This document shows positions 1-64,000 of a stretch of DNA of 64,000 nt, piece by piece. A model generated the notes under the pieces. That model was not told the DNA's origin. It saw only the letters and a list, made by a program, of their open reading frames with translations, and made no database searches. Position numbers and translations under genes: made by a program. This DNA comes from Tropicimonas sp. IMCC34043 (GTDB taxonomy: Bacteria; Pseudomonadota; Alphaproteobacteria; Rhodobacterales; Rhodobacteraceae). Each line of letters opens with the position of its first letter. The stretch's first letter is position 1. The stretch lies in contig NZ_QMEK01000007.1 of assembly GCF_003390845.1 (NCBI RefSeq), positions 62,001 to 126,000 on the forward strand. The letters run 5' to 3'.

Positions 1-509
1 AGATCCAGTTCCTCGGCCGCGGCACGGTCTGGGGGATTCCGATGCCCTTCGTCATCATGCTGGTCATGCTGCTCTGCGCCGTGTTCCTGACGCTGAAGAC
101 GCCCTTCGGCCGCTATATGTATGCCATCGGCAACAACCGCGATGCCGCCCGCATGCTGGGGATCCGGGTCGACCGGATCCGCGTGCTGGTCTTCGTGCTG
201 GCGGGGGCGCTGTCGGCACTTGCCGGCGTGCTGCTGGTGGCGCGGCTTGGCACCGCGCAGCCCTCGATCGGCAATTCCTGGGTGCTGGGCCCGATTGCAG
301 CCGCCGTGATCGGCGGCGTCGCCACCACCGGCGGCGTCGGTACGATCCTTGGCGCGATCTGCGGCGCGGCCATCATCGGGATCATCGAAAACATCATCGT
401 GCTGTTCGGCGTGTCTCCCTATTGGCAGGGGATCGTCAGCGGCGCGATCGTCGTCATCGCGATTTCCTTCGATGCGATCTCGCGTCGTTGGCTGCGCAAG
501 GAGTCCTGA
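1..509 (+). CDS. Sugar ABC transporter permease, RbsC type (5' end outside window)
   Basis: This is the C-terminal part of an inner-membrane permease of the ribose/branched-chain type (BPD_transp_2 family). The reading frame is open from the first bases of the window and ends in RKES at 509. Four or so hydrophobic segments are visible. The conserved stretch GRYMYAIGNNRDAARMLGI, followed by the motif region around GPIAAAVIGG, is typical of RbsC-like permeases. It lies 3 bp upstream of a dihydroxyacetone-type kinase, so the imported substrate is probably the ketose or polyol that feeds the kinase. The binding protein and ATPase would lie upstream, outside the window. Confidence 0.9.
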   Translation, partial: IQFLGRGTVWGIPMPFVIMLVMLLCAVFLTLKTPFGRYMYAIGNNRDAARMLGIRVDRIRVLVFVLAGALSALAGVLLVARLGTAQPSIGNSWVLGPIAAAVIGGVATTGGVGTILGAICGAAIIGIIENIIVLFGVSPYWQGIVSGAIVVIAISFDAISRRWLRKES

Positions 510-512
510 CCC

Positions 513-2300
513 ATGAACGAGATCACACCCAAGATCGCCCGTGCGAAGAAACTGATGAATGCGCCCGAGGACATCATCCCCGAGGCCATCGCCGGAATGG
601 TCGGCGCGCACCCCGACATGCTGCGGCTCGAAGGCGCCACCGGGCGCGCGGTGGTCGCGGTCGACGGGCCGAGAACCGGCAAGGTCGGCATCGTCATCGG
701 CGGCGGATCGGGGCACGAACCGGCCTTTGCCGGCTATGTCGGGCGCGGGCTGGCCGATGCGGCCGCTGTCGGCAACGTCTTTGCCTCGCCCTCTCCCGAA
801 CAGATCCTCGACGCCACCCGTGCCGCCGATGGTGGCGCCGGCATCGTCTATCTCTATGGCAACTACACCGGCGACGTCATGAACTTCGACATGGCGGCGG
901 AAGAGGCGGCGGGGCTTGGCATCGAATGCCGCTCGGTCGCGGTCTGCGACGACGTCGCCTCGGCGCCGATCGAGCGGATGACCGAACGCCGCGGCATCGC
1001 GGGCGATTTCTTCGTCTTCAAGATCGCGGGGGCGGCGGCCGAGGACGGCCGCGATCTGGACGCGGTCGAGGCCGCGGCCCGCAAGGCGCTGGCCAGCACC
1101 CGCTCGATGGGCGTCGCGCTGACCGCCTGTTCGCTGCCGCAGACCGGCAAGCCGAACTTCGAGATCGGTGACGACGAGATGGAAATCGGCATGGGTCTGC
1201 ATGGCGAGCCGGGGATGCGGCGCGGCAAGGTCGGCACCGCCGATCATGTCGCCGACGAACTGCTCGACCCGATCCTCTCAGAACTCGCGCTGGCCGAGGG
1301 CGACGAGGTTGCGATCCTCGTGAACGGTCTGGGCGCCACCGGGCTGCTCGAACTCTACATCCTGCACCGCCGCGTGGCCGAGGTGCTGGCGGCGCGGTCG
1401 GTGCGCATCCACCATTCCTGGGTCGGTGAATACGCCACATCGCTCGAGATGGCGGGGGCCTCGATCACGCTGCTGAAGCTCGACGACGACCTCAAGGACC
1501 TGCTCGACAGGCCCTGCCGTACCGCGGCGCTGACCGTCGGTGCGGTCGCGGCGCCGGCCGCATCCGCGAAGGCCGCGGCGCGGATCGAAACCGCCCGCGT
1601 GCTCGACCGGGAACTGGCCAGCGCACCCGCGCCCGCGCAGAAGCTCGTGCGCGAGGGGGCGATCACGCCCGCAATCTTCCGCGCCATGGTCAATGCCGCG
1701 GGCGAGCGGATCGCGGAGGAGGTCGATATGCTGTCGGAACTCGACGGCGTCATCGGCGATGGCGATCACGGCGTCACCATGGACATCGGCTGGAAGGCGG
1801 TGCGCAAGGCGCTGGCCGACAGCCCGGCCGACGAGACCATCGAAACCTCGTGCAAGCGGATGGCGAAGGCCTTCCTCGATGCGGTCGGCGCCTCGTCGGG
1901 GCCGCTTTATGCCACCGCGTTCCTGCGCGCGGGCACCGCGGTCAAGGACCGGCTGAACCTCGATGCCGCGTCGATGGCGCGCTGGATCGAGGCGGCCTGC
2001 CAGGGCGTGCGCGAACGCGGCCGGGCGGAACCCGGCGACAAGACCATGGTCGATGCCTGGGTGCCGGCAGCACTCGAGGCGCGCAAGGCCGCCGATGCCG
2101 GCGGCGACGTGCTGGCCTGCCTCGATGCGGCCGTTGCCGGGGCGAAGGCCGGCATGGAAAGCACCCGCAATATCGAAAGCAGACGCGGCCGGTCCGCGAA
2201 GCTTGGCGAACGAGCGGTCGGCCACATCGACCCCGGCGCTGCCTCGACCACGGTGATCCTTGGCGCGATGTGCGACGCGGCCCACGCGGCCCTCGGCTAG
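513..2300 (+). CDS. Two-domain dihydroxyacetone/ketotetrose kinase (DhaK-DhaL fusion)
   Basis: A 595-residue ATP-dependent kinase with a DhaK (Dak1) substrate domain at about residues 10-335 and a DhaL (Dak2) nucleotide domain at about 385-590. His230 in MGLHGEPG matches the histidine that binds the substrate covalently in the family. GDGDHG at 415-420 is the Mg-ATP binding motif of DhaL. The fused form uses ATP rather than the PTS. Relatives phosphorylate dihydroxyacetone, D-glyceraldehyde or L/D-erythrulose. The ribose-type permease 3 bp upstream and the SorC regulator downstream suggest a tetritol or erythrulose catabolic operon, but the substrate cannot be read from sequence alone. Confidence 0.9.
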   Translation: MNEITPKIARAKKLMNAPEDIIPEAIAGMVGAHPDMLRLEGATGRAVVAVDGPRTGKVGIVIGGGSGHEPAFAGYVGRGLADAAAVGNVFASPSPEQILDATRAADGGAGIVYLYGNYTGDVMNFDMAAEEAAGLGIECRSVAVCDDVASAPIERMTERRGIAGDFFVFKIAGAAAEDGRDLDAVEAAARKALASTRSMGVALTACSLPQTGKPNFEIGDDEMEIGMGLHGEPGMRRGKVGTADHVADELLDPILSELALAEGDEVAILVNGLGATGLLELYILHRRVAEVLAARSVRIHHSWVGEYATSLEMAGASITLLKLDDDLKDLLDRPCRTAALTVGAVAAPAASAKAAARIETARVLDRELASAPAPAQKLVREGAITPAIFRAMVNAAGERIAEEVDMLSELDGVIGDGDHGVTMDIGWKAVRKALADSPADETIETSCKRMAKAFLDAVGASSGPLYATAFLRAGTAVKDRLNLDAASMARWIEAACQGVRERGRAEPGDKTMVDAWVPAALEARKAADAGGDVLACLDAAVAGAKAGMESTRNIESRRGRSAKLGERAVGHIDPGAASTTVILGAMCDAAHAALG

Positions 2301-2307
2301 GCCACGG

Positions 2308-2340
2308 CCCTGGCGCTTCAGTCCTCCAGAAGCGCCAGGG
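2308..2340. terminator. Convergent hairpin between kinase and SorC regulator
   Basis: A perfect 12-bp inverted repeat (CCCTGGCGCTTC and its complement) around a 9-nt loop lies between the two convergent genes and includes the stop codon of the regulator. There is no T-tract, so termination is inferred from position and stem strength only. Confidence 0.5.
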
Positions 2341-3292
2341 CAACCCCTTCGTTGGTGGCAAAGCGGTTGACATAACCGCCGCGCAGGATTGCCCGGATCA
2401 CCAGCAGTTTCGACATCCCCCCCGACACCAGCACCGAATGCGGCTTCAGCCGCAGCTTGTCAGGGGGCAGCGCGATGATCGTGTCGTTGATGAAGTGATC
2501 GACCGGCCGGCCATCGGCGTCGATGAAACAGCCCAGCACCTCGCCCACCGCCCCCGCCGCGACGATATCGTCAAGGTTGTCCTTGATCACCCGCACCTGG
2601 GTCAGCGAACTTGTCTCGGTCACCGCACCGCAACTGACCATGGCAATATCGGCGATCTCGGTGCGCGCAAGCACATCGGTCAGCTCGTCGATCAGCAAAA
2701 GCGCGTCGCGCGCATCGGGCGTCGCGCAATAGATCGGCGCGGTCAGATAGTGGCATTCGACGCCGAGCTTCTGCGCCGCCTCGGTCGCCACATCGAAGGA
2801 ATTCGACCCGGTGGCCCGCGCGATGCCGCCGATCAGCCCGACAACCCAGCTGCCCTCGCTGGGCCGGGTCGACAGCCGTTGCACCACATGCGACAGGGTG
2901 CGGCCCGATCCGATCCCGATCCCCAGGTCCTGATCCTTCAGGATCGGGCTGACCATCGCGCCCGCCGCCTCGCCGATCAGGCGTTTCTGCAGCAGGTAGT
3001 CGTCCACATCGGGCACCACGACCACGTCGATCAGACCGTATTTCTGGGCCAGCGCCTCGGCCGCGACGCGGCACGAGATCAGCGGCAGGTCGAGTTCGAT
3101 CTTGACCAGCCCCTCGGCGCGGATCTGGCCGATGATCTTGTTGACCTTCAGCCGGGTAATATCCAGCCGGTCGGCAATTTCCTTCTGGGTCAGCCCGGCA
3201 ACGAAATAATACCACCCGACCCGCGCACGTTCGTCGAGCGCAACGAATTCCCCTGCGACGTCCCCGACCTCTGCCCGCCCAGAATACTTCAT
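2318..3292 (-). CDS. SorC/DeoR-type sugar-binding transcriptional regulator
   Basis: A 324-residue regulator. The N-terminal helix-turn-helix is at about residues 20-60 (GLTQKEIADRLDITRLKVNKI). A C-terminal SorC sugar-phosphate effector domain follows, recognisable by GIGIGSGRTL and the late GGMSKLLVI segment. The frame is open further upstream, but the ATG at 3292 gives the normal family N-terminus and has GGAAGA about ten bases before it. It is convergent with the kinase gene and most likely controls the permease-kinase operon in response to the phosphorylated substrate, as EryD does for erythritol genes. The last point is by analogy. Confidence 0.88.
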   Translation of the reverse strand: MKYSGRAEVGDVAGEFVALDERARVGWYYFVAGLTQKEIADRLDITRLKVNKIIGQIRAEGLVKIELDLPLISCRVAAEALAQKYGLIDVVVVPDVDDYLLQKRLIGEAAGAMVSPILKDQDLGIGIGSGRTLSHVVQRLSTRPSEGSWVVGLIGGIARATGSNSFDVATEAAQKLGVECHYLTAPIYCATPDARDALLLIDELTDVLARTEIADIAMVSCGAVTETSSLTQVRVIKDNLDDIVAAGAVGEVLGCFIDADGRPVDHFINDTIIALPPDKLRLKPHSVLVSGGMSKLLVIRAILRGGYVNRFATNEGVALALLED

Positions 3293-3806
3293 CCGCGACT
3301 GTCTTCCGAAACCCTGTGATGTCCGTCTGGAACTGAAACGGCCATCGGACAGGCGCCATGCCAACGGACGGCACGGCACTGCCCGCGCCCTGTCAGCTTC
3401 GCGATGCGTCAGCAAGACCCTAACCGCTGGCGGCGATTGATGTCATCCCATCATCGCGCCCGAACGGCTTTCCCCGCCCGGATGCTGTGATTGCACAACA
3501 TTTCGCCCGCCGGCGGCCTCATCCGGCGCCGCAACGCGGGCCGCCAACCGGGCGACCGGCTGGCCTCAGCCCTCCAGCACGATATGCACGGTGACAAGAT
3601 CGGCCATCGAGGAGCACAGCACCATGGCGTCCAGCAGCGGCCAGCCGGCAATCGCGTCCGCTGGCGGCCCGCGCGGCACCGTTCCGATCCGCCTGTGACC
3701 CCGCCGCGGCCGTTTGCGCGGCCAAGATCCCCAGCCGTCCTCAACGCAGACCGGCCCTCTGTGACGCTGCACAAAGGGCCGGTCCCTGTCGCTGTCTTCG
3801 CTGCCC
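3293..3806. other. Intergenic region without a recognised gene
   Basis: These 514 bp separate the SorC regulator from the reductase gene. Several short frames are open on both strands, as expected in GC-rich DNA, but none shows a recognisable family. A short minus-strand frame ending at 3566 has an ordinary-looking hydrophobic C-terminus (WPLLDAMVLCSSMADLVTVH) and could be a decayed gene end. I cannot support more than that. Confidence 0.4.
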
Positions 3807-6281
3807 TCAGCCTGCCGGCTGGCTGAACACCGTCACCGGCGGCAGAACCCCGCTGTAGCGTTCGACATCGGCCATGGCGGTGTGGCCGCAGTTGCCCTGC
3901 GCCAAACGCGAGGTCGCCACCCCGGTGGTCAGGGTGTTGACGTCGCCATAGGCGTCAAGGCTGCCGATCTCGCGCGGATTGACCGGGTCGAACCAGCCGC
4001 CCTCGTTGATGCGGATCACACCGGGCCGGATCTGGTCGGTCACGATCAGCCCGGTCAGGATCTGGCCACGGTCGTTGAACACCCGCACCACGTCGCCATC
4101 CGACAGCCCCCGTTCGGCGGCATCGGCCGGGTTCATCCAGCACGGCTCGCGCCCCGCAACCGCATAGCTTTCGCGGTTCACGGTGCCGCAAAGCTGCGAA
4201 TGCAGCCGCATCTGCGGGTGGTTCGCGGCCACATGCAGCGGATATTTGGTGTCCGGCCCGCCCAGACGTTCGATCGGTTCGATCCAGGTCGCGTGCGGCG
4301 GGCAATCGTCATAATCGTATTTCGCGATTGCCGTGGAATAGAGCTCGAACTTGCCCGACGCGGTGCCAAGCGCGTTCAGCAACGGGTCCTCGCGGAAGGA
4401 CGCGTGACGCACGAATTCTGCCTGCGCCTCGCTCAGCGGGAATTCGAGCGGCTTGTTGCCCTCCCAGAACACCTCGAACACCGGCATTTCCATGCCTTTC
4501 GCGCGGGATTCGATCTTGGCGGATTCATAGATGCCGCGGATCCAGTCCATCTCGCTCAACCCTTGGGAATAGGCATAGCCAACCCCGAGCTTTTCCGAGA
4601 TCGCCCCGAAGATGTCGAAATCGCTGCGCGCCTCGAACACCGGTTCGATGATCTTCTTCATCGGGACGATATGGCTGATGGCATAGTCGCCGACCTGTTC
4701 GATGTCGTTGCGCTCGTAGGATGTGGTCGCGGGCAGCACGATATCGGCGTGGCGCGCCGAGGCCGTCCATTGCACGTCCTGCACGATGAAGGTGTCCAGC
4801 TCGCGCCAGGCGCGCAGCATCTCGTTGCGGTTCTGGTGATGCGAGAACGGGTTGCCGCCGACCCAATAGGCCATCTTGATCAGCGGCAGCTCGATCTCGC
4901 GGCCGTTGAACTGCATGATCTTGCCGGGGTTCAGCAGCGTTTCGACGAACCGCGACACCGGGATCGACACCGCCCCGCTCTGCGCAAGCCAGGCCGCGCC
5001 CTCGGCCACCTGACCCGAGGCATCGTCGATCGACTTCAGGATCGGCGTCGTGTGGGTCGGCGCACCGCCCGAGGCATAGTGGTAGCTGAGGCCATAGCCG
5101 CCGCCCGGCAGACCGATCTGCCCCAGCATCGAGGCCAGCGTGATCAGCATCCAGTGAACCTGTTCGCCATGGTGCTGGCGCTGGGTCGAGAAGCCGAGGG
5201 CCAGCATGGTCCGTTTCGCGGCAAATTCCCGCGCCAGACCGCGCAGCGTCTCGGCCGGAATGCCGCTGATCCCCGCGGCCCAGTCGGCCGTCTTCGGGGT
5301 GCCATCGGTCTGCCCCAGCAGATAGGGCAGGAACTTGTCAAAGCCGGTGGTGTAGCGGTCGAGAAAGGCCTGATCGTGCAGCCCCTCGTCATAAAGCGTA
5401 TAGGCGATCCCCAGCATCATCGCGACATCGGTCTGCGGCCGCGGGGCCAGCCAGTCGCCGTTCAGCGCCTCGCAGGTCTCGGTCCGCACCGGGTCGATGC
5501 AAAGCACCTTGGTGCCCGCCGCCTTCATCAGCGCGATGCCCGGCCAGGCACCGTGATCGGCGATCTGCCACGAGATCTGCGAATTGTTCAGCGGGTTGCA
5601 GCCCCAGAACACCATCAGTTCGCAGTTCTCGGCCAGGTTCTGCCAGGTGGTGCATTGCTCATAGACTTCGAGCGAGCCCGAGACATAGGGCAGGATCACC
5701 TGTGCCGCACCGGTCGAATAATCGCCGGTGCTGTTGGTATAGCTGCCCGTCAGGTTCAGCATCCGCCGCATGAGGGTCTGGCAATTGTGCAGCTTCCCCG
5801 GGCTTTTCCAGCCATAGGAGCCGGCGAACACCGCCTGCTGGCCATAGGTTTCGCGGATGCGGGTGATCTCGCCCGCGACCAGTTCGACCGCCTGATCCCA
5901 GCTGACGCGGACGAAATCGCCCGTCCCGCGCCCGTCGGGGTCGGCGCCCGGGCCTTGCTCAAGCCAGGCGCGGCGCACCATGGGATAGCGGATGCGGGAT
6001 TCCGAATAGACCGAGTCGAGAATGCCGGGAAGCTGCGGCGAGGGCGCCGGGTCGCCTTCCCACGGCACGAATTCGACCGCGCGGCCATCCTCGACATTGC
6101 CGTAGAACACCCCCCAGTGGCTGCCCGACAGGATGCCCTTCTGCGCGCTCTGCGCAAGCGCGCCGCGGGCCAGCAGCGACAGACCGGAAAAGCCGAGCGC
6201 TGCCGCCGCCGCCGATGTCTTGAGAAGGTTGCGCCTGGAAAGCGAAGGCCCTTGCGTGGTCATGGTCGAATTGCTGGTCAT
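3807..6281 (-). CDS. dorA: Periplasmic molybdopterin DMSO/TMAO reductase, DorA/TorA family
   Basis: An 824-residue terminal reductase that reduces DMSO or TMAO in the periplasm with a bis-molybdopterin guanine dinucleotide cofactor. A Tat signal is visible (SRRNLLK at 15-21, then an Ala-rich stretch ending ALAQ near 44). Ser189 in GDYSTGAA matches the serine ligand of molybdenum. GSYGWKSPG carries Tyr156 and Trp158, equivalent to the tyrosine and tryptophan of Rhodobacter DorA; the tyrosine is reported to be missing in enterobacterial TorA, which favours a DMSO-reducing enzyme. The start overlaps the chaperone stop by 4 bp (ATGA) and is preceded by AAGGA. An internal ATG at 6263 would also keep the Tat motif. 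Confidence 0.93.
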   Translation of the reverse strand: MTSNSTMTTQGPSLSRRNLLKTSAAAAALGFSGLSLLARGALAQSAQKGILSGSHWGVFYGNVEDGRAVEFVPWEGDPAPSPQLPGILDSVYSESRIRYPMVRRAWLEQGPGADPDGRGTGDFVRVSWDQAVELVAGEITRIRETYGQQAVFAGSYGWKSPGKLHNCQTLMRRMLNLTGSYTNSTGDYSTGAAQVILPYVSGSLEVYEQCTTWQNLAENCELMVFWGCNPLNNSQISWQIADHGAWPGIALMKAAGTKVLCIDPVRTETCEALNGDWLAPRPQTDVAMMLGIAYTLYDEGLHDQAFLDRYTTGFDKFLPYLLGQTDGTPKTADWAAGISGIPAETLRGLAREFAAKRTMLALGFSTQRQHHGEQVHWMLITLASMLGQIGLPGGGYGLSYHYASGGAPTHTTPILKSIDDASGQVAEGAAWLAQSGAVSIPVSRFVETLLNPGKIMQFNGREIELPLIKMAYWVGGNPFSHHQNRNEMLRAWRELDTFIVQDVQWTASARHADIVLPATTSYERNDIEQVGDYAISHIVPMKKIIEPVFEARSDFDIFGAISEKLGVGYAYSQGLSEMDWIRGIYESAKIESRAKGMEMPVFEVFWEGNKPLEFPLSEAQAEFVRHASFREDPLLNALGTASGKFELYSTAIAKYDYDDCPPHATWIEPIERLGGPDTKYPLHVAANHPQMRLHSQLCGTVNRESYAVAGREPCWMNPADAAERGLSDGDVVRVFNDRGQILTGLIVTDQIRPGVIRINEGGWFDPVNPREIGSLDAYGDVNTLTTGVATSRLAQGNCGHTAMADVERYSGVLPPVTVFSQPAG

Positions 6282-6952
6282 AGCCTGTCCTTTCCGAACG
6301 ATGTGGCGGCGGCCGCCATGTCACGATCGCCCGCCGCGGGGCGGTCCGGTGCGATCCTGTCGAGAAGCGCGATCAGCAACCGCGCCACATTGCCGTAATA
6401 TCCCGCGCCATCGGCCTCGATCAGCGCGGCCGCGAAGCGGTCCGTCCAGCCGGACATTTCGCGGTACAGGCCCGCCACACAATCGGGCCGGCCCTGACGC
6501 AGCGCTTCGGCCAGCGCCACAAGCTGAACCGCGACATGGTCGGGCGGCTCGGTGCAGAGGGCGTCGAGATGCACGTCGAGCGCGCGCAGGATGATGTTCA
6601 TGCGCCCGACCGCCGGACCCTGAAGCCGGCCGGTGCCATCCCACAGGCTGGCATAGGGCCCGATGCTGCGGCGCCGGAAAATGCCCTCGAACAGCGCAAC
6701 GTGGCGGCGTTGCAGCGCCACCGTGATCGCGGGCGCCGAGCCCGAGGCCAGAACCGCGCAGACCGCGTCTGTCGCCTGGGACTGGCCAAGGAATGTGCCG
6801 ATCGACTGCAGGGCGATCTGGCCCTGCATCGATCTGGCGGCCAGCACGCGGGCCTCGTCGGGCGGGGTCAGGAATTGCTGCGCCAGCCATTCCGCCACGA
6901 AGACAAGCTCTGGCACCTCGGATGGATCGATGTTCACGGTCAGGGTCATCAT
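6278..6952 (-). CDS. dorD: TorD/DorD-type cytoplasmic chaperone for the molybdoreductase
   Basis: A 224-residue all-helical protein of the TorD family. These chaperones bind the Tat signal of the apo-reductase and help cofactor insertion before export. The family is recognised from overall length, composition and the C-terminal helical region (about residues 120-200). Position supports it strongly: the start overlaps the cytochrome stop and the stop overlaps the reductase start, each by 4 bp, so the three genes are translationally coupled. Two adjacent ATG codons (6952 and 6949) are both possible starts. The sequence does not show any metal or heme motif. Confidence 0.85.
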   Translation of the reverse strand: MMTLTVNIDPSEVPELVFVAEWLAQQFLTPPDEARVLAARSMQGQIALQSIGTFLGQSQATDAVCAVLASGSAPAITVALQRRHVALFEGIFRRRSIGPYASLWDGTGRLQGPAVGRMNIILRALDVHLDALCTEPPDHVAVQLVALAEALRQGRPDCVAGLYREMSGWTDRFAAALIEADGAGYYGNVARLLIALLDRIAPDRPAAGDRDMAAAATSFGKDRL

Positions 6953-8577
6953 TCCACCGCCGTTTCGCCGTCGGCGTTGAGGTCCTTCGAATGGTTCTGC
7001 AGATAGGCCAGGATCAGGCGATACTGGTCGTCCGTGAACGAGGTGAACCGCTTCATCGAGTTGAGCGTGCCGACCCACTGGTTCGCCGTGAAATGCTCCT
7101 GCTGAGGCAGCACGTGGCAGGCGGCACAGGCCTTCTGATAGGTGTCCTGCCCATAGGACCACAGCGCCTGCCGGTTGGTGTTCAGATCGGCCGCATCCGA
7201 CCACAGCGTGATCTCGGCCGGCACCCAGACCTGCCCGGTATCGGCATCGGTCTCGGGCGCGCCGCGCACGACGGCCGCCGCGGCGGTATCGTCCAGCACC
7301 GCGGTCATCACCCGGTGTCCCTTGGACTGATAGACGACCGAGGGCGCATCCTCCATCTGCCAGCCCTTCAGCACCAGCTGCAGCTTGTCGCCGTCGCGCG
7401 CCGCGACGTTTACAAGCGCGCTGCCAAGCAGCTTGCCCTGCGCCGGGGTGTCGGTGCCAAGCGCCGCGCCATCGAGCCAGACGTTCTTGGTCGCGACCAC
7501 CGAGGCGTCGTCGTCTTGCGCGATCTCGGCCTCGGGCGAGGTCGGCAGGTTCGGCGCCGCCCGCACCACGTTCTCAAGCATGACGAGCTTGTTGGTCATG
7601 TTCGGCTCGGGCATCCCCGGCGCCGGTTTGTCGACGGCCGGCACATGCTTGAGATAGACCGCCATCGCCTGCAGGTCCGCGAACGGAAGCTGCGAGGTGT
7701 TCGCGATGATCTCGGCCATGTCGCCGTCCGAGGCGCGGCCAATCGGGCTGACCCCGGTGTGGAGGTAATTGGCAATCGCCGCCGGCGCCCAGAACCCGAT
7801 CCCGGTTTCGTCCGGCGTGATGTTGGGGACATAGAACGAGCCATCGGCGCTCGGCCCGCCCGCATAGCGCTCGGACCCGATGACGACGCCCATGGCGTTG
7901 CGGGGCGAGTGGCATTCGGCACAGTGGGCCGTGCTTTCGACCAGATACTGCCCGCGGTGGTATTGATCGGCATCGACGCCGTCGGGCACCGGACCCGGTT
8001 CGAGGGGCTTGCCGTCCAGGAACGCCAGCCGCCAGACCCCGACGCCGCGGCGCAGGTTGAACGGGAATTTAAGCTCGTGGGGCGGCGCAGCCTCGGCCAC
8101 CTCCGGCAGCGTCATGATATAGGCATAGAGGTCGCGGACATCGTCGCCCGACATGCGCTGGTAGGAGGTATAGGGGAAGGCCGGATACAGGTTCTGCCCG
8201 TCCGGCCACATCCCGCCGGGGCCGACACCCTCGCGCATCGCACGGTCGAATTCGGCCAGCGTCCATTTGCCGATCCCGGCGGTCTCGTCGGGCGAGATGT
8301 TGGGCATGTGGAAAATGCCGAATTCCGAGTCGAGCGCGCGGCCGCCGCCCAGAAGCGTGTCGTCGTCCTGGCCCTGTGTCATGTGGCAGGTGCCGCAGTC
8401 GGCGGTCAGATAGACGTTGCGTCCGTTCGCCAGATCGGCGCCGGCGATCTCGGGCAGATCGCGGCCGGGATGGGTCGCCGACCAGGTCCAGGGAGAGGTC
8501 AGGACCACGAACCCGAGCACACCCAGAAGGGCCGTGCCCCCCGCAATCCGGAATAGGGTATTGCGTCTTGTCGCCAT
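6949..8577 (-). CDS. Triheme membrane-anchored cytochrome c: diheme module fused to DorC/TorC C-terminal domain
   Basis: A 542-residue cytochrome with an N-terminal anchor (about residues 9-28) and three heme c motifs: CGTCH at 61-65, CAECH at 219-223 and CAACH at 484-488. The first 320 residues look like the diheme cytochrome subunit of membrane alcohol/gluconate dehydrogenases (repeated PNISPDET / PNITPDET segments). The last 200 residues resemble the C-terminal domain of DorC/TorC (HFTANQWVGTLNSMKRF near 495-511). The usual pentaheme NapC-like part of DorC is absent. It is the first gene of the operon, with AAGGAGG before the ATG, and is the likely electron donor to the reductase. Direct quinol oxidation by the N-terminal module is inference. 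Confidence 0.85.
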   Translation of the reverse strand: MATRRNTLFRIAGGTALLGVLGFVVLTSPWTWSATHPGRDLPEIAGADLANGRNVYLTADCGTCHMTQGQDDDTLLGGGRALDSEFGIFHMPNISPDETAGIGKWTLAEFDRAMREGVGPGGMWPDGQNLYPAFPYTSYQRMSGDDVRDLYAYIMTLPEVAEAAPPHELKFPFNLRRGVGVWRLAFLDGKPLEPGPVPDGVDADQYHRGQYLVESTAHCAECHSPRNAMGVVIGSERYAGGPSADGSFYVPNITPDETGIGFWAPAAIANYLHTGVSPIGRASDGDMAEIIANTSQLPFADLQAMAVYLKHVPAVDKPAPGMPEPNMTNKLVMLENVVRAAPNLPTSPEAEIAQDDDASVVATKNVWLDGAALGTDTPAQGKLLGSALVNVAARDGDKLQLVLKGWQMEDAPSVVYQSKGHRVMTAVLDDTAAAAVVRGAPETDADTGQVWVPAEITLWSDAADLNTNRQALWSYGQDTYQKACAACHVLPQQEHFTANQWVGTLNSMKRFTSFTDDQYRLILAYLQNHSKDLNADGETAVE

Positions 8578-8622
8578 GTCGCGTGCCTCCTTGAACCCCC
8601 GCAGGGTGCCGATTTGGGCGTC

Positions 8623-8628
8623 ACTATA
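8623..8628 (-). promoter_or_regulatory. Putative -10 element of the cytochrome-chaperone-reductase operon
   Basis: The minus strand reads TATAGT here, about 46 bp upstream of the cytochrome ATG. No good -35 box sits 17 bp away (GCCTTT), as expected for a promoter that depends on an activator. The direct repeats listed next lie just upstream. Confidence 0.4.
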
Positions 8629-8660
8629 GCGTTTTGCGGCGGGCCAAAGGCTTCAGGCTT

Positions 8661-8693
8661 GTGAATGAAATGTAAACGAGACGTGAAGTCGGC
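8661..8693. promoter_or_regulatory. Three 11-bp-spaced direct repeats, candidate DorR binding sites
   Basis: GTGAA, GTAAA and GTGAA begin at 8661, 8672 and 8683, a regular 11-bp spacing of one helical turn. OmpR-family regulators such as TorR/DorR typically bind tandem direct repeats with this period. The array sits in the divergent gap between the reductase operon and dorS, centred about 45-75 bp upstream of the predicted reductase-operon start site. Confidence 0.5.
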
Positions 8694-8810
8694 CCGACCC
8701 CTGACGGCTCCCCGGAATCGGGTTTCCGGTTGCCGCCGCGCTCGGGGTTTGAAAGATGCCGTGGAGTAAGGGAGTATCGGGCGGGAAATGACGTTTCAGG
8801 GAACATGCCG

Positions 8811-11126
8811 ATGATCTGGCCCGCCGAACGATTGTCGCGGATCCTGCGCAAAGAATGCGACCGGCTGGTCGACGAGATCGTGGGTCTTGCCCGGCAAAAG
8901 GGCTATGCCGACCAGACCAGTTCGCTGCGCGGCGCCTGGACCGAGTCGACCGAATGCCTGAACCTGTGTCTGGTGGGCTATCTTTCGGGGCCGCAGCACC
9001 ACGCGGGCCATGACGGCCACAACGATTACCGCAAGGACCCGCGCTTTGACCGGCTGCGCCAGATCGCGCAGACCCATCACGACGCCGGCGTGCCGCTGGA
9101 GCTGCACAACGGTCTGTTCAAGCTCTATCGCCGGGTCTATCTGGACCACTTTTCCGCGCTTCTGACGCTGCCCGGTCAGGACCCCGAGATGATGCTGGAG
9201 GCGCCAGAGACGTTCCTCGTGCGGATCGACGAGTTCTTCGACGAGGTCGAACTGGCGATGCTCGCACCCTGGGCCGCAACCGGCCCGCGGGATCTGGCCT
9301 TGGGCGAAAGCCTGCGGCGGCTGACCCGCGAACGCGACCGGTATTTTGCGGCGCTGGAAAGCCTGCGCATTCCCGTTTTCATCGCGACCGACAGCGGCCA
9401 GCTTGTCACCGCCAATCAGGCGGCGCTGCAGGCCTTTCTCGATCTGTCCGAGGCGGGCGCGCTGACCTATCGTCTGGCCCTGCAGCCGCACCGGGTCGAG
9501 CTGCAGGCCATCGTCGACGAGATCCTGCAGACCACCGGCAGCCAGTGGGACGCGATCTGGATGCAGACCCGCAGCAAGGGCCGCTGCTGTTTCGACATCC
9601 GGGTTCGCGTGGTCGAGGACGCCTCGCACAAGTTCGAAAGCTGGCAGATCATCCTGATGCACGACGTGACCGAACACCATCAGGCCGTGCGCGCCGCGCG
9701 CGACGCCGAACGCACGATGTCGCTGTTTCTGGCCGCCATGGCCCACGAGATCCGCGGCCCGCTGCACAGTGTCCTCGGCGCCGCCGGTCTGCTGAAGGGC
9801 GCCGACCCCGAGGAAAGCGAAAAGCTGGTCGAACTGCTGGACAGTTCGGCGCGGTCGCTGAACACGACGCTCGAAAATGTGCTGAACTTCTCGCGGTTCG
9901 AACATCAGGCGCCGCAGCCGCGCCCCGATACCGTCGATCTGCGGGCGGCCCTTGGCGATCTGCGCCAGGTCAAGGGCATCCTTGCCCGCCAGCAGGGCGT
10001 GCCGCTGCGCCTTGAGATCGCGCCCGAGGTGCCGGCTCTGGTGCGGCTCGACTGGTCGATGACCCAGCAGGTGCTGAGCAATCTGGTGCAGAATGCGCTG
10101 CGCCACGACGACGGGCGCGGGGTCACGATCAGCCTTGAGACCGACGCAGGCGCGCTGGTCTTTTGCATTGCCGATCACGGGCCGGGCCTGTCCGACGAGA
10201 TCTGCGCCCTGCTGAGCAGCGTCCCCGCCGAACTGCGGCCGCGCGCGACAGCGAAGGACGGCGCCGGGCTTGGCCTTGCCATCGCGCAGCGGATGACGCT
10301 GGCGCTTGGCGGCAGCATCAAGGCCCTCGATGCCGACGAGGGCGCGACCATCGAGGTCCGCCTGCCCCTCGTCGCGACCGAGGCCACCGAGCCGCCGCGG
10401 CGCTCCGCGCCGCTCGACCGCCGGCTCGACCAGAGCTGCCTGCTGGTCGATGACGATCCGATCAATGCGCTGGTCACCATCGCCATGCTCGAACGCCTCG
10501 GCCTTTCGGTCGATCATGCCCACAGCATCGGTCAGGCGCAGGCGCTTTGCCTGGCCGCCTCGCAAAGCTATGACCTGTTCATCCTCGATTATCGTCTGCC
10601 CGACGGCACCGGGGCCGACCTTGCCCGCCAGCTTCGCCGCGATCCCGCGCTGCGCGACGCGCCGATCCTGCTGCTCAGCGCGAATGTCGACTGGGTCCGG
10701 CAATCGCCCGAGGATGTCGGCCTGTTCACCGCGCTGCTCGACAAGCCGCTCGATGCCCGAGCGCTGGCCCGCGCCATCCAGGGGGCGACCCGGCCGCCCG
10801 CCGGGCTGCTCGACGGGCTGTCACCGGCGGTTCAGCGCAAGATGGCCGCGGCCTTCACCGAAAGCTGGTCGGCGTTCCGCCCCCTGCTGAGCAATGCCAG
10901 CCCCGATGGCCCGGACGCCGCGATTGCCGGACATGCCCACAAGCTGGTCAGCGGCGCCAAGATTTTCGGTCTGGCCGAGATCGCTGCGGCGCTGCAACGG
11001 CTTGAGGGCGTGCATTCGGACCCCGCCGCGGATGCCGCATTGCGGGCCGCGGCCCATGGCGCGGCGCTGGCCTGCACCTTGCCGGCCGACTGGGCCGACC
11101 GGCTCGAAGGCGCCCCCCTGACATGA
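8811..11126 (+). CDS. dorS: Hybrid sensor histidine kinase, DorS-like (PAS-HisKA-HATPase-REC-HPt)
   Basis: A 771-residue tripartite kinase. Order: an N-terminal helical region (1-150) with a His-rich stretch (HHAGHDGH at 63-70), a PAS-like region (about 175-290), HisKA with phospho-accepting His312 in AMAHEIRGP, HATPase (GAGLGLA at 484-490), a receiver with Asp593 and Lys645, and a C-terminal HPt domain with His710 in AHKLVSGAK. No membrane segment is visible, so the input is probably cytoplasmic. The ATG at 8811 has AGGGA at an 8-bp spacing; the ATG at 8805 is too close to it. The last codon overlaps dorR (ATGA). The role in TMAO/DMSO-dependent induction is inferred from the neighbouring reductase operon. 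Confidence 0.85.
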   Translation: MIWPAERLSRILRKECDRLVDEIVGLARQKGYADQTSSLRGAWTESTECLNLCLVGYLSGPQHHAGHDGHNDYRKDPRFDRLRQIAQTHHDAGVPLELHNGLFKLYRRVYLDHFSALLTLPGQDPEMMLEAPETFLVRIDEFFDEVELAMLAPWAATGPRDLALGESLRRLTRERDRYFAALESLRIPVFIATDSGQLVTANQAALQAFLDLSEAGALTYRLALQPHRVELQAIVDEILQTTGSQWDAIWMQTRSKGRCCFDIRVRVVEDASHKFESWQIILMHDVTEHHQAVRAARDAERTMSLFLAAMAHEIRGPLHSVLGAAGLLKGADPEESEKLVELLDSSARSLNTTLENVLNFSRFEHQAPQPRPDTVDLRAALGDLRQVKGILARQQGVPLRLEIAPEVPALVRLDWSMTQQVLSNLVQNALRHDDGRGVTISLETDAGALVFCIADHGPGLSDEICALLSSVPAELRPRATAKDGAGLGLAIAQRMTLALGGSIKALDADEGATIEVRLPLVATEATEPPRRSAPLDRRLDQSCLLVDDDPINALVTIAMLERLGLSVDHAHSIGQAQALCLAASQSYDLFILDYRLPDGTGADLARQLRRDPALRDAPILLLSANVDWVRQSPEDVGLFTALLDKPLDARALARAIQGATRPPAGLLDGLSPAVQRKMAAAFTESWSAFRPLLSNASPDGPDAAIAGHAHKLVSGAKIFGLAEIAAALQRLEGVHSDPAADAALRAAAHGAALACTLPADWADRLEGAPLT

Positions 11127-11815
11127 CCGAAGCCGCCGAAATCCTGCTCGTGGACGACGATGTGCTGATCCAGCTCATGGTCGAGGATGTGGTGACCCAA
11201 TTGGGCCACCGCTTCACCTGCGCGGGCGATGGCGCCTCGGCGCGCGAGGCGCTGACCGCCGGGCATTTCGATCTGGTCATCCTCGACCGGCGTCTGCCAG
11301 ACACCGATGGGCTGCTGCTGGCGCAGGCGATCCAGGCCGAGGCGAAATCGCCCTTCATCGTGCTGTCGAGCCTTGGCTCGCCCGACGATCAGGTGCTGGG
11401 CCTCGGGCTTGGCGCGCTCGATTACATCTGCAAGCCGGTCGAACCCGCGGTGCTGCGCGCCCGTATCGAACGGCACGTCGCGGTGCGGCGGGCGCCGAGC
11501 GACGAGGCAATCGTCGCCGTCGGTTCCAGATTGCGGCTGAACGTCCTGACCCGGCGGCTGTCGGTCGCCGGGCGGACCGAGGTGCTGTCGCCGGCCGAAA
11601 CCCGGCTTCTGGTCTGCCTGATCCGCGCGCTTGGCCAGCCGCTCGACCGGGCCGGGATGAGCATGGCGATCTGCGGCCGCGAATGGGTCTATGGCGACCG
11701 CACGGTCGATGTCCTCGTTTCGCGGCTGCGCCGCCGGCTGCGCGGCAGCAAGTGCGGGATCGTCACCGTGCATGGCATCGGCTATATCCTGACCGAGGAT
11801 GAGCCGGCGGATTAG
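11123..11815 (+). CDS. dorR: OmpR-family response regulator, DorR-like
   Basis: A 230-residue regulator with a receiver domain (phospho-acceptor Asp55, conserved Lys104) and an OmpR/PhoB winged-helix DNA-binding domain (about 130-225, ending with RTVDVLVSRLRRRL and GIGYIL). It is translationally coupled to the hybrid kinase. Its probable target is the divergent cytochrome-chaperone-reductase operon, where 11-bp-spaced direct repeats fit this family. The acidic pocket at 11-13 (DDD) is intact. Confidence 0.9.
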   Translation: MTEAAEILLVDDDVLIQLMVEDVVTQLGHRFTCAGDGASAREALTAGHFDLVILDRRLPDTDGLLLAQAIQAEAKSPFIVLSSLGSPDDQVLGLGLGALDYICKPVEPAVLRARIERHVAVRRAPSDEAIVAVGSRLRLNVLTRRLSVAGRTEVLSPAETRLLVCLIRALGQPLDRAGMSMAICGREWVYGDRTVDVLVSRLRRRLRGSKCGIVTVHGIGYILTEDEPAD

Positions 11816-11818
11816 ACC

Positions 11819-12781
11819 TCAGGGACGCGCCAGCACGTAATCCGGGCGGATCCCCGACCCCGCGATGGCCGCTTGCGCGTCGTGACCGGCAAAGAACCCG
11901 TAGCCCGCGATCAGCGCCGATCCGATCCCGGCGGTCTGCGCGCCAAGGATATCGGTGTGCAGGCTGTCGCCGACCATCACGATGCGTTCGGGCGGAACAT
12001 CCGGGCCAAGGCGGCGGAACGCCAGATCATAGATATTGCCATAGGGCTTGCCGAAGAACTCGGGCACCACGCCCAGTATCTCTGCCACGCGGTGGGCATA
12101 AAACCCCGGCTCGATGGAAAACCCGGCCTCGCAGGGCGCAACGATATCGGGATTGCCGACCAGCACCGGGCGCGGACGGGCGATCAACGCGGCCTCCAGC
12201 ATCTGTTGTCGGCGCGCCGTCCAGACCCCGCTGCCGACCAGCAGAAACCCCTCGACCGCCGCATAGGCGGCCGGATCGTCCTGAAGATAGGTGACGTCGA
12301 GCGCTTCGAGATCCGCGAGCCCGACCTCGGGGTTGGCCATGATCCCCCAGGACAGACGCGGCCAGCCCGCCATTCCCGCCAGCAACGCGGCGCGGCTGCT
12401 GATCACGTCCTCTGGCGCGAAGTCATAGCCGAGGCGGGCATATTTCGCGACCAGCGTCGCCTGCGGCAGGCCCGCGGCATTCGACACGACCATGACCCGC
12501 TTGCCGCGGGCGCGCAGCCCGGCAATCCGGTCGGCCACCCCCGGAATGGCCGTTTCGCCGATGTTCAGCACCCCGAAGGCATCGAGCAGGAAGGCGTCGA
12601 AATGCCCGGCAATGTCGTCGAGCGTCTCGGCCGCGATGCAGGCCCCGGGCCGTCCGGCGGGCGGCAGGCGGTGGCGCACCGCCTCATAGGCCGCAAAGGC
12701 CGCACCAGTCGTCTGCGGGATTGCCGCTGCATGGCCGAGGCCACTGTCCGACCCGGTCCGGGTCATGTCGGCGTCTTTCAC
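11819..12781 (-). CDS. HAD-superfamily class IIA hydrolase (NagD/TIGR01459-like)
   Basis: A 320-residue HAD phosphatase-type protein. Motif I is FLLDAFGVL: the nucleophile Asp67 is present but the usual second Asp is Phe69, as seen in the subgroup with D-x-(W/F)-G. Motif II is VVSNAAG and the last motif is VGDSLHTDI. A GTG start at 12781 is preferred because AGGAG lies 7 bp before it; the longer frame to an ATG at 12865 adds a low-complexity N-terminus and has no ribosome site. It follows the kinase-binding-protein fusion on the same strand. The substrate is unknown; the neighbouring phn importer suggests a phosphoryl compound, which is inference. Confidence 0.8.
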   Translation of the reverse strand: MKDADMTRTGSDSGLGHAAAIPQTTGAAFAAYEAVRHRLPPAGRPGACIAAETLDDIAGHFDAFLLDAFGVLNIGETAIPGVADRIAGLRARGKRVMVVSNAAGLPQATLVAKYARLGYDFAPEDVISSRAALLAGMAGWPRLSWGIMANPEVGLADLEALDVTYLQDDPAAYAAVEGFLLVGSGVWTARRQQMLEAALIARPRPVLVGNPDIVAPCEAGFSIEPGFYAHRVAEILGVVPEFFGKPYGNIYDLAFRRLGPDVPPERIVMVGDSLHTDILGAQTAGIGSALIAGYGFFAGHDAQAAIAGSGIRPDYVLARP

Positions 12782-12864
12782 GGGCGCGCTCCTTCTGTCG
12801 TCCCCGGCGGTATCGTCCGCGCGGGCCACGGGGTCAATGGCAGCGCGCGCCGCGGGACCGGCCA

Positions 12865-15387
12865 TCAGGGAACTGTCGAAAGCTGGAACCAGGTATCGAG
12901 GAATTTCGATTTCTTCAGCCCGTCCCGAAATGCCAGCAGCTCGGGGCCAAGCGCGATTTCCTGCAGGTTGAGGTTATAGGCAGACTGGCCCAGATCGCAG
13001 CTGACGGCGGGGGCGGGAAACGGACGGTCGAGCAGGACCTCAAGCTGGCCTGCCGCCGCATCGGGAAACCGCGCCTGACCGGGGACAAGGACGGTCCAGG
13101 GCGAGGCGATGATATAGTCGCTGGGGCAGATCACCGCGACGCCCGCCGCGTGCAAAGGTGCCGGGTCGATCGCCGACCATGGCACGTTATAGGCGATGTC
13201 GATCCGGCCCGCCGCGATGGCCGCGACCAGATCGCGGGGATGGGCGAACACCTGCCCCTCGGTCAACCCGATGGCGCGGGCGATGCGCCAGAACAGCGGC
13301 GAGCGTTCGGAATCCTGCGTGGCAAAGACATAGGACAGCGCGTCGATCCCGATATTGACCACCCCGACCCGGCCACGGAACCGGTCCGGGTCGCGTTCGA
13401 GGGTCGAGATCAGTTCGCGCCGCGTCGTCGGTGGCGCCTCGGACCCGAAGGCCCCGGGCCGGACCAGCATCAGCGCGGGGTCGAGCCCGAGCTTGAAGAT
13501 CTCGCCACGCCAATGGGCATCGGCGGCAAGGTCGCGCCGCCGCACCACATCGGGCAGCGCCAGAAGATAGCCCTCGTTGGCCAGAAGCACGCTCAGATCC
13601 GGGGCATCGAGCACCACAAGATCGGCCTTGTTGCCGCCCGCAACCATGCCGATCACCCGCGAGGTCGCGTCGCTGGCAAACATCGGCAGCAGGCGAAAGC
13701 CCTCGGCCAGTGCCGGGATATGAAAGCTGTCGGCGTGGACGGCGTTGAAGGGAACGACCAGCGTCGGCTCGCCCGCAGCCCCCTGCGCGGCGGCGGGACG
13801 GGCCGCACCGAACGGCAGCGCCAGCATCAGGCCCAAGGCAATAAGCGACAGGACCTGACCGGAAAGCCCCGCCCCATCGGGCAGGACCGGCAGGCTGATC
13901 CGGGCGGTCAGCCCGCGGTTCGCATTCGATTGCAGCGTGATGTCGCCGCCGCTGGCGCGCGCCACCTTGCGGGCAATCGACAGGCCAAGCCCGGTTCCCC
14001 GCTGCCCGGCCGACGTGCTGTAGAACCGCTCGAACACCACCTCGCGCAGCGCGGGCGGAATGCCCGGGCCGCGGTCCGAGACGCAGATCGTCACCATGCC
14101 CGCCGCGCGCGCCAGCGCGATCCGCACCGGGCCGTCGGCGGCATGGGTCAGGGCGTTTTCGACCACGTTGACCAGCATTTCGCGCAACGACAGCGGATCG
14201 GCCAGAACCCGCAGCCGGGCGAGCTCGGGGCCTGCGTCAACCGTGATCTCGCGGCCCTCCTGCAACGCCATGCGCTCGGCGATCTCGACCGCCAGGTCGG
14301 CGACGGCGACCGGCGCCTTGGCCTTGGTCTCTAACCTGTGCAGCACCGTGGCGTCGCCAAGCAAACGGTTCGCGAGCGAGCCGGCCGACTTGGCGTTCTG
14401 CAAGATCCGCTCCAGCCGCCGCCGCACGCCCGGATCGTCGCATTCATCGAGCGCCACCTCGGCCTGCGACCGGATCGCGGCGAGCGGCGTGCGAAGCTGA
14501 TGCGCGGCATCCGCGATGACGGATTTCAACCCGTCGAGCGTTGCGGCAAGCCGGTGCATGAAATCGTTGAACCCGGCGAACAGGGTCTGCACCTCGGCCG
14601 GGGCCGGGTTGTCGAGCGGGGTCAGGTTCTCGGACGAGCGCGCCCGGATCGAGCTTTCGATCTGGCGCAAGGGCGCCAGGCTGGTCGCCACCGCGATCAC
14701 GATCAGCCCGAAGGCCGCGACCGCCAGCACGATGACCGGAATGATCGCGTTGCGCGTCAGGGTGCGGGCCAGATCGACCCGCGCCTCGCGGGTCTCGCCC
14801 ACCATGATTGTGACCCAGCCCGACGAGGCCAGCCCCGCCCGATACCGGCTGACAACCGCCAGCCGCACCGCCTGCCCGCGATAGCTGCTGTCGATCACCT
14901 GCGTGCCGCCGCGCGAGGGCAACGGCACCTCGAGTCCCAGCGTCGGCGAGCCGGTCACAAGGCGGCCGTGGTGATCGACGACGCGATAGAACACCCGGTT
15001 CAGCCGCGAGGTGCCAAGGATCGCGAAGGCCGAAAACGGGATGTCGACCGACACCGCATCGCCGTCGAATTCGAGCGTGTCGGCAATCGAATAGGCGGAG
15101 GCCACCAGCACATTGTCGAACGCGCGGTCGGCGGCGCGCAGGGCAAAGCGGTCGGCGACCAGCAGCAGCACGAGGACCGCGAGCAGCAGGAACAGCAACG
15201 CGCCGGTCAGCAGCCGGATACGGATCGAGCCGGCCCAGGCGCGCCCGATGCGCAGGTGCCAGCCCGTGCCCGGCCCTGCGGTTTCAGGCTCAGCCGAGGT
15301 AATAGCCGACCCCCCGCTGGGTCTGGATGCCGACGCTCGACCCCGACAGCTTGCGGCGCAGGCGCGAGACCAGCAATTCGACCGCAT
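12865..15387 (-). CDS. Sensor histidine kinase fused to a C-terminal periplasmic solute-binding domain
   Basis: One uninterrupted frame of up to 840 residues. Membrane segment 1 (about 59-78), a periplasmic TctE-like N-terminal sensor (80-210), membrane segment 2 (213-235), HAMP, HisKA with His296 in AHQLRTP, and HATPase (GTGLGLS at 464-470) come first. A third membrane segment (about 509-528) follows, then a binding-protein domain (538-840) of the iron/AfuA-like type that would face the periplasm. The start is unclear: the ATG at 15387 overlaps the regulator gene by 98 bp and no other ATG, GTG or TTG precedes membrane segment 1. Ligand unknown. It is probably the partner of the preceding OmpR-type regulator. 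Confidence 0.8.
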   Translation of the reverse strand: MRSNCWSRACAASCRGRASASRPSGGSAITSAEPETAGPGTGWHLRIGRAWAGSIRIRLLTGALLFLLLAVLVLLLVADRFALRAADRAFDNVLVASAYSIADTLEFDGDAVSVDIPFSAFAILGTSRLNRVFYRVVDHHGRLVTGSPTLGLEVPLPSRGGTQVIDSSYRGQAVRLAVVSRYRAGLASSGWVTIMVGETREARVDLARTLTRNAIIPVIVLAVAAFGLIVIAVATSLAPLRQIESSIRARSSENLTPLDNPAPAEVQTLFAGFNDFMHRLAATLDGLKSVIADAAHQLRTPLAAIRSQAEVALDECDDPGVRRRLERILQNAKSAGSLANRLLGDATVLHRLETKAKAPVAVADLAVEIAERMALQEGREITVDAGPELARLRVLADPLSLREMLVNVVENALTHAADGPVRIALARAAGMVTICVSDRGPGIPPALREVVFERFYSTSAGQRGTGLGLSIARKVARASGGDITLQSNANRGLTARISLPVLPDGAGLSGQVLSLIALGLMLALPFGAARPAAAQGAAGEPTLVVPFNAVHADSFHIPALAEGFRLLPMFASDATSRVIGMVAGGNKADLVVLDAPDLSVLLANEGYLLALPDVVRRRDLAADAHWRGEIFKLGLDPALMLVRPGAFGSEAPPTTRRELISTLERDPDRFRGRVGVVNIGIDALSYVFATQDSERSPLFWRIARAIGLTEGQVFAHPRDLVAAIAAGRIDIAYNVPWSAIDPAPLHAAGVAVICPSDYIIASPWTVLVPGQARFPDAAAGQLEVLLDRPFPAPAVSCDLGQSAYNLNLQEIALGPELLAFRDGLKKSKFLDTWFQLSTVP

Positions 15388-15949
15388 TGCTCGACCCCTG
15401 ATCCTCGAACCCGAACAGCCGCACGACCAGACTGTCCTTGCTGACCACGCGCGCGCCCGCCGCGACCAGCGTCGCCAGCACCTCGAACTCCCGCTTGCCG
15501 AGTTCGAGGGGCGCGCCGCCCAGCGTCGCCGAGCGATGCGACAGGTTCAGCCGCAGATCGCCGAAGGCGACGACCGGCTGCGCCTCGCCCAGACGCCGCC
15601 GGGCCAGCGCATCGATCCGCGCCTCAAGCTCGCGCAGATCGAAGGGCTTGACCAGATAATCGTCGGCGCCAAGGCCGAACAGGCTGATCTTGTCGCCGAT
15701 CTGCGACCGCGCGGTCAGGATCAGCACCGGCGTCTTGATGCCCGCCGCGCGCATCTGGCGAATGATCTCGAACCCGCTCTGCCCCGGCAGATTGACGTCG
15801 AGCACGATGATGTCGAGCGTCTCGTCCAGCGCCGCCTCGGCCCCCGCCGCGCCATCGGCCTGATGCTGCAGATCGCAGCCACGCCGCCGCAGACGCGACA
15901 GGATCGCATCGGCAATATCCTCGTCGTCCTCGACCAGCAGCACGCGCAT
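15290..15949 (-). CDS. OmpR-family response regulator (TctD-like)
   Basis: A 219-residue regulator with a receiver domain (acidic EDDE at 7-10, phospho-acceptor Asp51, LTARS and KPF motifs) and a C-terminal winged helix ending GVGYYLG. The ATG at 15949 is chosen because it gives the standard MRVLLVEDDED start and has a GGGGAGGGG purine run about 10 bp upstream; the frame is open further. It overlaps the sensor kinase gene downstream. It is divergent from phnD, so the phn importer is the obvious candidate target. Confidence 0.9.
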   Translation of the reverse strand: MRVLLVEDDEDIADAILSRLRRRGCDLQHQADGAAGAEAALDETLDIIVLDVNLPGQSGFEIIRQMRAAGIKTPVLILTARSQIGDKISLFGLGADDYLVKPFDLRELEARIDALARRRLGEAQPVVAFGDLRLNLSHRSATLGGAPLELGKREFEVLATLVAAGARVVSKDSLVVRLFGFEDQGSSNAVELLVSRLRRKLSGSSVGIQTQRGVGYYLG

Positions 15950-16163
15950 GGCGTTTGACCCCTCCCCCAACCGGCCCCCCGCCGGCGCGGGCTCCGACGA
16001 TAGCCGGGCCTTGCATCTTTGCAAGTGGCTGAGGACAAATGGCCTTCGGCCCGCGCATTGCTGCAGGTGCAAAGCGGGGTGACAGAATTATGACAGCGAA
16101 TGTCGCTATGGTCCTGCTTCAGCGGCCCCGCAGAGGAGGCGGGGCCGATCGGGAGGAGATACG
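15950..16163. promoter_or_regulatory. Divergent promoter region between response regulator and phnD
   Basis: This 214-bp gap must carry the promoters for both transcripts. A less GC-rich stretch at 16080-16115 (gacagaattatgacagcgaatgt) holds a partial direct repeat ATTATGACAGCGAAT-like tract that could be a regulator site, but no convincing -35/-10 pair can be assigned by eye. Confidence 0.35.
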
Positions 16164-17156
16164 ATGAAGACCCAATTCCTGTTCACGCTCGGCCTGTGCG
16201 CATTTGCCGGGAGCCTGCTTGCCACCGCCCCGGCCCGGGCCGAGGACTGCCCGCAGACCGGGCAGCTCGACTATGGCTATTGCGATGCCGATGGCGATCT
16301 GACCGCCGATGCGCCGAGCGACCCCAAGGACTGGCGCGACCCCTCGACCCTGGTCTGGTCCTATACCCCGGTCGAGGACCCGGCGGTCTATGCCAACCTG
16401 TTCCAGCCCTTCACCGAACATCTGAAGGAATGCCTCGGCAAGAATATCGTCTATTATCCGGTGCAGTCGAATACCGCGCAGATCGAGGCGATGCGCTCGG
16501 GCCGGCTGCATTTCGCAGGCTTCTCCTCGGGGCCGACCGGCTTTGCGGTGAACCTTGCCGGGGCCGTGCCCTTTGCCGCCAAGGGCAGTGCCGAAGGTGT
16601 GCAGGGCTATCACCTGATTGCCATCGTGCGGGCGGATTCGCCCTATCAGACGCTGTCTGACCTCGCCGGCCACCGCGTCGCCCATACCTCGGCCTCGTCG
16701 AACTCGGGCAACCTTGCGCCGCGGGCGCTGTTTCCCGATCAGGGGCTGACCCCGGACGCGGATTACGAGCCGCTGATGTCGGGCGGCCACGACAAGTCGG
16801 TCCTTGGCGTCGGGGCGGGCGACTATGACATGGCGCCGGTCGCCTCGGACGTCTTCACCCGGATGGCGGCGCGCGGCGACGTCAACGCCGACGATTACCG
16901 CATCCTCTATACCTCCGAGGTCTTCCCGACCTCGTCCTTCGCCTATGCCCACGATCTGGCACCCGACCTGGCCGCCAAGGTGAAGGAATGCTTCTTCAAC
17001 TTCACCTTCACCGACGAGATGCAGGTGGAACTGGAAGGCGACGACCGTTTCGTGCCGATCACCTACCTGAAGGACTGGGCGCCGATCCGCGCCGTCGCCG
17101 AGGCGGCCGGCACGCCCTATAACCGCGCGGTCTACGAAACCCAGCAAAAGAAGTAA
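16164..17156 (+). CDS. phnD: Phosphonate/phosphite-type ABC transporter substrate-binding protein
   Basis: A 330-residue periplasmic binding protein of the PhnD family. A signal peptide is visible (cleavage near residue 26, PARAED). The family segments include [21 protein letters not shown] (about 93-113), [19 protein letters not shown] and [11 protein letters not shown]. PhnD homologues bind phosphonates, phosphite or phosphate esters; the exact ligand cannot be assigned. The gene starts the operon phnD-phnC-phnE-phnE and is followed by a strong hairpin that probably limits expression of the membrane genes relative to the binding protein. No C-P lyase genes are present in the window. Confidence 0.9.
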
Positions 17157-17186
17157 CCGGAACGGCCCGTCCCACCGTTCCGATCC

Positions 17187-17228
17187 GGGCGGCGCAGCTT
17201 CCCGATTTCCTGCGCCGCCCCCCTTTTT
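17187..17228 (+). terminator. Intercistronic hairpin with T-tract after phnD
   Basis: GGGCGGCGCAG (17187-17197) pairs perfectly with CTGCGCCGCCC (17210-17220) around a 12-nt loop, followed by CCCTTTTT. This is a good partial terminator or mRNA 3'-end stabiliser between the binding-protein gene and phnC. Confidence 0.75.
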
Positions 17229-17262
17229 CCGCCCATCCCCCGCCAATCCCTGCGAGGTCCCC

Positions 17263-18048
17263 ATGACCCCCGACACCATGGCGCCGCCGCCCGCGGCGAT
17301 CCTGCGCTTTGACCGGCTCGTCAAGGCCTATGAGCCCGGCAAGCCGGTCCTCGACGGCATCACGCTCGACATCACCCGGCCCGGCATCGTCGCGATCATC
17401 GGCCCCTCGGGCACCGGCAAATCGACCCTGATCCGCTGCGTCAACCGGCTGACCGACCCGACCGGCGGGCGGATCCTGCTGGAGGGGGAAGACATCACCA
17501 CCGTCCGTGGCAGCAACCTGCGCCGGGTCCGGCGCCGGATCGGGATGGTGTTTCAGGAATACAACCTCGTCGAACGGCTGAGCGTGATCGAAAACGTGCT
17601 GTCGGGCAGGCTCGGCTACATGCCGTTTTTCAAGGTGCTGCTGCGCCGCTACAGCGACGAGGACATCGCCCGGGCCTTCGAGCTGCTCGAAGCGGTCGGG
17701 CTCGACCCCGCCTTCGCCAACCGCCGCGCCAGCCAGCTTTCGGGCGGTCAGCGCCAGCGCGTCGGCATTGCCCGCGCGATCATGCAAAACCCCTCGCTGG
17801 TGCTGGCGGACGAGCCTACATCCTCGCTCGATCCGCGCACCTCGGTCGAGATCATGGAACTGATGGTCGAGATCGGCCGCAAGCGCGACATCCCGATCCT
17901 GATCAACATGCACGACGTCGGGCTCGCGCGGCGCTATGCCGACCGGATCATCGGCATGGACCGCGGCAAGGTCGTCTTCGACGGTCCGCCCGAGGACATC
18001 ACGGCCGATCACCTGAACCGGATCTATGGCGGCGAGGGCTGGCAATGA
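17263..18048 (+). CDS. phnC: Phosphonate/phosphite ABC transporter ATP-binding protein
   Basis: A 261-residue ATPase of the PhnC family. Walker A GPSGTGKS is at 47-54, the Q-loop at VFQEYN, the signature LSGGQ at 159-163, Walker B with [10 protein letters not shown] at 181-190, and the H-loop His in NMHDVGLA. It energises import through the two PhnE-type permeases encoded next. Its stop overlaps the first permease start by 4 bp. Confidence 0.93.
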
Positions 18049-18836
18049 GCCGACCCGCCCTGCACCGGCAGGCCTTTCCCCCGAACCGCGGCAAACAGGC
18101 GATCCTGTCGGCGCTGATCGTCTATCTGGTCTATGCCGTCCTCGCGCTCGACGTCAGCATGGCGCGCATCGTCACCGGCATCGGCAATGCCGCGCATTTC
18201 TTCGACCGCATGTTTCCCCCCAATACCGATCCCTCGAAGCTGGCGCTGATCTGGGACGGGATGAAACAAAGCCTGCAGATCGCGATCCTGTCGACCGTGG
18301 TCGGGCTGTCGCTGTCGCTGCCCATTGGCCTGATCTCGGCGCGCAATATCGCGCCCGCCTGGCTCGGCGGGCCGGCGCGGGTTCTGGTCATGATCTGCCG
18401 GTCGTTCCATCCGCTGATCGTGGCGATCCTGTTCGTCAAGGCGGTGGGCTTCGGGGTGCTGGCGGGCGCGCTGGCGCTGGTCGTTGCCACCGTCGGCTTT
18501 GTCGCCAAGCTGTTTGCCGAGATCGTCGAGGAAATCAGCCCGAAACAGGTCGAGGCGGTGCGCGCCACCGGGGCCTCGACCCTGTCGGTGCTGCTGATCG
18601 GGGTGCTCCCGCAGGTGCTGCCGCGCTTTGCCGGGTTGTCGGCCTATCAGCTCGATTCGAACCTGCGCAACTCGACCATCGTCGGCATCGTTGGCGGCGG
18701 CGGCATCGGCGCGATGCTGTTCACCGCCAGCCAGCGGTTCGACTATGACGTCGTGCTGACCATCATCCTGATCATCATCGCCACGATCATGACATTGGAA
18801 TTCGTCACCGCCCGCATCCGAAAGATCCTGCTATGA
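18045..18836 (+). CDS. phnE: PhnE-type ABC transporter permease (first copy)
   Basis: A 263-residue inner-membrane permease with about six hydrophobic segments. The cytoplasmic EAA-type loop ([21 protein letters not shown], about 165-185) contacts the ATPase. The C-terminal part ([17 protein letters not shown]) is characteristic of PhnE proteins. It is coupled by ATGA overlaps to phnC upstream and to the second permease downstream, which indicates a heterodimeric channel. Confidence 0.92.
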
Positions 18837-19654
18837 GCGACATCCCCCTGTCCGCCGCCCCGTCCGCGGCGCAGCACTGGAAGCGCCACTCGCCGCTGCA
18901 ATCGGCGCTGCGCACCGGCATCACGGTCGTCATCGTCGCCGCCGTGGTCTGGTCGCTGCGCACCATCGAGATCATCCCCGAGTTCCTGTACGACGCCCCG
19001 GCGCAGACCATGGACCTGTTCGCGCGGATGTGGCCGCTCGACTGGGCGTTCTTTCCGACCGACATCTTCCCGGCGCTGATCGAGACCATCAACATCGCGG
19101 CCCTTGGCACGGTGCTGGCCATCGTCATGGCGCTGCCGCTGTCGTTTCTGGCCGCGCGCAACGTCACCCGCAGCCCGGTCGCGCGCTGGATCGCGCAGTT
19201 CCTGTTCGTCAGCTCGCGGTCGGTCAATTCGCTGATCTGGGCGCTGCTGTTCGTGGCGATCTTCGGCCCCGGCGCGCTGGCCGGCGTGCTGTCGATCGCC
19301 TTCCGCTCCATCGGGTTCGTCGGCCGGCTGTTCGGCGAGGCGGTCGAGGATGCCCACCCCGGCCCGGTCGAGGCGCTGACCGCCGCCGGGGCCGGAACGA
19401 TGAGTGTTCTGGTCAAGGGCTACTGGCCGCAGGTGCAGCCGGCGTTCTGGTCGATCGTGCTGCTGCGCTGGGACATCAACGTGCGCGAATCCGCGGTTCT
19501 GGGGCTGGTGGGCGCCGGCGGCATCGGCGTCGCGCTCGATGCCGCGATCAGCAACCTCTACTGGGATCAGGCGGGGCTGGTGCTGCTGACCATCTTCGGC
19601 GTGGTCTGGATCTCGGAATTCGTGACCTCGCGGGTGCGTGCCCGGATCATCTGA
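18833..19654 (+). CDS. phnE: PhnE-type ABC transporter permease (second copy)
   Basis: A 273-residue paralogue of the preceding permease. The EAA-type loop reads VEALTAAGAGTMSVLVKGYWP and the tail ESAVLGLVGAGGIGVALD. The N-terminal 30 residues are longer and hydrophilic. It forms the second half of the channel and ends the operon at a convergent hairpin. Confidence 0.92.
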   Translation: MSDIPLSAAPSAAQHWKRHSPLQSALRTGITVVIVAAVVWSLRTIEIIPEFLYDAPAQTMDLFARMWPLDWAFFPTDIFPALIETINIAALGTVLAIVMALPLSFLAARNVTRSPVARWIAQFLFVSSRSVNSLIWALLFVAIFGPGALAGVLSIAFRSIGFVGRLFGEAVEDAHPGPVEALTAAGAGTMSVLVKGYWPQVQPAFWSIVLLRWDINVRESAVLGLVGAGGIGVALDAAISNLYWDQAGLVLLTIFGVVWISEFVTSRVRARII

Positions 19655-19669
19655 TCCAGGGCACGCACC
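19633..19669. terminator. Convergent hairpin between phnE and the peptide ABC operon
   Basis: GGTGCGTGCCCGGATCA pairs with TGATCCAGGGCACGCACC, a 17-bp stem with one bulged base, spanning the phnE stop codon. The two operons converge here, so it can serve both. No T-run follows. Confidence 0.55.
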
Positions 19670-19673
19670 GGCG

Positions 19674-21263
19674 TCACGCCACGTCCATGAAGGCCGCGGC
19701 GATCAGCGCCCGGGTATAGGCGGCGTCTGGCGCGCTCAGAACCTGATCGACGGGACCTTCCTCGACCAGAGTGCCGTCCTTCATCACCAGAACCCGGTCG
19801 GCGACCGCCCGCACCGCCGCCAGATCGTGGCTGACAAAGACATAGGACATGCCGTGGCGCTGCTGCAGATCGCGCAGAAGGTCGATCACCTGTTTCTGCA
19901 CCATCCGGTCCAGCGCCGAGGTCGGTTCGTCCAGGATCAGCAGCCGCGGCTTCAGGATCAGCGCGCGGGCAATCGCGATGCGCTGCCGCTGCCCGCCCGA
20001 GAATTCGTGGATATAGCGGTGCCGCGTCTCGGGCGGCAGGCCGACCTCGCGCAGCGCCAGCACCGCCTGTTCGTCGCGATCCCGCGCGCTTTGCGCCGGG
20101 CGATGGACGCGCAGCCCCTCGGTCACGATCTGTCCCGCCGTCATGTGCGGGCTGAGCGCGCCGAACGGGTCCTGAAACACCACCTGGATCCGTGACCGGA
20201 ACGGCCGCAGCGCCCGCGGCGACAACCCGTCAAGCCGCTGGCCTTCAAAGCTGATCTCGCCCTCGGCATCGACCAGGCGCAGGATCGCGCGGGCAAGCGT
20301 CGATTTCCCCGACCCGCTTTCGCCGACGATGCCCAATGTCTCGCCCTGCCGGACGGTCAGATCGAGGCCATGCAGCACCTCGATCCGCCGCCGGCCGGTC
20401 GAAAAGCTGACGCGCAGCCCCCGCGCGGTCAGCAGCGGTTCGGCATCCGCGGCCACCGGGATCTTGCGGCCCCGAGGCGCGGCATCGAGCAGCGCGCGGG
20501 TATAGGGATGCTGCGGCCGTTCGAATATCGCCCCGACCGTGCCGGTTTCGACCACCTCGCCGCGGTGCATGACATAGACCCGGTCGGCAATGTGGCGCAC
20601 CAGCCCGAGGTCATGGGTGATGAAGATCACGCCCATGCCGTTCTTGCGCTGCAGCTCGGCGATCAGCGCAATGATCTCGGCCTGGATCGTGACGTCGAGC
20701 GCGGTCGTCGGCTCGTCCGCGATCAGCAGCGAGGGGTTGTTGGCGAGCGCCATGGCGATCATCACGCGCTGGCGCTGGCCGCCCGACAGCTCGTGGGGAT
20801 AGGCCCGCATCTGCCGCTCGGGGTCGGGCATATGGACCTGCCGCAGCATCTCCAGCGCGCGGGCGCGGGCGGCGCGGCGGCCGACCCGGCGATGGCGCAG
20901 GATCGGCTCCATGATCTGCTCGCCGATCCGGTAGAGCGGATCGAGCGAGGTCATCGGTTCCTGAAAGATCATCGAGATCTCGGCCCCGCGCAGCGTGCGC
21001 AGCGCCTGCGGGTTCAGCCGCAACAGGTCGTCGCCGCGAAAGGCGATGCGCCCGGTGGCACGGCCGTTGTGCGGCAACAGCCCCATGGCGGCGATCATCG
21101 ACTGGCTCTTGCCAGAGCCGGATTCGCCGACGATTGCCACCGTCTCGCCCGGTTCGATCCGGAACGAGACGTCGCGCACGGCGCAGGTCTCGCCCCCGTC
21201 GGTCGCATAATGGACCGACAATGCCTCGACGCTCAGCAGCGGTGTGTGATGGTCTGCGGTCAT
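19674..21263 (-). CDS. Oligopeptide ABC transporter, fused double ATPase (DppD-DppF / YejF type)
   Basis: A 529-residue protein with two complete ATPase domains, each with Walker A GESGSGKS, a signature (LSGGQRQR in the first half, FSGGQRQR in the second) and Walker B ([24 protein letters not shown]). The typical oligopeptide C-terminal extension of the first domain ([13 protein letters not shown]) is present. The start at 21263 is one base from the permease stop; a longer frame begins at 21308. It powers import through the two permeases upstream in the same operon. Confidence 0.92.
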
Positions 21264-21264
21264 G

Positions 21265-22401
21265 TCAGGCGTCCCGGGGGTCAAGTGCATCGCGCAGCCC
21301 GTCGCCAAGAAAGTTCAGCGCAAACAGCGTCGAGGTCAGAAACAGCGAGGGGAAGATCAGCATCCAGATCGCCGAGGGCATGGCACGCGCGCCCTGCGCG
21401 ATCAGGATGCCCCAGCTCGACATCGGCTCCTGCACCCCGAAGCCGAGATAGGACAGGAAGCTTTCCAGAATGATCACGTTCGGCACCAGCAGCGTCATGA
21501 AAACGATCACCGGGCCCAGCAGGTTCGGCACGATATGACGAAACAGGATCTGGAACCAGCTGACGCCCAAGGCCTCGGCCGCGGCAACGAACTCGCGCCG
21601 GCGCAGCGACAGCGTCTGCCCCCGCACGATCCGCGCCATGTCGAGCCACAGCACCGCCCCGACGGCCACGAACATCAGCAGGAAATTGCGGCCGAAGAAC
21701 ACGACCAGCATGATGACAAAGAAGATGAAGGGCAGCGAATAGAGCACATCGACAATGCGCATCATGATCTGGTCGACCCGGCCGCCGGCAAACCCCGAGA
21801 TCGCGCCATAGAGAACGCCGATCACCATGGCGACAAGCCCGGCCAGAAACCCGATGGACAGCGAGATCCGCCCCGCGATCAGCGTCCGCGCCAGCAGGTC
21901 GCGGCCGGTCGCATCGGTGCCGAACAGGAAATGGTGGCGTTCGATCCGGGCCGTCAGCACCGCCTCGGTCTGCGAGGTCGGATCGAGGGTGCTGTTCTCC
22001 AGCATGTCCGAGCGGTCGAAATAGCGCGCCGCCCGCGGATCGACGCCGCGCGTCGATTGCAGATGCGCCGTGACCCGATCGCCCGTCTGCGCCCAGTCCA
22101 CCAGATCGAGCCGCGCGCGGCCGGCCGCGGCCTCGATCGCGGGGCCGATCATCTCGGGGCGGGGATAGGCCGACAGGCTCGCCGGGACGCGGGTATAGCC
22201 CTGAAAGATCTTGTCATAGCTGTTGGGGACCAGCATCGGGCCGAAGGTGCAGGCCAGCACCATGAGGCAGAGATAGACGAGACTGCCCATGGCAAGGCTG
22301 TTCTTGCGCAGCCGCTGCCAGGCCTTGGCCCAGAACGACCTCGCCTGCCCCTCTGTGTCCGCGGGAACGGGGGCGGGGGCGGAGACGGGGATTTCAGTCA
22401 T
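21265..22401 (-). CDS. Oligopeptide ABC transporter permease, DppC/YejE type
   Basis: A 378-residue permease with an N-terminal cytoplasmic tail, a first membrane helix near 40-60, a large periplasmic region (about 70-180) and five further helices. The EAA loop is EFVAAAEALGVSWFQILFRHIVPN. The long periplasmic insert is as in YejE-type proteins. The ATG at 22401 overlaps the upstream permease by 8 bp and is preferred over the ATG at 22434 inside it. Confidence 0.92.
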   Translation of the reverse strand: MTEIPVSAPAPVPADTEGQARSFWAKAWQRLRKNSLAMGSLVYLCLMVLACTFGPMLVPNSYDKIFQGYTRVPASLSAYPRPEMIGPAIEAAAGRARLDLVDWAQTGDRVTAHLQSTRGVDPRAARYFDRSDMLENSTLDPTSQTEAVLTARIERHHFLFGTDATGRDLLARTLIAGRISLSIGFLAGLVAMVIGVLYGAISGFAGGRVDQIMMRIVDVLYSLPFIFFVIMLVVFFGRNFLLMFVAVGAVLWLDMARIVRGQTLSLRRREFVAAAEALGVSWFQILFRHIVPNLLGPVIVFMTLLVPNVIILESFLSYLGFGVQEPMSSWGILIAQGARAMPSAIWMLIFPSLFLTSTLFALNFLGDGLRDALDPRDA

Positions 22402-23317
22402 AGCGCACCCTCGGATCGACGAGCGTATAGGCAATGTCGACGATCAGGTTGAACAGGATGGTGAACACGGCCAGCACGACGACGGCCCCCATCACCACGG
22501 TGTAGTCGCGGTTGAGCGCCGCATCGACGAAATAGCGGCCAATGCCCGGGATCGAGAACACCGTCTCGACCACGACCGATCCCGTCATCAGCGCGGCTGC
22601 GGCGGGTCCGGCATAGGACACGACGGGCAAAAGCGCGGATCGCAGCGCATGGCGCCCGACCACGGCAGCCTCCGACAGGCCCATGGCGCGGGCGGTTCGG
22701 ATGTGGTGGGTGTGCAGCGCCTCGATCATCGAACTTCGCATCAGCCGCGCAACGACGGCAAGCTGCGGCAGCATCAGGCAGATCACCGGGCCGATCAGGT
22801 TGTGGAAGGCACCGTCGTTCCAGCCGCCGACCGGCAGCCAGTTGAGCCCCAGCGCGAACACCAGCTGAAACAGCGGCGCCACCACGAAGGTGGGGATCGT
22901 GCTGCCCGCGGTGGCAAAGCCCACCACCGCACGGTCGGCCCAGCCGTCGCGATAGAGCGCCGCGATCACGCCCATGGCGCCGCCGAGGATCAGCGCCAGC
23001 AACAGCGCCAAGCCGCCGATGCGGATCGACACCGGCAGGCCGGCATGCAGCAGTTCGGCCACGCTGAATTCGGGCATGGTAAAGCTCGGCCCCAGATCGC
23101 CGTGCAGCAGGTTCTTCAGATAGATCCCGTATTGCTGCACCAGCGGCAGATCCAGATGATAGGTGCGCTCCAGATTGGCCCGGATCACCGGGTCGAGCGC
23201 GCGTTCCTGATCGAACGGACCGCCCGGCGCGATGCGGATCATGAAAAACGACAGCGTGACAACGACGAAAAGCGTGGGAACGGCCGTCATCATTCGCCAG
23301 AAGGCATAGCGGAGCAT
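22394..23317 (-). CDS. Oligopeptide ABC transporter permease, DppB/OppB type
   Basis: A 307-residue permease with the usual start MLRYAFWRM, a first helix near 10-30, the conserved RIAPGGPF segment and the EAA loop (HIRTARAMGLSEAAVVGRHAL). The ATG at 23317 gives the standard N-terminus; the upstream ATG at 23353 adds a Pro/Arg-rich tail. It overlaps the DppC-type gene by 8 bp and follows the binding-protein gene after a 57-bp gap with a hairpin. Confidence 0.92.
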   Translation of the reverse strand: MLRYAFWRMMTAVPTLFVVVTLSFFMIRIAPGGPFDQERALDPVIRANLERTYHLDLPLVQQYGIYLKNLLHGDLGPSFTMPEFSVAELLHAGLPVSIRIGGLALLLALILGGAMGVIAALYRDGWADRAVVGFATAGSTIPTFVVAPLFQLVFALGLNWLPVGGWNDGAFHNLIGPVICLMLPQLAVVARLMRSSMIEALHTHHIRTARAMGLSEAAVVGRHALRSALLPVVSYAGPAAAALMTGSVVVETVFSIPGIGRYFVDAALNRDYTVVMGAVVVLAVFTILFNLIVDIAYTLVDPRVRYD

Positions 23318-23336
23318 GGGGAACCTCGGCCTGAAG

Positions 23337-23365
23337 GGCCCCGGCCCGGGCAACGGACCGGGGCC
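23337..23365 (-). other. Intercistronic hairpin after the oligopeptide-binding protein gene
   Basis: GGCCCCGG and CCGGGGCC form a perfect 8-bp GC stem around a 13-nt loop, 10 bp downstream of the binding-protein stop. It probably stabilises the upstream mRNA so that binding protein exceeds permease. Confidence 0.5.
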
Positions 23366-23374
23366 GGGACTGTG

Positions 23375-24964
23375 CTACTTGATGCTGAGGAAGCGGGTCG
23401 GATGCACATCCATCACATTGTCGCCCCAGCCGCCGACGCGATCCGAGACGAGGTTGTGATAGCTGTAGAACATCAGCGGCACGACGCAGAGATCGCGCGC
23501 CACACCGATTGCCTCGGCATCGTGCAGATCGCCCATCCGTTTCGCCGGATCGGTCTCGAGCGCCGCCTTTTCGAGCAGCGCATCGAAATCGCCATCGGAA
23601 TACAGGGTCGTGTTGTTGCCGGTGCCGGTTTTGCACAGCGCGAGAAAGTTCTCGGGGTCGACATAATCGGCAAACCAGGCCGCGCGGGCCAGGTCATAGT
23701 CGCCCTTCTGTTCCAGATAGCCATAATGCGACTTGGTATCGAGGTTGACGAGGCTGACCTCGATCCCGAACGGCGCCAGCATCTCCTGCACCGCGACGGC
23801 GGTGTTGGCGTTGTTGTCCGAGGTGTTGAACCGCAATTCCAGCGCCAGCGGATGATCGGGGCCGATGCCAAGCCCGGTCAGGATCGCCTCGGCCTGTTCC
23901 TCGCGGTCGATCTGGGACATGCCGGCATAGTCGAGAGCGGCACTTTCATAACCGTCGATGCCGGGCGGCACGAAGGAATAGGCCGGCAGCATCGTGTCCT
24001 GCCAGACCTTCTCGGCCAGGAAATCGCGGTCGATCAGCATCGAGATCGCCTGCCGCAGCGCGACCTCGTCCCAGGGCGCCTTGTCGATCTTGAAGCCATA
24101 GTAATAGGTGCCGAGCGTCGGCCCGACGCGAAGCTGGTCGCCGAACTTCGCCTGCAGGTCGGCGGTCTGCTCGGTCGGGAAGTCGCGGTTGACGTCAAGC
24201 TCGCCGGCTTCGAACCGCTTGACCGCGGCCGAGGCGTCGGCGGTCGGGTAATAGTTCACCGTGTCGATGCTGACGTTCGCGGCATCATAGAACTCGGGGT
24301 TGCGGGTCAGGGTGATGTGGTCGTTCGGGACGAAGTCGCCCAGCACATAGGCCCCGTTCGACACCAGATTGCCGGGCTTGGTAAAGGCCGCGCCGAACGC
24401 CTCGACATTCGCCTTCTGCACCGGATAGGTCGACTGATGCGTCAGCATCTGCAGGAAATAGGGCGTCGGGCCGTTCAGCGTGACCTCGAGCGTCAGATCG
24501 TCGATGGCGCGGATCCCCAGATCCTCGGGCGGCAGCGTGCCTGCGGTAATCGCCTCGGCGTTCTTCACCGGCGCCAGCATATAGGCGTATTCGGCGGCGG
24601 TCTCGGGCGTCACCACCCGGCGCCAGGAATAGACGAAATCCGCGGCCGTCACCGGGCTGCCATCCGACCACTTGCCATCGGCGCGCAGCGTGAAGGTATA
24701 GCTCAGACCATCGTCGCTGACGCGCCAGCTTGCGGCGGCGTCGGGGATCAGTTTGGCGTCGGGGTCAAGCCCCATGAGGCCGCTGAACAGATCGCGCATT
24801 AGGTTCGCCTCGGCCAGGGTCGAGGTGCGGTGCGGATCGAGGGATTCAGGATCGTCGAGGTTGCCGCGGTTCAGCACGGTTTCGGCCATGCCGGCCAGCG
24901 GCAGGGTCAGGACCGCCACAAGGGCGATGCCGGACAGCGGAAGCCTTAGATGGTGATGTCTCAT
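23375..24964 (-). CDS. Oligopeptide-binding periplasmic protein, OppA/MppA type
   Basis: A 529-residue SBP_bac_5 binding protein. The signal peptide ends near residue 27 (LAGMAETV). Family landmarks are LNRGNLDDPESLDPHRT (31-47), the WSDGSPVTAADFVYSWRRV segment (near 98-117) and the late YLEQKGDYDLARAAWFADY. The start overlaps the prolyl iminopeptidase stop by 4 bp. With a peptidase and a hydrolase encoded ahead of it, the system looks dedicated to peptide use rather than nickel or sugar transport. Confidence 0.93.
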   Translation of the reverse strand: MRHHHLRLPLSGIALVAVLTLPLAGMAETVLNRGNLDDPESLDPHRTSTLAEANLMRDLFSGLMGLDPDAKLIPDAAASWRVSDDGLSYTFTLRADGKWSDGSPVTAADFVYSWRRVVTPETAAEYAYMLAPVKNAEAITAGTLPPEDLGIRAIDDLTLEVTLNGPTPYFLQMLTHQSTYPVQKANVEAFGAAFTKPGNLVSNGAYVLGDFVPNDHITLTRNPEFYDAANVSIDTVNYYPTADASAAVKRFEAGELDVNRDFPTEQTADLQAKFGDQLRVGPTLGTYYYGFKIDKAPWDEVALRQAISMLIDRDFLAEKVWQDTMLPAYSFVPPGIDGYESAALDYAGMSQIDREEQAEAILTGLGIGPDHPLALELRFNTSDNNANTAVAVQEMLAPFGIEVSLVNLDTKSHYGYLEQKGDYDLARAAWFADYVDPENFLALCKTGTGNNTTLYSDGDFDALLEKAALETDPAKRMGDLHDAEAIGVARDLCVVPLMFYSYHNLVSDRVGGWGDNVMDVHPTRFLSIK

Positions 24965-26013
24965 GTCTTGGTCCTTTGGGTTCTGGACGGCGCTGCGTCC
25001 GGGATGCGGGGGGCCTGGGGGTCGGGCGGCGGGGCGCTGGCCTTGGCGCGCGACGCGCCACGCGGCGAAAGATCTTCGGTGGCGCGGACGACGGCGTCGA
25101 TGATGCCGGGTTCGGTCCCCGAATGACCGGCGTCGGGCACGACGCGCAGCACCGCATGGGGCAGCGCGCGGGCCAGACGATGCGCGCCGATCATCGGCGT
25201 CACGAGGTCATAGCGCCCCTGCACCAGCCGGACCGGAATGCCCGACAGCCGCGGCGCCTGTTTCAACAGCCAGTCCGCCTCCGGGAAAAAGCCGCGATTG
25301 ACGAAATAGTGGCATTCGAGCCGGGCAAGCGCGACCGCGACCTCGGGCGTCTCGAAATCGTCCTCGCGGGCGGGATCGGGCAGCAGCGACAGCGCTGCCC
25401 CCTCCCACCGGCTCCAGGCGCGGGCGCAGGTCAGCCGCTCTTCGGGGTCCGGGCCGAACAGGCGCCGATGATAGGCCGCCAGCATGTCGCCGCGTTCGGC
25501 GGGCGGGATCGGCGCGGCAAAGGCCGCGAAGACTTCGGGCAGGATCAGCGAGGCACCGGACTGATAGAACCAGCGCAACTCCTCCTCGCTCATCAGGAAG
25601 ATGCCGCGCAGGATCAGCTCCGACACCGCCTCGGGGTGGCTTTCGGCATAGGCGAGGCCGAGCGTCGAGCCCCAGGACCCGCCCATCACCTGCCAGCGCT
25701 CGATCCCAAGCAGGCGGCGCAGCGCCTCGATGTCGGCCACGAGGTGCCATGTCGTGTTGTCCGCGATCCCGGCATGGGGTTCGGACCGGCCGCATCCGCG
25801 CTGATCGAACAGGACGATCCGATAGGCCGCGGGGTCGTGCAGCCGGCGCATGTAGTCGGCGATGCTGCCGCCCGGGCCGCCGTGCAGGATCAGCGCGGGC
25901 TTGCCGTCCGGATTGCCCGCCTCCTGATAATAGATGCGGTGCCGGTCCGAGACCCGGAGCCATCCCTCCCGATAGGGGTCGCAGGGGGGGAACAGGCCGC
26001 GCCTTTCCGTCAT
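24961..26013 (-). CDS. pip: Prolyl iminopeptidase (alpha/beta hydrolase)
   Basis: A 350-residue cytoplasmic peptidase that releases N-terminal proline. The oxyanion segment HGGPGG is at 44-49, DQRGCGRS at 70-77, the nucleophile Ser113 lies in GGSWGS, and the late DAGHSG contains the catalytic His. The last 35 residues are a Pro/Ala/Arg-rich tail beyond the normal end of the family. It overlaps both neighbours by 4 bp and probably processes peptides brought in by the importer. Confidence 0.93.
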   Translation of the reverse strand: MTERRGLFPPCDPYREGWLRVSDRHRIYYQEAGNPDGKPALILHGGPGGSIADYMRRLHDPAAYRIVLFDQRGCGRSEPHAGIADNTTWHLVADIEALRRLLGIERWQVMGGSWGSTLGLAYAESHPEAVSELILRGIFLMSEEELRWFYQSGASLILPEVFAAFAAPIPPAERGDMLAAYHRRLFGPDPEERLTCARAWSRWEGAALSLLPDPAREDDFETPEVAVALARLECHYFVNRGFFPEADWLLKQAPRLSGIPVRLVQGRYDLVTPMIGAHRLARALPHAVLRVVPDAGHSGTEPGIIDAVVRATEDLSPRGASRAKASAPPPDPQAPRIPDAAPSRTQRTKT

Positions 26014-26948
26014 CCACCCACCCCGGCCAGAACGGGGGCGACGAATTCCTCGTAAAGCATCGCGCCGAGGTCGGGAAAGATCGCGGGATCCTTGGCGCTG
26101 GTCTGTTCGCCCTGCGTCATCACCACGACGATGATCGGCCGCCCGTCGGGCCGCAGCCAGCGCAGCATGTCATGCTTGAAATACGAACTTTCGGGGTCTC
26201 CGGTCCACAGGTTGTGCCCGGCCTTGCTCCAGACCCTTGTGCCTTCGGGCATCCCGCCGCCGAGGTACTCGGCCAGTTGATAGGCGGGCATCGGGGCGCG
26301 GGGATCGCGCCTGTCGCGCAGGAATTCACAGCGTGCCCGGTGCAGCGCCTCGCCCTCCAGCGGCACCTCGCCTTCGAACAACTCCCACATCAGGCGCGCG
26401 GCGGCACGCGGGGTCAGCACGTTCAGGTACTGCCCGCCCGCCCCGGCAAATTGCGCCTCGCGGCCATAGCGCATGTCGTCCATCAGCTTCTGGGTGATGT
26501 TGCAGCCCTCGAACTCGGCCCAGCCAAGATCGTGGACATAGCGGTTAAGACCCTCGCGCGCCTCGCGCCAGCGGGCAAAAGCCTCGGGCGGCAGCAGCGT
26601 GTCGCCGGTGGTGCCGGTCAGCAGGTCGATCACATAGTTCGTCGCGGTGTTCGACGACCACAGGATCATGTCGCGCAGCGCGCGATCAAGATCGGGGTGC
26701 ATTGCGATCCGCCCCTGCGCGATCTGGTCGAGCGCATGGAGGAGGTGAAAGCTTTTGACGAGGCTGCAGGGATAGCACCGCCAGTCGCCGCGCCAGTCAA
26801 AGCCTTCGGGGCGGCCGTCGGGCCCCGCCTCGACGATGACCAGCCCCATGGTGTCGGGGCGAAGCCCCCGGTCGCCGAACTCTGCGCCGATCCGGGACAG
26901 CAGCCCGCGGCCGCGGCGGCCCCATTGCGGGGTCTGGGTGAAAAACAT
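26010..26948 (-). CDS. Class A beta-lactamase-fold serine hydrolase
   Basis: A 312-residue protein with the SxxK motif at Ser62-Lys65 (CSLVKS), an SxN-like motif at Ser99-Asn100-Thr101 and KAG in VWSKAGHN in place of KTG. This is the beta-lactamase/D,D-peptidase/esterase fold. No signal peptide is visible, so it is probably cytoplasmic and unlikely to be an antibiotic-resistance enzyme. The ATG at 26948 has AGGAAA 7 bp upstream; the longer frame to 27107 runs through AT-rich promoter DNA. As first gene of a peptide-uptake operon it may be an amidase or peptidase acting on the imported substrate; that is inference. Confidence 0.8.
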   Translation of the reverse strand: MFFTQTPQWGRRGRGLLSRIGAEFGDRGLRPDTMGLVIVEAGPDGRPEGFDWRGDWRCYPCSLVKSFHLLHALDQIAQGRIAMHPDLDRALRDMILWSSNTATNYVIDLLTGTTGDTLLPPEAFARWREAREGLNRYVHDLGWAEFEGCNITQKLMDDMRYGREAQFAGAGGQYLNVLTPRAAARLMWELFEGEVPLEGEALHRARCEFLRDRRDPRAPMPAYQLAEYLGGGMPEGTRVWSKAGHNLWTGDPESSYFKHDMLRWLRPDGRPIIVVVMTQGEQTSAKDPAIFPDLGAMLYEEFVAPVLAGVGG

Positions 26949-27012
26949 CGTCGGTTTCCTGATCGTCCGTTGCCTGCAGCCTTCGATAGCACCGGCAGGG
27001 ACAATCGGTAAA

Positions 27013-27042
27013 ATTATAAAAATGCTATTTACTATCAGTAAA
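27013..27042 (-). promoter_or_regulatory. Sigma-70-type promoter of the hydrolase-pip-oligopeptide operon
   Basis: On the minus strand TTTACT (27042-27037) is followed after 18 bp by a consensus TATAAT (27018-27013). Transcription would begin near 27006 and give a leader of about 58 nt before the ATG at 26948. Confidence 0.6.
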
Positions 27043-27050
27043 TGGATAGT
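27028..27050. promoter_or_regulatory. Nested inverted repeats over the -35 region
   Basis: TTTACT-ATC-AGTAAA (27028-27042) and ACTATC-N8-GATAGT (27031-27050) overlap each other and the predicted -35 box of the peptide operon. This looks like a repressor operator; the cognate regulator is not encoded next to it. Confidence 0.45.
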
Positions 27051-27423
27051 CAGCCGCTGCGAACCCGCGCTTTGGGCCCCCCGAACAGGGCACGGGTCCG
27101 CTGTCACCCGGCGACTTTATGCGGTGCGGCACAGAATTCCCCTGGGTAATCAAAAAATGTATCGTAGGTTTCACATCGCCTCCCAAAGACCACCCAAATG
27201 GTCATAGTTCTCGTCAAATATATTCAACCATAAGTAGTATTTGGGGCTTTTCTTTTCGTTAAAAGGATGTAAGGTCAAGTCATGGCGGGTGCCGGACAGG
27301 CCACCTGTGTGCGGAATCAGCAATCCCTCGCGGCTGGGCCCTCCCCCTAGCTGCGACGCGCGCCCGTCATGCTTTCAGCACAATGCAAAGCCCGGTGCAG
27401 GCGGCGCAACACGGGGGCGCGTG

Positions 27424-28119
27424 TCAGACGACGGTGCCGAACAGCCACCCCACCAGTGCCGTCGCCAGCATTGCAATCGCCCCCCACAGCGTGACCCGAA
27501 CCGCCCCGCGCAGCATTCCCGCGCCACCGATCCGAGCACCCGCCGCCCCAAGCGCGACCAGCGCCAGCAGCGTCGCCAGCGAGACCCCCACGAGGATAAA
27601 GGAGGCCGGGACCGCCGCCGCCACCAGCAGCGGCAGTGCCGCGCCACCGGCGAAGGTCGCGGCCGAGACGAGGCCGGCCTGAATCGGGTTGGCGGCCAGT
27701 TCCGGCGTGATGCCAAGCTCGTCGCGGGTGTGCGCGGTCAGGGCATCGCCCGCCATCAACTCCTCGGCCACCTGCAGGGCCAGACCGGGCGACAGGCCGC
27801 GGCCCTGATAGATCAGCGCAAGCTCGGCCAACTCGCCGGCCGGGTTGGCCTTGAGCTCCGCGGTTTCCTTGGCGATGTCGGCGGCTTCGGTATCCGCCTG
27901 GCTGCTGACCGAGACATATTCCCCCGCCGCCATCGACATCGCCCCGGCCACCAGCCCGGCGAGGCCCGCCACCATGACAGCCCCCTTGTCGGACGAGGCC
28001 GAAGCCACGCCGACAATCAGGCTCGCCGTCGACAGGATGCCGTCGTTTGCCCCCAGCACCCCTGCGCGCAACCATCCGATCCGCGAGACGAGGTGGATTT
28101 CCCCATGCGACTTGACCAT
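27424..28119 (-). CDS. VIT1/CCC1-family membrane protein (Fe/Mn transporter type)
   Basis: A 231-residue membrane protein. Two N-terminal helices (about 17-70) carry the family segment GANDGILSTASLIVGVA and the MAAGEYVSVSSQADTE motif. A hydrophilic helical region (75-150) with acidic residues follows, then three further helices. Relatives export Fe2+ or Mn2+ from the cytoplasm or into vacuoles. GAAGGAGC at the end of the small gene upstream serves as its ribosome site, which suggests cotranscription. Metal specificity cannot be told. Confidence 0.9.
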   Translation of the reverse strand: MVKSHGEIHLVSRIGWLRAGVLGANDGILSTASLIVGVASASSDKGAVMVAGLAGLVAGAMSMAAGEYVSVSSQADTEAADIAKETAELKANPAGELAELALIYQGRGLSPGLALQVAEELMAGDALTAHTRDELGITPELAANPIQAGLVSAATFAGGAALPLLVAAAVPASFILVGVSLATLLALVALGAAGARIGGAGMLRGAVRVTLWGAIAMLATALVGWLFGTVV

Positions 28120-28123
28120 TGGC

Positions 28124-28306
28124 TCAGGCTCCTTCGGTGACGGAAAACACGGCCTCGGTCTGACGCCGGACCCATGGCGTCCCGGGCGGGCGTTCGCGGG
28201 GGATCGACACCGGGCCAGCCGGCCGGCGTGGCGTGACGATGCGCATCAGCCGGTTGACTGCGCCCTGCGCCAGGGCAGGCGCAACCTGCGGTTCCTCGAT
28301 GGCCAT
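28124..28306 (-). CDS. Small hypothetical protein upstream of the VIT1/CCC1 gene
   Basis: A 60-residue frame starting MAIEEPQVAPAL with AAGGA about 8-10 bp before the ATG. It ends 4 bp before the VIT1/CCC1 start and its last codons contain that gene's ribosome site. The protein is rich in Pro and Arg in its second half and has no membrane segment or known motif. I do not recognise it. Tight spacing and codon use are the only support. Confidence 0.4.
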   Translation of the reverse strand: MAIEEPQVAPALAQGAVNRLMRIVTPRRPAGPVSIPRERPPGTPWVRRQTEAVFSVTEGA

Positions 28307-29223
28307 GGAACGGGTCCTTTCGCGGATGAGGGAACACCGCACCCTACATCGGATGCCGGTCCGAGGGCAGGCCCGTTCCACCGCGACGACCGGCCCTGCG
28401 GCCGCGGCTGCGTTCGAGCCTTTCGCCGAAATATCCGGCAAGGAAATCCATGGCGACGCGAATGCGCGGCTCGCTCCGTTCGCAGATTTCCCGCGTCCTG
28501 CATGTTTCGGAATCCGGCCGTCAAAAAAAAACAGTGTCCGAGCAAAATCGGCTTGAATCGATATGTCTGCCGCATCAGGGTCCATCGATCCGGATATATT
28601 CAGGATGATGCGGTGGTGCGATCTGAAATTGCGGCCCCTGCGGTCGGCTTCGCATTTCAAGCATGAACAGGACTCCGGTCTCCCGGCGGGGCGGGGTTTC
28701 CGAAGCCGGACCGTCGCTCCGAGGCATCCGCCTTTATCCTGCCCGGCCTTCCGACAGCCTTGCCCTCGCCGGGGAGCACAGCCATTTTTACGGGCGGCCT
28801 TGCGCGATCGGTAATTGGCGCAGGGCCACGACGGAATTGCAAAACGCCCAAAATATCCGCCCGAAAAAGATCAGGGCGCGCGCGGGCGCCAATACCTGAA
28901 ACCTCGCCGGGCAATTCGGCATTCCCGGCAAAATGCGGAGAGAGTCAGCCGACCGGGTAAAGGCGTCAAAAGACATATTTCGGTCGCATTCTTCCATTCC
29001 GTTACGGAACCTGGCACAGTGCAGACAAATTCGGGAAAAACTCCATTTAATTTCTTCTTGCAGCCAATGACCTAATCTGAATTAACACATGCCGGATTTT
29101 TTGTGCCTATATTGGTCGAGAACCAGGCGATGGAGTCCGGAAAGGTCCTCCAGCTTCGGTACTCGAGTTCCGCGGAGATCTGTCTGATCGGCGGAACCGT
29201 TTCACCCCGAGAGGATCCGTACC
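28307..29223. other. Long intergenic region without a recognised gene
   Basis: About 900 bp of lower GC content with homopolymer runs (nine A near 28525, four to five A near 28860 and 29035). Short open frames on both strands have no recognisable products. A 13-bp palindrome TTCCGTTACGGAA lies at 28997-29009. The region may hold promoters for the two flanking small-gene sets or an unrecognised small RNA. Confidence 0.45.
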
Positions 29224-29547
29224 ATGGCGCGTACCACCGCACATCCCGGCCAGGACCCGAATTACGACCGCTTCCTCGATGCCACCGTCGTCGAAGACGG
29301 CAGAGGCACGACCGCGACGGTCCTGTCGATGCTCTGCAGGCTCGATATCGATCCCTGGGGCGAGGCCGCGGGCCTGGCCAGGATGCAGGAAAGTCAGGCG
29401 CGGCGAAGACTGGCCGACATGATGTCCCTGTTCGCCGACGCGTCGTTGCCCACGACGGCGCGTGACAAGGTTATCTCGCGGTTGCTGTCCTTTCTGCCCA
29501 GACACGCGGCCCTGGCCCCGACGCCGACGCCCTGCCCGTCGCGATAG
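29224..29547 (+). CDS. Conserved-looking hypothetical small protein
   Basis: A 107-residue soluble protein preceded by GAGAGGA about 8 bp before the ATG. It contains a regular helical region (about 27-90) around TVLSMLCRLDIDPWGEAAGLARM and a positively charged middle (ARRRLADMM). I do not recognise a family. It sits among small stress-type genes. Confidence 0.65.
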   Translation: MARTTAHPGQDPNYDRFLDATVVEDGRGTTATVLSMLCRLDIDPWGEAAGLARMQESQARRRLADMMSLFADASLPTTARDKVISRLLSFLPRHAALAPTPTPCPSR

Positions 29548-29702
29548 CGCGCGATGCCCGCGCGCGCAGCGCAGCTTTTCCGGGTCTTCGCAACGGCACT
29601 GGTGTATGGTCATATCGGTATGACGGCGCAGCGGACTCCGGATGCGCCGCAGCCCGACAGAGCCGCAGACCGCAACCGCACGGACCATGGAAGAAACAGC
29701 AG

Positions 29703-30050
29703 ATGACCGACGAAGACACCCTTTGGGACCTCGAAGAACGCTTCTGGACCGGCGGCGCCGACAGCGCCCGAAGCATGACGGCAAAGAACGCGGTTTTCGT
29801 GTTCCCCTATCCCGCCGGAATCCTGCAGGGCGATACGCTCTGGCGGGAAAAGGACGTGGCCCAGCGATGGCGTTCGGTCGAGATGAGCGAGCGGTTCTTT
29901 TCCTGCAAGGATGACATCGCGGTTCTGGCCTACAGCGTTTCGGCCGAACGCAATGGCGAGCCGATCTACAACGCGCTTTGCACCTCGACCTATCTGCGCG
30001 ACGGCGAAACCTGGCTGCGTCTGACACACCAGCAGACCCCGACGGACTGA
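29703..30050 (+). CDS. SnoaL/DUF4440-like NTF2-fold protein
   Basis: A 115-residue protein with the layout of the NTF2-like fold: N-terminal helix (LWDLEERFWTGG, 7-18), then alternating strands (AVFVFPYPAGIL, IAVLAYSVSAERN, ALCTSTYLRDGETWLRLTHQQTP). These small proteins form ligand-binding or catalytic barrels of diverse function; many are of unknown role. No catalytic set can be assigned. Confidence 0.75.
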   Translation: MTDEDTLWDLEERFWTGGADSARSMTAKNAVFVFPYPAGILQGDTLWREKDVAQRWRSVEMSERFFSCKDDIAVLAYSVSAERNGEPIYNALCTSTYLRDGETWLRLTHQQTPTD

Positions 30051-30229
30051 GCCCGCGCCAGACCGCCCCGCAAGGGCGGCGCTCAAGTGACCGGACGTGT
30101 CGGGACCCGTCCGGGTCTCGCGCGCGGCAAGGGCTTGGCCACGCCGTTTCCGGCCGTGGTCGGCCCGCCACCGTGGGGAGAGAATCGCAGGTCTCCGGCT
30201 GACCGGCCTCGCACCCCACGCAGTCGCGG

Positions 30230-30394
30230 TCAGATCCGGCCAATCAGCATCAGGATGACCACCACGAGCAGAACGGTGCCAAGCACGCCGACCCCGGCGT
30301 GACCGAAGCCATAGCCATAGCCTCCGAAGCGCCCGCTGAATCCGCCGAGCAGAAAGATGATGAGAATGATGATCAGTATCGTGCCAAGCGTCAT
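30230..30394 (-). CDS. DUF3309-family small membrane protein
   Basis: A 54-residue protein with two hydrophobic segments (about 3-17 and 36-52) joined by a Gly/Phe/Tyr-rich loop. The pattern MTLGTILIIILIIFLLG ... LIGRI is that of DUF3309 proteins. AAGGA lies 7 bp before the ATG at 30394. Function unknown; such proteins are common in stress regulons of alphaproteobacteria, which fits the CsbD gene just upstream. Confidence 0.85.
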   Translation of the reverse strand: MTLGTILIIILIIFLLGGFSGRFGGYGYGFGHAGVGVLGTVLLVVVILMLIGRI

Positions 30395-30484
30395 GGCGTA
30401 TCCTTTGAGGTGCTGGTGCCACCGGTCTTTCGGGTGGCCTTGACGGTCGAAGATGGGATGGTCGGGGATTGTCCCCGTGCCAGA

Positions 30485-30520
30485 GTCCGGGCCGGTGTCC
30501 GGGCCGGTGTCCGGGCCGGG
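30485..30520. repeat. Tandem 12-bp repeat, three copies
   Basis: GTCCGGGCCGGT occurs twice in perfect copy (30485-30496, 30497-30508) and a third time with one change (30509-30520). It lies between the csbD stop and the DUF3309 start, outside any supported gene. The unit is a multiple of three. Confidence 0.9.
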
Positions 30521-30534
30521 GGCGGCGCTGACCG

Positions 30535-30708
30535 CTATGCGTCGCGGATCGTGTCCTTTACGCCGCCCGCAGTGTTCTGGATCCGGCCTGCGATCTTGTC
30601 GGCCTCGCCCTCTGACTCGAGCTTTTCGTTGCCGATCACCTTGGCGATTGCGACCTTGGCCTTGCCCTTGGCGATCTTGGCGGAACCGATAATCCGATCC
30701 TTGTCCAT
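30535..30708 (-). CDS. CsbD-family stress-response protein
   Basis: A 57-residue hydrophilic protein starting MDKDRIIGSAKIAKGKAK and ending TAGGVKDTIRDA, with the Lys/Glu/Gly-rich repetitive helix pattern of the CsbD family. A GGGGGA ribosome site precedes the ATG at 30708. CsbD-like proteins are typically controlled by general-stress sigma factors; their molecular role is not established. An inverted repeat sits in the leader. Confidence 0.88.
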   Translation of the reverse strand: MDKDRIIGSAKIAKGKAKVAIAKVIGNEKLESEGEADKIAGRIQNTAGGVKDTIRDA

Positions 30709-30736
30709 GGTATTTCCCCCTTTGCGGAAAAACGCG

Positions 30737-30754
30737 CCGCCAGACTTCTGGCGG
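30737..30754. promoter_or_regulatory. Inverted repeat in the csbD leader
   Basis: CCGCCAGA and TCTGGCGG form a perfect inverted repeat with a 2-bp centre, 29-46 bp upstream of the csbD ATG. It could be an operator or an RNA hairpin near the ribosome site. Confidence 0.4.
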
Positions 30755-30984
30755 ACACGCGGCAGCTAAGCGCATTTGCCCTCCGGTCGCACTGATGCAG
30801 GTTGGTGCCGGATGCAGATTGGTCAGGTCGTGATCGACCCCGCACCGGCCGGGACCGCGCGGACGGCAGGTCGCGACGGACCGGCTCCACCTGACAATCC
30901 CACCCGTGCTTCAGGCTCGCTTTCCGGTGCGATCCTGATAATCTCGATCATGTTTCCCATGCTTTCCGGCGCGAGCGGACCAGG

Positions 30985-31452
30985 ATGATCACGAACAAGA
31001 CGAAATATGCGCTGAAAGCGCTGATGGTGCTCGCCGATGAAAAATCCGTTGGCGGCGCCGCCTCCACGATCGAGGAGATCGCGGAGCGGTCGGGGGCGCC
31101 GAAACGGTTCCTCGAACATATCCTGCTCGATCTCAAGCGCGCCGGCCTGATCGGCAGCCGACGGGGACGCAACGGAGGCTATGAGCTGATCAAGGACTCC
31201 CGCAGCATCTCGCTTGCCGAAATCCTGCGGCTGATCGACGGTCCGCTTGCGCCGTTGCCCTGCCTCTCCCGGCGGGCCTATCAACGCTGCGATGACTGCG
31301 AGGACGAGGCCGCCTGCCGGGTGCGCGCCGTGTTCGGCGGGTTCTATGCCACCTATATCCTGATGGTCGAATCGCTGACGCTCGCCGATCTGCAGGAGGA
31401 TGCGCAGCCGCTGGAACGTTTCGGTCTGACCGGGCCGACCGCCAGCGACTGA
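30985..31452 (+). CDS. Rrf2-family transcriptional regulator
   Basis: A 155-residue regulator with an N-terminal winged helix (about 1-80: ALKALMVLADE, then SRRGRNGGYEL) and four cysteines at 93, 102, 105 and 111. The three-cysteine cluster of IscR/NsrR-type Rrf2 proteins binds an Fe-S cluster; the spacing here is compatible but not identical, so cluster binding is inference. It is convergent with an SLC13 transporter gene. Rrf2 regulators of the CymR type control sulfur uptake, a possible link. Confidence 0.88.
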   Translation: MITNKTKYALKALMVLADEKSVGGAASTIEEIAERSGAPKRFLEHILLDLKRAGLIGSRRGRNGGYELIKDSRSISLAEILRLIDGPLAPLPCLSRRAYQRCDDCEDEAACRVRAVFGGFYATYILMVESLTLADLQEDAQPLERFGLTGPTASD

Positions 31453-31468
31453 TGTTCCGGCCCGCCGG

Positions 31469-33244
31469 TCAGAACGGAAAGAACAGCGGGATGACCAGCA
31501 CCGCGACCACCGCAAAGATCACGTTCAGCGGCAGCCCGACCTTGACGAAGTCGCGGAACTTGTAGCCGCCCGCGCCATAGACGAAGGTGTTGGTCTGATA
31601 GCCGATCGGGGTGGCGAAACTGGCCGAGGCCGCGAACATCACCGCCATGATGAAGGGCCGCGGATCGAACCCGAGTTCGAGGGCCAGCGCGATGACGATG
31701 GGTCCGATCAGCACCGCGACCGCGTTGTTCGATACCATCTCGGTCAGGGTCGAGGTCAGCACATAGACCGCCGCCAGAATGGCCAGCGGGCCGACGCCGC
31801 CGACCAGCCCGACGACCGTCTTGACGATCACCGCGGCGGTGCCTGTCACCTCCATCCCCAGGCTCATGCCGAGCATCCCGAAGATCAGGAACAGGATGTG
31901 CCAGTCGATGGAGTCGAACGCCTCTTCGGGATCGACGCAGCGGGTCATCATCACCACCACCGCCCCGATGACCGCCAGCCCGGCAATCGGCAGCACATTG
32001 AACGTGGCCAGCCCCATGACGCCAAGGATCGTGGCAATCGCGATCGGCGCCTTGGTCCGGCGCATCGGCCGTTCGGACGGTGTGGTCAGGTTGACGATCC
32101 CGCCATCCTCCATCATCCGCTGGATGCCTTCGGGCGGACCTTCCAGCAGCAGGGTGTCGGCGAATTGCAGGCTCAGGTCCTGCAGGTCCTGCGAGATGTT
32201 CTGTTCCTGCCGGTGCACCGCCATCAGATAGACACCGTATTTGCGCCGCAGCTTCAGGTCCCGGATCGGCTTGCCGCGCAGATGCGAATAGGGGCCGACG
32301 CTCGCCTCCATGGTAATGGTCTGGTCCGCGGTCACCGGCTCGAACCCGCTGTCGTCCATGTCGCGGAACTCGACGGCGCCGTTTTCCTTCAGGCCCAGGA
32401 TCTCGCCGGTGTCGGTCTTGATCACCACCCGGTCGCCGGCCTCCAGCGTCATCGCGGCCATGGTGCGCCGCATCGACGTCTCGCCGCGGACCACGTCGAG
32501 GATCCGCGCGGCCGCGGTGTTGAACGGCAGTTCCGTCAGCGTCTTGCCAATGTATTTCGATCCATGCGGGATCAGCAGCCGCGCCAGGAACTTGCGCTTG
32601 GTGTCCTGCCCGAGGATCGAGGCAAGCGAGGCCCGGTCGGGCAGCAGGTAGCGCCCGGCAAACACCATATAGATCATGCCGACTGTGGCAAAGATCAGCC
32701 CCGGCAGCGTCATCTCGAACATCGTGATCATCGGCTGGCCGGCATCGCGCGCGACACTGCTCATCAGAATGTTGGTCGAGGTGCCGACCAGCGTCAGCGT
32801 GCCGCCAAAGATCGCCGAGAACGACAGCGGGATCAAAAGCCGCGAGGGGGCGACGCCGACGGAGGCCGAGATCGAGATGATGATCGGCGTCAGCAGGATC
32901 ACCACCGGCGTGTTGTTCATGAAGGCCGAGGCGGCGATGGTGCCGAACATCATGATCAGGCTCGCCCTCAGATAGGACCCGCGCGCCTGTTTCTTGAGAA
33001 TGTCGCCGATGATCTCCAGCACGCCGGTGCGCTCGAGCGCCGCCGAGATGATGAACATCATCGCAATGGTGATCGGCGCCGAGGAGCTGAAGACCTTCAG
33101 GAAATCCCCGGTCTCGATGATCCCGGTCGCCAGCAGCACCGCCGATGCGCCAAGCGCTGTCACCTCCGGCGGATAGAATTCCTTGAAGAAGCTGACGAAG
33201 ACAGCGCCAAGCAGCACAAGCACGAAAATCTGTTCGAGGGTCAT
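31469..33244 (-). CDS. SLC13/DASS-family transporter with two TrkA-C domains
   Basis: A 591-residue membrane transporter. An N-terminal set of helices (about 1-190) contains the family motif SASVG..SRLLIPLSF with GTSTNILMSS; two TrkA-C-type regulatory domains lie in the central cytoplasmic part (about 200-380); a second membrane half follows, with SNNAVAVLIGP and PIGYQTNTFVYG. The repeated N(T/A) signatures bind sodium and substrate in the family. Members with central TrkA-C domains often carry sulfate or dicarboxylates. The ATG at 33244 gives a normal N-terminus; an ATG at 33274 is the alternative. Confidence 0.88.
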   Translation of the reverse strand: MTLEQIFVLVLLGAVFVSFFKEFYPPEVTALGASAVLLATGIIETGDFLKVFSSSAPITIAMMFIISAALERTGVLEIIGDILKKQARGSYLRASLIMMFGTIAASAFMNNTPVVILLTPIIISISASVGVAPSRLLIPLSFSAIFGGTLTLVGTSTNILMSSVARDAGQPMITMFEMTLPGLIFATVGMIYMVFAGRYLLPDRASLASILGQDTKRKFLARLLIPHGSKYIGKTLTELPFNTAAARILDVVRGETSMRRTMAAMTLEAGDRVVIKTDTGEILGLKENGAVEFRDMDDSGFEPVTADQTITMEASVGPYSHLRGKPIRDLKLRRKYGVYLMAVHRQEQNISQDLQDLSLQFADTLLLEGPPEGIQRMMEDGGIVNLTTPSERPMRRTKAPIAIATILGVMGLATFNVLPIAGLAVIGAVVVMMTRCVDPEEAFDSIDWHILFLIFGMLGMSLGMEVTGTAAVIVKTVVGLVGGVGPLAILAAVYVLTSTLTEMVSNNAVAVLIGPIVIALALELGFDPRPFIMAVMFAASASFATPIGYQTNTFVYGAGGYKFRDFVKVGLPLNVIFAVVAVLVIPLFFPF

Positions 33245-34014
33245 GAAGCGATCCGGGGTTCGAAATGGCGTCATCCGTGAAATATACGATAATTCCCATC
33301 GTGTATAATAGAAAGTGCGGCCTGCCGCTGTCGTCGCCACAAAACCCGGGGCCGCTGACGCCGGTCCGCCCGCCGTCTCGGGACCCAAGGACCCCCGTAG
33401 GTTGCGACGCAGGTCGGCCGGGGTCTTTGGCGATGCGCGCACATTCAGTCCCGCGAAAACCGTTTGCGGCCTGCCGCCGGTGCGAGCATGTTGGCCTGCG
33501 GCGCGCAACGCCAGACGCCGCCGCCACAAGGCGCAAGCGTCCCTCGCACCCAAGCCCGCATGAAACCGGAGGCCGAACGGCGCCCCGGCAAAATCGCCAC
33601 ATCTTCAAGGGTTTCTTCCGCGCCGAGGTGACCCGGACCTGTCGCAGGCCTAGTATGCCGGGGTCCGGGTCAGGAATCGCTCAGCCAGCCCTCGCGCTCG
33701 AAGCCGATCCCGCCGCGGCGCTTTTCCTCCGAAAGTGTACCCCTAACCGCCGCCCCTGTTTCGGCCCGGATGCGTCCAATAATCTTGCCTTATCGGGCGT
33801 CAGATCGACCGCCCCCGAAACGCCGCACCGGCACCTTGCCAAGGCCGCGCAGACGGCCATGGCACAGTGACCCCCAGGCCCCCTGCCCTTCCGGAACCGC
33901 CCGCCGGACCCTTGCGCACAAACAAAGGGTGCCAGAACCCATCGGCCCGGCACCCCTCGTCTGCGGTTCCTGCGGCCGAGCCGTCGCACCAGGGCGACCG
34001 GCCCGGCAAAGGCC
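33245..34014. other. Intergenic region without a recognised gene
   Basis: About 770 bp between the SLC13 gene start and the ilvD stop. An AT-rich patch at 33275-33312 is likely to hold the SLC13 promoter. Long frames on both strands encode Pro/Arg/Ala-rich sequences with no recognisable fold and look like GC-rich noise. Confidence 0.45.
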
Positions 34015-35862
34015 CTAGTCTTCCGGATCGAGCCGGACCGCGCCCTTGCTCGCGTTTGCCACCAGGGCTGCATAGGCCCTCAGCGCCCGGCTGACCTTGC
34101 GCTTGCGCGGCTTGGCGGGCTTCCAGGCGGCCTTGCCCTTGGCCTCCATCTCGGTGCGGCGCGCGGCCAGTTCTGCGTCCGTCAGCGCCACGTTGATGGT
34201 CCGGTTCGGGATGTCGATCTCGATCAGGTCGCCCTCGACCAGCAGGCCGATATTGCCGCCCTCGGCCGCCTCGGGCGAGGCATGCCCAATCGACAGCCCC
34301 GAGGTCCCGCCCGAGAACCGCCCGTCGGTGATCAGCGCGCAGGCCTTGCCGAGCTTCATCGACTTCAGATAGCTCGTCGGATACAGCATCTCCTGCATCC
34401 CCGGCCCGCCGCGCGGACCTTCATAGCGGATGACCACCACGTCGCCCGCCACGATCTCCTTGCCGAGGATGCGGTTGACTGCCTCTTCCTGGCTTTCGCA
34501 GATCTTCGCCGGGCCGCTGAATTTCAGGATGCTGTCGTCGACGCCCGCGGTCTTCACCACGCAGCCTTCCTGCGCGATGTTGCCAAACAGCACGGCAAGC
34601 CCGCCGTCCTGGCTGAAGGCATTCTCCTTGCCGCGGATCACCCCGCCCGCGCGGTCGATGTCGAGCTCGCGATAGCGGTTGGCCTGGCTGAACGCCTGCG
34701 TGGTGCGCACGCCGCCCGGCGCGGCGCTGTAGAACTTGTGGACCTCGTTGTCGCGGCTCTGCGCGATATCCCAATGCGCGATCGCCTCGCCCAGCGTCGC
34801 CGTGTGGACGGTCGGCACGTCGCGGTTGATCAGCCCCGCCGCATCGAGCCGCCCGAGGATGCCAAAGATGCCGCCGGCGCGGTGGACGTCTTCCATGTGA
34901 ACGTTGCTGACCGCCGGGGCGACCTTGCACAGGCACGGCACCTTGCGGCTCAGCTTGTCCATGTCCTCCAGCGTGAAATCGACCCCGGCCTCCTGCGCGA
35001 CGGCCAGCAGGTGCAGCACCGTGTTGGTCGACCCGCCCATGGCGATATCGAGAGACATGGCATTCTGGAACGCCTCGAAGGTCGCGATGCCGCGCGGGGT
35101 GACGGACGCGTCGCCCTCTTCATAATAGCGGCGCGCCATCTCGACGATGGTGCGGCCGGATTCCAGAAACAGCGCCTTGCGGTCGGCATGCGTCGCCAGC
35201 ATCGAGCCGTTGCCGGGAAGCCCCAGCCCCAGCGCCTCGGCCAGACAGTTCATCGAATTCGCGGTGAACATGCCGGAACACGATCCGCAGGTCGGACAGG
35301 CGTGGTTCTCGTATTCGTTGACCTCGGCATCCGACAGCTCGGGGTTCGCCGCCTGGATCATGGCGTCGATCAGGTCGACCGCGATGGTCTCGCCCTTCAG
35401 ATCGACCTTGCCCGCCTCCATCGGCCCGCCCGAGACGAAGATCGCCGGAACGTTCAGCCGCATCGCGGCCATCAGCATCCCCGGTGTGATCTTGTCGCAA
35501 TTCGAGATGCAGACCATCGCATCGGCGCAATGCGCGTTGACCATGTATTCGACGCTGTCGGCGATGATCTCGCGCGAGGGCAGCGAATACAGCATCCCGT
35601 CGTGGCCCATGGCGATGCCGTCGTCGACCGCGATGGTGTTGAACTCCTTCGCGACGCCCCCGGCGGCCTCGATCTCGCGCGCAACCATCTGGCCCAGGTC
35701 CTTCAGGTGCACGTGCCCCGGCACGAACTGGGTGAAGGAGTTGACGACCGCGATGATCGGTTTCTCGAAATCGCCGTCGGTCATGCCGGTGGCACGCCAC
35801 AGCGCCCGCGCGCCCGCCATGTTGCGGCCCGAGGTGGAGGTTCTGGATCTGTAGGGAATCAT
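34015..35862 (-). CDS. ilvD: Dihydroxy-acid dehydratase
   Basis: A 615-residue enzyme, the normal length for IlvD. It dehydrates 2,3-dihydroxy-isovalerate and -methylvalerate in branched-chain amino-acid synthesis. Fe-S ligands are visible: Cys122 in [11 protein letters not shown] and Cys195 in [11 protein letters not shown]. The C-terminal conserved part [11 protein letters not shown] is present. The start is the ATG at 35862 (MIPYRSRT), standard for the family; the frame stays open upstream across repA only because of GC bias. A core biosynthetic gene next to the replication genes hints at a chromid. Confidence 0.95.
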
Positions 35863-36237
35863 GTCACTCGCCCGTTCTGTCGTCGGGATGCTCAAGGCAT
35901 CGACTTCGAACCACGCAAATGCCCCGAAAACGCGAAAACGGCAAGAGCAACGGGCCTGAAAGCGGGAAAAACCCGGCAAATCGGCCGGATCGGGCCATAT
36001 TTCACCGCCGCGCCCCCCTGCCCCGCCGGCCGCGACATCGCGGATCGACCGGCCCGGCAGCGCAGGCACAGCCCTGTTGACATGCCCTGATGGTAGCGTT
36101 CGCCCGCCAAACCCCTGCATTTGGGAAATATTTCTTGCCAGACTCAGAGTCCTTGTGCACTTAGTAACGGCAATCAGTGACAAGAGCGGCAAAAACCGTA
36201 ACGAACGGACGCCGCCACCCGGGCAGAGCAACAGACG
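35863..36237. other. Divergent region between ilvD and repA
   Basis: This 375-bp gap must contain the ilvD and repABC promoters. An 11-bp palindrome GACTCAGAGTC at 36141-36151, next to TTGCCA at 36135-36140, is a candidate repA operator/promoter element. No gene is supported. Confidence 0.4.
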
Positions 36238-37449
36238 ATGGACCAGGCAGAAATGATGTTTCCGCGCACCGGCCGGATCGACAGGCTTGTCGGCGAACAC
36301 GCCGAGATGCTTTCTGAACGGCTTCAGGCCCATCGTGCCCAGCTGTTTCCCCCGAATGCAAGGAAGGAACTGCGCCGCTTCACCTCGGGCGAGGCCGCCC
36401 AGTTGCTCGGCGTCAAGGATTCCTACCTGCGCAAGCTGCATCTGGAAGGCCGCGGCCCCTCGCCCGAGATCCGCGCCGCCGGCCGCCGGTATTATTCGCC
36501 CGACGACATCCAGGCACTGCGCGAGGTGCTGGAGGCCGGCGCCAAGTCGCCCGGCACCTACATGCCGGGACGGCGCCCGGGCGATCAGTTGCAGGTGATC
36601 ACTGTCGTCAACTTCAAGGGCGGCTCCGGCAAGACCACAACCTCGGCGCATCTGGCCCAGAAATGCGCGCTCGACGGTTATCGGGTGCTCGCGATCGACC
36701 TCGACCCGCAGGCCAGTTTCTCGGCTCTGCACGGGTTTCAGCCCGAATTCGATCTGCTGGACGGCGGCACGCTCTATGACGCGATCCGCTATGAAAACCC
36801 GGTGCCGCTGGCCGATATCATCCAGCGCACCTATTTCACCAACCTCGACATCGTGCCCGGCAACCTCGATCTGATGGAGTTCGAGCACGAGACGCCGATG
36901 ATCCTCGCCCGCGGCGACAACAAATTCTTCTTCACCCGGGTCGGCGACGTGCTGTCCCAGGTCGAACAGAATTATGACCTCGTCATCATCGACTGCCCGC
37001 CGCAGCTTGGCTTCCTGACCATGTCGGCACTGTCTGCGGCGACCGCGGTGCTGGTCACCGTCCATCCCCAGATGCTCGACGTCATGTCGATGTGCCAGTT
37101 CCTGCTGATGACCTCGAACCTGCTCGGCGTCGTGGCCGATGCCGGGGGCGACATGTCCTATGACTGGATGCGTTACCTTGTAACACGATACGAGCCGGGC
37201 GACGGGCCGCAAAACCAGATGGTCAGCTTCATGCGCTCGATGTTCGGGGAACATGTGCTGAACCACGCGATGCTGAAATCGACCGCGATTTCGGATGCCG
37301 GGATCACCAAACAGACACTCTATGAGGTTGAAAAGGCTCAGTTTACTCGCTCGACCTATGAACGCGCGATGGAAAGCCTCAATGCCGTCAATGAAGAGAT
37401 CGAGGACCTGATCCAGGCCGCCTGGGGCCGCCGCCCGGAGGGTCGCTGA
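36238..37449 (+). CDS. repA: RepA, ParA-type partition ATPase of a repABC replicon
   Basis: A 403-residue protein. An N-terminal MerR-like helix-turn-helix (about 48-95, [17 protein letters not shown]) precedes a deviant Walker A motif KGGSGKTT at 127-134 and the IIDCPPQLG switch region. RepA segregates the replicon with RepB and represses the operon. The repB start lies one base after its stop. The order repA-repB-repC is diagnostic of alphaproteobacterial secondary replicons. Confidence 0.96.
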
Positions 37450-37450
37450 G

Positions 37451-38434
37451 ATGGCACGCAAGAATCTGCTTCGCGATCTGATGAACACGCCAAAGGCCCC
37501 GGCGCCCGAGCCTGACGCGTCCTCCCCGGCCGCCGACGCGGCGCCGCAGGGGCGCACCCGCTACACCAAGGGGGCCATCGGGGCGGTCGGGCAATCGATT
37601 GCCGATCTCAAGTCGCGCTCGATCTCGGAGATCGACCCGTTCCTGATCGATCGCGGCGGTGTCGTCGACCGGCTCGACGAAGATGCCGCCGACCATCAGG
37701 CGCTGATGGACTCGATCCGCGACCATGGCCAGCAGGTCCCGGTGCTGGTGCGCCCGCACCCCGACAACGACGGACGGTTCCAGATCGTCTATGGCCGGCG
37801 CCGGGTGCTGGCGCTGCGCGACCTCGGCCTGCCCGTCAAGGCGATGATCCGCGATCTTGACGACCGCGAACTGGTACTGGCCCAGGGTCAGGAAAATACC
37901 GCCCGCAAGGATCTGAGCTTTATCGAAAAGGCGAACTTCGCCCGCCAGATGCGCGACGCCGGCTATGACCGCAAGGTGATCTGCGACGCGCTGCATGTCG
38001 ACAAGACCCAGATCAGCCGGATGCTGTCGATTGCCGATGCGGTCGGGCCGGACCTGATCTCGGTGATCGGCGCGGCTCCGGGGATCGGCCGCAACCGCTG
38101 GCTGGCGCTCGCCGATCTGATGACGGCAAGCGGCACCCCGGCCGAGACCGCCATCGCGCTTGCCAACCTTGCCGATGTGTCGACCAGCGACGAGCGGTTC
38201 GAGGCGCTCATGAAGGCCCTGACCCTGCCGAAGCGGCGCGAGAAAAAGATCGTGGAAGAGCTCGTGCTGCGCGACGACGCTGGTGCCGAGATCGGCCGCA
38301 TGGTCCGCAAATCGGGGCGCCTGACATTGACGATACCTTTGGCCGAGGCCGAGGGATTCGACGACTGGCTCGCCGCCAGTTTCACCGAAATTCACCGCAA
38401 CTGGTTGAAAAGTCGCGGGAATAACGGCCGGTAA
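37451..38434 (+). CDS. repB: RepB, ParB-type centromere-binding protein
   Basis: A 327-residue ParB-family protein. The conserved ParB N-terminal box is at about 60-140 ([45 protein letters not shown]), followed by a helix-turn-helix near 160-190 ([17 protein letters not shown]). It binds parS palindromes and works with RepA. Two identical 16-bp candidate sites flank the downstream repC gene. Confidence 0.95.
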
Positions 38435-38494
38435 ACAGAACGGCCGAAGACGGAACCGAGCAGTAACCAAGGAGGCACGAAACAGGCAGAACCC

Positions 38495-38531
38495 AAAAAG
38501 AAAAGCCCCCCGGAGGACATCCGAAGGACTT
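38495..38531 (-). terminator. Intrinsic terminator of the countertranscribed RNA
   Basis: The minus strand reads AAGTCCTTCGG, loop ATGTCCT, CCGGGGGGCTT and then TTCTTTTT. Eleven pairs form, three or so of them G-U. On the plus strand the same stem could influence repC leader folding. Confidence 0.75.
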
Positions 38532-38546
38532 CTCAAGTGATCTAGC
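38495..38546 (-). ncRNA. Countertranscribed RNA (incompatibility RNA) in the repB-repC gap
   Basis: On the minus strand a promoter (TTGACA at 38582-38577, 18-bp gap, TATCAA at 38558-38553) would start an RNA near 38546. It ends in an 11-bp stem with G-U pairs (38503-38513 with 38521-38531, 7-nt loop) followed by TTCTTTTT. Such ~50-nt antisense RNAs block repC expression in repABC replicons. The location and architecture match; exact ends are estimated. Confidence 0.8.
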
Positions 38547-38567
38547 ACTCCCTTGATAGTCCGACTT

Positions 38568-38583
38568 GTTGACAGCTGTCAAC
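38568..38583. promoter_or_regulatory. parS-like palindrome between repB and repC
   Basis: GTTGACAGCTGTCAAC is a perfect 16-bp palindrome that fits the repABC centromere pattern GTT-N4-GC-N4-AAC. Its right half provides the TTGACA -35 box of the countertranscript. An identical copy lies after repC. Confidence 0.85.
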
Positions 38584-38628
38584 TCGCGTCTTTGGGCGGG
38601 CGGCAAGGTTTTGTCCCGTGATTGACCC

Positions 38629-39834
38629 ATGCAGCGACTTTCAACGACGCCCTTCGGGCGGCGGCCGGTGACGGCTGGCTATCTGGCAACCCAGGCCCTC
38701 GCCGAGGCGCCTGCCCCGTCTTCCTCCGTCAACAAATGGCAGGTGTTCCGCGACCTCACCACCGCGCGCAGCCACTTCGGCCTGTCGAGCCGCAGCCTGA
38801 CCGTCCTCAGCGCCCTGCTGTCGTTCCACCCCGGCGACATGCTGGAGGACCGCGGCCCGCTGATCGTGTTCCCCTCGAACCGCACCCTTGGCGAACGCGC
38901 CCACGGAATGGCCGAGTCGACCCTGCGCCGCCATCTGGCCGCCCTGCTCGACGCCGGCCTGATCGCCCGCCACGACAGCCCGAACGGCAAACGCTATGCC
39001 ACCCGCACCGTTACCGGGCGGCTGTCCGTCGCCTTCGGGTTCGATCTCCGGCCGCTGCTGGTCCGTGCGGCCGAAATCGCCCACGCCGCCGCCATGCACC
39101 GCGTCGCCCAGGCGCAGCTTTCCCGGCGGCGTGAGGCGATCGTGCTGCAATTGCGGGACGCTGCGAAGATCCTCGACTACCTCACGGGCCATGCCGGTTG
39201 TCCGGTGCCGACGGACCTGACCTGCGAAGCGGACGACCTCCGGCGGGAACTTCGGCGCCGTCTGACCGACCGCGATCTCAACGCCGTTGAAACCCGCATC
39301 GTCACGCTGATGGTCATGGTGGACAAGCTGCTGGAAATCCATCTGAAAGCGACGAAACCGAGCGGCTACGACGGCGGAAATGAGCGGCACATACAGGATT
39401 CAAACCAGAATACCTATGAATCTGAAGGTGCCATGAAAATACATGCTGCCGCGAACGATGCGAAGAAGACCGACGCTGCCGAGACGGCGCCACCCCTGCC
39501 CCTTGCGCTCGTCACCGAGGCCTGTCCGGCCCTGACCGACTATGCCCAGACCGAGATCCAGCATTGGCGCGATCTGGTTTCGGAGATGGACCAGATCTGC
39601 CCCTGGCTTGGCATAACGCCCGAGACCTGGCAGGCAGCGAAACGCCAGATGGGGCCTTGCACCGCGGCGGTGGTCGCGGCGTGCATCCTGCAACGCGCGG
39701 ACCGGATCCTGTCGCCCGGCGGGTATCTTCGCGACCTGACACGACGGTCCGCTGAGGGGCGGTTCCGCCCGGAGCCGATGGTCATGGCGCTGCTTGGGTC
39801 CAGGTCGGAAGACAATCGAAGGTCGGCGGCGTGA
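38629..39834 (+). CDS. repC: RepC replication initiator
   Basis: A 401-residue RepC protein. The N-terminal DNA-binding part contains the family segment WQVFRDLTTARSHFGLSSRSLTVLSALLSFHP (about 40-72) and a winged helix near LGERAHGMAESTLRRHL; the C-terminal domain (about 285-400) ends near QRADRILSPGGYLRDLTRR. RepC initiates replication; in studied repABC replicons the origin lies within repC. The ATG at 38629 lacks a clear ribosome site, consistent with control through the leader and the countertranscribed RNA. Confidence 0.95.
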   Translation: MQRLSTTPFGRRPVTAGYLATQALAEAPAPSSSVNKWQVFRDLTTARSHFGLSSRSLTVLSALLSFHPGDMLEDRGPLIVFPSNRTLGERAHGMAESTLRRHLAALLDAGLIARHDSPNGKRYATRTVTGRLSVAFGFDLRPLLVRAAEIAHAAAMHRVAQAQLSRRREAIVLQLRDAAKILDYLTGHAGCPVPTDLTCEADDLRRELRRRLTDRDLNAVETRIVTLMVMVDKLLEIHLKATKPSGYDGGNERHIQDSNQNTYESEGAMKIHAAANDAKKTDAAETAPPLPLALVTEACPALTDYAQTEIQHWRDLVSEMDQICPWLGITPETWQAAKRQMGPCTAAVVAACILQRADRILSPGGYLRDLTRRSAEGRFRPEPMVMALLGSRSEDNRRSAA

Positions 39835-39934
39835 TCGCGGGACGGTGGCTTCGGGCCACCGGGCACAGATCTCGGCCCGGGGACGGCGGGGTTTGCCAGA
39901 GTGCTGAGAAGGTGTTGCCGCTGCGCGCGGTCGA

Positions 39935-39950
39935 GTTGACAGCTGTCAAC
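39935..39950. promoter_or_regulatory. parS-like palindrome downstream of repC
   Basis: A second perfect copy of GTTGACAGCTGTCAAC, 100 bp after the repC stop. Together with the copy before repC it brackets the initiator gene. Confidence 0.85.
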
Positions 39951-40013
39951 TTTTTGCGGCTAGCCGCGGAAGGGCAGGGGAGGCGGCACCGCGTGCCCGG
40001 TGCCGCCTGGGGT

Positions 40014-40991
40014 TCACATCTCGGCCGAGCCATGCGGGGCCGCGGCACACCGACCCAGACCGGCAAGCGCCACCTCCATCCGGCGATACAGCTCGGCCGG
40101 GTCGACGCAGCCGTTCAGCCACAGGCAATTGTCGGGCTTCCCGGTCTGGCGCAGCCAGTCGACCACGGTCATTCCGGTCGTCAGCTCGCCCGCGCATTCC
40201 ACGTCGACCGGACAAAGTTCGCCGGTAAACAGCTCGGGCCACAGCAGCGCTCCGACCGCGATGGCATCGTGAAGCGGGCGCGAGGGGGTGCCGTGCTTGG
40301 CGTTTCCATAGCGTTCGAAGAACTCCATCATCCCGGCGCAGGCGCGCATGACCTCGGTCCCGTGCGCTGCCAAGGTGGCGGACCAGTTCACCGGCGCCGG
40401 CGCCCTGTGGGTACAGTCAATCGGCACCGCCGTGATCGGGACGCCCGCGCCGAGGACGATCCGCGCGGCCTCGGGGTCGACCAGGATGTTGTATTCGGCG
40501 GCCGGGGTCATGTTGCCGCCTTCGAAATAGCCGCCGCCCATGAAGACGATGCCGGCGATCGACTTGGCGATCTCGGGCGCACGCCGCAGCGCCAGCGCGA
40601 TATTGGTCTGCGGGCCAAGCGCGATCAGCGTCACCGGATCGGGGTGATGCAGAACCGTGTCGATGATGAAATCGACCGCATGGCCGACAGCGGCGCCCGA
40701 GCGGGCAGGGGCCCAGTCCCAGCCGTCAATGCCGGTCGCGCCGTGGATCTCGGGCACCGGGTGCGGTTTACGAACCAGCGGCCGCGGGGAACCGGCGTGG
40801 ACCGGGATATCGCCGCGTCCGGCCAGTTCGACGATCCGGCGCGCATTGTCGGTGGTCTGGGTAAGCCCCATGTTTCCGGCCACGGTGGTGAGGCCGAGAA
40901 CCTCCAGTGAAGGTTCCCCTAGGGCAAGAAGAATCGCAAAGGCATCGTCCTGACCGGGGTCGGTGTCGATAATTACGGGTATTTTCGGCAT
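40014..40991 (-). CDS. Nucleoside hydrolase (inosine-uridine preferring type)
   Basis: A 325-residue enzyme of the IunH/Rih family that splits the N-glycosidic bond of ribonucleosides. The calcium-binding DTDPGQDDA is at residues 8-16, and the later conserved NILVDPEAA and HDAIAVGALLWP segments are present. The ATG at 40991 gives MPKIPVIIDTDPG; the frame is open to 41045. It is divergent from a 2-oxoglutarate oxygenase/ABC transporter operon, so it probably belongs to the same nucleoside or nucleoside-like pathway. Base specificity cannot be read. Confidence 0.92.
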   Translation of the reverse strand: MPKIPVIIDTDPGQDDAFAILLALGEPSLEVLGLTTVAGNMGLTQTTDNARRIVELAGRGDIPVHAGSPRPLVRKPHPVPEIHGATGIDGWDWAPARSGAAVGHAVDFIIDTVLHHPDPVTLIALGPQTNIALALRRAPEIAKSIAGIVFMGGGYFEGGNMTPAAEYNILVDPEAARIVLGAGVPITAVPIDCTHRAPAPVNWSATLAAHGTEVMRACAGMMEFFERYGNAKHGTPSRPLHDAIAVGALLWPELFTGELCPVDVECAGELTTGMTVVDWLRQTGKPDNCLWLNGCVDPAELYRRMEVALAGLGRCAAAPHGSAEM

Positions 40992-41126
40992 TGGTGGGTC
41001 TTTCCGTGTGGTGTTGGGCGGCAAAAGGGTGAAATTCCGCCCCAATTTTAGGCACTCGAAGAAATACCTCCGTTAGCGCCCCCATCTGCTGCGATACAGC
41101 ATTCGCAAAGCACCCGGTATCCCCTC

Positions 41127-41136
41127 TTGTATACAA
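41127..41136. promoter_or_regulatory. GntR/FCD-type operator TTGTATACAA
   Basis: A perfect 10-bp palindrome 22 bp before the oxygenase ATG and inside the divergent gap with the nucleoside hydrolase. Its core GTATAC matches operators of FadR/FCD-type GntR regulators; such a regulator is encoded at 46005-46700 in the same operon. Confidence 0.6.
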
Positions 41137-41157
41137 TGTCCAAACAGGAGGCGCGGT

Positions 41158-42135
41158 ATGAAAGGCGAATTTGAGAACATCCCGATAGTGGATCTTTCGG
41201 GACTTGCGGAGGGTGCCGACCCCGCCGCGCGAGCGGAGTCGGTGGCGGCGCTGAAGGCGGCGCTGGAAACCTCGGGCTTTGCCTATCTCGCCGGTCACGG
41301 CGTGCCCGAGGATCTGGTCGAGCGGATGCGGCAGATGAACGTGGCGTTCCACGACCTGCCGCTGGAAGAAAAGCTTGCCCTGAAGATCAACGCGTTTCAT
41401 CGCGGCTATATGCCGATGTCGAGTTCAACTATTGTTACATCCTCGGTCGCGAAGGTCACAAAGCCCAACCGATCCGAAAGCCTGATGGTCATGCACGAGG
41501 TGGGGGAGGACAGCCCCCACGCCGGCGAGCCGCTGCAGGGACCGAACCAGTTCCCGGCAAGCCTGCCCGAGGTCGGCGAGACTGCGCGTGCCTACATGAC
41601 CGAGATGACGGCCCTTGGCGAACGCATCGCGGGCGGTCTGGCCGAGGCGCTGGGTCTGCCGCGCGACTGGTTTGCCCAGCACTTCACCGACCCGACGCTG
41701 TTCCTGCGGCTGCTGCACTATCCCGAGCAGCCCGACGAGGAAGAGCTGTTCGGATCGGCGCCCCACACCGACTATGGCTTTGTCACCTTGCTGAAGCAGG
41801 ACAATGTCGGCGGGCTCGAGGTGCGCAACAAGCATGGCGACTGGATCCCGGCGCCGCCGATCGAGGGCACCTTCGTGATGAACGTCGGCGACATCCTGGC
41901 GAAGTGGTCGAACGGCCGGTTCGTTTCGACCCCGCACCGGGTGCGCAACCTCAGCCGCCGCGGCCGCTATTCGCAGCCGTTCTTCTATGACCCCTCGATG
42001 AGCGCGCTGGTCGAATGCCCGCCCGCGATGTTGGAGGCGGGCGAAGAGGCCCAGATGCAGCCGGTTCTCTATGGCGACTATCTGCTCGAACGGCTGAACA
42101 AGAACTACGACTACCGGAACAAGAAGGCGTCCTGA
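41158..42135 (+). CDS. 2-oxoglutarate/Fe(II) dioxygenase, isopenicillin-N-synthase-like
   Basis: A 325-residue oxygenase. The DIOX_N part occupies about 8-120. The iron triad is His203 and Asp205 (PHTDYG) plus His260 (TPHRV), and Arg270-x-Ser272 (RYS) matches the 2-oxoglutarate carboxylate site. It is the first gene of the operon, with AGGAGG 7 bp before the ATG. Bacterial relatives include pyrimidine-deoxynucleoside and ethylene-forming dioxygenases. With a nucleoside hydrolase divergent to it, a role in oxidising a nucleoside-like substrate is plausible but unproven. Confidence 0.88.
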   Translation: MKGEFENIPIVDLSGLAEGADPAARAESVAALKAALETSGFAYLAGHGVPEDLVERMRQMNVAFHDLPLEEKLALKINAFHRGYMPMSSSTIVTSSVAKVTKPNRSESLMVMHEVGEDSPHAGEPLQGPNQFPASLPEVGETARAYMTEMTALGERIAGGLAEALGLPRDWFAQHFTDPTLFLRLLHYPEQPDEEELFGSAPHTDYGFVTLLKQDNVGGLEVRNKHGDWIPAPPIEGTFVMNVGDILAKWSNGRFVSTPHRVRNLSRRGRYSQPFFYDPSMSALVECPPAMLEAGEEAQMQPVLYGDYLLERLNKNYDYRNKKAS

Positions 42136-42189
42136 ACGCCCGTCCGCAGGCACCTGACACGGCACCCAAACTCGACAGGAAACGCACAC

Positions 42190-43236
42190 ATGATCGAACT
42201 GAACAGACGCCGCATGCTGCAGGCTCTGGTGGCGCTTGGCGGCACATCCATCCTTGGCGTCCCGGCGGTCCATGCCCAGGCCCAGAAGCTGGTCATCACC
42301 ACCTATGGCGGCTCGTGGGAGAAATTCTGGCGCGACATTCTGATCCCCGCCTTCACCGAGGAGTCGGGCGTCGACCCGCAGCTCGACATCGGGCTTGGCC
42401 GGGTGTTCACCACCAACATGCGCGCCGCCGGGGCCGAGAACCCGCCCTATGGCTGCGTGATGACGAACGAGATCTATGCCACCGTGCTGCGCGACGAGGG
42501 CTTTTTCGAGAAGCTCGACCTGTCGCTGGTGCCGAATTACGCCGATCTCTACCCCGTGGCGACCAAGCCCTCGGACGGCTGGGCGGCGGTCGGGCTGATC
42601 TCGCCCATCGGGATCGGCTATCGCACCGACATGGTCTCGACGCCGCCGACCTCGTGGAAGGATTTCTGGGACGATCCCGAGCTGAAGGGGCGGCTTGGGC
42701 TTTACAACATCAAGAACTCGGCCGGGAAGATGTTCCTGATGCTGGCCTCGAAGATCTATGGCTCGGGCATCGACGATCTGGAGACGGGCTTTGCCAAGCT
42801 GGCCGAACTGGGGCCGGTCTATCAGACCGATTTCAACATGAGCACGGCCATGGCCTCGGGCGAGATCGCGGTGGCGCCGTTCGACTTTGGCGAGATCGCG
42901 CGGCTGCGCAACCAGGGTCTGCCCGTCGACTGCATCATCCCCGAAGAGGGGCTGATGGCCTGGGACCAGACCTTCAACATCGCCGCCAACACGCCGGCGC
43001 GGGCCGAGGCCTATGCCTATCTCGACTTCGTGCTGGGACCGGTGGGGCAGGACCTGCTGATGCGCGAATTCTTCGTCTCGCCGGTCAACAAGACCGTGGT
43101 CGTGCCCGAGGATCTGCAGCGCGACGTGCCGGTGTCGGGCGCAGCCATGGACCAGTTCATCGACTGGGACTGGAAGCTGATGAACGCCAATGCCGAGGAA
43201 ATCTCGCGCCGCTGGAACGAGATCTTCGGCGCCTGA
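42190..43236 (+). CDS. Polyamine-type ABC transporter substrate-binding protein
   Basis: A 348-residue periplasmic protein of the PotD-like (SBP_bac_8) group. The N-terminus NRRRMLQALVALGG looks like a Tat signal; cleavage is near residue 30 (VHAQAQ). The mature start KLVITTYGGSWEKFW is typical of the group that contains spermidine, opine and related importers. Substrate unknown. A hairpin follows the gene. Neighbouring oxygenase, regulator and dehydrogenase suggest a catabolic substrate rather than polyamine homeostasis. Confidence 0.88.
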   Translation: MIELNRRRMLQALVALGGTSILGVPAVHAQAQKLVITTYGGSWEKFWRDILIPAFTEESGVDPQLDIGLGRVFTTNMRAAGAENPPYGCVMTNEIYATVLRDEGFFEKLDLSLVPNYADLYPVATKPSDGWAAVGLISPIGIGYRTDMVSTPPTSWKDFWDDPELKGRLGLYNIKNSAGKMFLMLASKIYGSGIDDLETGFAKLAELGPVYQTDFNMSTAMASGEIAVAPFDFGEIARLRNQGLPVDCIIPEEGLMAWDQTFNIAANTPARAEAYAYLDFVLGPVGQDLLMREFFVSPVNKTVVVPEDLQRDVPVSGAAMDQFIDWDWKLMNANAEEISRRWNEIFGA

Positions 43237-43255
43237 GGCGCAGCCCCTTCAGCAT

Positions 43256-43283
43256 TCCGCCCCGCCGACACGCGCGGGGCGGA
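43256..43283 (+). other. Intercistronic hairpin after the binding-protein gene
   Basis: TCCGCCCCG and CGGGGCGGA form a perfect 9-bp stem around a 10-nt loop, 20 bp after the stop codon. No T-run follows, so it is more likely an mRNA stabiliser than a terminator. Confidence 0.55.
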
Positions 43284-43311
43284 CCCCAGAGCCAAGGACC
43301 GGCCCCATCGC

Positions 43312-44379
43312 ATGACCGAAGTCTCCCTGCTTTCCCTGACAAAATCCTATGGCAAGGCCGCAGCCCTGAAGGGCATCAGCCTGAAGATCGGCCACGGCGA
43401 ATTCGTGTCGCTGCTCGGCCCTTCGGGCTGCGGCAAGTCGACGACCCTGAAATGCATTGCCGGGTTCGAGGACGTGACCGACGGCAAGATCCTGTTCGAC
43501 AACCGGGACATCTCGCGCAAGCTGCCCGAGGACCGCGACATCGGCATGGTGTTTCAATCCTATGCCCTGTTCCCGCACATGAGCGTGGCGCAGAACCTGG
43601 CCTTCGGGCTCGAGATGCGGCGGGTCCCGAAGGACCAGATCGCGGCGCGGGTGGCGCGCGCGATGGAGATGGTGCAGCTTGGCGCCTATGCCGACCGCTA
43701 TCCCAAGGCGCTGTCGGGCGGCCAGCAGCAGCGCGTGGCGCTGGCGCGGGCGCTGGTGATCGAGCCTGCGATCATGCTGCTGGACGAGCCTTTGGCGAAC
43801 CTCGACGCCAAGCTGCGCGACGAGATGCGCGGCTTTATCCGCGACCTGCAGAAGCGGGTCGGGATCACCACGATCTATGTCACCCACGATCAGGGCGAGG
43901 CGATGACCATGTCGGACCGGGTCGTGGTGATGTTCGATGGCGAGATCGCGCAGGCGGCGGCGCCCGAGACCGTCTATGACCGGCCGGCCTCGGAACGGGT
44001 GGCGCGGTTCGTCGGCAATGCCAATATCCTCGAGCTGCCGGTGGCGGGGCAGGGGGGGCAGATCGTCCTGCCGGGCGGCCATGCCCTGCAGATCGCTGCC
44101 CCGGTGCCCTGGGCCGGTGGACGGTTGCGGGTGATGGCGCGGCCCGAGCAGATCGCACTGACCGAGCCTTCGGCCGGCCATCTGGGCGGGCGGGTCGCGA
44201 GGCGCTATTTCAGCGGCGGGCATGTGGAATACCACGTCGACACCGACTGCGGCCCGCTGATCGTGCTGTGCCCGACCAGCCGGTCCTATGCCGAAGGCGA
44301 GGCGGTCGGGCTGCAGTTCGATGCCGAACGGCTGTGGCCGATGCAGCGCACCGGGCTGCCCGAGGAGGCGGCGGCATGA
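43312..44379 (+). CDS. Polyamine-type ABC transporter ATP-binding protein (PotA-like)
   Basis: A 355-residue ATPase. Walker [10 protein letters not shown] is at 36-44, signature LSGGQQQRVALARAL, Walker B LLDEPLANLD, H-loop YVTHDQGEAM, and a TOBE-type C-terminal domain (about 280-350). It energises the two permeases that follow; its stop overlaps the first by 4 bp (ATGA). Confidence 0.93.
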   Translation: MTEVSLLSLTKSYGKAAALKGISLKIGHGEFVSLLGPSGCGKSTTLKCIAGFEDVTDGKILFDNRDISRKLPEDRDIGMVFQSYALFPHMSVAQNLAFGLEMRRVPKDQIAARVARAMEMVQLGAYADRYPKALSGGQQQRVALARALVIEPAIMLLDEPLANLDAKLRDEMRGFIRDLQKRVGITTIYVTHDQGEAMTMSDRVVVMFDGEIAQAAAPETVYDRPASERVARFVGNANILELPVAGQGGQIVLPGGHALQIAAPVPWAGGRLRVMARPEQIALTEPSAGHLGGRVARRYFSGGHVEYHVDTDCGPLIVLCPTSRSYAEGEAVGLQFDAERLWPMQRTGLPEEAAA

Positions 44380-45215
44380 GACGGCTGCGCGCCTCGATCC
44401 TGATCCTGCCCTCGGCGGCCTTGATCTTCCTCTTCATCGTGCTGCCCTATGTCAACGTGCTGGTGATGAGCTTTCGCGCGCCGGCGGACGGACAGCCCTA
44501 TGGCGAGGGCTTCAGCCTGCAGGGCTATGTCCAGTTCTTTTCCGAAAGCTACTATGCGCTGTCGCTGCCGCAGAGCCTGCTGCTCGGGGCGCTGACGACG
44601 GCGCTGTGCCTGATCCTGGCCTATCCGGTGGCGCTGCATATCGCGACCGCCTCGAAGCGGTGGCGCGGCATCCTTTATGGCATCGTGCTGTCGCCGCTTT
44701 TGGTCGGGATCGTCGTGCGCAGCTATGGCTGGACGATCCTTCTGGGCAATTCCGGGGTCATCAACTCGACCCTGCGCGAGATGGGGCTGATCACCCGGCC
44801 CTTGCCGCTGATGTACAACAACTTCGGCGTGGTGCTGGCGCTCGCCCATGTGTTCCTGCCGTTCATGGTGCTGCCGCTGCTGTCGTCGTTGCAGGCGATG
44901 GACCCGGCGGTGCAGCAGGCGGCGCGCTCGCTCGGGGCAGGGCGGCTGACCATCTTCCGGCGCATCACGCTGCCGATCTCGATGCCGGGGATCCAGTCGG
45001 GCTGCATCCTGGTCTTCGTGCTGGCGATCTCGTCCTATGTCACGCCCGCGCTTGTCGGCGGCATGCGGGTCAAGACCACGACGCTGCTGGTCGTCGATGC
45101 GCTGATCGACCAGTTCCAGTGGCCCTTCGGCTCGGCCATGGCGCTGACGCTTGCGGTCTCGGCCGGGATTGTCGTGCTGGTCTTTGCCCGCCTTACCCGT
45201 ATCAAGTGGAGCTGA
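44376..45215 (+). CDS. Polyamine-type ABC transporter permease (PotB-like)
   Basis: A 279-residue permease with six hydrophobic segments and the EAA loop VQQAARSLGAGRLTIFRRITLPISMPG. The ATG at 44376 inside the ATPase stop is chosen; the frame stays open upstream within the ATPase gene. It pairs with the PotC-like permease downstream. Confidence 0.92.
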   Translation: MRRLRASILILPSAALIFLFIVLPYVNVLVMSFRAPADGQPYGEGFSLQGYVQFFSESYYALSLPQSLLLGALTTALCLILAYPVALHIATASKRWRGILYGIVLSPLLVGIVVRSYGWTILLGNSGVINSTLREMGLITRPLPLMYNNFGVVLALAHVFLPFMVLPLLSSLQAMDPAVQQAARSLGAGRLTIFRRITLPISMPGIQSGCILVFVLAISSYVTPALVGGMRVKTTTLLVVDALIDQFQWPFGSAMALTLAVSAGIVVLVFARLTRIKWS

Positions 45216-45219
45216 GCCG

Positions 45220-45996
45220 ATGCGCATCGCAACCCCGCTGCTGACCCTGTTCCGGGTGCTGGTCTATGGCTTTCTGCTGGCGCCCATCGTCATCGTGGTG
45301 CTTGCCTCGCTGAACGCCGGCAACTTCCTGACCTTTCCGCCACAGGGGCTGAGCCTGCGCTGGTTCTGGACCTTCCTGCAGAACGACGTGTTCATCAACG
45401 CCATCGTCTATTCGGCGGTGCTGGCGACGGCGGCGACATCGGTGTCGCTGGTCCTTGGCACGATGGCGGCGCTTTACTTCGTGCGCCACGCCGGCCGCGA
45501 GGCCGAGGCGGTGCGCATCGGCATCCTGCTGCCGCTGATCCTGCCCGAGATCCTGACCGCCATCGCGCTGCTCTTCTTCTTCTACGAGATCGGCATCGGC
45601 ACCAGCTACAAGATTGCGCTGTTCACCGGCCATGTGCTGATGACGCTGCCTTTCGTGTTTCTGAACGTCACCACCGCGCTGCAGGGGCGCGACGATTCCA
45701 TCGAACTGGCGGCACGCACGCTTGGCGCCTCGCGCTACACGGCGTTCCGGCGCATCACGCTGCCGCTGATTTCGCCGGGGCTGGCGACCGGCGGGGTGTT
45801 TGCCTTCATCATCAGTTTTGACACCTTCGGTATTTCCTTCATTCTGAAGGGCACCGGGTCGGCGCCGCTGCCGATCCAGCTCTATGACTATCTGCGTTTC
45901 AACTTCACGCCCGAGGCCGCCGCCGTGTCCACTGTCTCCATCCTGTTGACCTTGCTTCTGGTCACCGCCGCCGATCTTCTGTTCGGGCGCGATTGA
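45220..45996 (+). CDS. Polyamine-type ABC transporter permease (PotC-like)
   Basis: A 258-residue permease with six hydrophobic segments and the EAA loop IELAARTLGASRYTAFRRITLPLISPG. GGAG lies 10 bp before the ATG at 45220, which fits better than upstream in-frame starts inside the PotB-like gene. It completes the importer. Confidence 0.92.
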   Translation: MRIATPLLTLFRVLVYGFLLAPIVIVVLASLNAGNFLTFPPQGLSLRWFWTFLQNDVFINAIVYSAVLATAATSVSLVLGTMAALYFVRHAGREAEAVRIGILLPLILPEILTAIALLFFFYEIGIGTSYKIALFTGHVLMTLPFVFLNVTTALQGRDDSIELAARTLGASRYTAFRRITLPLISPGLATGGVFAFIISFDTFGISFILKGTGSAPLPIQLYDYLRFNFTPEAAAVSTVSILLTLLLVTAADLLFGRD

Positions 45997-46004
45997 GGGG
46001 CCGC

Positions 46005-46700
46005 ATGACCCATTCCGACGACCTGCTTGTGCTGCGCCCGATTGGTGTCGAGGTTGCCGACCGGCTGGAGGCGGCGATCGTGCGCGAATCCTTCGCGCCG
46101 GGCGAGAACCTGCGCGAGATGGAGATCTGCGCCCGCTTTGGCGTGTCGCGCTCGCCGCTTCGCGAGGCGTTCCAGATCCTCGAGAACCGCGGCCTGGTGG
46201 AGCGCCGGCCGCGGCTCGGCACACGGGTGACCGAGTTGTCGGTGACGCTGCTCGACGAGATATCGACCTGCCGGATCCCTCTCGAAGCCACGTGCAGCCG
46301 AATCCTGGCCGAGCGGGAGGACCACGCAGAGATCGCGCGCGCGCTTGGCGTCGAGCTTGCCGCGATGCGGCACGCCAAGGCCGGGCGCGATCCGCTTGCC
46401 GGATTCGAGGCCAACGTGCGCATGACCGCCCTGCTGCACGCGCGGTGCGGAAACTCGGTGCTGACCCGGCTGCTGGACCAGCTCGACACGCAGGCGCTGC
46501 GCTATCGCTTTCGCGCCTATCGCCGGGCGCCCCGAATGCTGGGCGAGATGATCACCGGCAATGCCCGCATGATCGCCGAAATCCGCGCCGGTTGCGGGCC
46601 GGCGGCGGCCGAGGTAACCGCAGAACTGGTGGGGCAGGCCTGGCGGACCACACGCAGCCTGTTCCTCGATTCAGAACAGGCAGAGGCGAACGATGGTTGA
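46005..46700 (+). CDS. GntR-family regulator, FCD subfamily
   Basis: A 231-residue regulator with an N-terminal winged helix (about 15-75; NLREMEICARFGVSRSPLREAFQIL) and an all-helical FCD effector domain (about 85-220). The ATG at 46005 has GAGGGG just before it; a TTG at 45993 in the same frame is possible. It is encoded inside the oxygenase-transporter operon and probably represses it through the TTGTATACAA palindrome in front of the first gene. Confidence 0.88.
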   Translation: MTHSDDLLVLRPIGVEVADRLEAAIVRESFAPGENLREMEICARFGVSRSPLREAFQILENRGLVERRPRLGTRVTELSVTLLDEISTCRIPLEATCSRILAEREDHAEIARALGVELAAMRHAKAGRDPLAGFEANVRMTALLHARCGNSVLTRLLDQLDTQALRYRFRAYRRAPRMLGEMITGNARMIAEIRAGCGPAAAEVTAELVGQAWRTTRSLFLDSEQAEANDG

Positions 46701-47622
46701 GCGTGAAGGTATGGCCGAAAGTACTGGTCCCGATATTGCCCTTCTGGGCGGCATGATGGGCACGGTGGTGCGGGAGCTGGAAACCATCGGCACGCTGATC
46801 CCGGTGGAGGAGATCGCGGGGCTTCCGCTGGAACGGCGGCAAAAGATCGCCGTCGCCGTGACCTCGGCGCTGCAGGGGGCGGGGGCCGAACGTCTGGATC
46901 TGCTGCCCGGGGTCCGGCGCGTCGTTTCGGCCGGGGCGGGGGTTGACCGCATCGATCACGCGTATCTGGCGCGGCGTGGCATCGAGCTGTTCGACACCGG
47001 ATCGCTGGTCAGTTCGGACACCGCCGAGATGGCCGTCGGGCTGGTGTTTGCCATCGGGCGCGACATGGTGCGGGCCGACGATCATGTGCGCTCGGGCCGC
47101 TGGGCCAAGGCGCATTTCGGCCCTCGGATGCGGGTGACGGGCAAGACCGTCGGCATTGCGGGGCTGGGCCGGATCGGCCGGCTGGTGGCCGAGCGGCTGC
47201 AGGGCGCGGGGCTGCGCCCGGTCTATCATTCGCGTAGGCCCAAACCCGATGCGCCCTGGCCCTATGAACCCGATCTGACCGCGCTTGCCGCACGCTCGGA
47301 TTTCCTTGTCCTGGCGGTGCCGGGCGGGGACGAGACGAAGGGCATGATCGATGCGGGCGTGCTGGCCGCACTCGGTCCCCGCGGCTATCTGGTCAATGTC
47401 TCGCGCGGCACCGTCGTCGATCAGGAGGCGCTGATTGCCGCCCTTCGCGACGGGGTGATTGCGGGCGCGGCGCTGGACGTGTTCGAGAACGAGCCCGATC
47501 CCGACCCGCGGCTGCGGGATCTGCCCAACACCATCCTGACCCCGCATATCGCGGCGATCACCGAGTCCTATTTCGACGAACTGGCGACCGAGATCGGCCA
47601 GCGCGTGCGCGAGGTTGTGTAG
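46693..47622 (+). CDS. D-isomer-specific 2-hydroxyacid dehydrogenase
   Basis: A 309-residue NAD(P)-dependent dehydrogenase. The Rossmann motif GLGRIG is at 157-162. The catalytic triad is Arg238 (NVSRGTVVD), Glu267 (DVFENEP) and His285 (TPHIA). Arg after the cofactor beta-strand (YHSRRPK) suggests NADPH use. The start overlaps the regulator gene by 8 bp. It would interconvert a 2-ketoacid and a D-2-hydroxyacid at the end of the pathway; substrate unknown. Confidence 0.9.
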   Translation: MVEREGMAESTGPDIALLGGMMGTVVRELETIGTLIPVEEIAGLPLERRQKIAVAVTSALQGAGAERLDLLPGVRRVVSAGAGVDRIDHAYLARRGIELFDTGSLVSSDTAEMAVGLVFAIGRDMVRADDHVRSGRWAKAHFGPRMRVTGKTVGIAGLGRIGRLVAERLQGAGLRPVYHSRRPKPDAPWPYEPDLTALAARSDFLVLAVPGGDETKGMIDAGVLAALGPRGYLVNVSRGTVVDQEALIAALRDGVIAGAALDVFENEPDPDPRLRDLPNTILTPHIAAITESYFDELATEIGQRVREVV

Positions 47623-47628
47623 CGGCAT

Positions 47629-47669
47629 CGGCTGACCGACGCCGCACCCGCAGGGTCGGGGCTCAGCCG
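47629..47669. terminator. Convergent hairpin between dehydrogenase and sugar ATPase genes
   Basis: CGGCTGA and CCGAC (47629-47640) pair with GTCGG and TCAGCCG (47655-47669) with a 3-nt bulge. It overlaps the stop codon of the minus-strand gene. There is no T-run. Confidence 0.4.
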
Positions 47670-48736
47670 GCTTCGGGCAGGAACAGGCGGGCGCGGGCCG
47701 GATCGAAGGTCAGGCTGATCTCGTCGTCCGTCGAGAACAGCGCATCCTCGGGCAGCGCCGCCACCAGTTTCGAGCCGTCGGCGCGGGCGATGTCGAGGAT
47801 CGTCTCGGTCCCCAGCCGTTCGGTGAAGGCGACCTTGCCATGCAGCTTGCCGGTGGCTGCGTCATGCGAGGGGGTCAGGTATTGCGGCCTTATGCCCAGA
47901 ACCAGCCTGTCGCCGGCGCGGCCCGGGGTTGCGGTCGGGATCTCGACCGGATCGAGCGAGGCCGCCTCGACCACATGGCCCCTGGCGGTGGTTTCGCGCA
48001 CCGTCACGTCGATCAGGTTCATGGCAGGCGAGCCGATGAAGCGGGCGACGAACAGGTTGGCGGGTTCGTGGTACAGATCCATCGGCGCGCCGATCTGCAT
48101 GACCTTGCCGTCCTTCAGCACCACGATCTTGTCGGCCAGCGTCATCGCCTCGACCTGGTCGTGGGTGACATAGATCATCGTCGCATCGAGCTGCTTGTGC
48201 AGCTTGCCGATCTCCATCCGCATGTCCATGCGCAGCGCGGCATCGAGGTTCGAGAGCGGTTCGTCGAACAGGAAGACCTGCGGCTTGCGCACGATGGCGC
48301 GGCCGATGGCAACGCGCTGGCGCTGGCCGCCCGACAACTGGCTGGGGCGGCGGTCGAGCAGGTGTTCCATCTGCAGGATGCGCGCCGCCTCGTTGACCCG
48401 CTCGTTCCATTCGTCCTTCTTCACCCGGGCGATGGTCAGCCCGAAGCCGATGTTCTCGCGCACCGTCATGTGCGGGAAGATCGCATAGGACTGGAACACC
48501 ATGGCGATGCCGCGTTCCTTTGGCGCGACATCGTTGACCCGGCGGCCGCCGATTTCCAGATCGCCGCCCGAGATATCCTCGAGCCCCGCGATCATGCGCA
48601 GCAAGGTGGACTTGCCACAGCCCGAGGGGCCGACGAAGACGACGAATTCGCCATCCTCGACCTCGATGTCGACGCCCTTGATGACATGGGCCTCGCCATA
48701 GCTTTTCTTCAGGTTCTTGAGGGACAGGGTTGCCAT
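47663..48736 (-). CDS. Sugar ABC transporter ATP-binding protein (UgpC/MsmK/MalK type)
   Basis: A 357-residue ATPase. Walker [10 protein letters not shown] is at 36-44, signature [15 protein letters not shown], Walker [12 protein letters not shown]-loop [16 protein letters not shown], and a C-terminal TOBE regulatory domain (about 240-355). It is the last gene of the sugar operon and energises the MalF/MalG-type permeases. Confidence 0.93.
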
Positions 48737-48740
48737 GATG

Positions 48741-49736
48741 TCAGTCCTCCGCGCGCCCTTGCGGCGCCTGCAGGGTCAGATTGCCGTCGGGGTCGAGCCA
48801 GACCGGCTCGGGATCCATGACATAGCCGCCAAAGTGGCCCTTGCCGCCGTCCATGAAGCCGATGATCCGCAGCCCGGCGTCGGTCTGCAGGATGCGCGCG
48901 GCATAGCGGCGGTTCGGCACTGCGCCGTCGAGGAACGGGGCCTCGGGCAGGCGGAACGGGCCGCGCGGGCTGTCGCCGACCAGATAGTGATTGCCCGACA
49001 GCGGCGGGCCGTTGCGGGCGATCTCGGCCCTCGACCAGTGGTCTGCCCCGGTGCAGAACAGGCAGAACCAGCGCCCGCCGGCCTGAAACACCTGCGGCAC
49101 CTCCATCTGGCCGAAGGCGCCACCGGCAAAGACCGGCGGCTGCAGCGTCCAGGTCGTCAGGTCGGGCGAGGTGGCAAGGCCGATGGTGCCGCCTGCGTTC
49201 GGCTCGGCCAGATCGGGCAGGCGGGCGGTGAAAAACATCAGCCAGCCGTCGCCTGCGGGGTCGCGCATCACCCAGGGATCGCGCATCGCCCGGTCGTGCC
49301 AGAACCCCACCATATGCGGCACCTCGTAGTCACGGGCCGTATCCCCGACCAGATCGAGGCAGAGCCCGTCGCCCACCCGCACCCAGCTGTGCAGGTCGCG
49401 CGATGTCGCGTGGCCGATGCGCTGGTAGAGCCCGTCCTCGGCGCGGGTGGTGCCGGTATAGAACAGGTGCCACAGCCCGGCGTCGTCCTGCACCACCGAG
49501 CCGGTCCAGGTGGTGTAGTCGTCCCAGGCCGGGCCGTCGGCGGGGCCGAAACAGGTGCCAAGGTGGGTCCAGTTGGTAAGGTCCCGGCTGACCGCGTGGC
49601 CCTGGCTGACGTTGAAATGGCGCAGGTTCGGGTCGCCGAGCGATTTGTCGGCCTGCAGGAAATAGCCATGCCAGGTGTCGCCGTCGCGGGCATACCAGCT
49701 GTCCCAGATCCATTTGTCGTGAAGCGAGAGTGTCAT
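48741..49736 (-). CDS. GH32/GH68-like (clan GH-J) beta-fructosidase
   Basis: A 331-residue five-bladed beta-propeller-type hydrolase. Trp11-Asp12 in WIWDSWYA matches the nucleophile region of GH68/GH32, RDP at 152-154 the transition-state stabilising motif, and Glu212 in QMEVPQVF the probable acid/base. There is no signal peptide, so it acts in the cytoplasm on imported sugar. Placed between the permeases and the ATPase of a CUT1-type importer, it probably hydrolyses sucrose or a fructo-oligosaccharide. The ATG at 49736 is used; the longer frame runs into the permease gene. Confidence 0.8.
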
Positions 49737-49746
49737 GTCTTTGTCC

Positions 49747-50628
49747 TCAGCCCTTGACGCCGGTCGAGGCGATCGAGGCAATGAAGGCCCGTTGCAGGGC
49801 AAGATAGAAGGCAAGCACCGGAACCGTGATCAGGGTCAGATAGGCCATGACCTCGCCCCAGGCGATCTGAAGCTGGAAGAAGTACTGCAGCCCCACCATC
49901 ACCGGGCGATAGGATTCCGATTGCACCGTGATCAGCGGCCAGATGTATTGCTCGTTGTACATCTTCAGGGTCTTCAGGATCGCGGCGGTGGCGATCACCG
50001 GCCCCGACAGCGGCATGACCACGCGGGTGTAGACCTGCCACCAGGTGGCGCCCTCGACCCGCGCCGCCTCGATCAGCTCGCGCGGCAGATCCTTGAAATA
50101 CTGCACGAACAGGAACACGGTCAGCGCGTCGGCGATCCAGGGGATGATCTGCACCCGGTAGCTGTCGAGCCAGCCATAGGTGACGCCCTCGACCCCGATC
50201 CAGGGCAGTTTCGAGACGATCAGCAGCAGCGGGATGGCAATCGTCTCGAACGGAATGATCAGCGTCGCGAGCACGACGGAAAACAGCAGCCCGCGCCCGA
50301 ACCAGTGCAGATAGGTGAAGGCGAAGGCCGCGAGCGAACACAGCAGAAGCGACAGCGATACCGTGATCACCGTCACCAGCACCGAATTGAACACGAACCG
50401 GCCGATCGGGGCGCGCTGGAACGCGGCCCGGTAATTGTCGAGGCTGATGTCGCCCACCGGCAGGAAGGCCCGCAGGCTGCCGGTATCGGCCAGAAGCTGA
50501 TGATCGGGTTTCAGCGACGAGACGATCATGAACACGATCGGAAACAGGAAGACGACCGCCACGACGCTCAACACCAGATAGCGGCTGAGGCGTCTGAGGC
50601 CATGGTTGGCAGGATTGATCGCAGCCAT
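49747..50628 (-). CDS. Sugar ABC transporter permease, MalG type
   Basis: A 293-residue CUT1 permease with six helices and the EAA loop ELIEAARVEGATWWQVYTRVVMPLSGP. The start codon shares one base with the stop of the preceding permease gene (TGATG). The first helix is near residues 15-37. Confidence 0.92.
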   Translation of the reverse strand: MAAINPANHGLRRLSRYLVLSVVAVVFLFPIVFMIVSSLKPDHQLLADTGSLRAFLPVGDISLDNYRAAFQRAPIGRFVFNSVLVTVITVSLSLLLCSLAAFAFTYLHWFGRGLLFSVVLATLIIPFETIAIPLLLIVSKLPWIGVEGVTYGWLDSYRVQIIPWIADALTVFLFVQYFKDLPRELIEAARVEGATWWQVYTRVVMPLSGPVIATAAILKTLKMYNEQYIWPLITVQSESYRPVMVGLQYFFQLQIAWGEVMAYLTLITVPVLAFYLALQRAFIASIASTGVKG

Positions 50629-51701
50629 CAGTTCTTCTCCCGGGTTAGCCAGCGCTGGACCAGCGAGATCGACAGCACGATCAGGAACAGGATCACCGAA
50701 ATCGCCGATCCGCCGGAAATGTCCTGCTTGCCATAGCCGCGCTGGACCGCCTGGAAGACCAGTGTCTGGGTGGCGTCGCGCGGGCCGCCGTTCGTCATCA
50801 CGTCGACCTGTGCGAAGATCGCGAAGGCCTGCATGGTGATGACGATCAGGATCAGCACCGCGGTGTTGCGCAGTCCCGGCCAGGTGACATGGCGGAAGGT
50901 CTGCCAGGGGCTCGACCCCTCGATCCGGGCGGCCTCGTAGAGCGTCGGGCTGATCGTTTGCAGCCCCGACAGCCAGATCACCATGTGAAACCCGACCGCC
51001 TGCCAGATCGACATTGCGATGATGGCGCCAAGGGCGGTCGAGGGGTTTCCCAGCCAGTCGACCGGCCTGAACAGGCCGAAGCTGAGCACCGAGAGGATGT
51101 TGTTCAAAAGCCCGTTGTCGCCCGAATAGATGAACCGCCAGAGCAGCGAGACGACGACGATCGAGACCACGACCGGCATGAAATAGATCGTTCGGAAGAC
51201 GTTGATGCCGCGCAGCCGCTGGTTGATCAGCAGTGCCAGCAGCAGGGCAAGGCCCGCCTGCAACGGGGCGACGATCAGCACGAAGGTGAAGGTGTTGACC
51301 AGCGCCTTCATGAACACGACGTCCTTGGCCACGACGACCTTTTGGGTGTCGCCCGACTGCCAGCGGAACCATTCCCGCATCCCGTCAAGCCGGGGATGAT
51401 CGGGGTTGTTGCGGGTGAAGTTGCGCACGCGGGGATAGTCCGGCGTGCCGTCCGCCCCGCGCAGGATCTGGCCGCCCGCGTCGCGTTCGGGTTCGAGCGT
51501 GATCACGCCAAGGCCCAGCAGGTCGCGGTAATTCGCCAGCCCCACGAAGGCTGTCGGATTGGGCGAGATCAGGCGCTGGTTGGTCAGCGACAGCCCGAAG
51601 GCAAAGAAGAACGGGACGATGATGAAGAGTGCGATCAGACCGAAGCCGGGCAGCGCAAAGGCCCATCCGGCACGGTTCGATCGTGTGAGCTTCGACGCCA
51701 T
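50628..51701 (-). CDS. Sugar ABC transporter permease, MalF type
   Basis: A 357-residue CUT1 permease. The first helix (about 12-35) is followed by a long periplasmic insert (about 60-125), then the remaining helices and the EAA loop TLYEAARIEGSSPWQTFRHVTWPG. It follows the binding-protein gene after a 63-bp gap with a hairpin. Confidence 0.92.
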   Translation of the reverse strand: MASKLTRSNRAGWAFALPGFGLIALFIIVPFFFAFGLSLTNQRLISPNPTAFVGLANYRDLLGLGVITLEPERDAGGQILRGADGTPDYPRVRNFTRNNPDHPRLDGMREWFRWQSGDTQKVVVAKDVVFMKALVNTFTFVLIVAPLQAGLALLLALLINQRLRGINVFRTIYFMPVVVSIVVVSLLWRFIYSGDNGLLNNILSVLSFGLFRPVDWLGNPSTALGAIIAMSIWQAVGFHMVIWLSGLQTISPTLYEAARIEGSSPWQTFRHVTWPGLRNTAVLILIVITMQAFAIFAQVDVMTNGGPRDATQTLVFQAVQRGYGKQDISGGSAISVILFLIVLSISLVQRWLTREKN

Positions 51702-51727
51702 GGCCGGCCCCCCGATTGGATTGCGGC

Positions 51728-51750
51728 GGGCCCCGCGATGCGCGGGACCC
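51728..51750 (-). other. Intercistronic hairpin after the sugar-binding protein gene
   Basis: GGGCCCCGCG and CGCGGGACCC pair with one mismatch around a 3-nt loop, 14 bp after the binding-protein stop. It probably protects the upstream message. Confidence 0.45.
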
Positions 51751-51764
51751 GGTGTGGCAAGGGA

Positions 51765-53018
51765 TCAGTGGCCGTAGCCGTCGTTCTTCTGGATGTCGGC
51801 GTCGATCTCGTCGGCGGCGGCATCGAGGCTGTCGATCACGTCGGCACCGTTGGCGATGTCTGCGACCGCCTTTTCGAAGACCTTCGCCATCACGACATAG
51901 CCGGGCGAGACCGGGCGGATCAGTGCCTGCTGTTCGGACAGGTCATAGAACACCGCCATGTCGCCATCGGGGCCATAATGCTTGCTGGCGGCGGCGGCCG
52001 TCGCGGTCGCGGGGACCAGCCCCAGCGTATCCGAGAAGGCGGTGATATAGCGGTCTTGCATCAGGTGTTCGATGAAGGCGCGCGCGCCGTCGGGATGCTC
52101 GGAGGTGGCCGCGATGCCGAACTGCCAGGAGCCTGCGCCGATCTTCGGGCCATGGCCGAAATCGGGCGCGGGCAGGAACAGCACGTCGTCGCCGAAGGCG
52201 TCGAGCACGGTTGCGGCCGTCCAGTTTCCGTTCCAGGTGATCGCATATTTGCCGTCGAGGAAGCCGGTATCGCGCGAGGCCGGATCCTGGCCTGTGCCCG
52301 GTGTCATGTCATTGGCAAACAGCGCCTGCCACCATTCGCCAAAGGCGATCCCGGCGTCGCCGTTCAGCACGCCATCGGCAGATTGATAGCCGTCGCGATC
52401 GACGATATCGCCGCCAAAGCTCTGCAGGAACGGGCTGAAGGCATAGGGATACCATTCCCCGGTCCAGGCCATGCCGACGTCGAGCGGATAGTCGAAATCG
52501 CCCGAGGCCTTCAGTGTGGCAAGGACCTCGTCGAACTCGTCGCCGGTCCAGGGCTGGTCGAGCGTCGGGATGCGGATGCCGTATTTCTCCAGCGTCGACT
52601 TGCGCGTCATCATCGCGACCGCGGCGTCCCAGAGACCGACGGAATAGATCTGGCCGTCCCAGCGGCCGACGGTCGAGGGCAGGAACGCGGCAACCTGCGC
52701 CTCGTCGAGCCCGAGCGGCTGCAGATAGCCCGACCAGGCCCAGTTCGGCATCACCGGGCCATCGACGTCGAGGATGTCGGGCAGGCTGCCCCCCAGCGCA
52801 CCGGCAACGACCGAGTCGTTATAGGCGATCTGCGGAAACGACTGCATGACCACGGTCCAGTCGCTTTGACTGGCGTTGAAATCCTCGATGGCGCCTTTCA
52901 GGATCGCCGCCTCTTCCTCGTTGCCGGCGCCGTGATACCACATCGAGATTTCGGTCTGGGCCTGGGCCACACCGGAGACAAGCGCAAGCGCGCCTGCAAG
53001 CGTCAGGGTCAGTTTCAT
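51765..53018 (-). CDS. Sugar ABC transporter substrate-binding protein (CUT1 family)
   Basis: A 417-residue periplasmic protein (SBP_bac_1). The signal peptide is cleaved near residue 20 (AQAQTE). The mature part begins ISMWYHGAGNEEEAAILKG and is rich in Trp and Asp, as usual for oligosaccharide binders. The start overlaps the LacI-type regulator stop by 4 bp. A fructosidase downstream points to sucrose or fructan fragments as ligand. Confidence 0.92.
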   Translation of the reverse strand: MKLTLTLAGALALVSGVAQAQTEISMWYHGAGNEEEAAILKGAIEDFNASQSDWTVVMQSFPQIAYNDSVVAGALGGSLPDILDVDGPVMPNWAWSGYLQPLGLDEAQVAAFLPSTVGRWDGQIYSVGLWDAAVAMMTRKSTLEKYGIRIPTLDQPWTGDEFDEVLATLKASGDFDYPLDVGMAWTGEWYPYAFSPFLQSFGGDIVDRDGYQSADGVLNGDAGIAFGEWWQALFANDMTPGTGQDPASRDTGFLDGKYAITWNGNWTAATVLDAFGDDVLFLPAPDFGHGPKIGAGSWQFGIAATSEHPDGARAFIEHLMQDRYITAFSDTLGLVPATATAAAASKHYGPDGDMAVFYDLSEQQALIRPVSPGYVVMAKVFEKAVADIANGADVIDSLDAAADEIDADIQKNDGYGH

Positions 53019-54097
53019 GGGGTTCCTCCTCCCTCGGGTTCAAAATCGGGGTCGCAAAGTTCGGTCGCCAGGACCGAGCTGCGCCAGCGGACCGGGCCGT
53101 TCAGCAGCGTCGGCGGCATCGGCCCTGGCGCCTCGTCGGCGATCAGGCGCAGCAGCTTGCGCGCGGCCTCGGCCCCCATCGCGTGATAGGGCAGTTCGAC
53201 CGTGGTCAGCGGCGGATAGAGCGACTCGGCGATCAGCCGGTAATTGTCATAGCCGCAGACCGACATCCGGCCCGGCACCTCGATCCCGCGCGAGCGCAGG
53301 ATGCCATAGGCCTGCATCGCCATCTTGTCGTTGCCGCAGCACAGCACCGTCGGCGGCGCATCGAGGGCGAGCAGCGCGTCGATCACCTGCGCCAGACGCA
53401 GCGCGTCCTGCTCGCGCCCCGGCAGTTCGGCCGGCTGCAGCAGTGCGGGGTCGATCGTCAGCCCCGCGGCGGCATGGGCATCGCGATAGCCCTCGATCCG
53501 CAGCCCGGTCGCGATCAGCGCGTCGGGCAGGGCCAGATAGGCGATGCGCCGGTGCCCGGCCCGGATCAGTTTCGACACCAGCGCGCGCTGGCCCGCCCGG
53601 TCGTCTGGGATGACCGCGGGCGTGCCGGCATCGTCAAAGCAATTGGCGAGGACCACGGGGCTGTCGCCCGAAACCGGCGGCAGCGCGATCTTCTGGTGGT
53701 GGGGGGCGACATAGATCAGCCCCTCGACCCGGTATTGCAGGAACGAGCGCACCAGCCCCGGCACCGTGGCGGCGTTGCCGCCGGTATCGGCGATCATCAG
53801 CGTCATGGCCGAGGCCGTCATGACCTGCTGGATGCCCTGCACGATCTGCAGGTCGGGCAGGCCGCCCGGCTTGCCGTCATGTGCCGCCGAGATCGCGCCG
53901 GTGACCAGACCGACAATGCCCGAGCGGTTCGACCGCATCATCCGCGCCGCGCTGGAGGGCACATAGCCGAGGCTGGTCATCGCCTGTTCGATGGTCTCGC
54001 GGGTTCTGGCGTTCACCGGCGCGTCGCCGTTCAGCACCCGCGACACGGTCTTGGCCGAGACATTGGCAGCCTTCGCAACGTCGTGGATGGTCGCCAT
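53015..54097 (-). CDS. LacI-family transcriptional regulator of the sugar operon
   Basis: A 360-residue repressor with a standard LacI helix-turn-helix (MATIHDVAKAANVSAKTVSRVLNG, 1-24) and a periplasmic-binding-like effector domain (about 60-345; CGNDKMAMQAYGILRSRGIEVPG). It is the first gene of the operon, coupled to the binding-protein gene, and is therefore probably autoregulated through the inverted repeat just upstream. Confidence 0.93.
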   Translation of the reverse strand: MATIHDVAKAANVSAKTVSRVLNGDAPVNARTRETIEQAMTSLGYVPSSAARMMRSNRSGIVGLVTGAISAAHDGKPGGLPDLQIVQGIQQVMTASAMTLMIADTGGNAATVPGLVRSFLQYRVEGLIYVAPHHQKIALPPVSGDSPVVLANCFDDAGTPAVIPDDRAGQRALVSKLIRAGHRRIAYLALPDALIATGLRIEGYRDAHAAAGLTIDPALLQPAELPGREQDALRLAQVIDALLALDAPPTVLCCGNDKMAMQAYGILRSRGIEVPGRMSVCGYDNYRLIAESLYPPLTTVELPYHAMGAEAARKLLRLIADEAPGPMPPTLLNGPVRWRSSVLATELCDPDFEPEGGGTP

Positions 54098-54126
54098 CTG
54101 GTCCCCCCGGCCATGGTGTCATCGCG

Positions 54127-54160
54127 GCATGTCATCGGTGTCATGTCACCGATGACATGC
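54127..54160. promoter_or_regulatory. Operator-like inverted repeat upstream of the LacI gene
   Basis: GCATGTCATCGGTG and its exact complement CACCGATGACATGC are separated by 6 bp (TCATGT), 30-63 bp upstream of the regulator ATG. Shorter TGTCA units inside suggest two overlapping half-site pairs for a LacI-type repressor. Confidence 0.7.
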
Positions 54161-54326
54161 CAGAGTCCGGTGCATGAGTCAACAAATTTGGCGGCGATCC
54201 GGCAGTCCGGATCGGCCGTCCTTCAGGGGCAAAAGGGCAGGGGGCCTTGCAACGGCGTGCGTGCGACAGCCGCGCCGCGGGCGGGCGGGTGGGGCGGGGA
54301 TGGGTGTGAAACCGGTCGGCCCGGGG

Positions 54327-55322
54327 TCAGCCCCGGAACAGGCGGGTCAGGCTCGTTGCGGCATCCCAGACGTCGAACAGGCGGGCATAGTAATGTTCGC
54401 GGGCGACAAAGCCCTTGCGCGCGAAACCCTCGACATCGCCCTGAAGCGCATCGATCAGGCGCAGCAGCCGCCGCCGATGGATTCCGAGCCGGTGCTGAAC
54501 CGGGTCGGCGACAACGCCCGCGAAGGCCGCGGCGAGCGAGGCGATCATCACCAGCACCACGATGGTGCCCGCGGTCAGCGGCGCCGAGGCACCGACCGGG
54601 AACATCCCGTACCAGGCGGTGCCAAGGGTCTGGCCGAGCGGGAATTCGGCGACCGCCGTGCCATGCGCGACCGCATCCGCCAGATTGGGCGCGATCGAGA
54701 TCACGCCGGGCGTCAGGCTGTGGAAGGTCAGCGCACCAACCCCAAGCGTGCAAAGGGCTGTCGTCATTTCGGCCACGGCCGAACGGCTGCCGGCGTATTC
54801 GCCAAGCGACCGCGCCATGCGCCGCGCCAGCGCCTCGGCCCCGGCAGGGTCGATCCGGGTTTGCAGCGCCTCGCCCAGCAGGGGAGAGGTCAGAAGCGTC
54901 TGGGCCAGCACCGCCTTCGGGTCGATCTTCTCGCCCTCGGGCAGCGGGATCTCGAACAGATCGGTCAGCACCAGCGCCTCGATCCGGTGCGAGAGGCGGG
55001 TGGGCAGCATGATGTGCCGCTGGTCGAGCCAGCGCGCCGAAGCCACAAGGCCGAGCCGCCCGCAGAGCGAGGCGACCATGCCCTTGACCACATGCACCGG
55101 CGAGAGGGCGATATTGACCGGCGCGCGCAGGATGTCCCAGCCCGCCGCCGTACGGTGCAGCCGCAGCGTTCCGCGCAGCGTGAAGTTCCGGGTCACGAAG
55201 CCATCGACCCGCGCCCGCCGCGTATCGAAATAACGCGCGATGGCCTCGTCCAGCGCGGCATCGGCGGCGCTGGCGGCCAAGGGGGGCCGGGGATCTGCGG
55301 GGCTTGGATCTGTCTGGGCCAT
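54327..55322 (-). CDS. Hypothetical membrane-associated protein
   Basis: A 331-residue protein. The central-C-terminal part has two hydrophobic segments (about 190-210 and 240-268, ending TIVVLVMIASLAAAFAGVVADP). The N-terminal region holds a conserved-looking amphipathic stretch (RAPVNIALSPVHVVKGMVASLCGRLGL). The C-terminus (HRRRLLRLIDALQGDVEGFARKG) is basic and helical. I do not recognise a characterised family. It is a single gene between the sugar regulator and acuI. Confidence 0.7.
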   Translation of the reverse strand: MAQTDPSPADPRPPLAASAADAALDEAIARYFDTRRARVDGFVTRNFTLRGTLRLHRTAAGWDILRAPVNIALSPVHVVKGMVASLCGRLGLVASARWLDQRHIMLPTRLSHRIEALVLTDLFEIPLPEGEKIDPKAVLAQTLLTSPLLGEALQTRIDPAGAEALARRMARSLGEYAGSRSAVAEMTTALCTLGVGALTFHSLTPGVISIAPNLADAVAHGTAVAEFPLGQTLGTAWYGMFPVGASAPLTAGTIVVLVMIASLAAAFAGVVADPVQHRLGIHRRRLLRLIDALQGDVEGFARKGFVAREHYYARLFDVWDAATSLTRLFRG

Positions 55323-55517
55323 GGTTGCGCGTCGGCTGTCCTGTTGTCCGTCCCGGTCGTTGCGAATGCAAAATGCCGGTCCGGCGGGGCGGTCACTTCA
55401 ACGTGGGGGGCGCGCGCAGCCGTTCAAGACGGCCGGAGGAATTCCCCCCGCCGGGCCGGCGGCTTCCTGCCCGCCGGTCCCGCGTCGCTGACGCTCCTGC
55501 CGCCGAACCCCCGCCGC

Positions 55518-56528
55518 TCAGCCCAGATCGGGCCGGATCGGCACCACGATGCGGCCACGCACCTTGCCCTCGAGGAACTGCGGCGCGGTCTCGATCACCT
55601 TGTCGAAGGCGACCTCGGTCACCATCGAGTCGAGCGTTGCCATGTCGAGGTCGCTCGCCAGCCGCGCCCAGGCCGCCACCCGTTCGGGACGCGGGCACAT
55701 CACGCTGTCGACCCCGCGCAGCGTGACCCCGCGCAGGATGAAGGGCGCGACCGAGGTCGGCAGGTCCATGCCGCCCGCGAGCCCGCAGGCCGCAACCACG
55801 CCGCGGTATTTCATCATCGACAGCACATTGGCCAGAACCGTACTGCCGACCACATCGACCGCCCCGCCCCAGCGTTCCTTGTTCAGCGCCCGGGGCTTGC
55901 CGGTCAGCTCCGCCCGGTCGACGATGCTGGCCGCGCCAAGCGAGGTCAGATAGCCCGCCTCGTCCGGCCGTCCGGTGACCGCGGCGACGGTATAGCCCTT
56001 GGCGGCCAGAAGCGCGGTCGCGACGCTGCCGACCCCGCCCGAGGCGCCGGTCACCACGACCTCGCCCAGATCGGGCGTGACACCGGCCTGTTCCAGCGCG
56101 ATCACACAGAGCATGGCGGTATAGCCCGCGGTGCCGATCGCCATGGCGTGGCGCATCGAGATGGCCTCGGGCAGCGGCACCAGCCAGTCGCCGCGGACAT
56201 GGGCGCGCCCGGCAAGCCCGCCCCAGTATTTCTCGCCGACGCTCCAGCCGTTCAGCACCACGCGGTCGCCCGCGGCATAATCGGGATGGCGGCTGTCGGC
56301 GACGATGCCGGCAAAGTCGATGCCGGGCACCATGGGAAAGTTGCGCACGACGGGCGCGCTGCCGGTGATTGCCAGCGCATCCTTGTAGTTCAGGGTCGAA
56401 TAGGCGACGTCGACCGCCACCTCGCCATCGCTCAGCGCGGGCAGGTCGATCTGCGTTCGCGCGACACGCTGGCCGTTGTCGTCCTTGTCGATCAGGATCG
56501 CGTCGGTCTTTGGCATCGTATCGGTCAT
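55518..56528 (-). CDS. acuI: Acrylyl-CoA reductase, AcuI/YhdH type
   Basis: A 336-residue medium-chain dehydrogenase/reductase without the structural zinc cysteines. Family landmarks are [13 protein letters not shown] (44-56), PGIDFAGIV (67-75) and the NADPH-binding [12 protein letters not shown] (about 160-171). AcuI reduces acryloyl-CoA to propionyl-CoA, detoxifying acrylate from DMSP cleavage. It overlaps the TetR regulator by 4 bp (ATGA), the arrangement known for acuR-acuI in Rhodobacter. No DMSP lyase gene is present in the window. Confidence 0.92.
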
Positions 56529-57193
56529 GGTCTGTCTCCGTACAGTTCGAGCAATTGGAAGAACCCGTCGGCAAAGCGGCGCAACGGGTCTGGCCGGCGT
56601 TCAAGCTTGGCGCGCAGAACCGCGCCTTCCCAGCCGGTCCAGAAAAACGCGGCAAGCTGCACCGGGTCGTGCTGTGCGCCGATCTGGCCTGCGGCCTGTG
56701 CGGCGGCAAGGCAGGCCGCGGTGCGCGCCTGCCAATCCTCCAGCACCGCGATCAGGTCGGCGCGGAAATCCTCGGGCAGGGCGCCCATCTCCTGACCCAG
56801 CGTGCCGATCAGGCAGCCGCGGCGAAACCCGTGCCGCGCCATCCCGGCCTCGGCGTCCTGGGCAAAGGCGCGCAGCCGGTCGAGCGGGTCCATCGACCCG
56901 TCCAGCAGGAAACGGTCGAGCCGCGCCGCGAAATAGACGCGATAGGTCGCCACGAGTTCGCGGCCGAATGCCGCCTTGGTGGGGAAATAGTGATAGAAAC
57001 CGCCCTTTGGCACGCCGGCATGGCGCAGGATCTCGTCGATCCCGACGGCGGAAAAGCCCTTTTCGGTCAGCTGTTCCAGGCCGCTGCGGATCAGCCGCTG
57101 GCGGGTTTCGGCCTCGGCCGGTGCCCGTGGCGGCCGCCCGCGTCGCCGCGGTGCGTCCTGAGTGTCGTCCCGAGGGTCCTGAGTCCGGTCCAT
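56525..57193 (-). CDS. acuR: TetR-family regulator, AcuR-like
   Basis: A 222-residue repressor. The N-terminal helix-turn-helix is at about 28-75 ([35 protein letters not shown] region) after an Arg/Pro-rich tail. The C-terminal ligand domain is helical. AcuR is the acrylate-responsive repressor of acuI. The ATG at 57193 is adjacent to a palindromic site; longer upstream frames would run through that operator. Confidence 0.85.
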
Positions 57194-57533
57194 GCGATTT
57201 ATTAGACTGATCGGTCTGTAAAGTAAACCGGGGGATTCGGGATGCGTACGCGGCTGCGACCCATCCGCGCCCACGCCGCCGCCGCGCCCGGTGCCGGAAA
57301 ACGCGCGCGCCACTCCGGGGGGCATCGCATGTCGAAAAAGGCATATGTTTATCAAGGACATGTATCGGCCGGTGCCGCCGGAAGCGCCGCTTCCTGCGTC
57401 AGACCCGTGCGGGTCCGGCAGAAGGCTGCTGAAATCCGGCGTCGCGGACAATGGACAGGCGGCAAGGATTGCGCGACGGATACCTGCGCGCCGGCCGTTC
57501 AGCCACTGCGTACGCCCGACAAGGAGGCATGTC
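57194..57533. other. Divergent region between acuR and cytochrome b561
   Basis: This 340-bp gap contains the AcuR operator near one end and the AAGGAGG ribosome site of the cytochrome gene at the other. The open frames in between show no recognisable protein. A promoter for the cytochrome gene is expected near 57335-57365, where a short AT-rich patch occurs. Confidence 0.4.
57204..57217. promoter_or_regulatory. Candidate AcuR operator
   Basis: AGACTGATCGGTCT, an AGAC/GTCT inverted repeat with a near-symmetric centre, lies 11 bp before the acuR ATG inside an AT-rich patch (57197-57228). Position and symmetry fit a TetR-type autoregulatory operator. Confidence 0.65.
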
Positions 57534-58022
57534 ATGGCACCGTCCCAAGGGACCGAACTCTATTCACCGCTGCAAAAGTGGCTGCACTGGGCTGTCGTGG
57601 GCCTGTTGCTGCTGCAATACCTGTTCTTCGACGGCATGGGCCGGCCGTTCCACCGACTGATGGAAACCGGCACGCCCAGCTATACCCCGACCGTGGTCAT
57701 CCACATTACCATCGGCGTCGCCGTGCTGGTGCTGGCGGCCTGGCGCCTGGCCCTGCGGGTGAACCATGGCGCGCCGCCGCCGCCCGAATCCGAACCCGAA
57801 TTCGCGAAAGTGGCCGCGAAATGGACCCATGTCGGGCTGTACGTCATGCTGTTCGCGCTGCCGCTGGTTGGCGGGGCTGCCTGGTTCAAGCCGAGTGCGA
57901 CGCTGGCCGATCTTCATGCCGTTGGCACCAACGTACTGCTGGGGCTCGCCGGGCTGCATGTCGCCGGGGCGCTGGTGCACCAGTTCTGGTGGCGCACCGG
58001 GCTGCTCGGTCGGATGATCTGA
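57534..58022 (+). CDS. Cytochrome b561 family protein
   Basis: A 162-residue four-helix membrane cytochrome. Candidate heme ligands are His18 (KWLHW), His57 (VIHITIG), His99 (WTHVGLY) and His142 or His149 near the end. The family mediates electron transfer between quinones and soluble acceptors, for example superoxide. AAGGAGG lies 6 bp before the ATG at 57534; longer upstream frames lack membrane or family features. Confidence 0.9.
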   Translation: MAPSQGTELYSPLQKWLHWAVVGLLLLQYLFFDGMGRPFHRLMETGTPSYTPTVVIHITIGVAVLVLAAWRLALRVNHGAPPPPESEPEFAKVAAKWTHVGLYVMLFALPLVGGAAWFKPSATLADLHAVGTNVLLGLAGLHVAGALVHQFWWRTGLLGRMI

Positions 58023-58034
58023 GCGACCGGAGGT

Positions 58035-59282
58035 TCAGCGCACCAGCTGGGCCTTCATGGCCGTTTCGGGAAAGCAGGTCGCGGGGCGGCCTGTCGCCTC
58101 CTGCCAGCGGCCGATGGAGCGCCGGGTCTTGAACCCCGGCAATCCGTCGGCGCCCCCGACATCATGGCCCATGGCTTCGAGCGTCCGCTGCATCGCCGCC
58201 ACGTCCGAGCGGTATAGCCCGCCGACCGCGCCCCAGCGGGCGGTGAAATCGCCCGAACCGTACTCGATGCGGTCGCCGACGTGGCCGACGAACAGGGCGT
58301 AGAGATCGCTCATGTTATAGTCCTTCAGCACATAGAAGTTCGGCGTGACGATGAAGGCCGGGCCATTGCGGCCCGCGGGCATCAGCAGATAGCCCTCGGC
58401 GCGCCGCTCGGCCTCGGGGAAGGGCCGGCCCGAGACGCGGGCGATCCCCATCGCCTCCCAGTCGCGGATCTTGCGGCCCTGATCGGGGCCTTCGAGCGTG
58501 CACGAGACCGCAGGCGGCACGGTGACCTCGAACCCCCAGTCGCGGCCCGCCACCCAGCCATGCCGGGCCAGATAATTGCCGATCGAGGCGATGGTGTCGG
58601 CGTCCGAGCGCCAGATGTCGTCGCGCCCGTCGCCATCGCCATCGGCGGCGTATTTCAGAAAGCTCGACGGCATGAACTGCGGCTGGCCGAGCGCACCGGC
58701 CCAGCTGCTTTTCATCGCGCGTTCGGGCGCGTGCCCGGCCTCGGCGATCTGCAGCAGGGCGACCAGTTCGTCGGTGAAATAATCGGCGCGCGTGCTCATG
58801 AAGCCCTTGGTGCCCAGCACCTCGAAGGCGTCATAGGGGATCGCGACGCGGCCATAGCCGCTTTCGCGGCCCCAGATGCCAAGGACGATGCGGCCGGGCA
58901 CGCCGGTCTGCGCCTCGACCCGCGCGAGCGTCGCGGCATGGCGGCTGGCCATCTGGCGGCCGACCGAGGTTGCACCGTCGACCGAGCCGCGGTTGAAATA
59001 CTTGCCCGGCGCGCCGAACTCGGCCTGGCGCTGCTGCTTCGGGGTCTGCGGTCTGGTTCCCGGCGGCACCAGATCGGGCAGGTCCCAGTTGAGCGTGACA
59101 CCCTGAAACGCGGTGTCGAAGGTCTGGCGGCTGACGCCCTTGGCCCTGGCCCGCGGCCAGATTGTCTGATCGAGCCAGACATGGAACTGCCGTTCGGTGG
59201 CGGCGCGGTCCTGCGCCAGCGCGGGCTGGGCCAGAGCGGAGAGGGAAATCAGAAGGACAAGGATGAGGTAGTGCAGGCGCAC
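58035..59282 (-). CDS. Lytic murein transglycosylase, MltB type
   Basis: A 415-residue periplasmic enzyme. A signal peptide is cleaved near residue 24 (ALAQD). The SLT-2/MltB domain (about 30-330) carries catalytic Glu140 in [10 protein letters not shown], and a peptidoglycan-binding domain_1 ends the protein (about 345-410). It cleaves the glycan backbone and forms 1,6-anhydro-muropeptides. A GTG at 59282 is chosen as start: GGAG lies 8 bp before it and it gives a normal signal peptide, while the longer frame begins with Arg-rich sequence. Confidence 0.9.
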
Positions 59283-59470
59283 GTCGCGGGCTCCGGTGGG
59301 ATCTGGGGCATTGCGCCCGGCGGGCGGGCACGTCCCGGCGCATCCTGACCGGCGTTCGGCGGCTCGGCAAGGCGCTGAACGCCGCGACCGGGGAGGCCAC
59401 GATTGCACCGCGCCGATGGCTTTCTATATGTCTGTCTGTGCCGCGGATCGGCGGAAGACGGAGGTTCACG

Positions 59471-60376
59471 ATGGGGTATGTCAGGACGGCCCTGCTGATG
59501 GCGGCGATGACGGCGCTGTTCATGGGGATCGGCTATCTTCTGGCGGGCTCGGGGGGGATGCTGATCGCCCTTGTCATGGCGGGGGGCATGAACGCCCTGA
59601 CCTGGTGGAAGTCCGACCAGATGGTGCTGCGGATGCACAACGCCCAGCCGGTCGCGCCGAACGACCGTGCCGGTCTGTCGGATCTGGTCGCCGGGCTGGC
59701 GCGGAACGCGGGCCTGCCGATGCCGGCGGTCTATGTGATCGACACGGACCAGCCCAATGCCTTTGCCACCGGGCGCAACCCGCAGAATGCCGCCGTCGCG
59801 GTGACGACGGGTCTGATGCGCAGCCTTTCGCGCGAGGAGCTGGCGGGCGTCATCGCCCACGAACTGGCCCATATCCGCAATCACGATACCGCGATCATGA
59901 CGGTCACCGCGACCTTCGCCGGGGCGATCACCATGCTGGCCAACTTCGCGCTGTTCTTCGGCGGGCGGCGCGACGAGGGGCCGGGGATCGCCGGCACGCT
60001 GGCGCTGATGATCCTCGCGCCGATGGCGGCGGGGCTGGTGCAGATGGCCATCAGCCGGACCCGCGAATATTCCGCCGACAAGGCGGGCGCCGAGATCTGC
60101 GGCCAGCCGCTGTGGCTCGCCTCGGCGCTGGAACGCATTCAGGCGGGCGCTGCGCAGATCGACAATGACGCCGCCGAACGCAACCCGGCTACGGCGCATA
60201 TGTTCATCATCAACCCGCTGCATGCGCACGCCCGCCACAGCCTGTTCGCAACCCACCCCTCGACCGAAAACCGGGTCGCGGCGCTGCGCCGGATGGCGGC
60301 CGGATCGTCCCGCGCCGCGCGCGCGCCGGCCCCGGTCCAGGCGGTGCGCAAGGCGCAGAAGGGGCCTTGGGGATAA
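59471..60376 (+). CDS. htpX: Membrane zinc metalloprotease HtpX
   Basis: A 301-residue M48 protease. Two N-terminal membrane helices (about 5-45), the zinc motif HELAH at 130-134, two more helices (about 147-190) and the third zinc ligand in [12 protein letters not shown] follow the family plan. It degrades misfolded inner-membrane proteins. GGAGG lies 7 bp before the ATG at 59471; an upstream ATG at 59438 has no ribosome site. Confidence 0.94.
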
Positions 60377-60472
60377 CGCAAGGGCAGGCGCGCGGCGGGC
60401 GGATTGGCGGCAAGGCGGCCCTTAACAACAAGGCGCCGAGCCGCCATATCTTTGGCGACAAGGAGGTCCGTC

Positions 60473-61345
60473 ATGAAAAATCACCCCCCCGCACATGCTG
60501 CCGGACGCTTCACCTTTCCCGGCACCGGGATCACCGTGAACCGGATGGGCTTTGGCGCGATGCAGCTTGCCGGCCCGCATGTGTTCGGCGAACCTGCCGA
60601 TCCTGACGAGGCGCGCAGCGTTCTGCGCGAGGCGCTGGCGCTCGGCGTCGATCATATCGACACCAGCGATTTCTATGGCCCCCATGTCACCAACCGGCTG
60701 ATCCGCGAGGCGCTTTATCCCTATCCTGCCGGCCTGACGCTGGTGACCAAGATCGGCGCCTGGCGCGACGACAAGGGCGGCTGGATCCTCGACCGCAGCC
60801 CGGAGTTTCTGCGCAAGTCTGTCGAGGACAATCTGGAACGGCTCGGGCTCGAGCAGATGGCCATCGTCAATCTGCGCATGGAAGGGCCCGGGGATGACAT
60901 CGCCGCGCCGATGCAGACCATGCGCCAGCTTCAGGAAGACGGGCTGATCGCGCATATCGGCGTCAGCACGGTCGATGCGGCGCAGGTGAAGATCGCGCGC
61001 GACATTGCGCCGGTCGTGTGCGTGCAGAACCACTATAACCTCGTGCACCGCGATGACGACGCGCTGATCGACGCGCTGGCCGCCGACGGCATCGCCTATG
61101 TGCCCTATTTCCCGCTGGGCGGCTTCACGCCGCTGCAGACCGAGGAACTGAGCCGGGTGGCCGAGGAGCTTGGCCGGACGCCGCAGGCCGTGGCACTGGC
61201 CTGGCTTTTGCAGCGCAGCCCGAACATCCTGCTGATCCCCGGCACCTCGCGGCGCAGCCACCTGCACGACAACATCTCGGCCGCGGGGCTGTCGCTGAGC
61301 GATGCCCATATTGGCCGGCTGGACGCCATTGCCGGAATGAGCTGA
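60473..61345 (+). CDS. Aldo/keto reductase, PdxI/YdbC-like pyridoxal reductase
   Basis: A 290-residue (beta/alpha)8 NADPH-dependent reductase. The Asp-Tyr pair is in HIDTSDFYGPHVTN and the Lys in LVTKIGAW. The usual catalytic His position reads NLRM, as in E. coli YdbC/PdxI, and long stretches (FFPLGGFTPLQ-like, LAWLLQRSPNILLIPGTS) match that protein. It would reduce pyridoxal to pyridoxine. AGGAGG lies 6 bp before the ATG at 60473. Confidence 0.85.
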   Translation: MKNHPPAHAAGRFTFPGTGITVNRMGFGAMQLAGPHVFGEPADPDEARSVLREALALGVDHIDTSDFYGPHVTNRLIREALYPYPAGLTLVTKIGAWRDDKGGWILDRSPEFLRKSVEDNLERLGLEQMAIVNLRMEGPGDDIAAPMQTMRQLQEDGLIAHIGVSTVDAAQVKIARDIAPVVCVQNHYNLVHRDDDALIDALAADGIAYVPYFPLGGFTPLQTEELSRVAEELGRTPQAVALAWLLQRSPNILLIPGTSRRSHLHDNISAAGLSLSDAHIGRLDAIAGMS

Positions 61346-61475
61346 CCGCCGCCGGCCCCGACCCCGGCCCTGGCCGGGCAGGGGGCCTGTGGCAGATTTC
61401 CATTCTGCCGATTCCATTCCGTCCAATCGTCTGCTTGTCATTTCCTGCCGCCGAAATGCCGGGTATCAGACAGGC

Positions 61476-63989
61476 ATGGACATCATGCTTATCACCGCGA
61501 TCATCGCGTCGCTGTTTCTTGTCATTGGCGCGGCCGAACCGCTGGCGGCGCGTTTGCGGCTGCCCTATGGCGTGATTCTGGCCGTTCTGGGCATCCTGAT
61601 CGCCGCGGGCGCGACGGTGATCCTGCGCACCACGCTGACCAATGCGCTCGACCCGGTGGCGGCGGCCATCGTCAGCCTGCCGATCCGGTCGAACGTCTTC
61701 CTCTATGTCTTCCTGCCGACGTTGCTGTTTCAGGCGACGCTGGGGATGAACCTGCGCCGGATGCTGGACGACTGGGTGCCGATCCTTGTTCTGGCCATCG
61801 TCGCGGTCGTGGTTGCCACGCTGTCGGTGGGCTTTGCGCTGTCCTTTGTCAGCACGCTGCCGCTGGCCGCGTGCCTGCTGATCGGCGCCATCGTCTCGAC
61901 CACCGATCCCTCGGCCGTGGTCAGCATCTTCCGCTCGATCTCGGCGCCGCGGCGGCTGGCGCGGATCATCGAGGGCGAAAGCCTGCTGAACGACGCCGCG
62001 GCCATCGCGCTGTTCGGGATGTTCATGGGCTATGTGATGCTGGGCGTGCCCGACCCGACGCTGGGCGATTCGCTGCCGCGGTTTCCCTTTCTGATCGTCG
62101 GCGGCGCGCTGTCGGGCTGGGTTGCGGCGCGGATCGCGGCGGGGATCATGGCGCTGTTCTCGCGCTATGAGATGGCGCAGATCTCGGTCTCGGTCGCGCT
62201 GCCCTATCTGGCCTATATCGGATCCGAACAACTCGTCGGCGCCTCGGGGGTGATTGCGGTGGTGGCCGCGGGGATGACGCTGAACCTGATCTGGCCCGGG
62301 CGGCTGGCGCCGCAGGCCTGGGTGAACATGACCGAGGTCTGGGGGCTGCTGGCGCATTGGGCGGGGGCGCTGATCTTTATCCTTGCCGCGCTGCTGATCC
62401 CGCGCCTGCTGGAGGCGGTGCGGGTCGAGGATTTCGCGCTGATCGCGGTCGTGATTGTCGCCGCCACCGCCGCGCGGGCGGTGATCCTGTTCGGGCTGAT
62501 GCCATTGCTGTCGGCGCTGAAGCTGTCGCCCGTGGTGGAGCGGCCCTATCGCACCGCGATCCTCTGGGGCGGGCTTCGCGGGGCGGTGACGCTGGCGCTG
62601 GCGCTGGCGGTCACCGAAAGCTTCCGGGTGCCGCTCGAGGTCAAGCGTCTGGTCGGTATCCTGGCCACCGGATACACGCTGTTCACGCTGATCGTGCAGG
62701 GCACGACGCTGCGGCTGGTGATCGGGTGGCTCGGGCTCGACCGGCTGTCGCCGATCAATCAGGCGCTGTCGAACCAGGTCATCGCGGTCGCGTTGCAGAC
62801 CGTGCGCGAGGATGTCGCGAAGATGGCCGAGAATTACGAGCTGACCCACGAGATCGTCCGCGCCGAGGCCAAGCGCTTTGGCGAGCGGCTCGACGGGGCG
62901 GTGAAGGCGGCCGAGGAGGGCGGCGAGATCCTCGACCGCGACCGTATCACGCTGGGTCTGATCGTGCTGGCCGGGGCCGAGCGCGACAATATCCTGCGGC
63001 GGGTGCGCGAAAGGTCGATCTCGGCGCGGATCGCCGAACAGGTGGTGTCGGATGCCGACCACCTGATCGAGGCAACCCGGCTTGGCGGGCGCAGCGGCTA
63101 TTCCCGCGCCGCCCGCAAGAGCGTCGGCTATGGCCAGTCGTTCCGGCTGGCGCTGTTCCTGCACAACCGTCTCGGCCTGTCGCGGACGCTGGCGCGGATG
63201 ACCGCCGACCGCTTCGAGCTGCTGCTGTCGCAGCGCCTGACCCTGCGCGACCTCGACGGCTTCATCGACGGCCGGATCCGGCGCATTCACGGCCGCCGCG
63301 TTGCCGATCTGCTGCACGAACTGCTGGCCCGGCGGATCGAGATGGTGGACACCGCGGTCGACGGGCTGCGCCTGCAATACCCCGGCTATGCCGAGGTTCT
63401 GGAGCGCCGGTTCATCCTGCGCACCGCGCTCAGGCTCGAGGAACGCGAATATGCGGCCATGCGCGAGGACGGGCTGGTCGGGGCCGAGCTTCATACCGCG
63501 CTGATGCAGGACATTGCGGCGCGGCGCGCCAAGGCCGAAAGCCGCCCCAAGCTCGACCTCGGGGTGCAGCGCAGCAAGCTGGTGCAGCAGTTCCCGCTGT
63601 TCGCCGATTTCGACGCCGAGGCGCTGAAACGTCTGAGCAGGGTGCTTGTCACCCGCTATGTCGACGAAGGCACGGTGCTGTTTCGCAAGGACAGCCCGGC
63701 GAAAAGCGTCTATTTCATCGCCTCGGGCGCGGTCGAGCTGGAAAGCGCGGGCCAGACCCTGCGGCTGGGACGCGGCGAGATGTTCGGCCAGATGGCGATC
63801 CTGCTGCAAAAGCCGCGCCGCGCGGTGGTGCGGGCGATTGCGCCCTCGACCCTGCTGGTGCTGGACGAAACCCGATTTCGCCGCATGCTGAAACGCAGCC
63901 CGAGGTTGCAGAAAGCGGTGCGCGACAGCGCCGAAAAGCGCGGCATCGCGCCCGAAATGCTGCTGGAGGAAGACTCGAAGGCCGCCTGA
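61476..63989 (+). CDS. NhaP-type cation:proton antiporter with C-terminal cyclic-nucleotide-binding domain
   Basis: An 837-residue protein. The N-terminal Na+/H+ exchanger domain (about 1-420) contains STTDPSAVVSIF and EGESLLNDAAAIALF, including the conserved acidic pair region. A long cytoplasmic helical linker (about 430-700) follows, then a cNMP-binding domain (about 705-815) with GEMFGQMAILLQKPRRAVV, the phosphate-binding cassette. Such SOS1-like fusions couple ion exchange to a nucleotide or other signal. The ATG at 61476 is used; GTG at 61389 would add 29 residues. The stop lies at the end of the window. Confidence 0.88.
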   Translation: MDIMLITAIIASLFLVIGAAEPLAARLRLPYGVILAVLGILIAAGATVILRTTLTNALDPVAAAIVSLPIRSNVFLYVFLPTLLFQATLGMNLRRMLDDWVPILVLAIVAVVVATLSVGFALSFVSTLPLAACLLIGAIVSTTDPSAVVSIFRSISAPRRLARIIEGESLLNDAAAIALFGMFMGYVMLGVPDPTLGDSLPRFPFLIVGGALSGWVAARIAAGIMALFSRYEMAQISVSVALPYLAYIGSEQLVGASGVIAVVAAGMTLNLIWPGRLAPQAWVNMTEVWGLLAHWAGALIFILAALLIPRLLEAVRVEDFALIAVVIVAATAARAVILFGLMPLLSALKLSPVVERPYRTAILWGGLRGAVTLALALAVTESFRVPLEVKRLVGILATGYTLFTLIVQGTTLRLVIGWLGLDRLSPINQALSNQVIAVALQTVREDVAKMAENYELTHEIVRAEAKRFGERLDGAVKAAEEGGEILDRDRITLGLIVLAGAERDNILRRVRERSISARIAEQVVSDADHLIEATRLGGRSGYSRAARKSVGYGQSFRLALFLHNRLGLSRTLARMTADRFELLLSQRLTLRDLDGFIDGRIRRIHGRRVADLLHELLARRIEMVDTAVDGLRLQYPGYAEVLERRFILRTALRLEEREYAAMREDGLVGAELHTALMQDIAARRAKAESRPKLDLGVQRSKLVQQFPLFADFDAEALKRLSRVLVTRYVDEGTVLFRKDSPAKSVYFIASGAVELESAGQTLRLGRGEMFGQMAILLQKPRRAVVRAIAPSTLLVLDETRFRRMLKRSPRLQKAVRDSAEKRGIAPEMLLEEDSKAA

Positions 63990-64000
63990 CCGGGGCGTGC

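Follow-up and report, generated by a model that had tools for sequence, protein, structure and literature searches.

The DMSO/TMAO reductase operon described here opens with a hybrid triheme cytochrome that is a real and conserved domain swap of single origin. It lies in a stretch of 64,000 nucleotides from Tropicimonas sp. IMCC34043, hereafter the window. TorC/DorC, the cytochrome normally expected at this position, belongs to the NapC/NirT family of quinol dehydrogenases and is one of its textbook examples. In the hybrid, the hinge and monoheme domain of DorC are retained, and the NapC/NirT tetraheme module has been exchanged for a membrane-anchored diheme module. The hybrid very probably serves the reductase DorA in place of DorC, because the TorC-type domain is kept, the gene sits in the operon and an alternative is absent. 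On balance, we lean towards reading it as a three-heme conduit, anchored in the membrane, that takes the place of DorC, oxidises ubiquinol directly and passes the electrons to DorA. The relevant features, in window positions, are as follows.

6949..8577, minus strand: hybrid triheme cytochrome c, DorC replacement (open reading frame, TIGR02162, phmmer, CXXCH motifs and hydropathy).
7633..8439, minus strand: diheme module, residues 47–315 (phmmer, N-module tree).
6970..7503, minus strand: TorC/DorC-derived hinge and C-terminal monoheme domain, residues 359–536 (TIGR02162, C-module tree).
6281..6952, minus strand: TorD/DorD-like chaperone, start codon uncertain (PF02613, E 4.8e-11; NF003442 TorD, E 1.2e-10, below cut-off).
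3807..6281, minus strand: DorA-type DMSO/TMAO reductase of the BisC/TorA family, with Tat signal and molybdopterin domains (best PDB match 1e18_A).
8660..8687, minus strand: three direct repeats TTCAC/TTTACA/TTCACA, spaced by ~11 bp, in the divergent promoter; putative binding site of the response regulator.
8730..11126 (start near 8808 possible), plus strand: TorS/DorS-like hybrid histidine kinase (domain matches; no membrane helix by hydropathy).
11123..11815, plus strand: OmpR-type response regulator, TorR/DorR-like by position (domain matches).

From 8577 downwards, the minus strand carries the genes for the hybrid cytochrome, the TorD-like chaperone and the DorA-type reductase, in this order; the kinase and the OmpR-type regulator start across the divergent promoter on the plus strand. 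The cytochrome gene is a single uninterrupted reading frame of 542 amino acids. Its product has three CXXCH motifs, at residues 61 (CGTCH), 219 (CAECH) and 484 (CAACH), and the segment HFTANQW begins at residue 495; 30 comparison TorC/DorC proteins have five such motifs. Hydropathy predicts one membrane helix, at the N-terminus (residues ~8–29).

The TorC match covers the C-terminal half only, and the dehydrogenase-cytochrome match the N-terminal half only. Positions 210–385 of the 387 in the NCBIfam TorC model TIGR02162 align with residues 359–536 (E 9.2e-41). The total score of 140.4 bits falls short of the 478.2 bits that the family requires, which would be expected if the N-terminal half of TorC is absent; PF03264 (NapC/NirT) has no match in the hybrid at E 0.01. 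In the N-terminal half, residues 47–315 match the cytochrome subunit of fructose dehydrogenase (7w2j_C, E 6.7e-56; phmmer against PDB sequences), and the cytochrome subunits of glucose, aldehyde and alcohol dehydrogenases are also found in this way. These matches end at residue 318, and the TorC-type part begins at 359. Residues 359–536 are assigned to hinge plus monoheme domain because the domain limits of E. coli TorC place the hinge before the monoheme domain (PMC11727998).

An initial annotation of this DNA had proposed that the monoheme domain of DorC was kept and its pentaheme part replaced by a diheme module like those of alcohol/gluconate dehydrogenases. The kept domain is borne out by the TIGR02162 alignment, and it nests among TorC C-terminal domains. 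The N-terminal swap to a diheme module likewise stands; the part lost is the tetraheme NapC/NirT domain, however, since ‘pentaheme’ describes the whole of DorC. As for the dehydrogenase likeness, the homology holds, but in the tree the module falls among free-standing diheme cytochromes and apart from the dehydrogenase trihemes.

Like the pentaheme TorC/DorC proteins of TIGR02162, the hybrid has an N-terminal membrane anchor, a hinge and a C-terminal monoheme domain; its gene is likewise in an operon with torD and torA, and some loci have the same type of promoter repeat. It differs in lacking the NapC/NirT tetraheme domain and in having three hemes rather than five. The free-standing dihemes, of ~300 amino acids, are 37–46% identical to the hybrid's module, which is sister to them or nested among them in the N-module tree, and many share the N-terminal anchor. 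Unlike the 542-residue, three-heme hybrid, they stop after the second heme domain and lack a TorC-type domain. The dehydrogenase trihemes (7w2j_C, 8hdd_B, 8gy2_B and 8gy3_A) are homologous to the hybrid in the first two heme domains; in the hybrid, by contrast, the third is of TorC type, the tree branch is separate and a dehydrogenase subunit does not adjoin. Its neighbours are TorD, DorA and the two-component pair, with no dehydrogenase catalytic subunit among them.

The distribution of the fusion was surveyed with the C-terminal half of the hybrid as query and a threshold of E <= 1e-10. Matches were found in 11 of the 295 genomes sampled from the same family (18 at 1e-3, the seven extra being weak cytochrome matches), in 6 of 385 sampled from the class and in 24 of 398 from the phylum. 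These samples overlap, which leaves 36 different genomes; the architecture was viewed in 31 of them, that is, all except G886, G960, G964, G966 and G981. Four of the 31 have the hybrid: the window genome (G000), G130, G091 and G897, the last from outside the class. At least one pentaheme protein is present in 26, and G986 has only a monoheme protein in the stretch examined. A monoheme TorC-type frame also occurs in a genome of the window's genus (G007; L086 5015-5746, minus strand): 244 amino acids with one CXXCH, matching TorC 228-383. It lies directly after torA, with a pentaheme protein upstream in the same operon, and is thus a second TorC-type protein.

In the plasmid collection, 672 records match the hybrid somewhere, mostly through the N-module alone, and eight cover at least 80% of the query. 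Seven of these eight were examined (all but H7); plasmid hybrids occur in Azospirillum brasilense, Rhodovulum sulfidophilum (two), Rhodovulum sp. MB263, Cereibacter azotoformans, Cereibacter sphaeroides and Neorhizobium. A further hybrid, in Azorhizobium oxalatiphilum, was found by a scan of genome contigs. A match on a Burkholderia cenocepacia plasmid (H10/L074) was rejected as an ordinary triheme protein without a TorC-type domain. Twelve fusion loci, the window included, were examined; the fusion thus occurs in other Rhodobacterales and beyond, and torA adjoins it in 12 of 12. TorD is present at nine (not detected in L071, L072 and L077) and a kinase-regulator pair at six. The databases name these proteins ‘c-type cytochrome’, ‘cytochrome c’ or, in R. 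sulfidophilum, cycG, and no published account of the fusion was found in the open-access literature on TorC/DorC variants.

By the terms of the initial annotation, a separate intact pentaheme DorC that serves the reductase from elsewhere would have spoken against its reading. Across the whole window genome (16 contigs, completeness listed as 100), PF03264 has no match, the E. coli control being positive; a hidden pentaheme DorC is absent because no NapC/NirT-domain protein was found there. The TorC-type C-terminal domain was found only once in this genome. The hybrid-bearing G091 and A. oxalatiphilum (G1023) also gave no PF03264 match. In G130 and G897, one PF03264 protein each is encoded on a different contig from the hybrid, and no second TorC-type C-terminal domain was found in either genome; the pentaheme-bearing G051 and G210 have two PF03264 proteins each.

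In the N-module tree (47 rows), ten hybrids form one clade with support 100/99. A branch supported at 95/97 holds these ten and 30 free-standing dihemes but none of the six dehydrogenase trihemes; one distant diheme, the outgroup, lies outside it. The hybrids' sister is a group of three dihemes (support 82/88). In Rhizobium and Roseomonas, where these three (L118, L119 and L120) occur, they have cytochrome c oxidase genes as neighbours. The C-module tree, with 42 rows (10 hybrid, 30 pentaheme and 2 monoheme), likewise places all its hybrids in a single clade (100/99). In the TorA tree, built from 38 rows by a quick method, the hybrid-linked reductases also fall together (SH-aLRT 100); the pentaheme-linked reductase of G051 stands next to them (93), with other pentaheme-linked reductases of the class around. 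The trees omit L072 (near copy of L071), L151 (the plasmid locus of R. sulfidophilum DSM 1374, near copy of L070) and duplicates of the window locus.

Because the hybrids form one clade in all three trees, the module swap probably happened once and then travelled with the operon. The simplest history consistent with these sequences would start from an alphaproteobacterial pentaheme dor operon, in which the tetraheme module was exchanged once for a diheme module; in the same simplest history, the hybrid operon afterwards moved across orders, partly via plasmids.

Replacement of the axial methionine of heme 1 by phenylalanine (YPAMPY to YPAFPY) was considered as a signature of the hybrids and rejected, as phenylalanine is also found in 19 of 30 dihemes and two of six trihemes. 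Another methionine, at residue 91 (‘MPN’; window about 8305-8307, minus strand), is shared by 10 of 10 hybrids and occurs in 0 of 30 dihemes and 0 of 6 trihemes; at a guess, it may be a heme-1 ligand.

The divergent promoter was compared among the six hybrid loci in which it faces a kinase gene. They have in common the repeats TTYAC, TTTACA and YTYACA at about 11 bp; the pattern was derived from these six promoters, so that its presence there is by construction. The remaining six hybrid loci, where no kinase gene adjoins, lack it. The independent part of the evidence is its occurrence in three of 31 comparison loci scanned (L086, L090 and L094), upstream of the pentaheme gene or torA. When each of five sources was shuffled 50 times at the mononucleotide level, the full pattern never appeared. 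A two-element form, picked after viewing the sequence, occurs once in the window against 0 expected (100 dinucleotide shuffles). We infer that the repeats are the regulator's site and were inherited from the pentaheme operon. A difference in membrane sensing by the kinases was tried and rejected: hydropathy indicates no membrane helix in the hybrid-linked kinases of the window, L069, L070, L075 and L076, and five kinases near pentaheme operons likewise lack one.

The reductase itself resembles ordinary DorA. Its nearest PDB sequences are the DMSO reductases 1e18, 1e60 and 1dmr (>1160 bits), and TMAO reductases score lower (7l5i 865, 9h4t 787 and 1tmo 695 bits). Three other reductases of the same family, with 38–42% identity, are encoded in the window genome. 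Among hybrid-linked reductases, 10 of 10 have the SYGW segment and 10 of 10 the GDYS-motif serine (GNYS in Azorhizobium); we take these to be the active-site Tyr/Trp and the molybdenum ligand, respectively.

Delivery of electrons to DorA is suggested by the homology of the hybrid's C-terminal part to the TorC domain. In E. coli, this domain is the proposed donor to TorA; TorC-N binds TorA tightly and the C-terminal half does not (PMC11727998). Since the tight-binding half is missing here, the hybrid must dock differently, through a rebuilt interface. In the reductases, 37 positions are conserved among those linked to hybrids and nearly absent from the eight nearest pentaheme-linked ones; these are candidate residues of such an interface, or may reflect plain descent. 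As the hybrid clade shows, the C-terminal domain of TorC can be carried over to a new partner module as a portable plug for DorA/TorA. Nature has here also set up a test of which TorC half docking needs, since the work on E. coli assigned docking to the very half that is missing. A structure prediction for the hybrid, from a two-row alignment, reached a mean pLDDT of 32.1 and is unusable; a quinone site was not identified in the hybrid, which counts against direct oxidation of quinol.

The hybrid surely differs from DorC at the point of electron entry, and a different route from the quinone pool to the reductase, as initially predicted, is a good hypothesis, the enzyme being probably connected to respiration in another way. 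In the mechanism proposed here, ubiquinol would be oxidised at the membrane surface by hemes 1 and 2 of the diheme module; electrons would then pass to heme 3 in the DorC-type domain, to the molybdenum of DorA and finally to DMSO or TMAO. As with DorC, the path would be non-electrogenic. Ubiquinol as the direct donor is slightly favoured. For it speaks the hybrid's own N-terminal anchor, predicted by hydropathy and expected of a quinol-facing protein. Residues conserved in the hybrids and rare in the 30 free-standing dihemes reach their highest density around the anchor and the juxtamembrane stretch, where they make up 7 of 11 conserved positions (26 of 141 elsewhere, or 7/46, 6/38 and 13/57 in the other three stretches), a signal that may only stem from the variability of that stretch in dihemes. 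Ubiquinol oxidation has been reported for a quinoprotein alcohol dehydrogenase complex. To our knowledge, the fold of the diheme module is known only from quinone-reducing dehydrogenases; if the module did oxidise ubiquinol, that fold would here serve as a quinol dehydrogenase.

Alternatively, though this is rather unlikely, the diheme module may receive its electrons from cytochrome bc1 or from a cytochrome c of the periplasm instead of from quinol, and hand them on to the DorC-type domain; if it drew on bc1, the energetics of DMSO respiration would be altered. The precedent is TorB (Cj0265) of Campylobacter jejuni, which, like the hybrid, has a TorC-type C-terminal domain without a NapC module and serves TorA; unlike the hybrid, it is a soluble, free monoheme protein that carries no additional module and receives its electrons from the Qcr complex (PMC6195509). 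The proximity of the nearest dihemes (82/88) to cytochrome c oxidase genes fits such a cytochrome c-type role and a role with quinol equally. The hemes of the related dehydrogenase cytochromes are of high potential, which would also suit this route: PMC6472588 tabulates 143, 259 and 545 for fructose dehydrogenase and 265–496 for alcohol dehydrogenase, values that are quoted here without their reference scale. Cytochrome c1 of the bc1 complex is present in six of six genomes tested, and its presence is therefore uninformative as a discriminator.

Against bc1 stand the poor energetics with a ubiquinol pool: ubiquinol (+90 mV) is argued to be unable to drive TMAO (+130 mV) reduction via bc1 against the proton-motive force (PMC6195509). 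The membrane anchor of the hybrid would, moreover, be superfluous for a soluble carrier. Menaquinone would make the energetics favourable, but there is no clear sign of its synthesis here: the window genome encodes a MenA-like protein above the TIGR00751 cut-off, MenD is below its own cut-off, and MqnA and MqnD have no match. Because of the MenA-like protein, a ubiquinone-only pool is not proven. The MenA-like prenyltransferase gene (G000:C5:1825154-1825849; L152 9005-9943, minus strand) adjoins BchE and bacteriochlorophyll-looking genes.

Less probable than the bc1 route, and indeed doubtful, is that the operon runs in reverse or in both directions, with DorA oxidising dimethyl sulfide and the hybrid carrying electrons to the quinone or cytochrome c pool. 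DorA has reverse activity, and the better-known relatives of the module are subunits of alcohol and sugar dehydrogenases, which feed electrons into the pool. The window organism is probably a phototroph, because its genome encodes BchE, and hybrids also occur in Rhodovulum and Cereibacter, both phototroph genera. It is conceivable, at a similarly low probability, that the swap went beyond exchanging one quinol dehydrogenase for another and gave the pathway a new direction or partner: DorA, often in phototrophic hosts, would then be reversible, oxidising dimethyl sulfide, with the electrons going through the hybrid to quinone or cytochrome c, as well as reducing DMSO/TMAO. The reductase, however, is of the ordinary DorA kind, with the YGW and GDYS-type motifs kept, and six of the 12 hybrids have the TorS/TorR-like pair and the promoter motif, which some pentaheme dor operons also have. 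That the hybrid is an assembly or annotation artefact, two unrelated genes fused, can practically be dismissed, as the frame is unbroken in the window and the same fusion recurs in 11 more loci from separate records.

The direct conduit from ubiquinol to DorA is thus the reading preferred here. Elsewhere in the window, at 12865-15387 on the minus strand, an open frame encodes 840 amino acids, the first 501 of which contain the domains of a sensor kinase (2CSK_N, HAMP, HisKA and HATPase). Its last ~340 residues have no Pfam match and start with a hydrophobic, signal-like segment. This C-terminal part looks like a periplasmic binding protein; a kinase and a binding domain in one frame would be an unusual combination.
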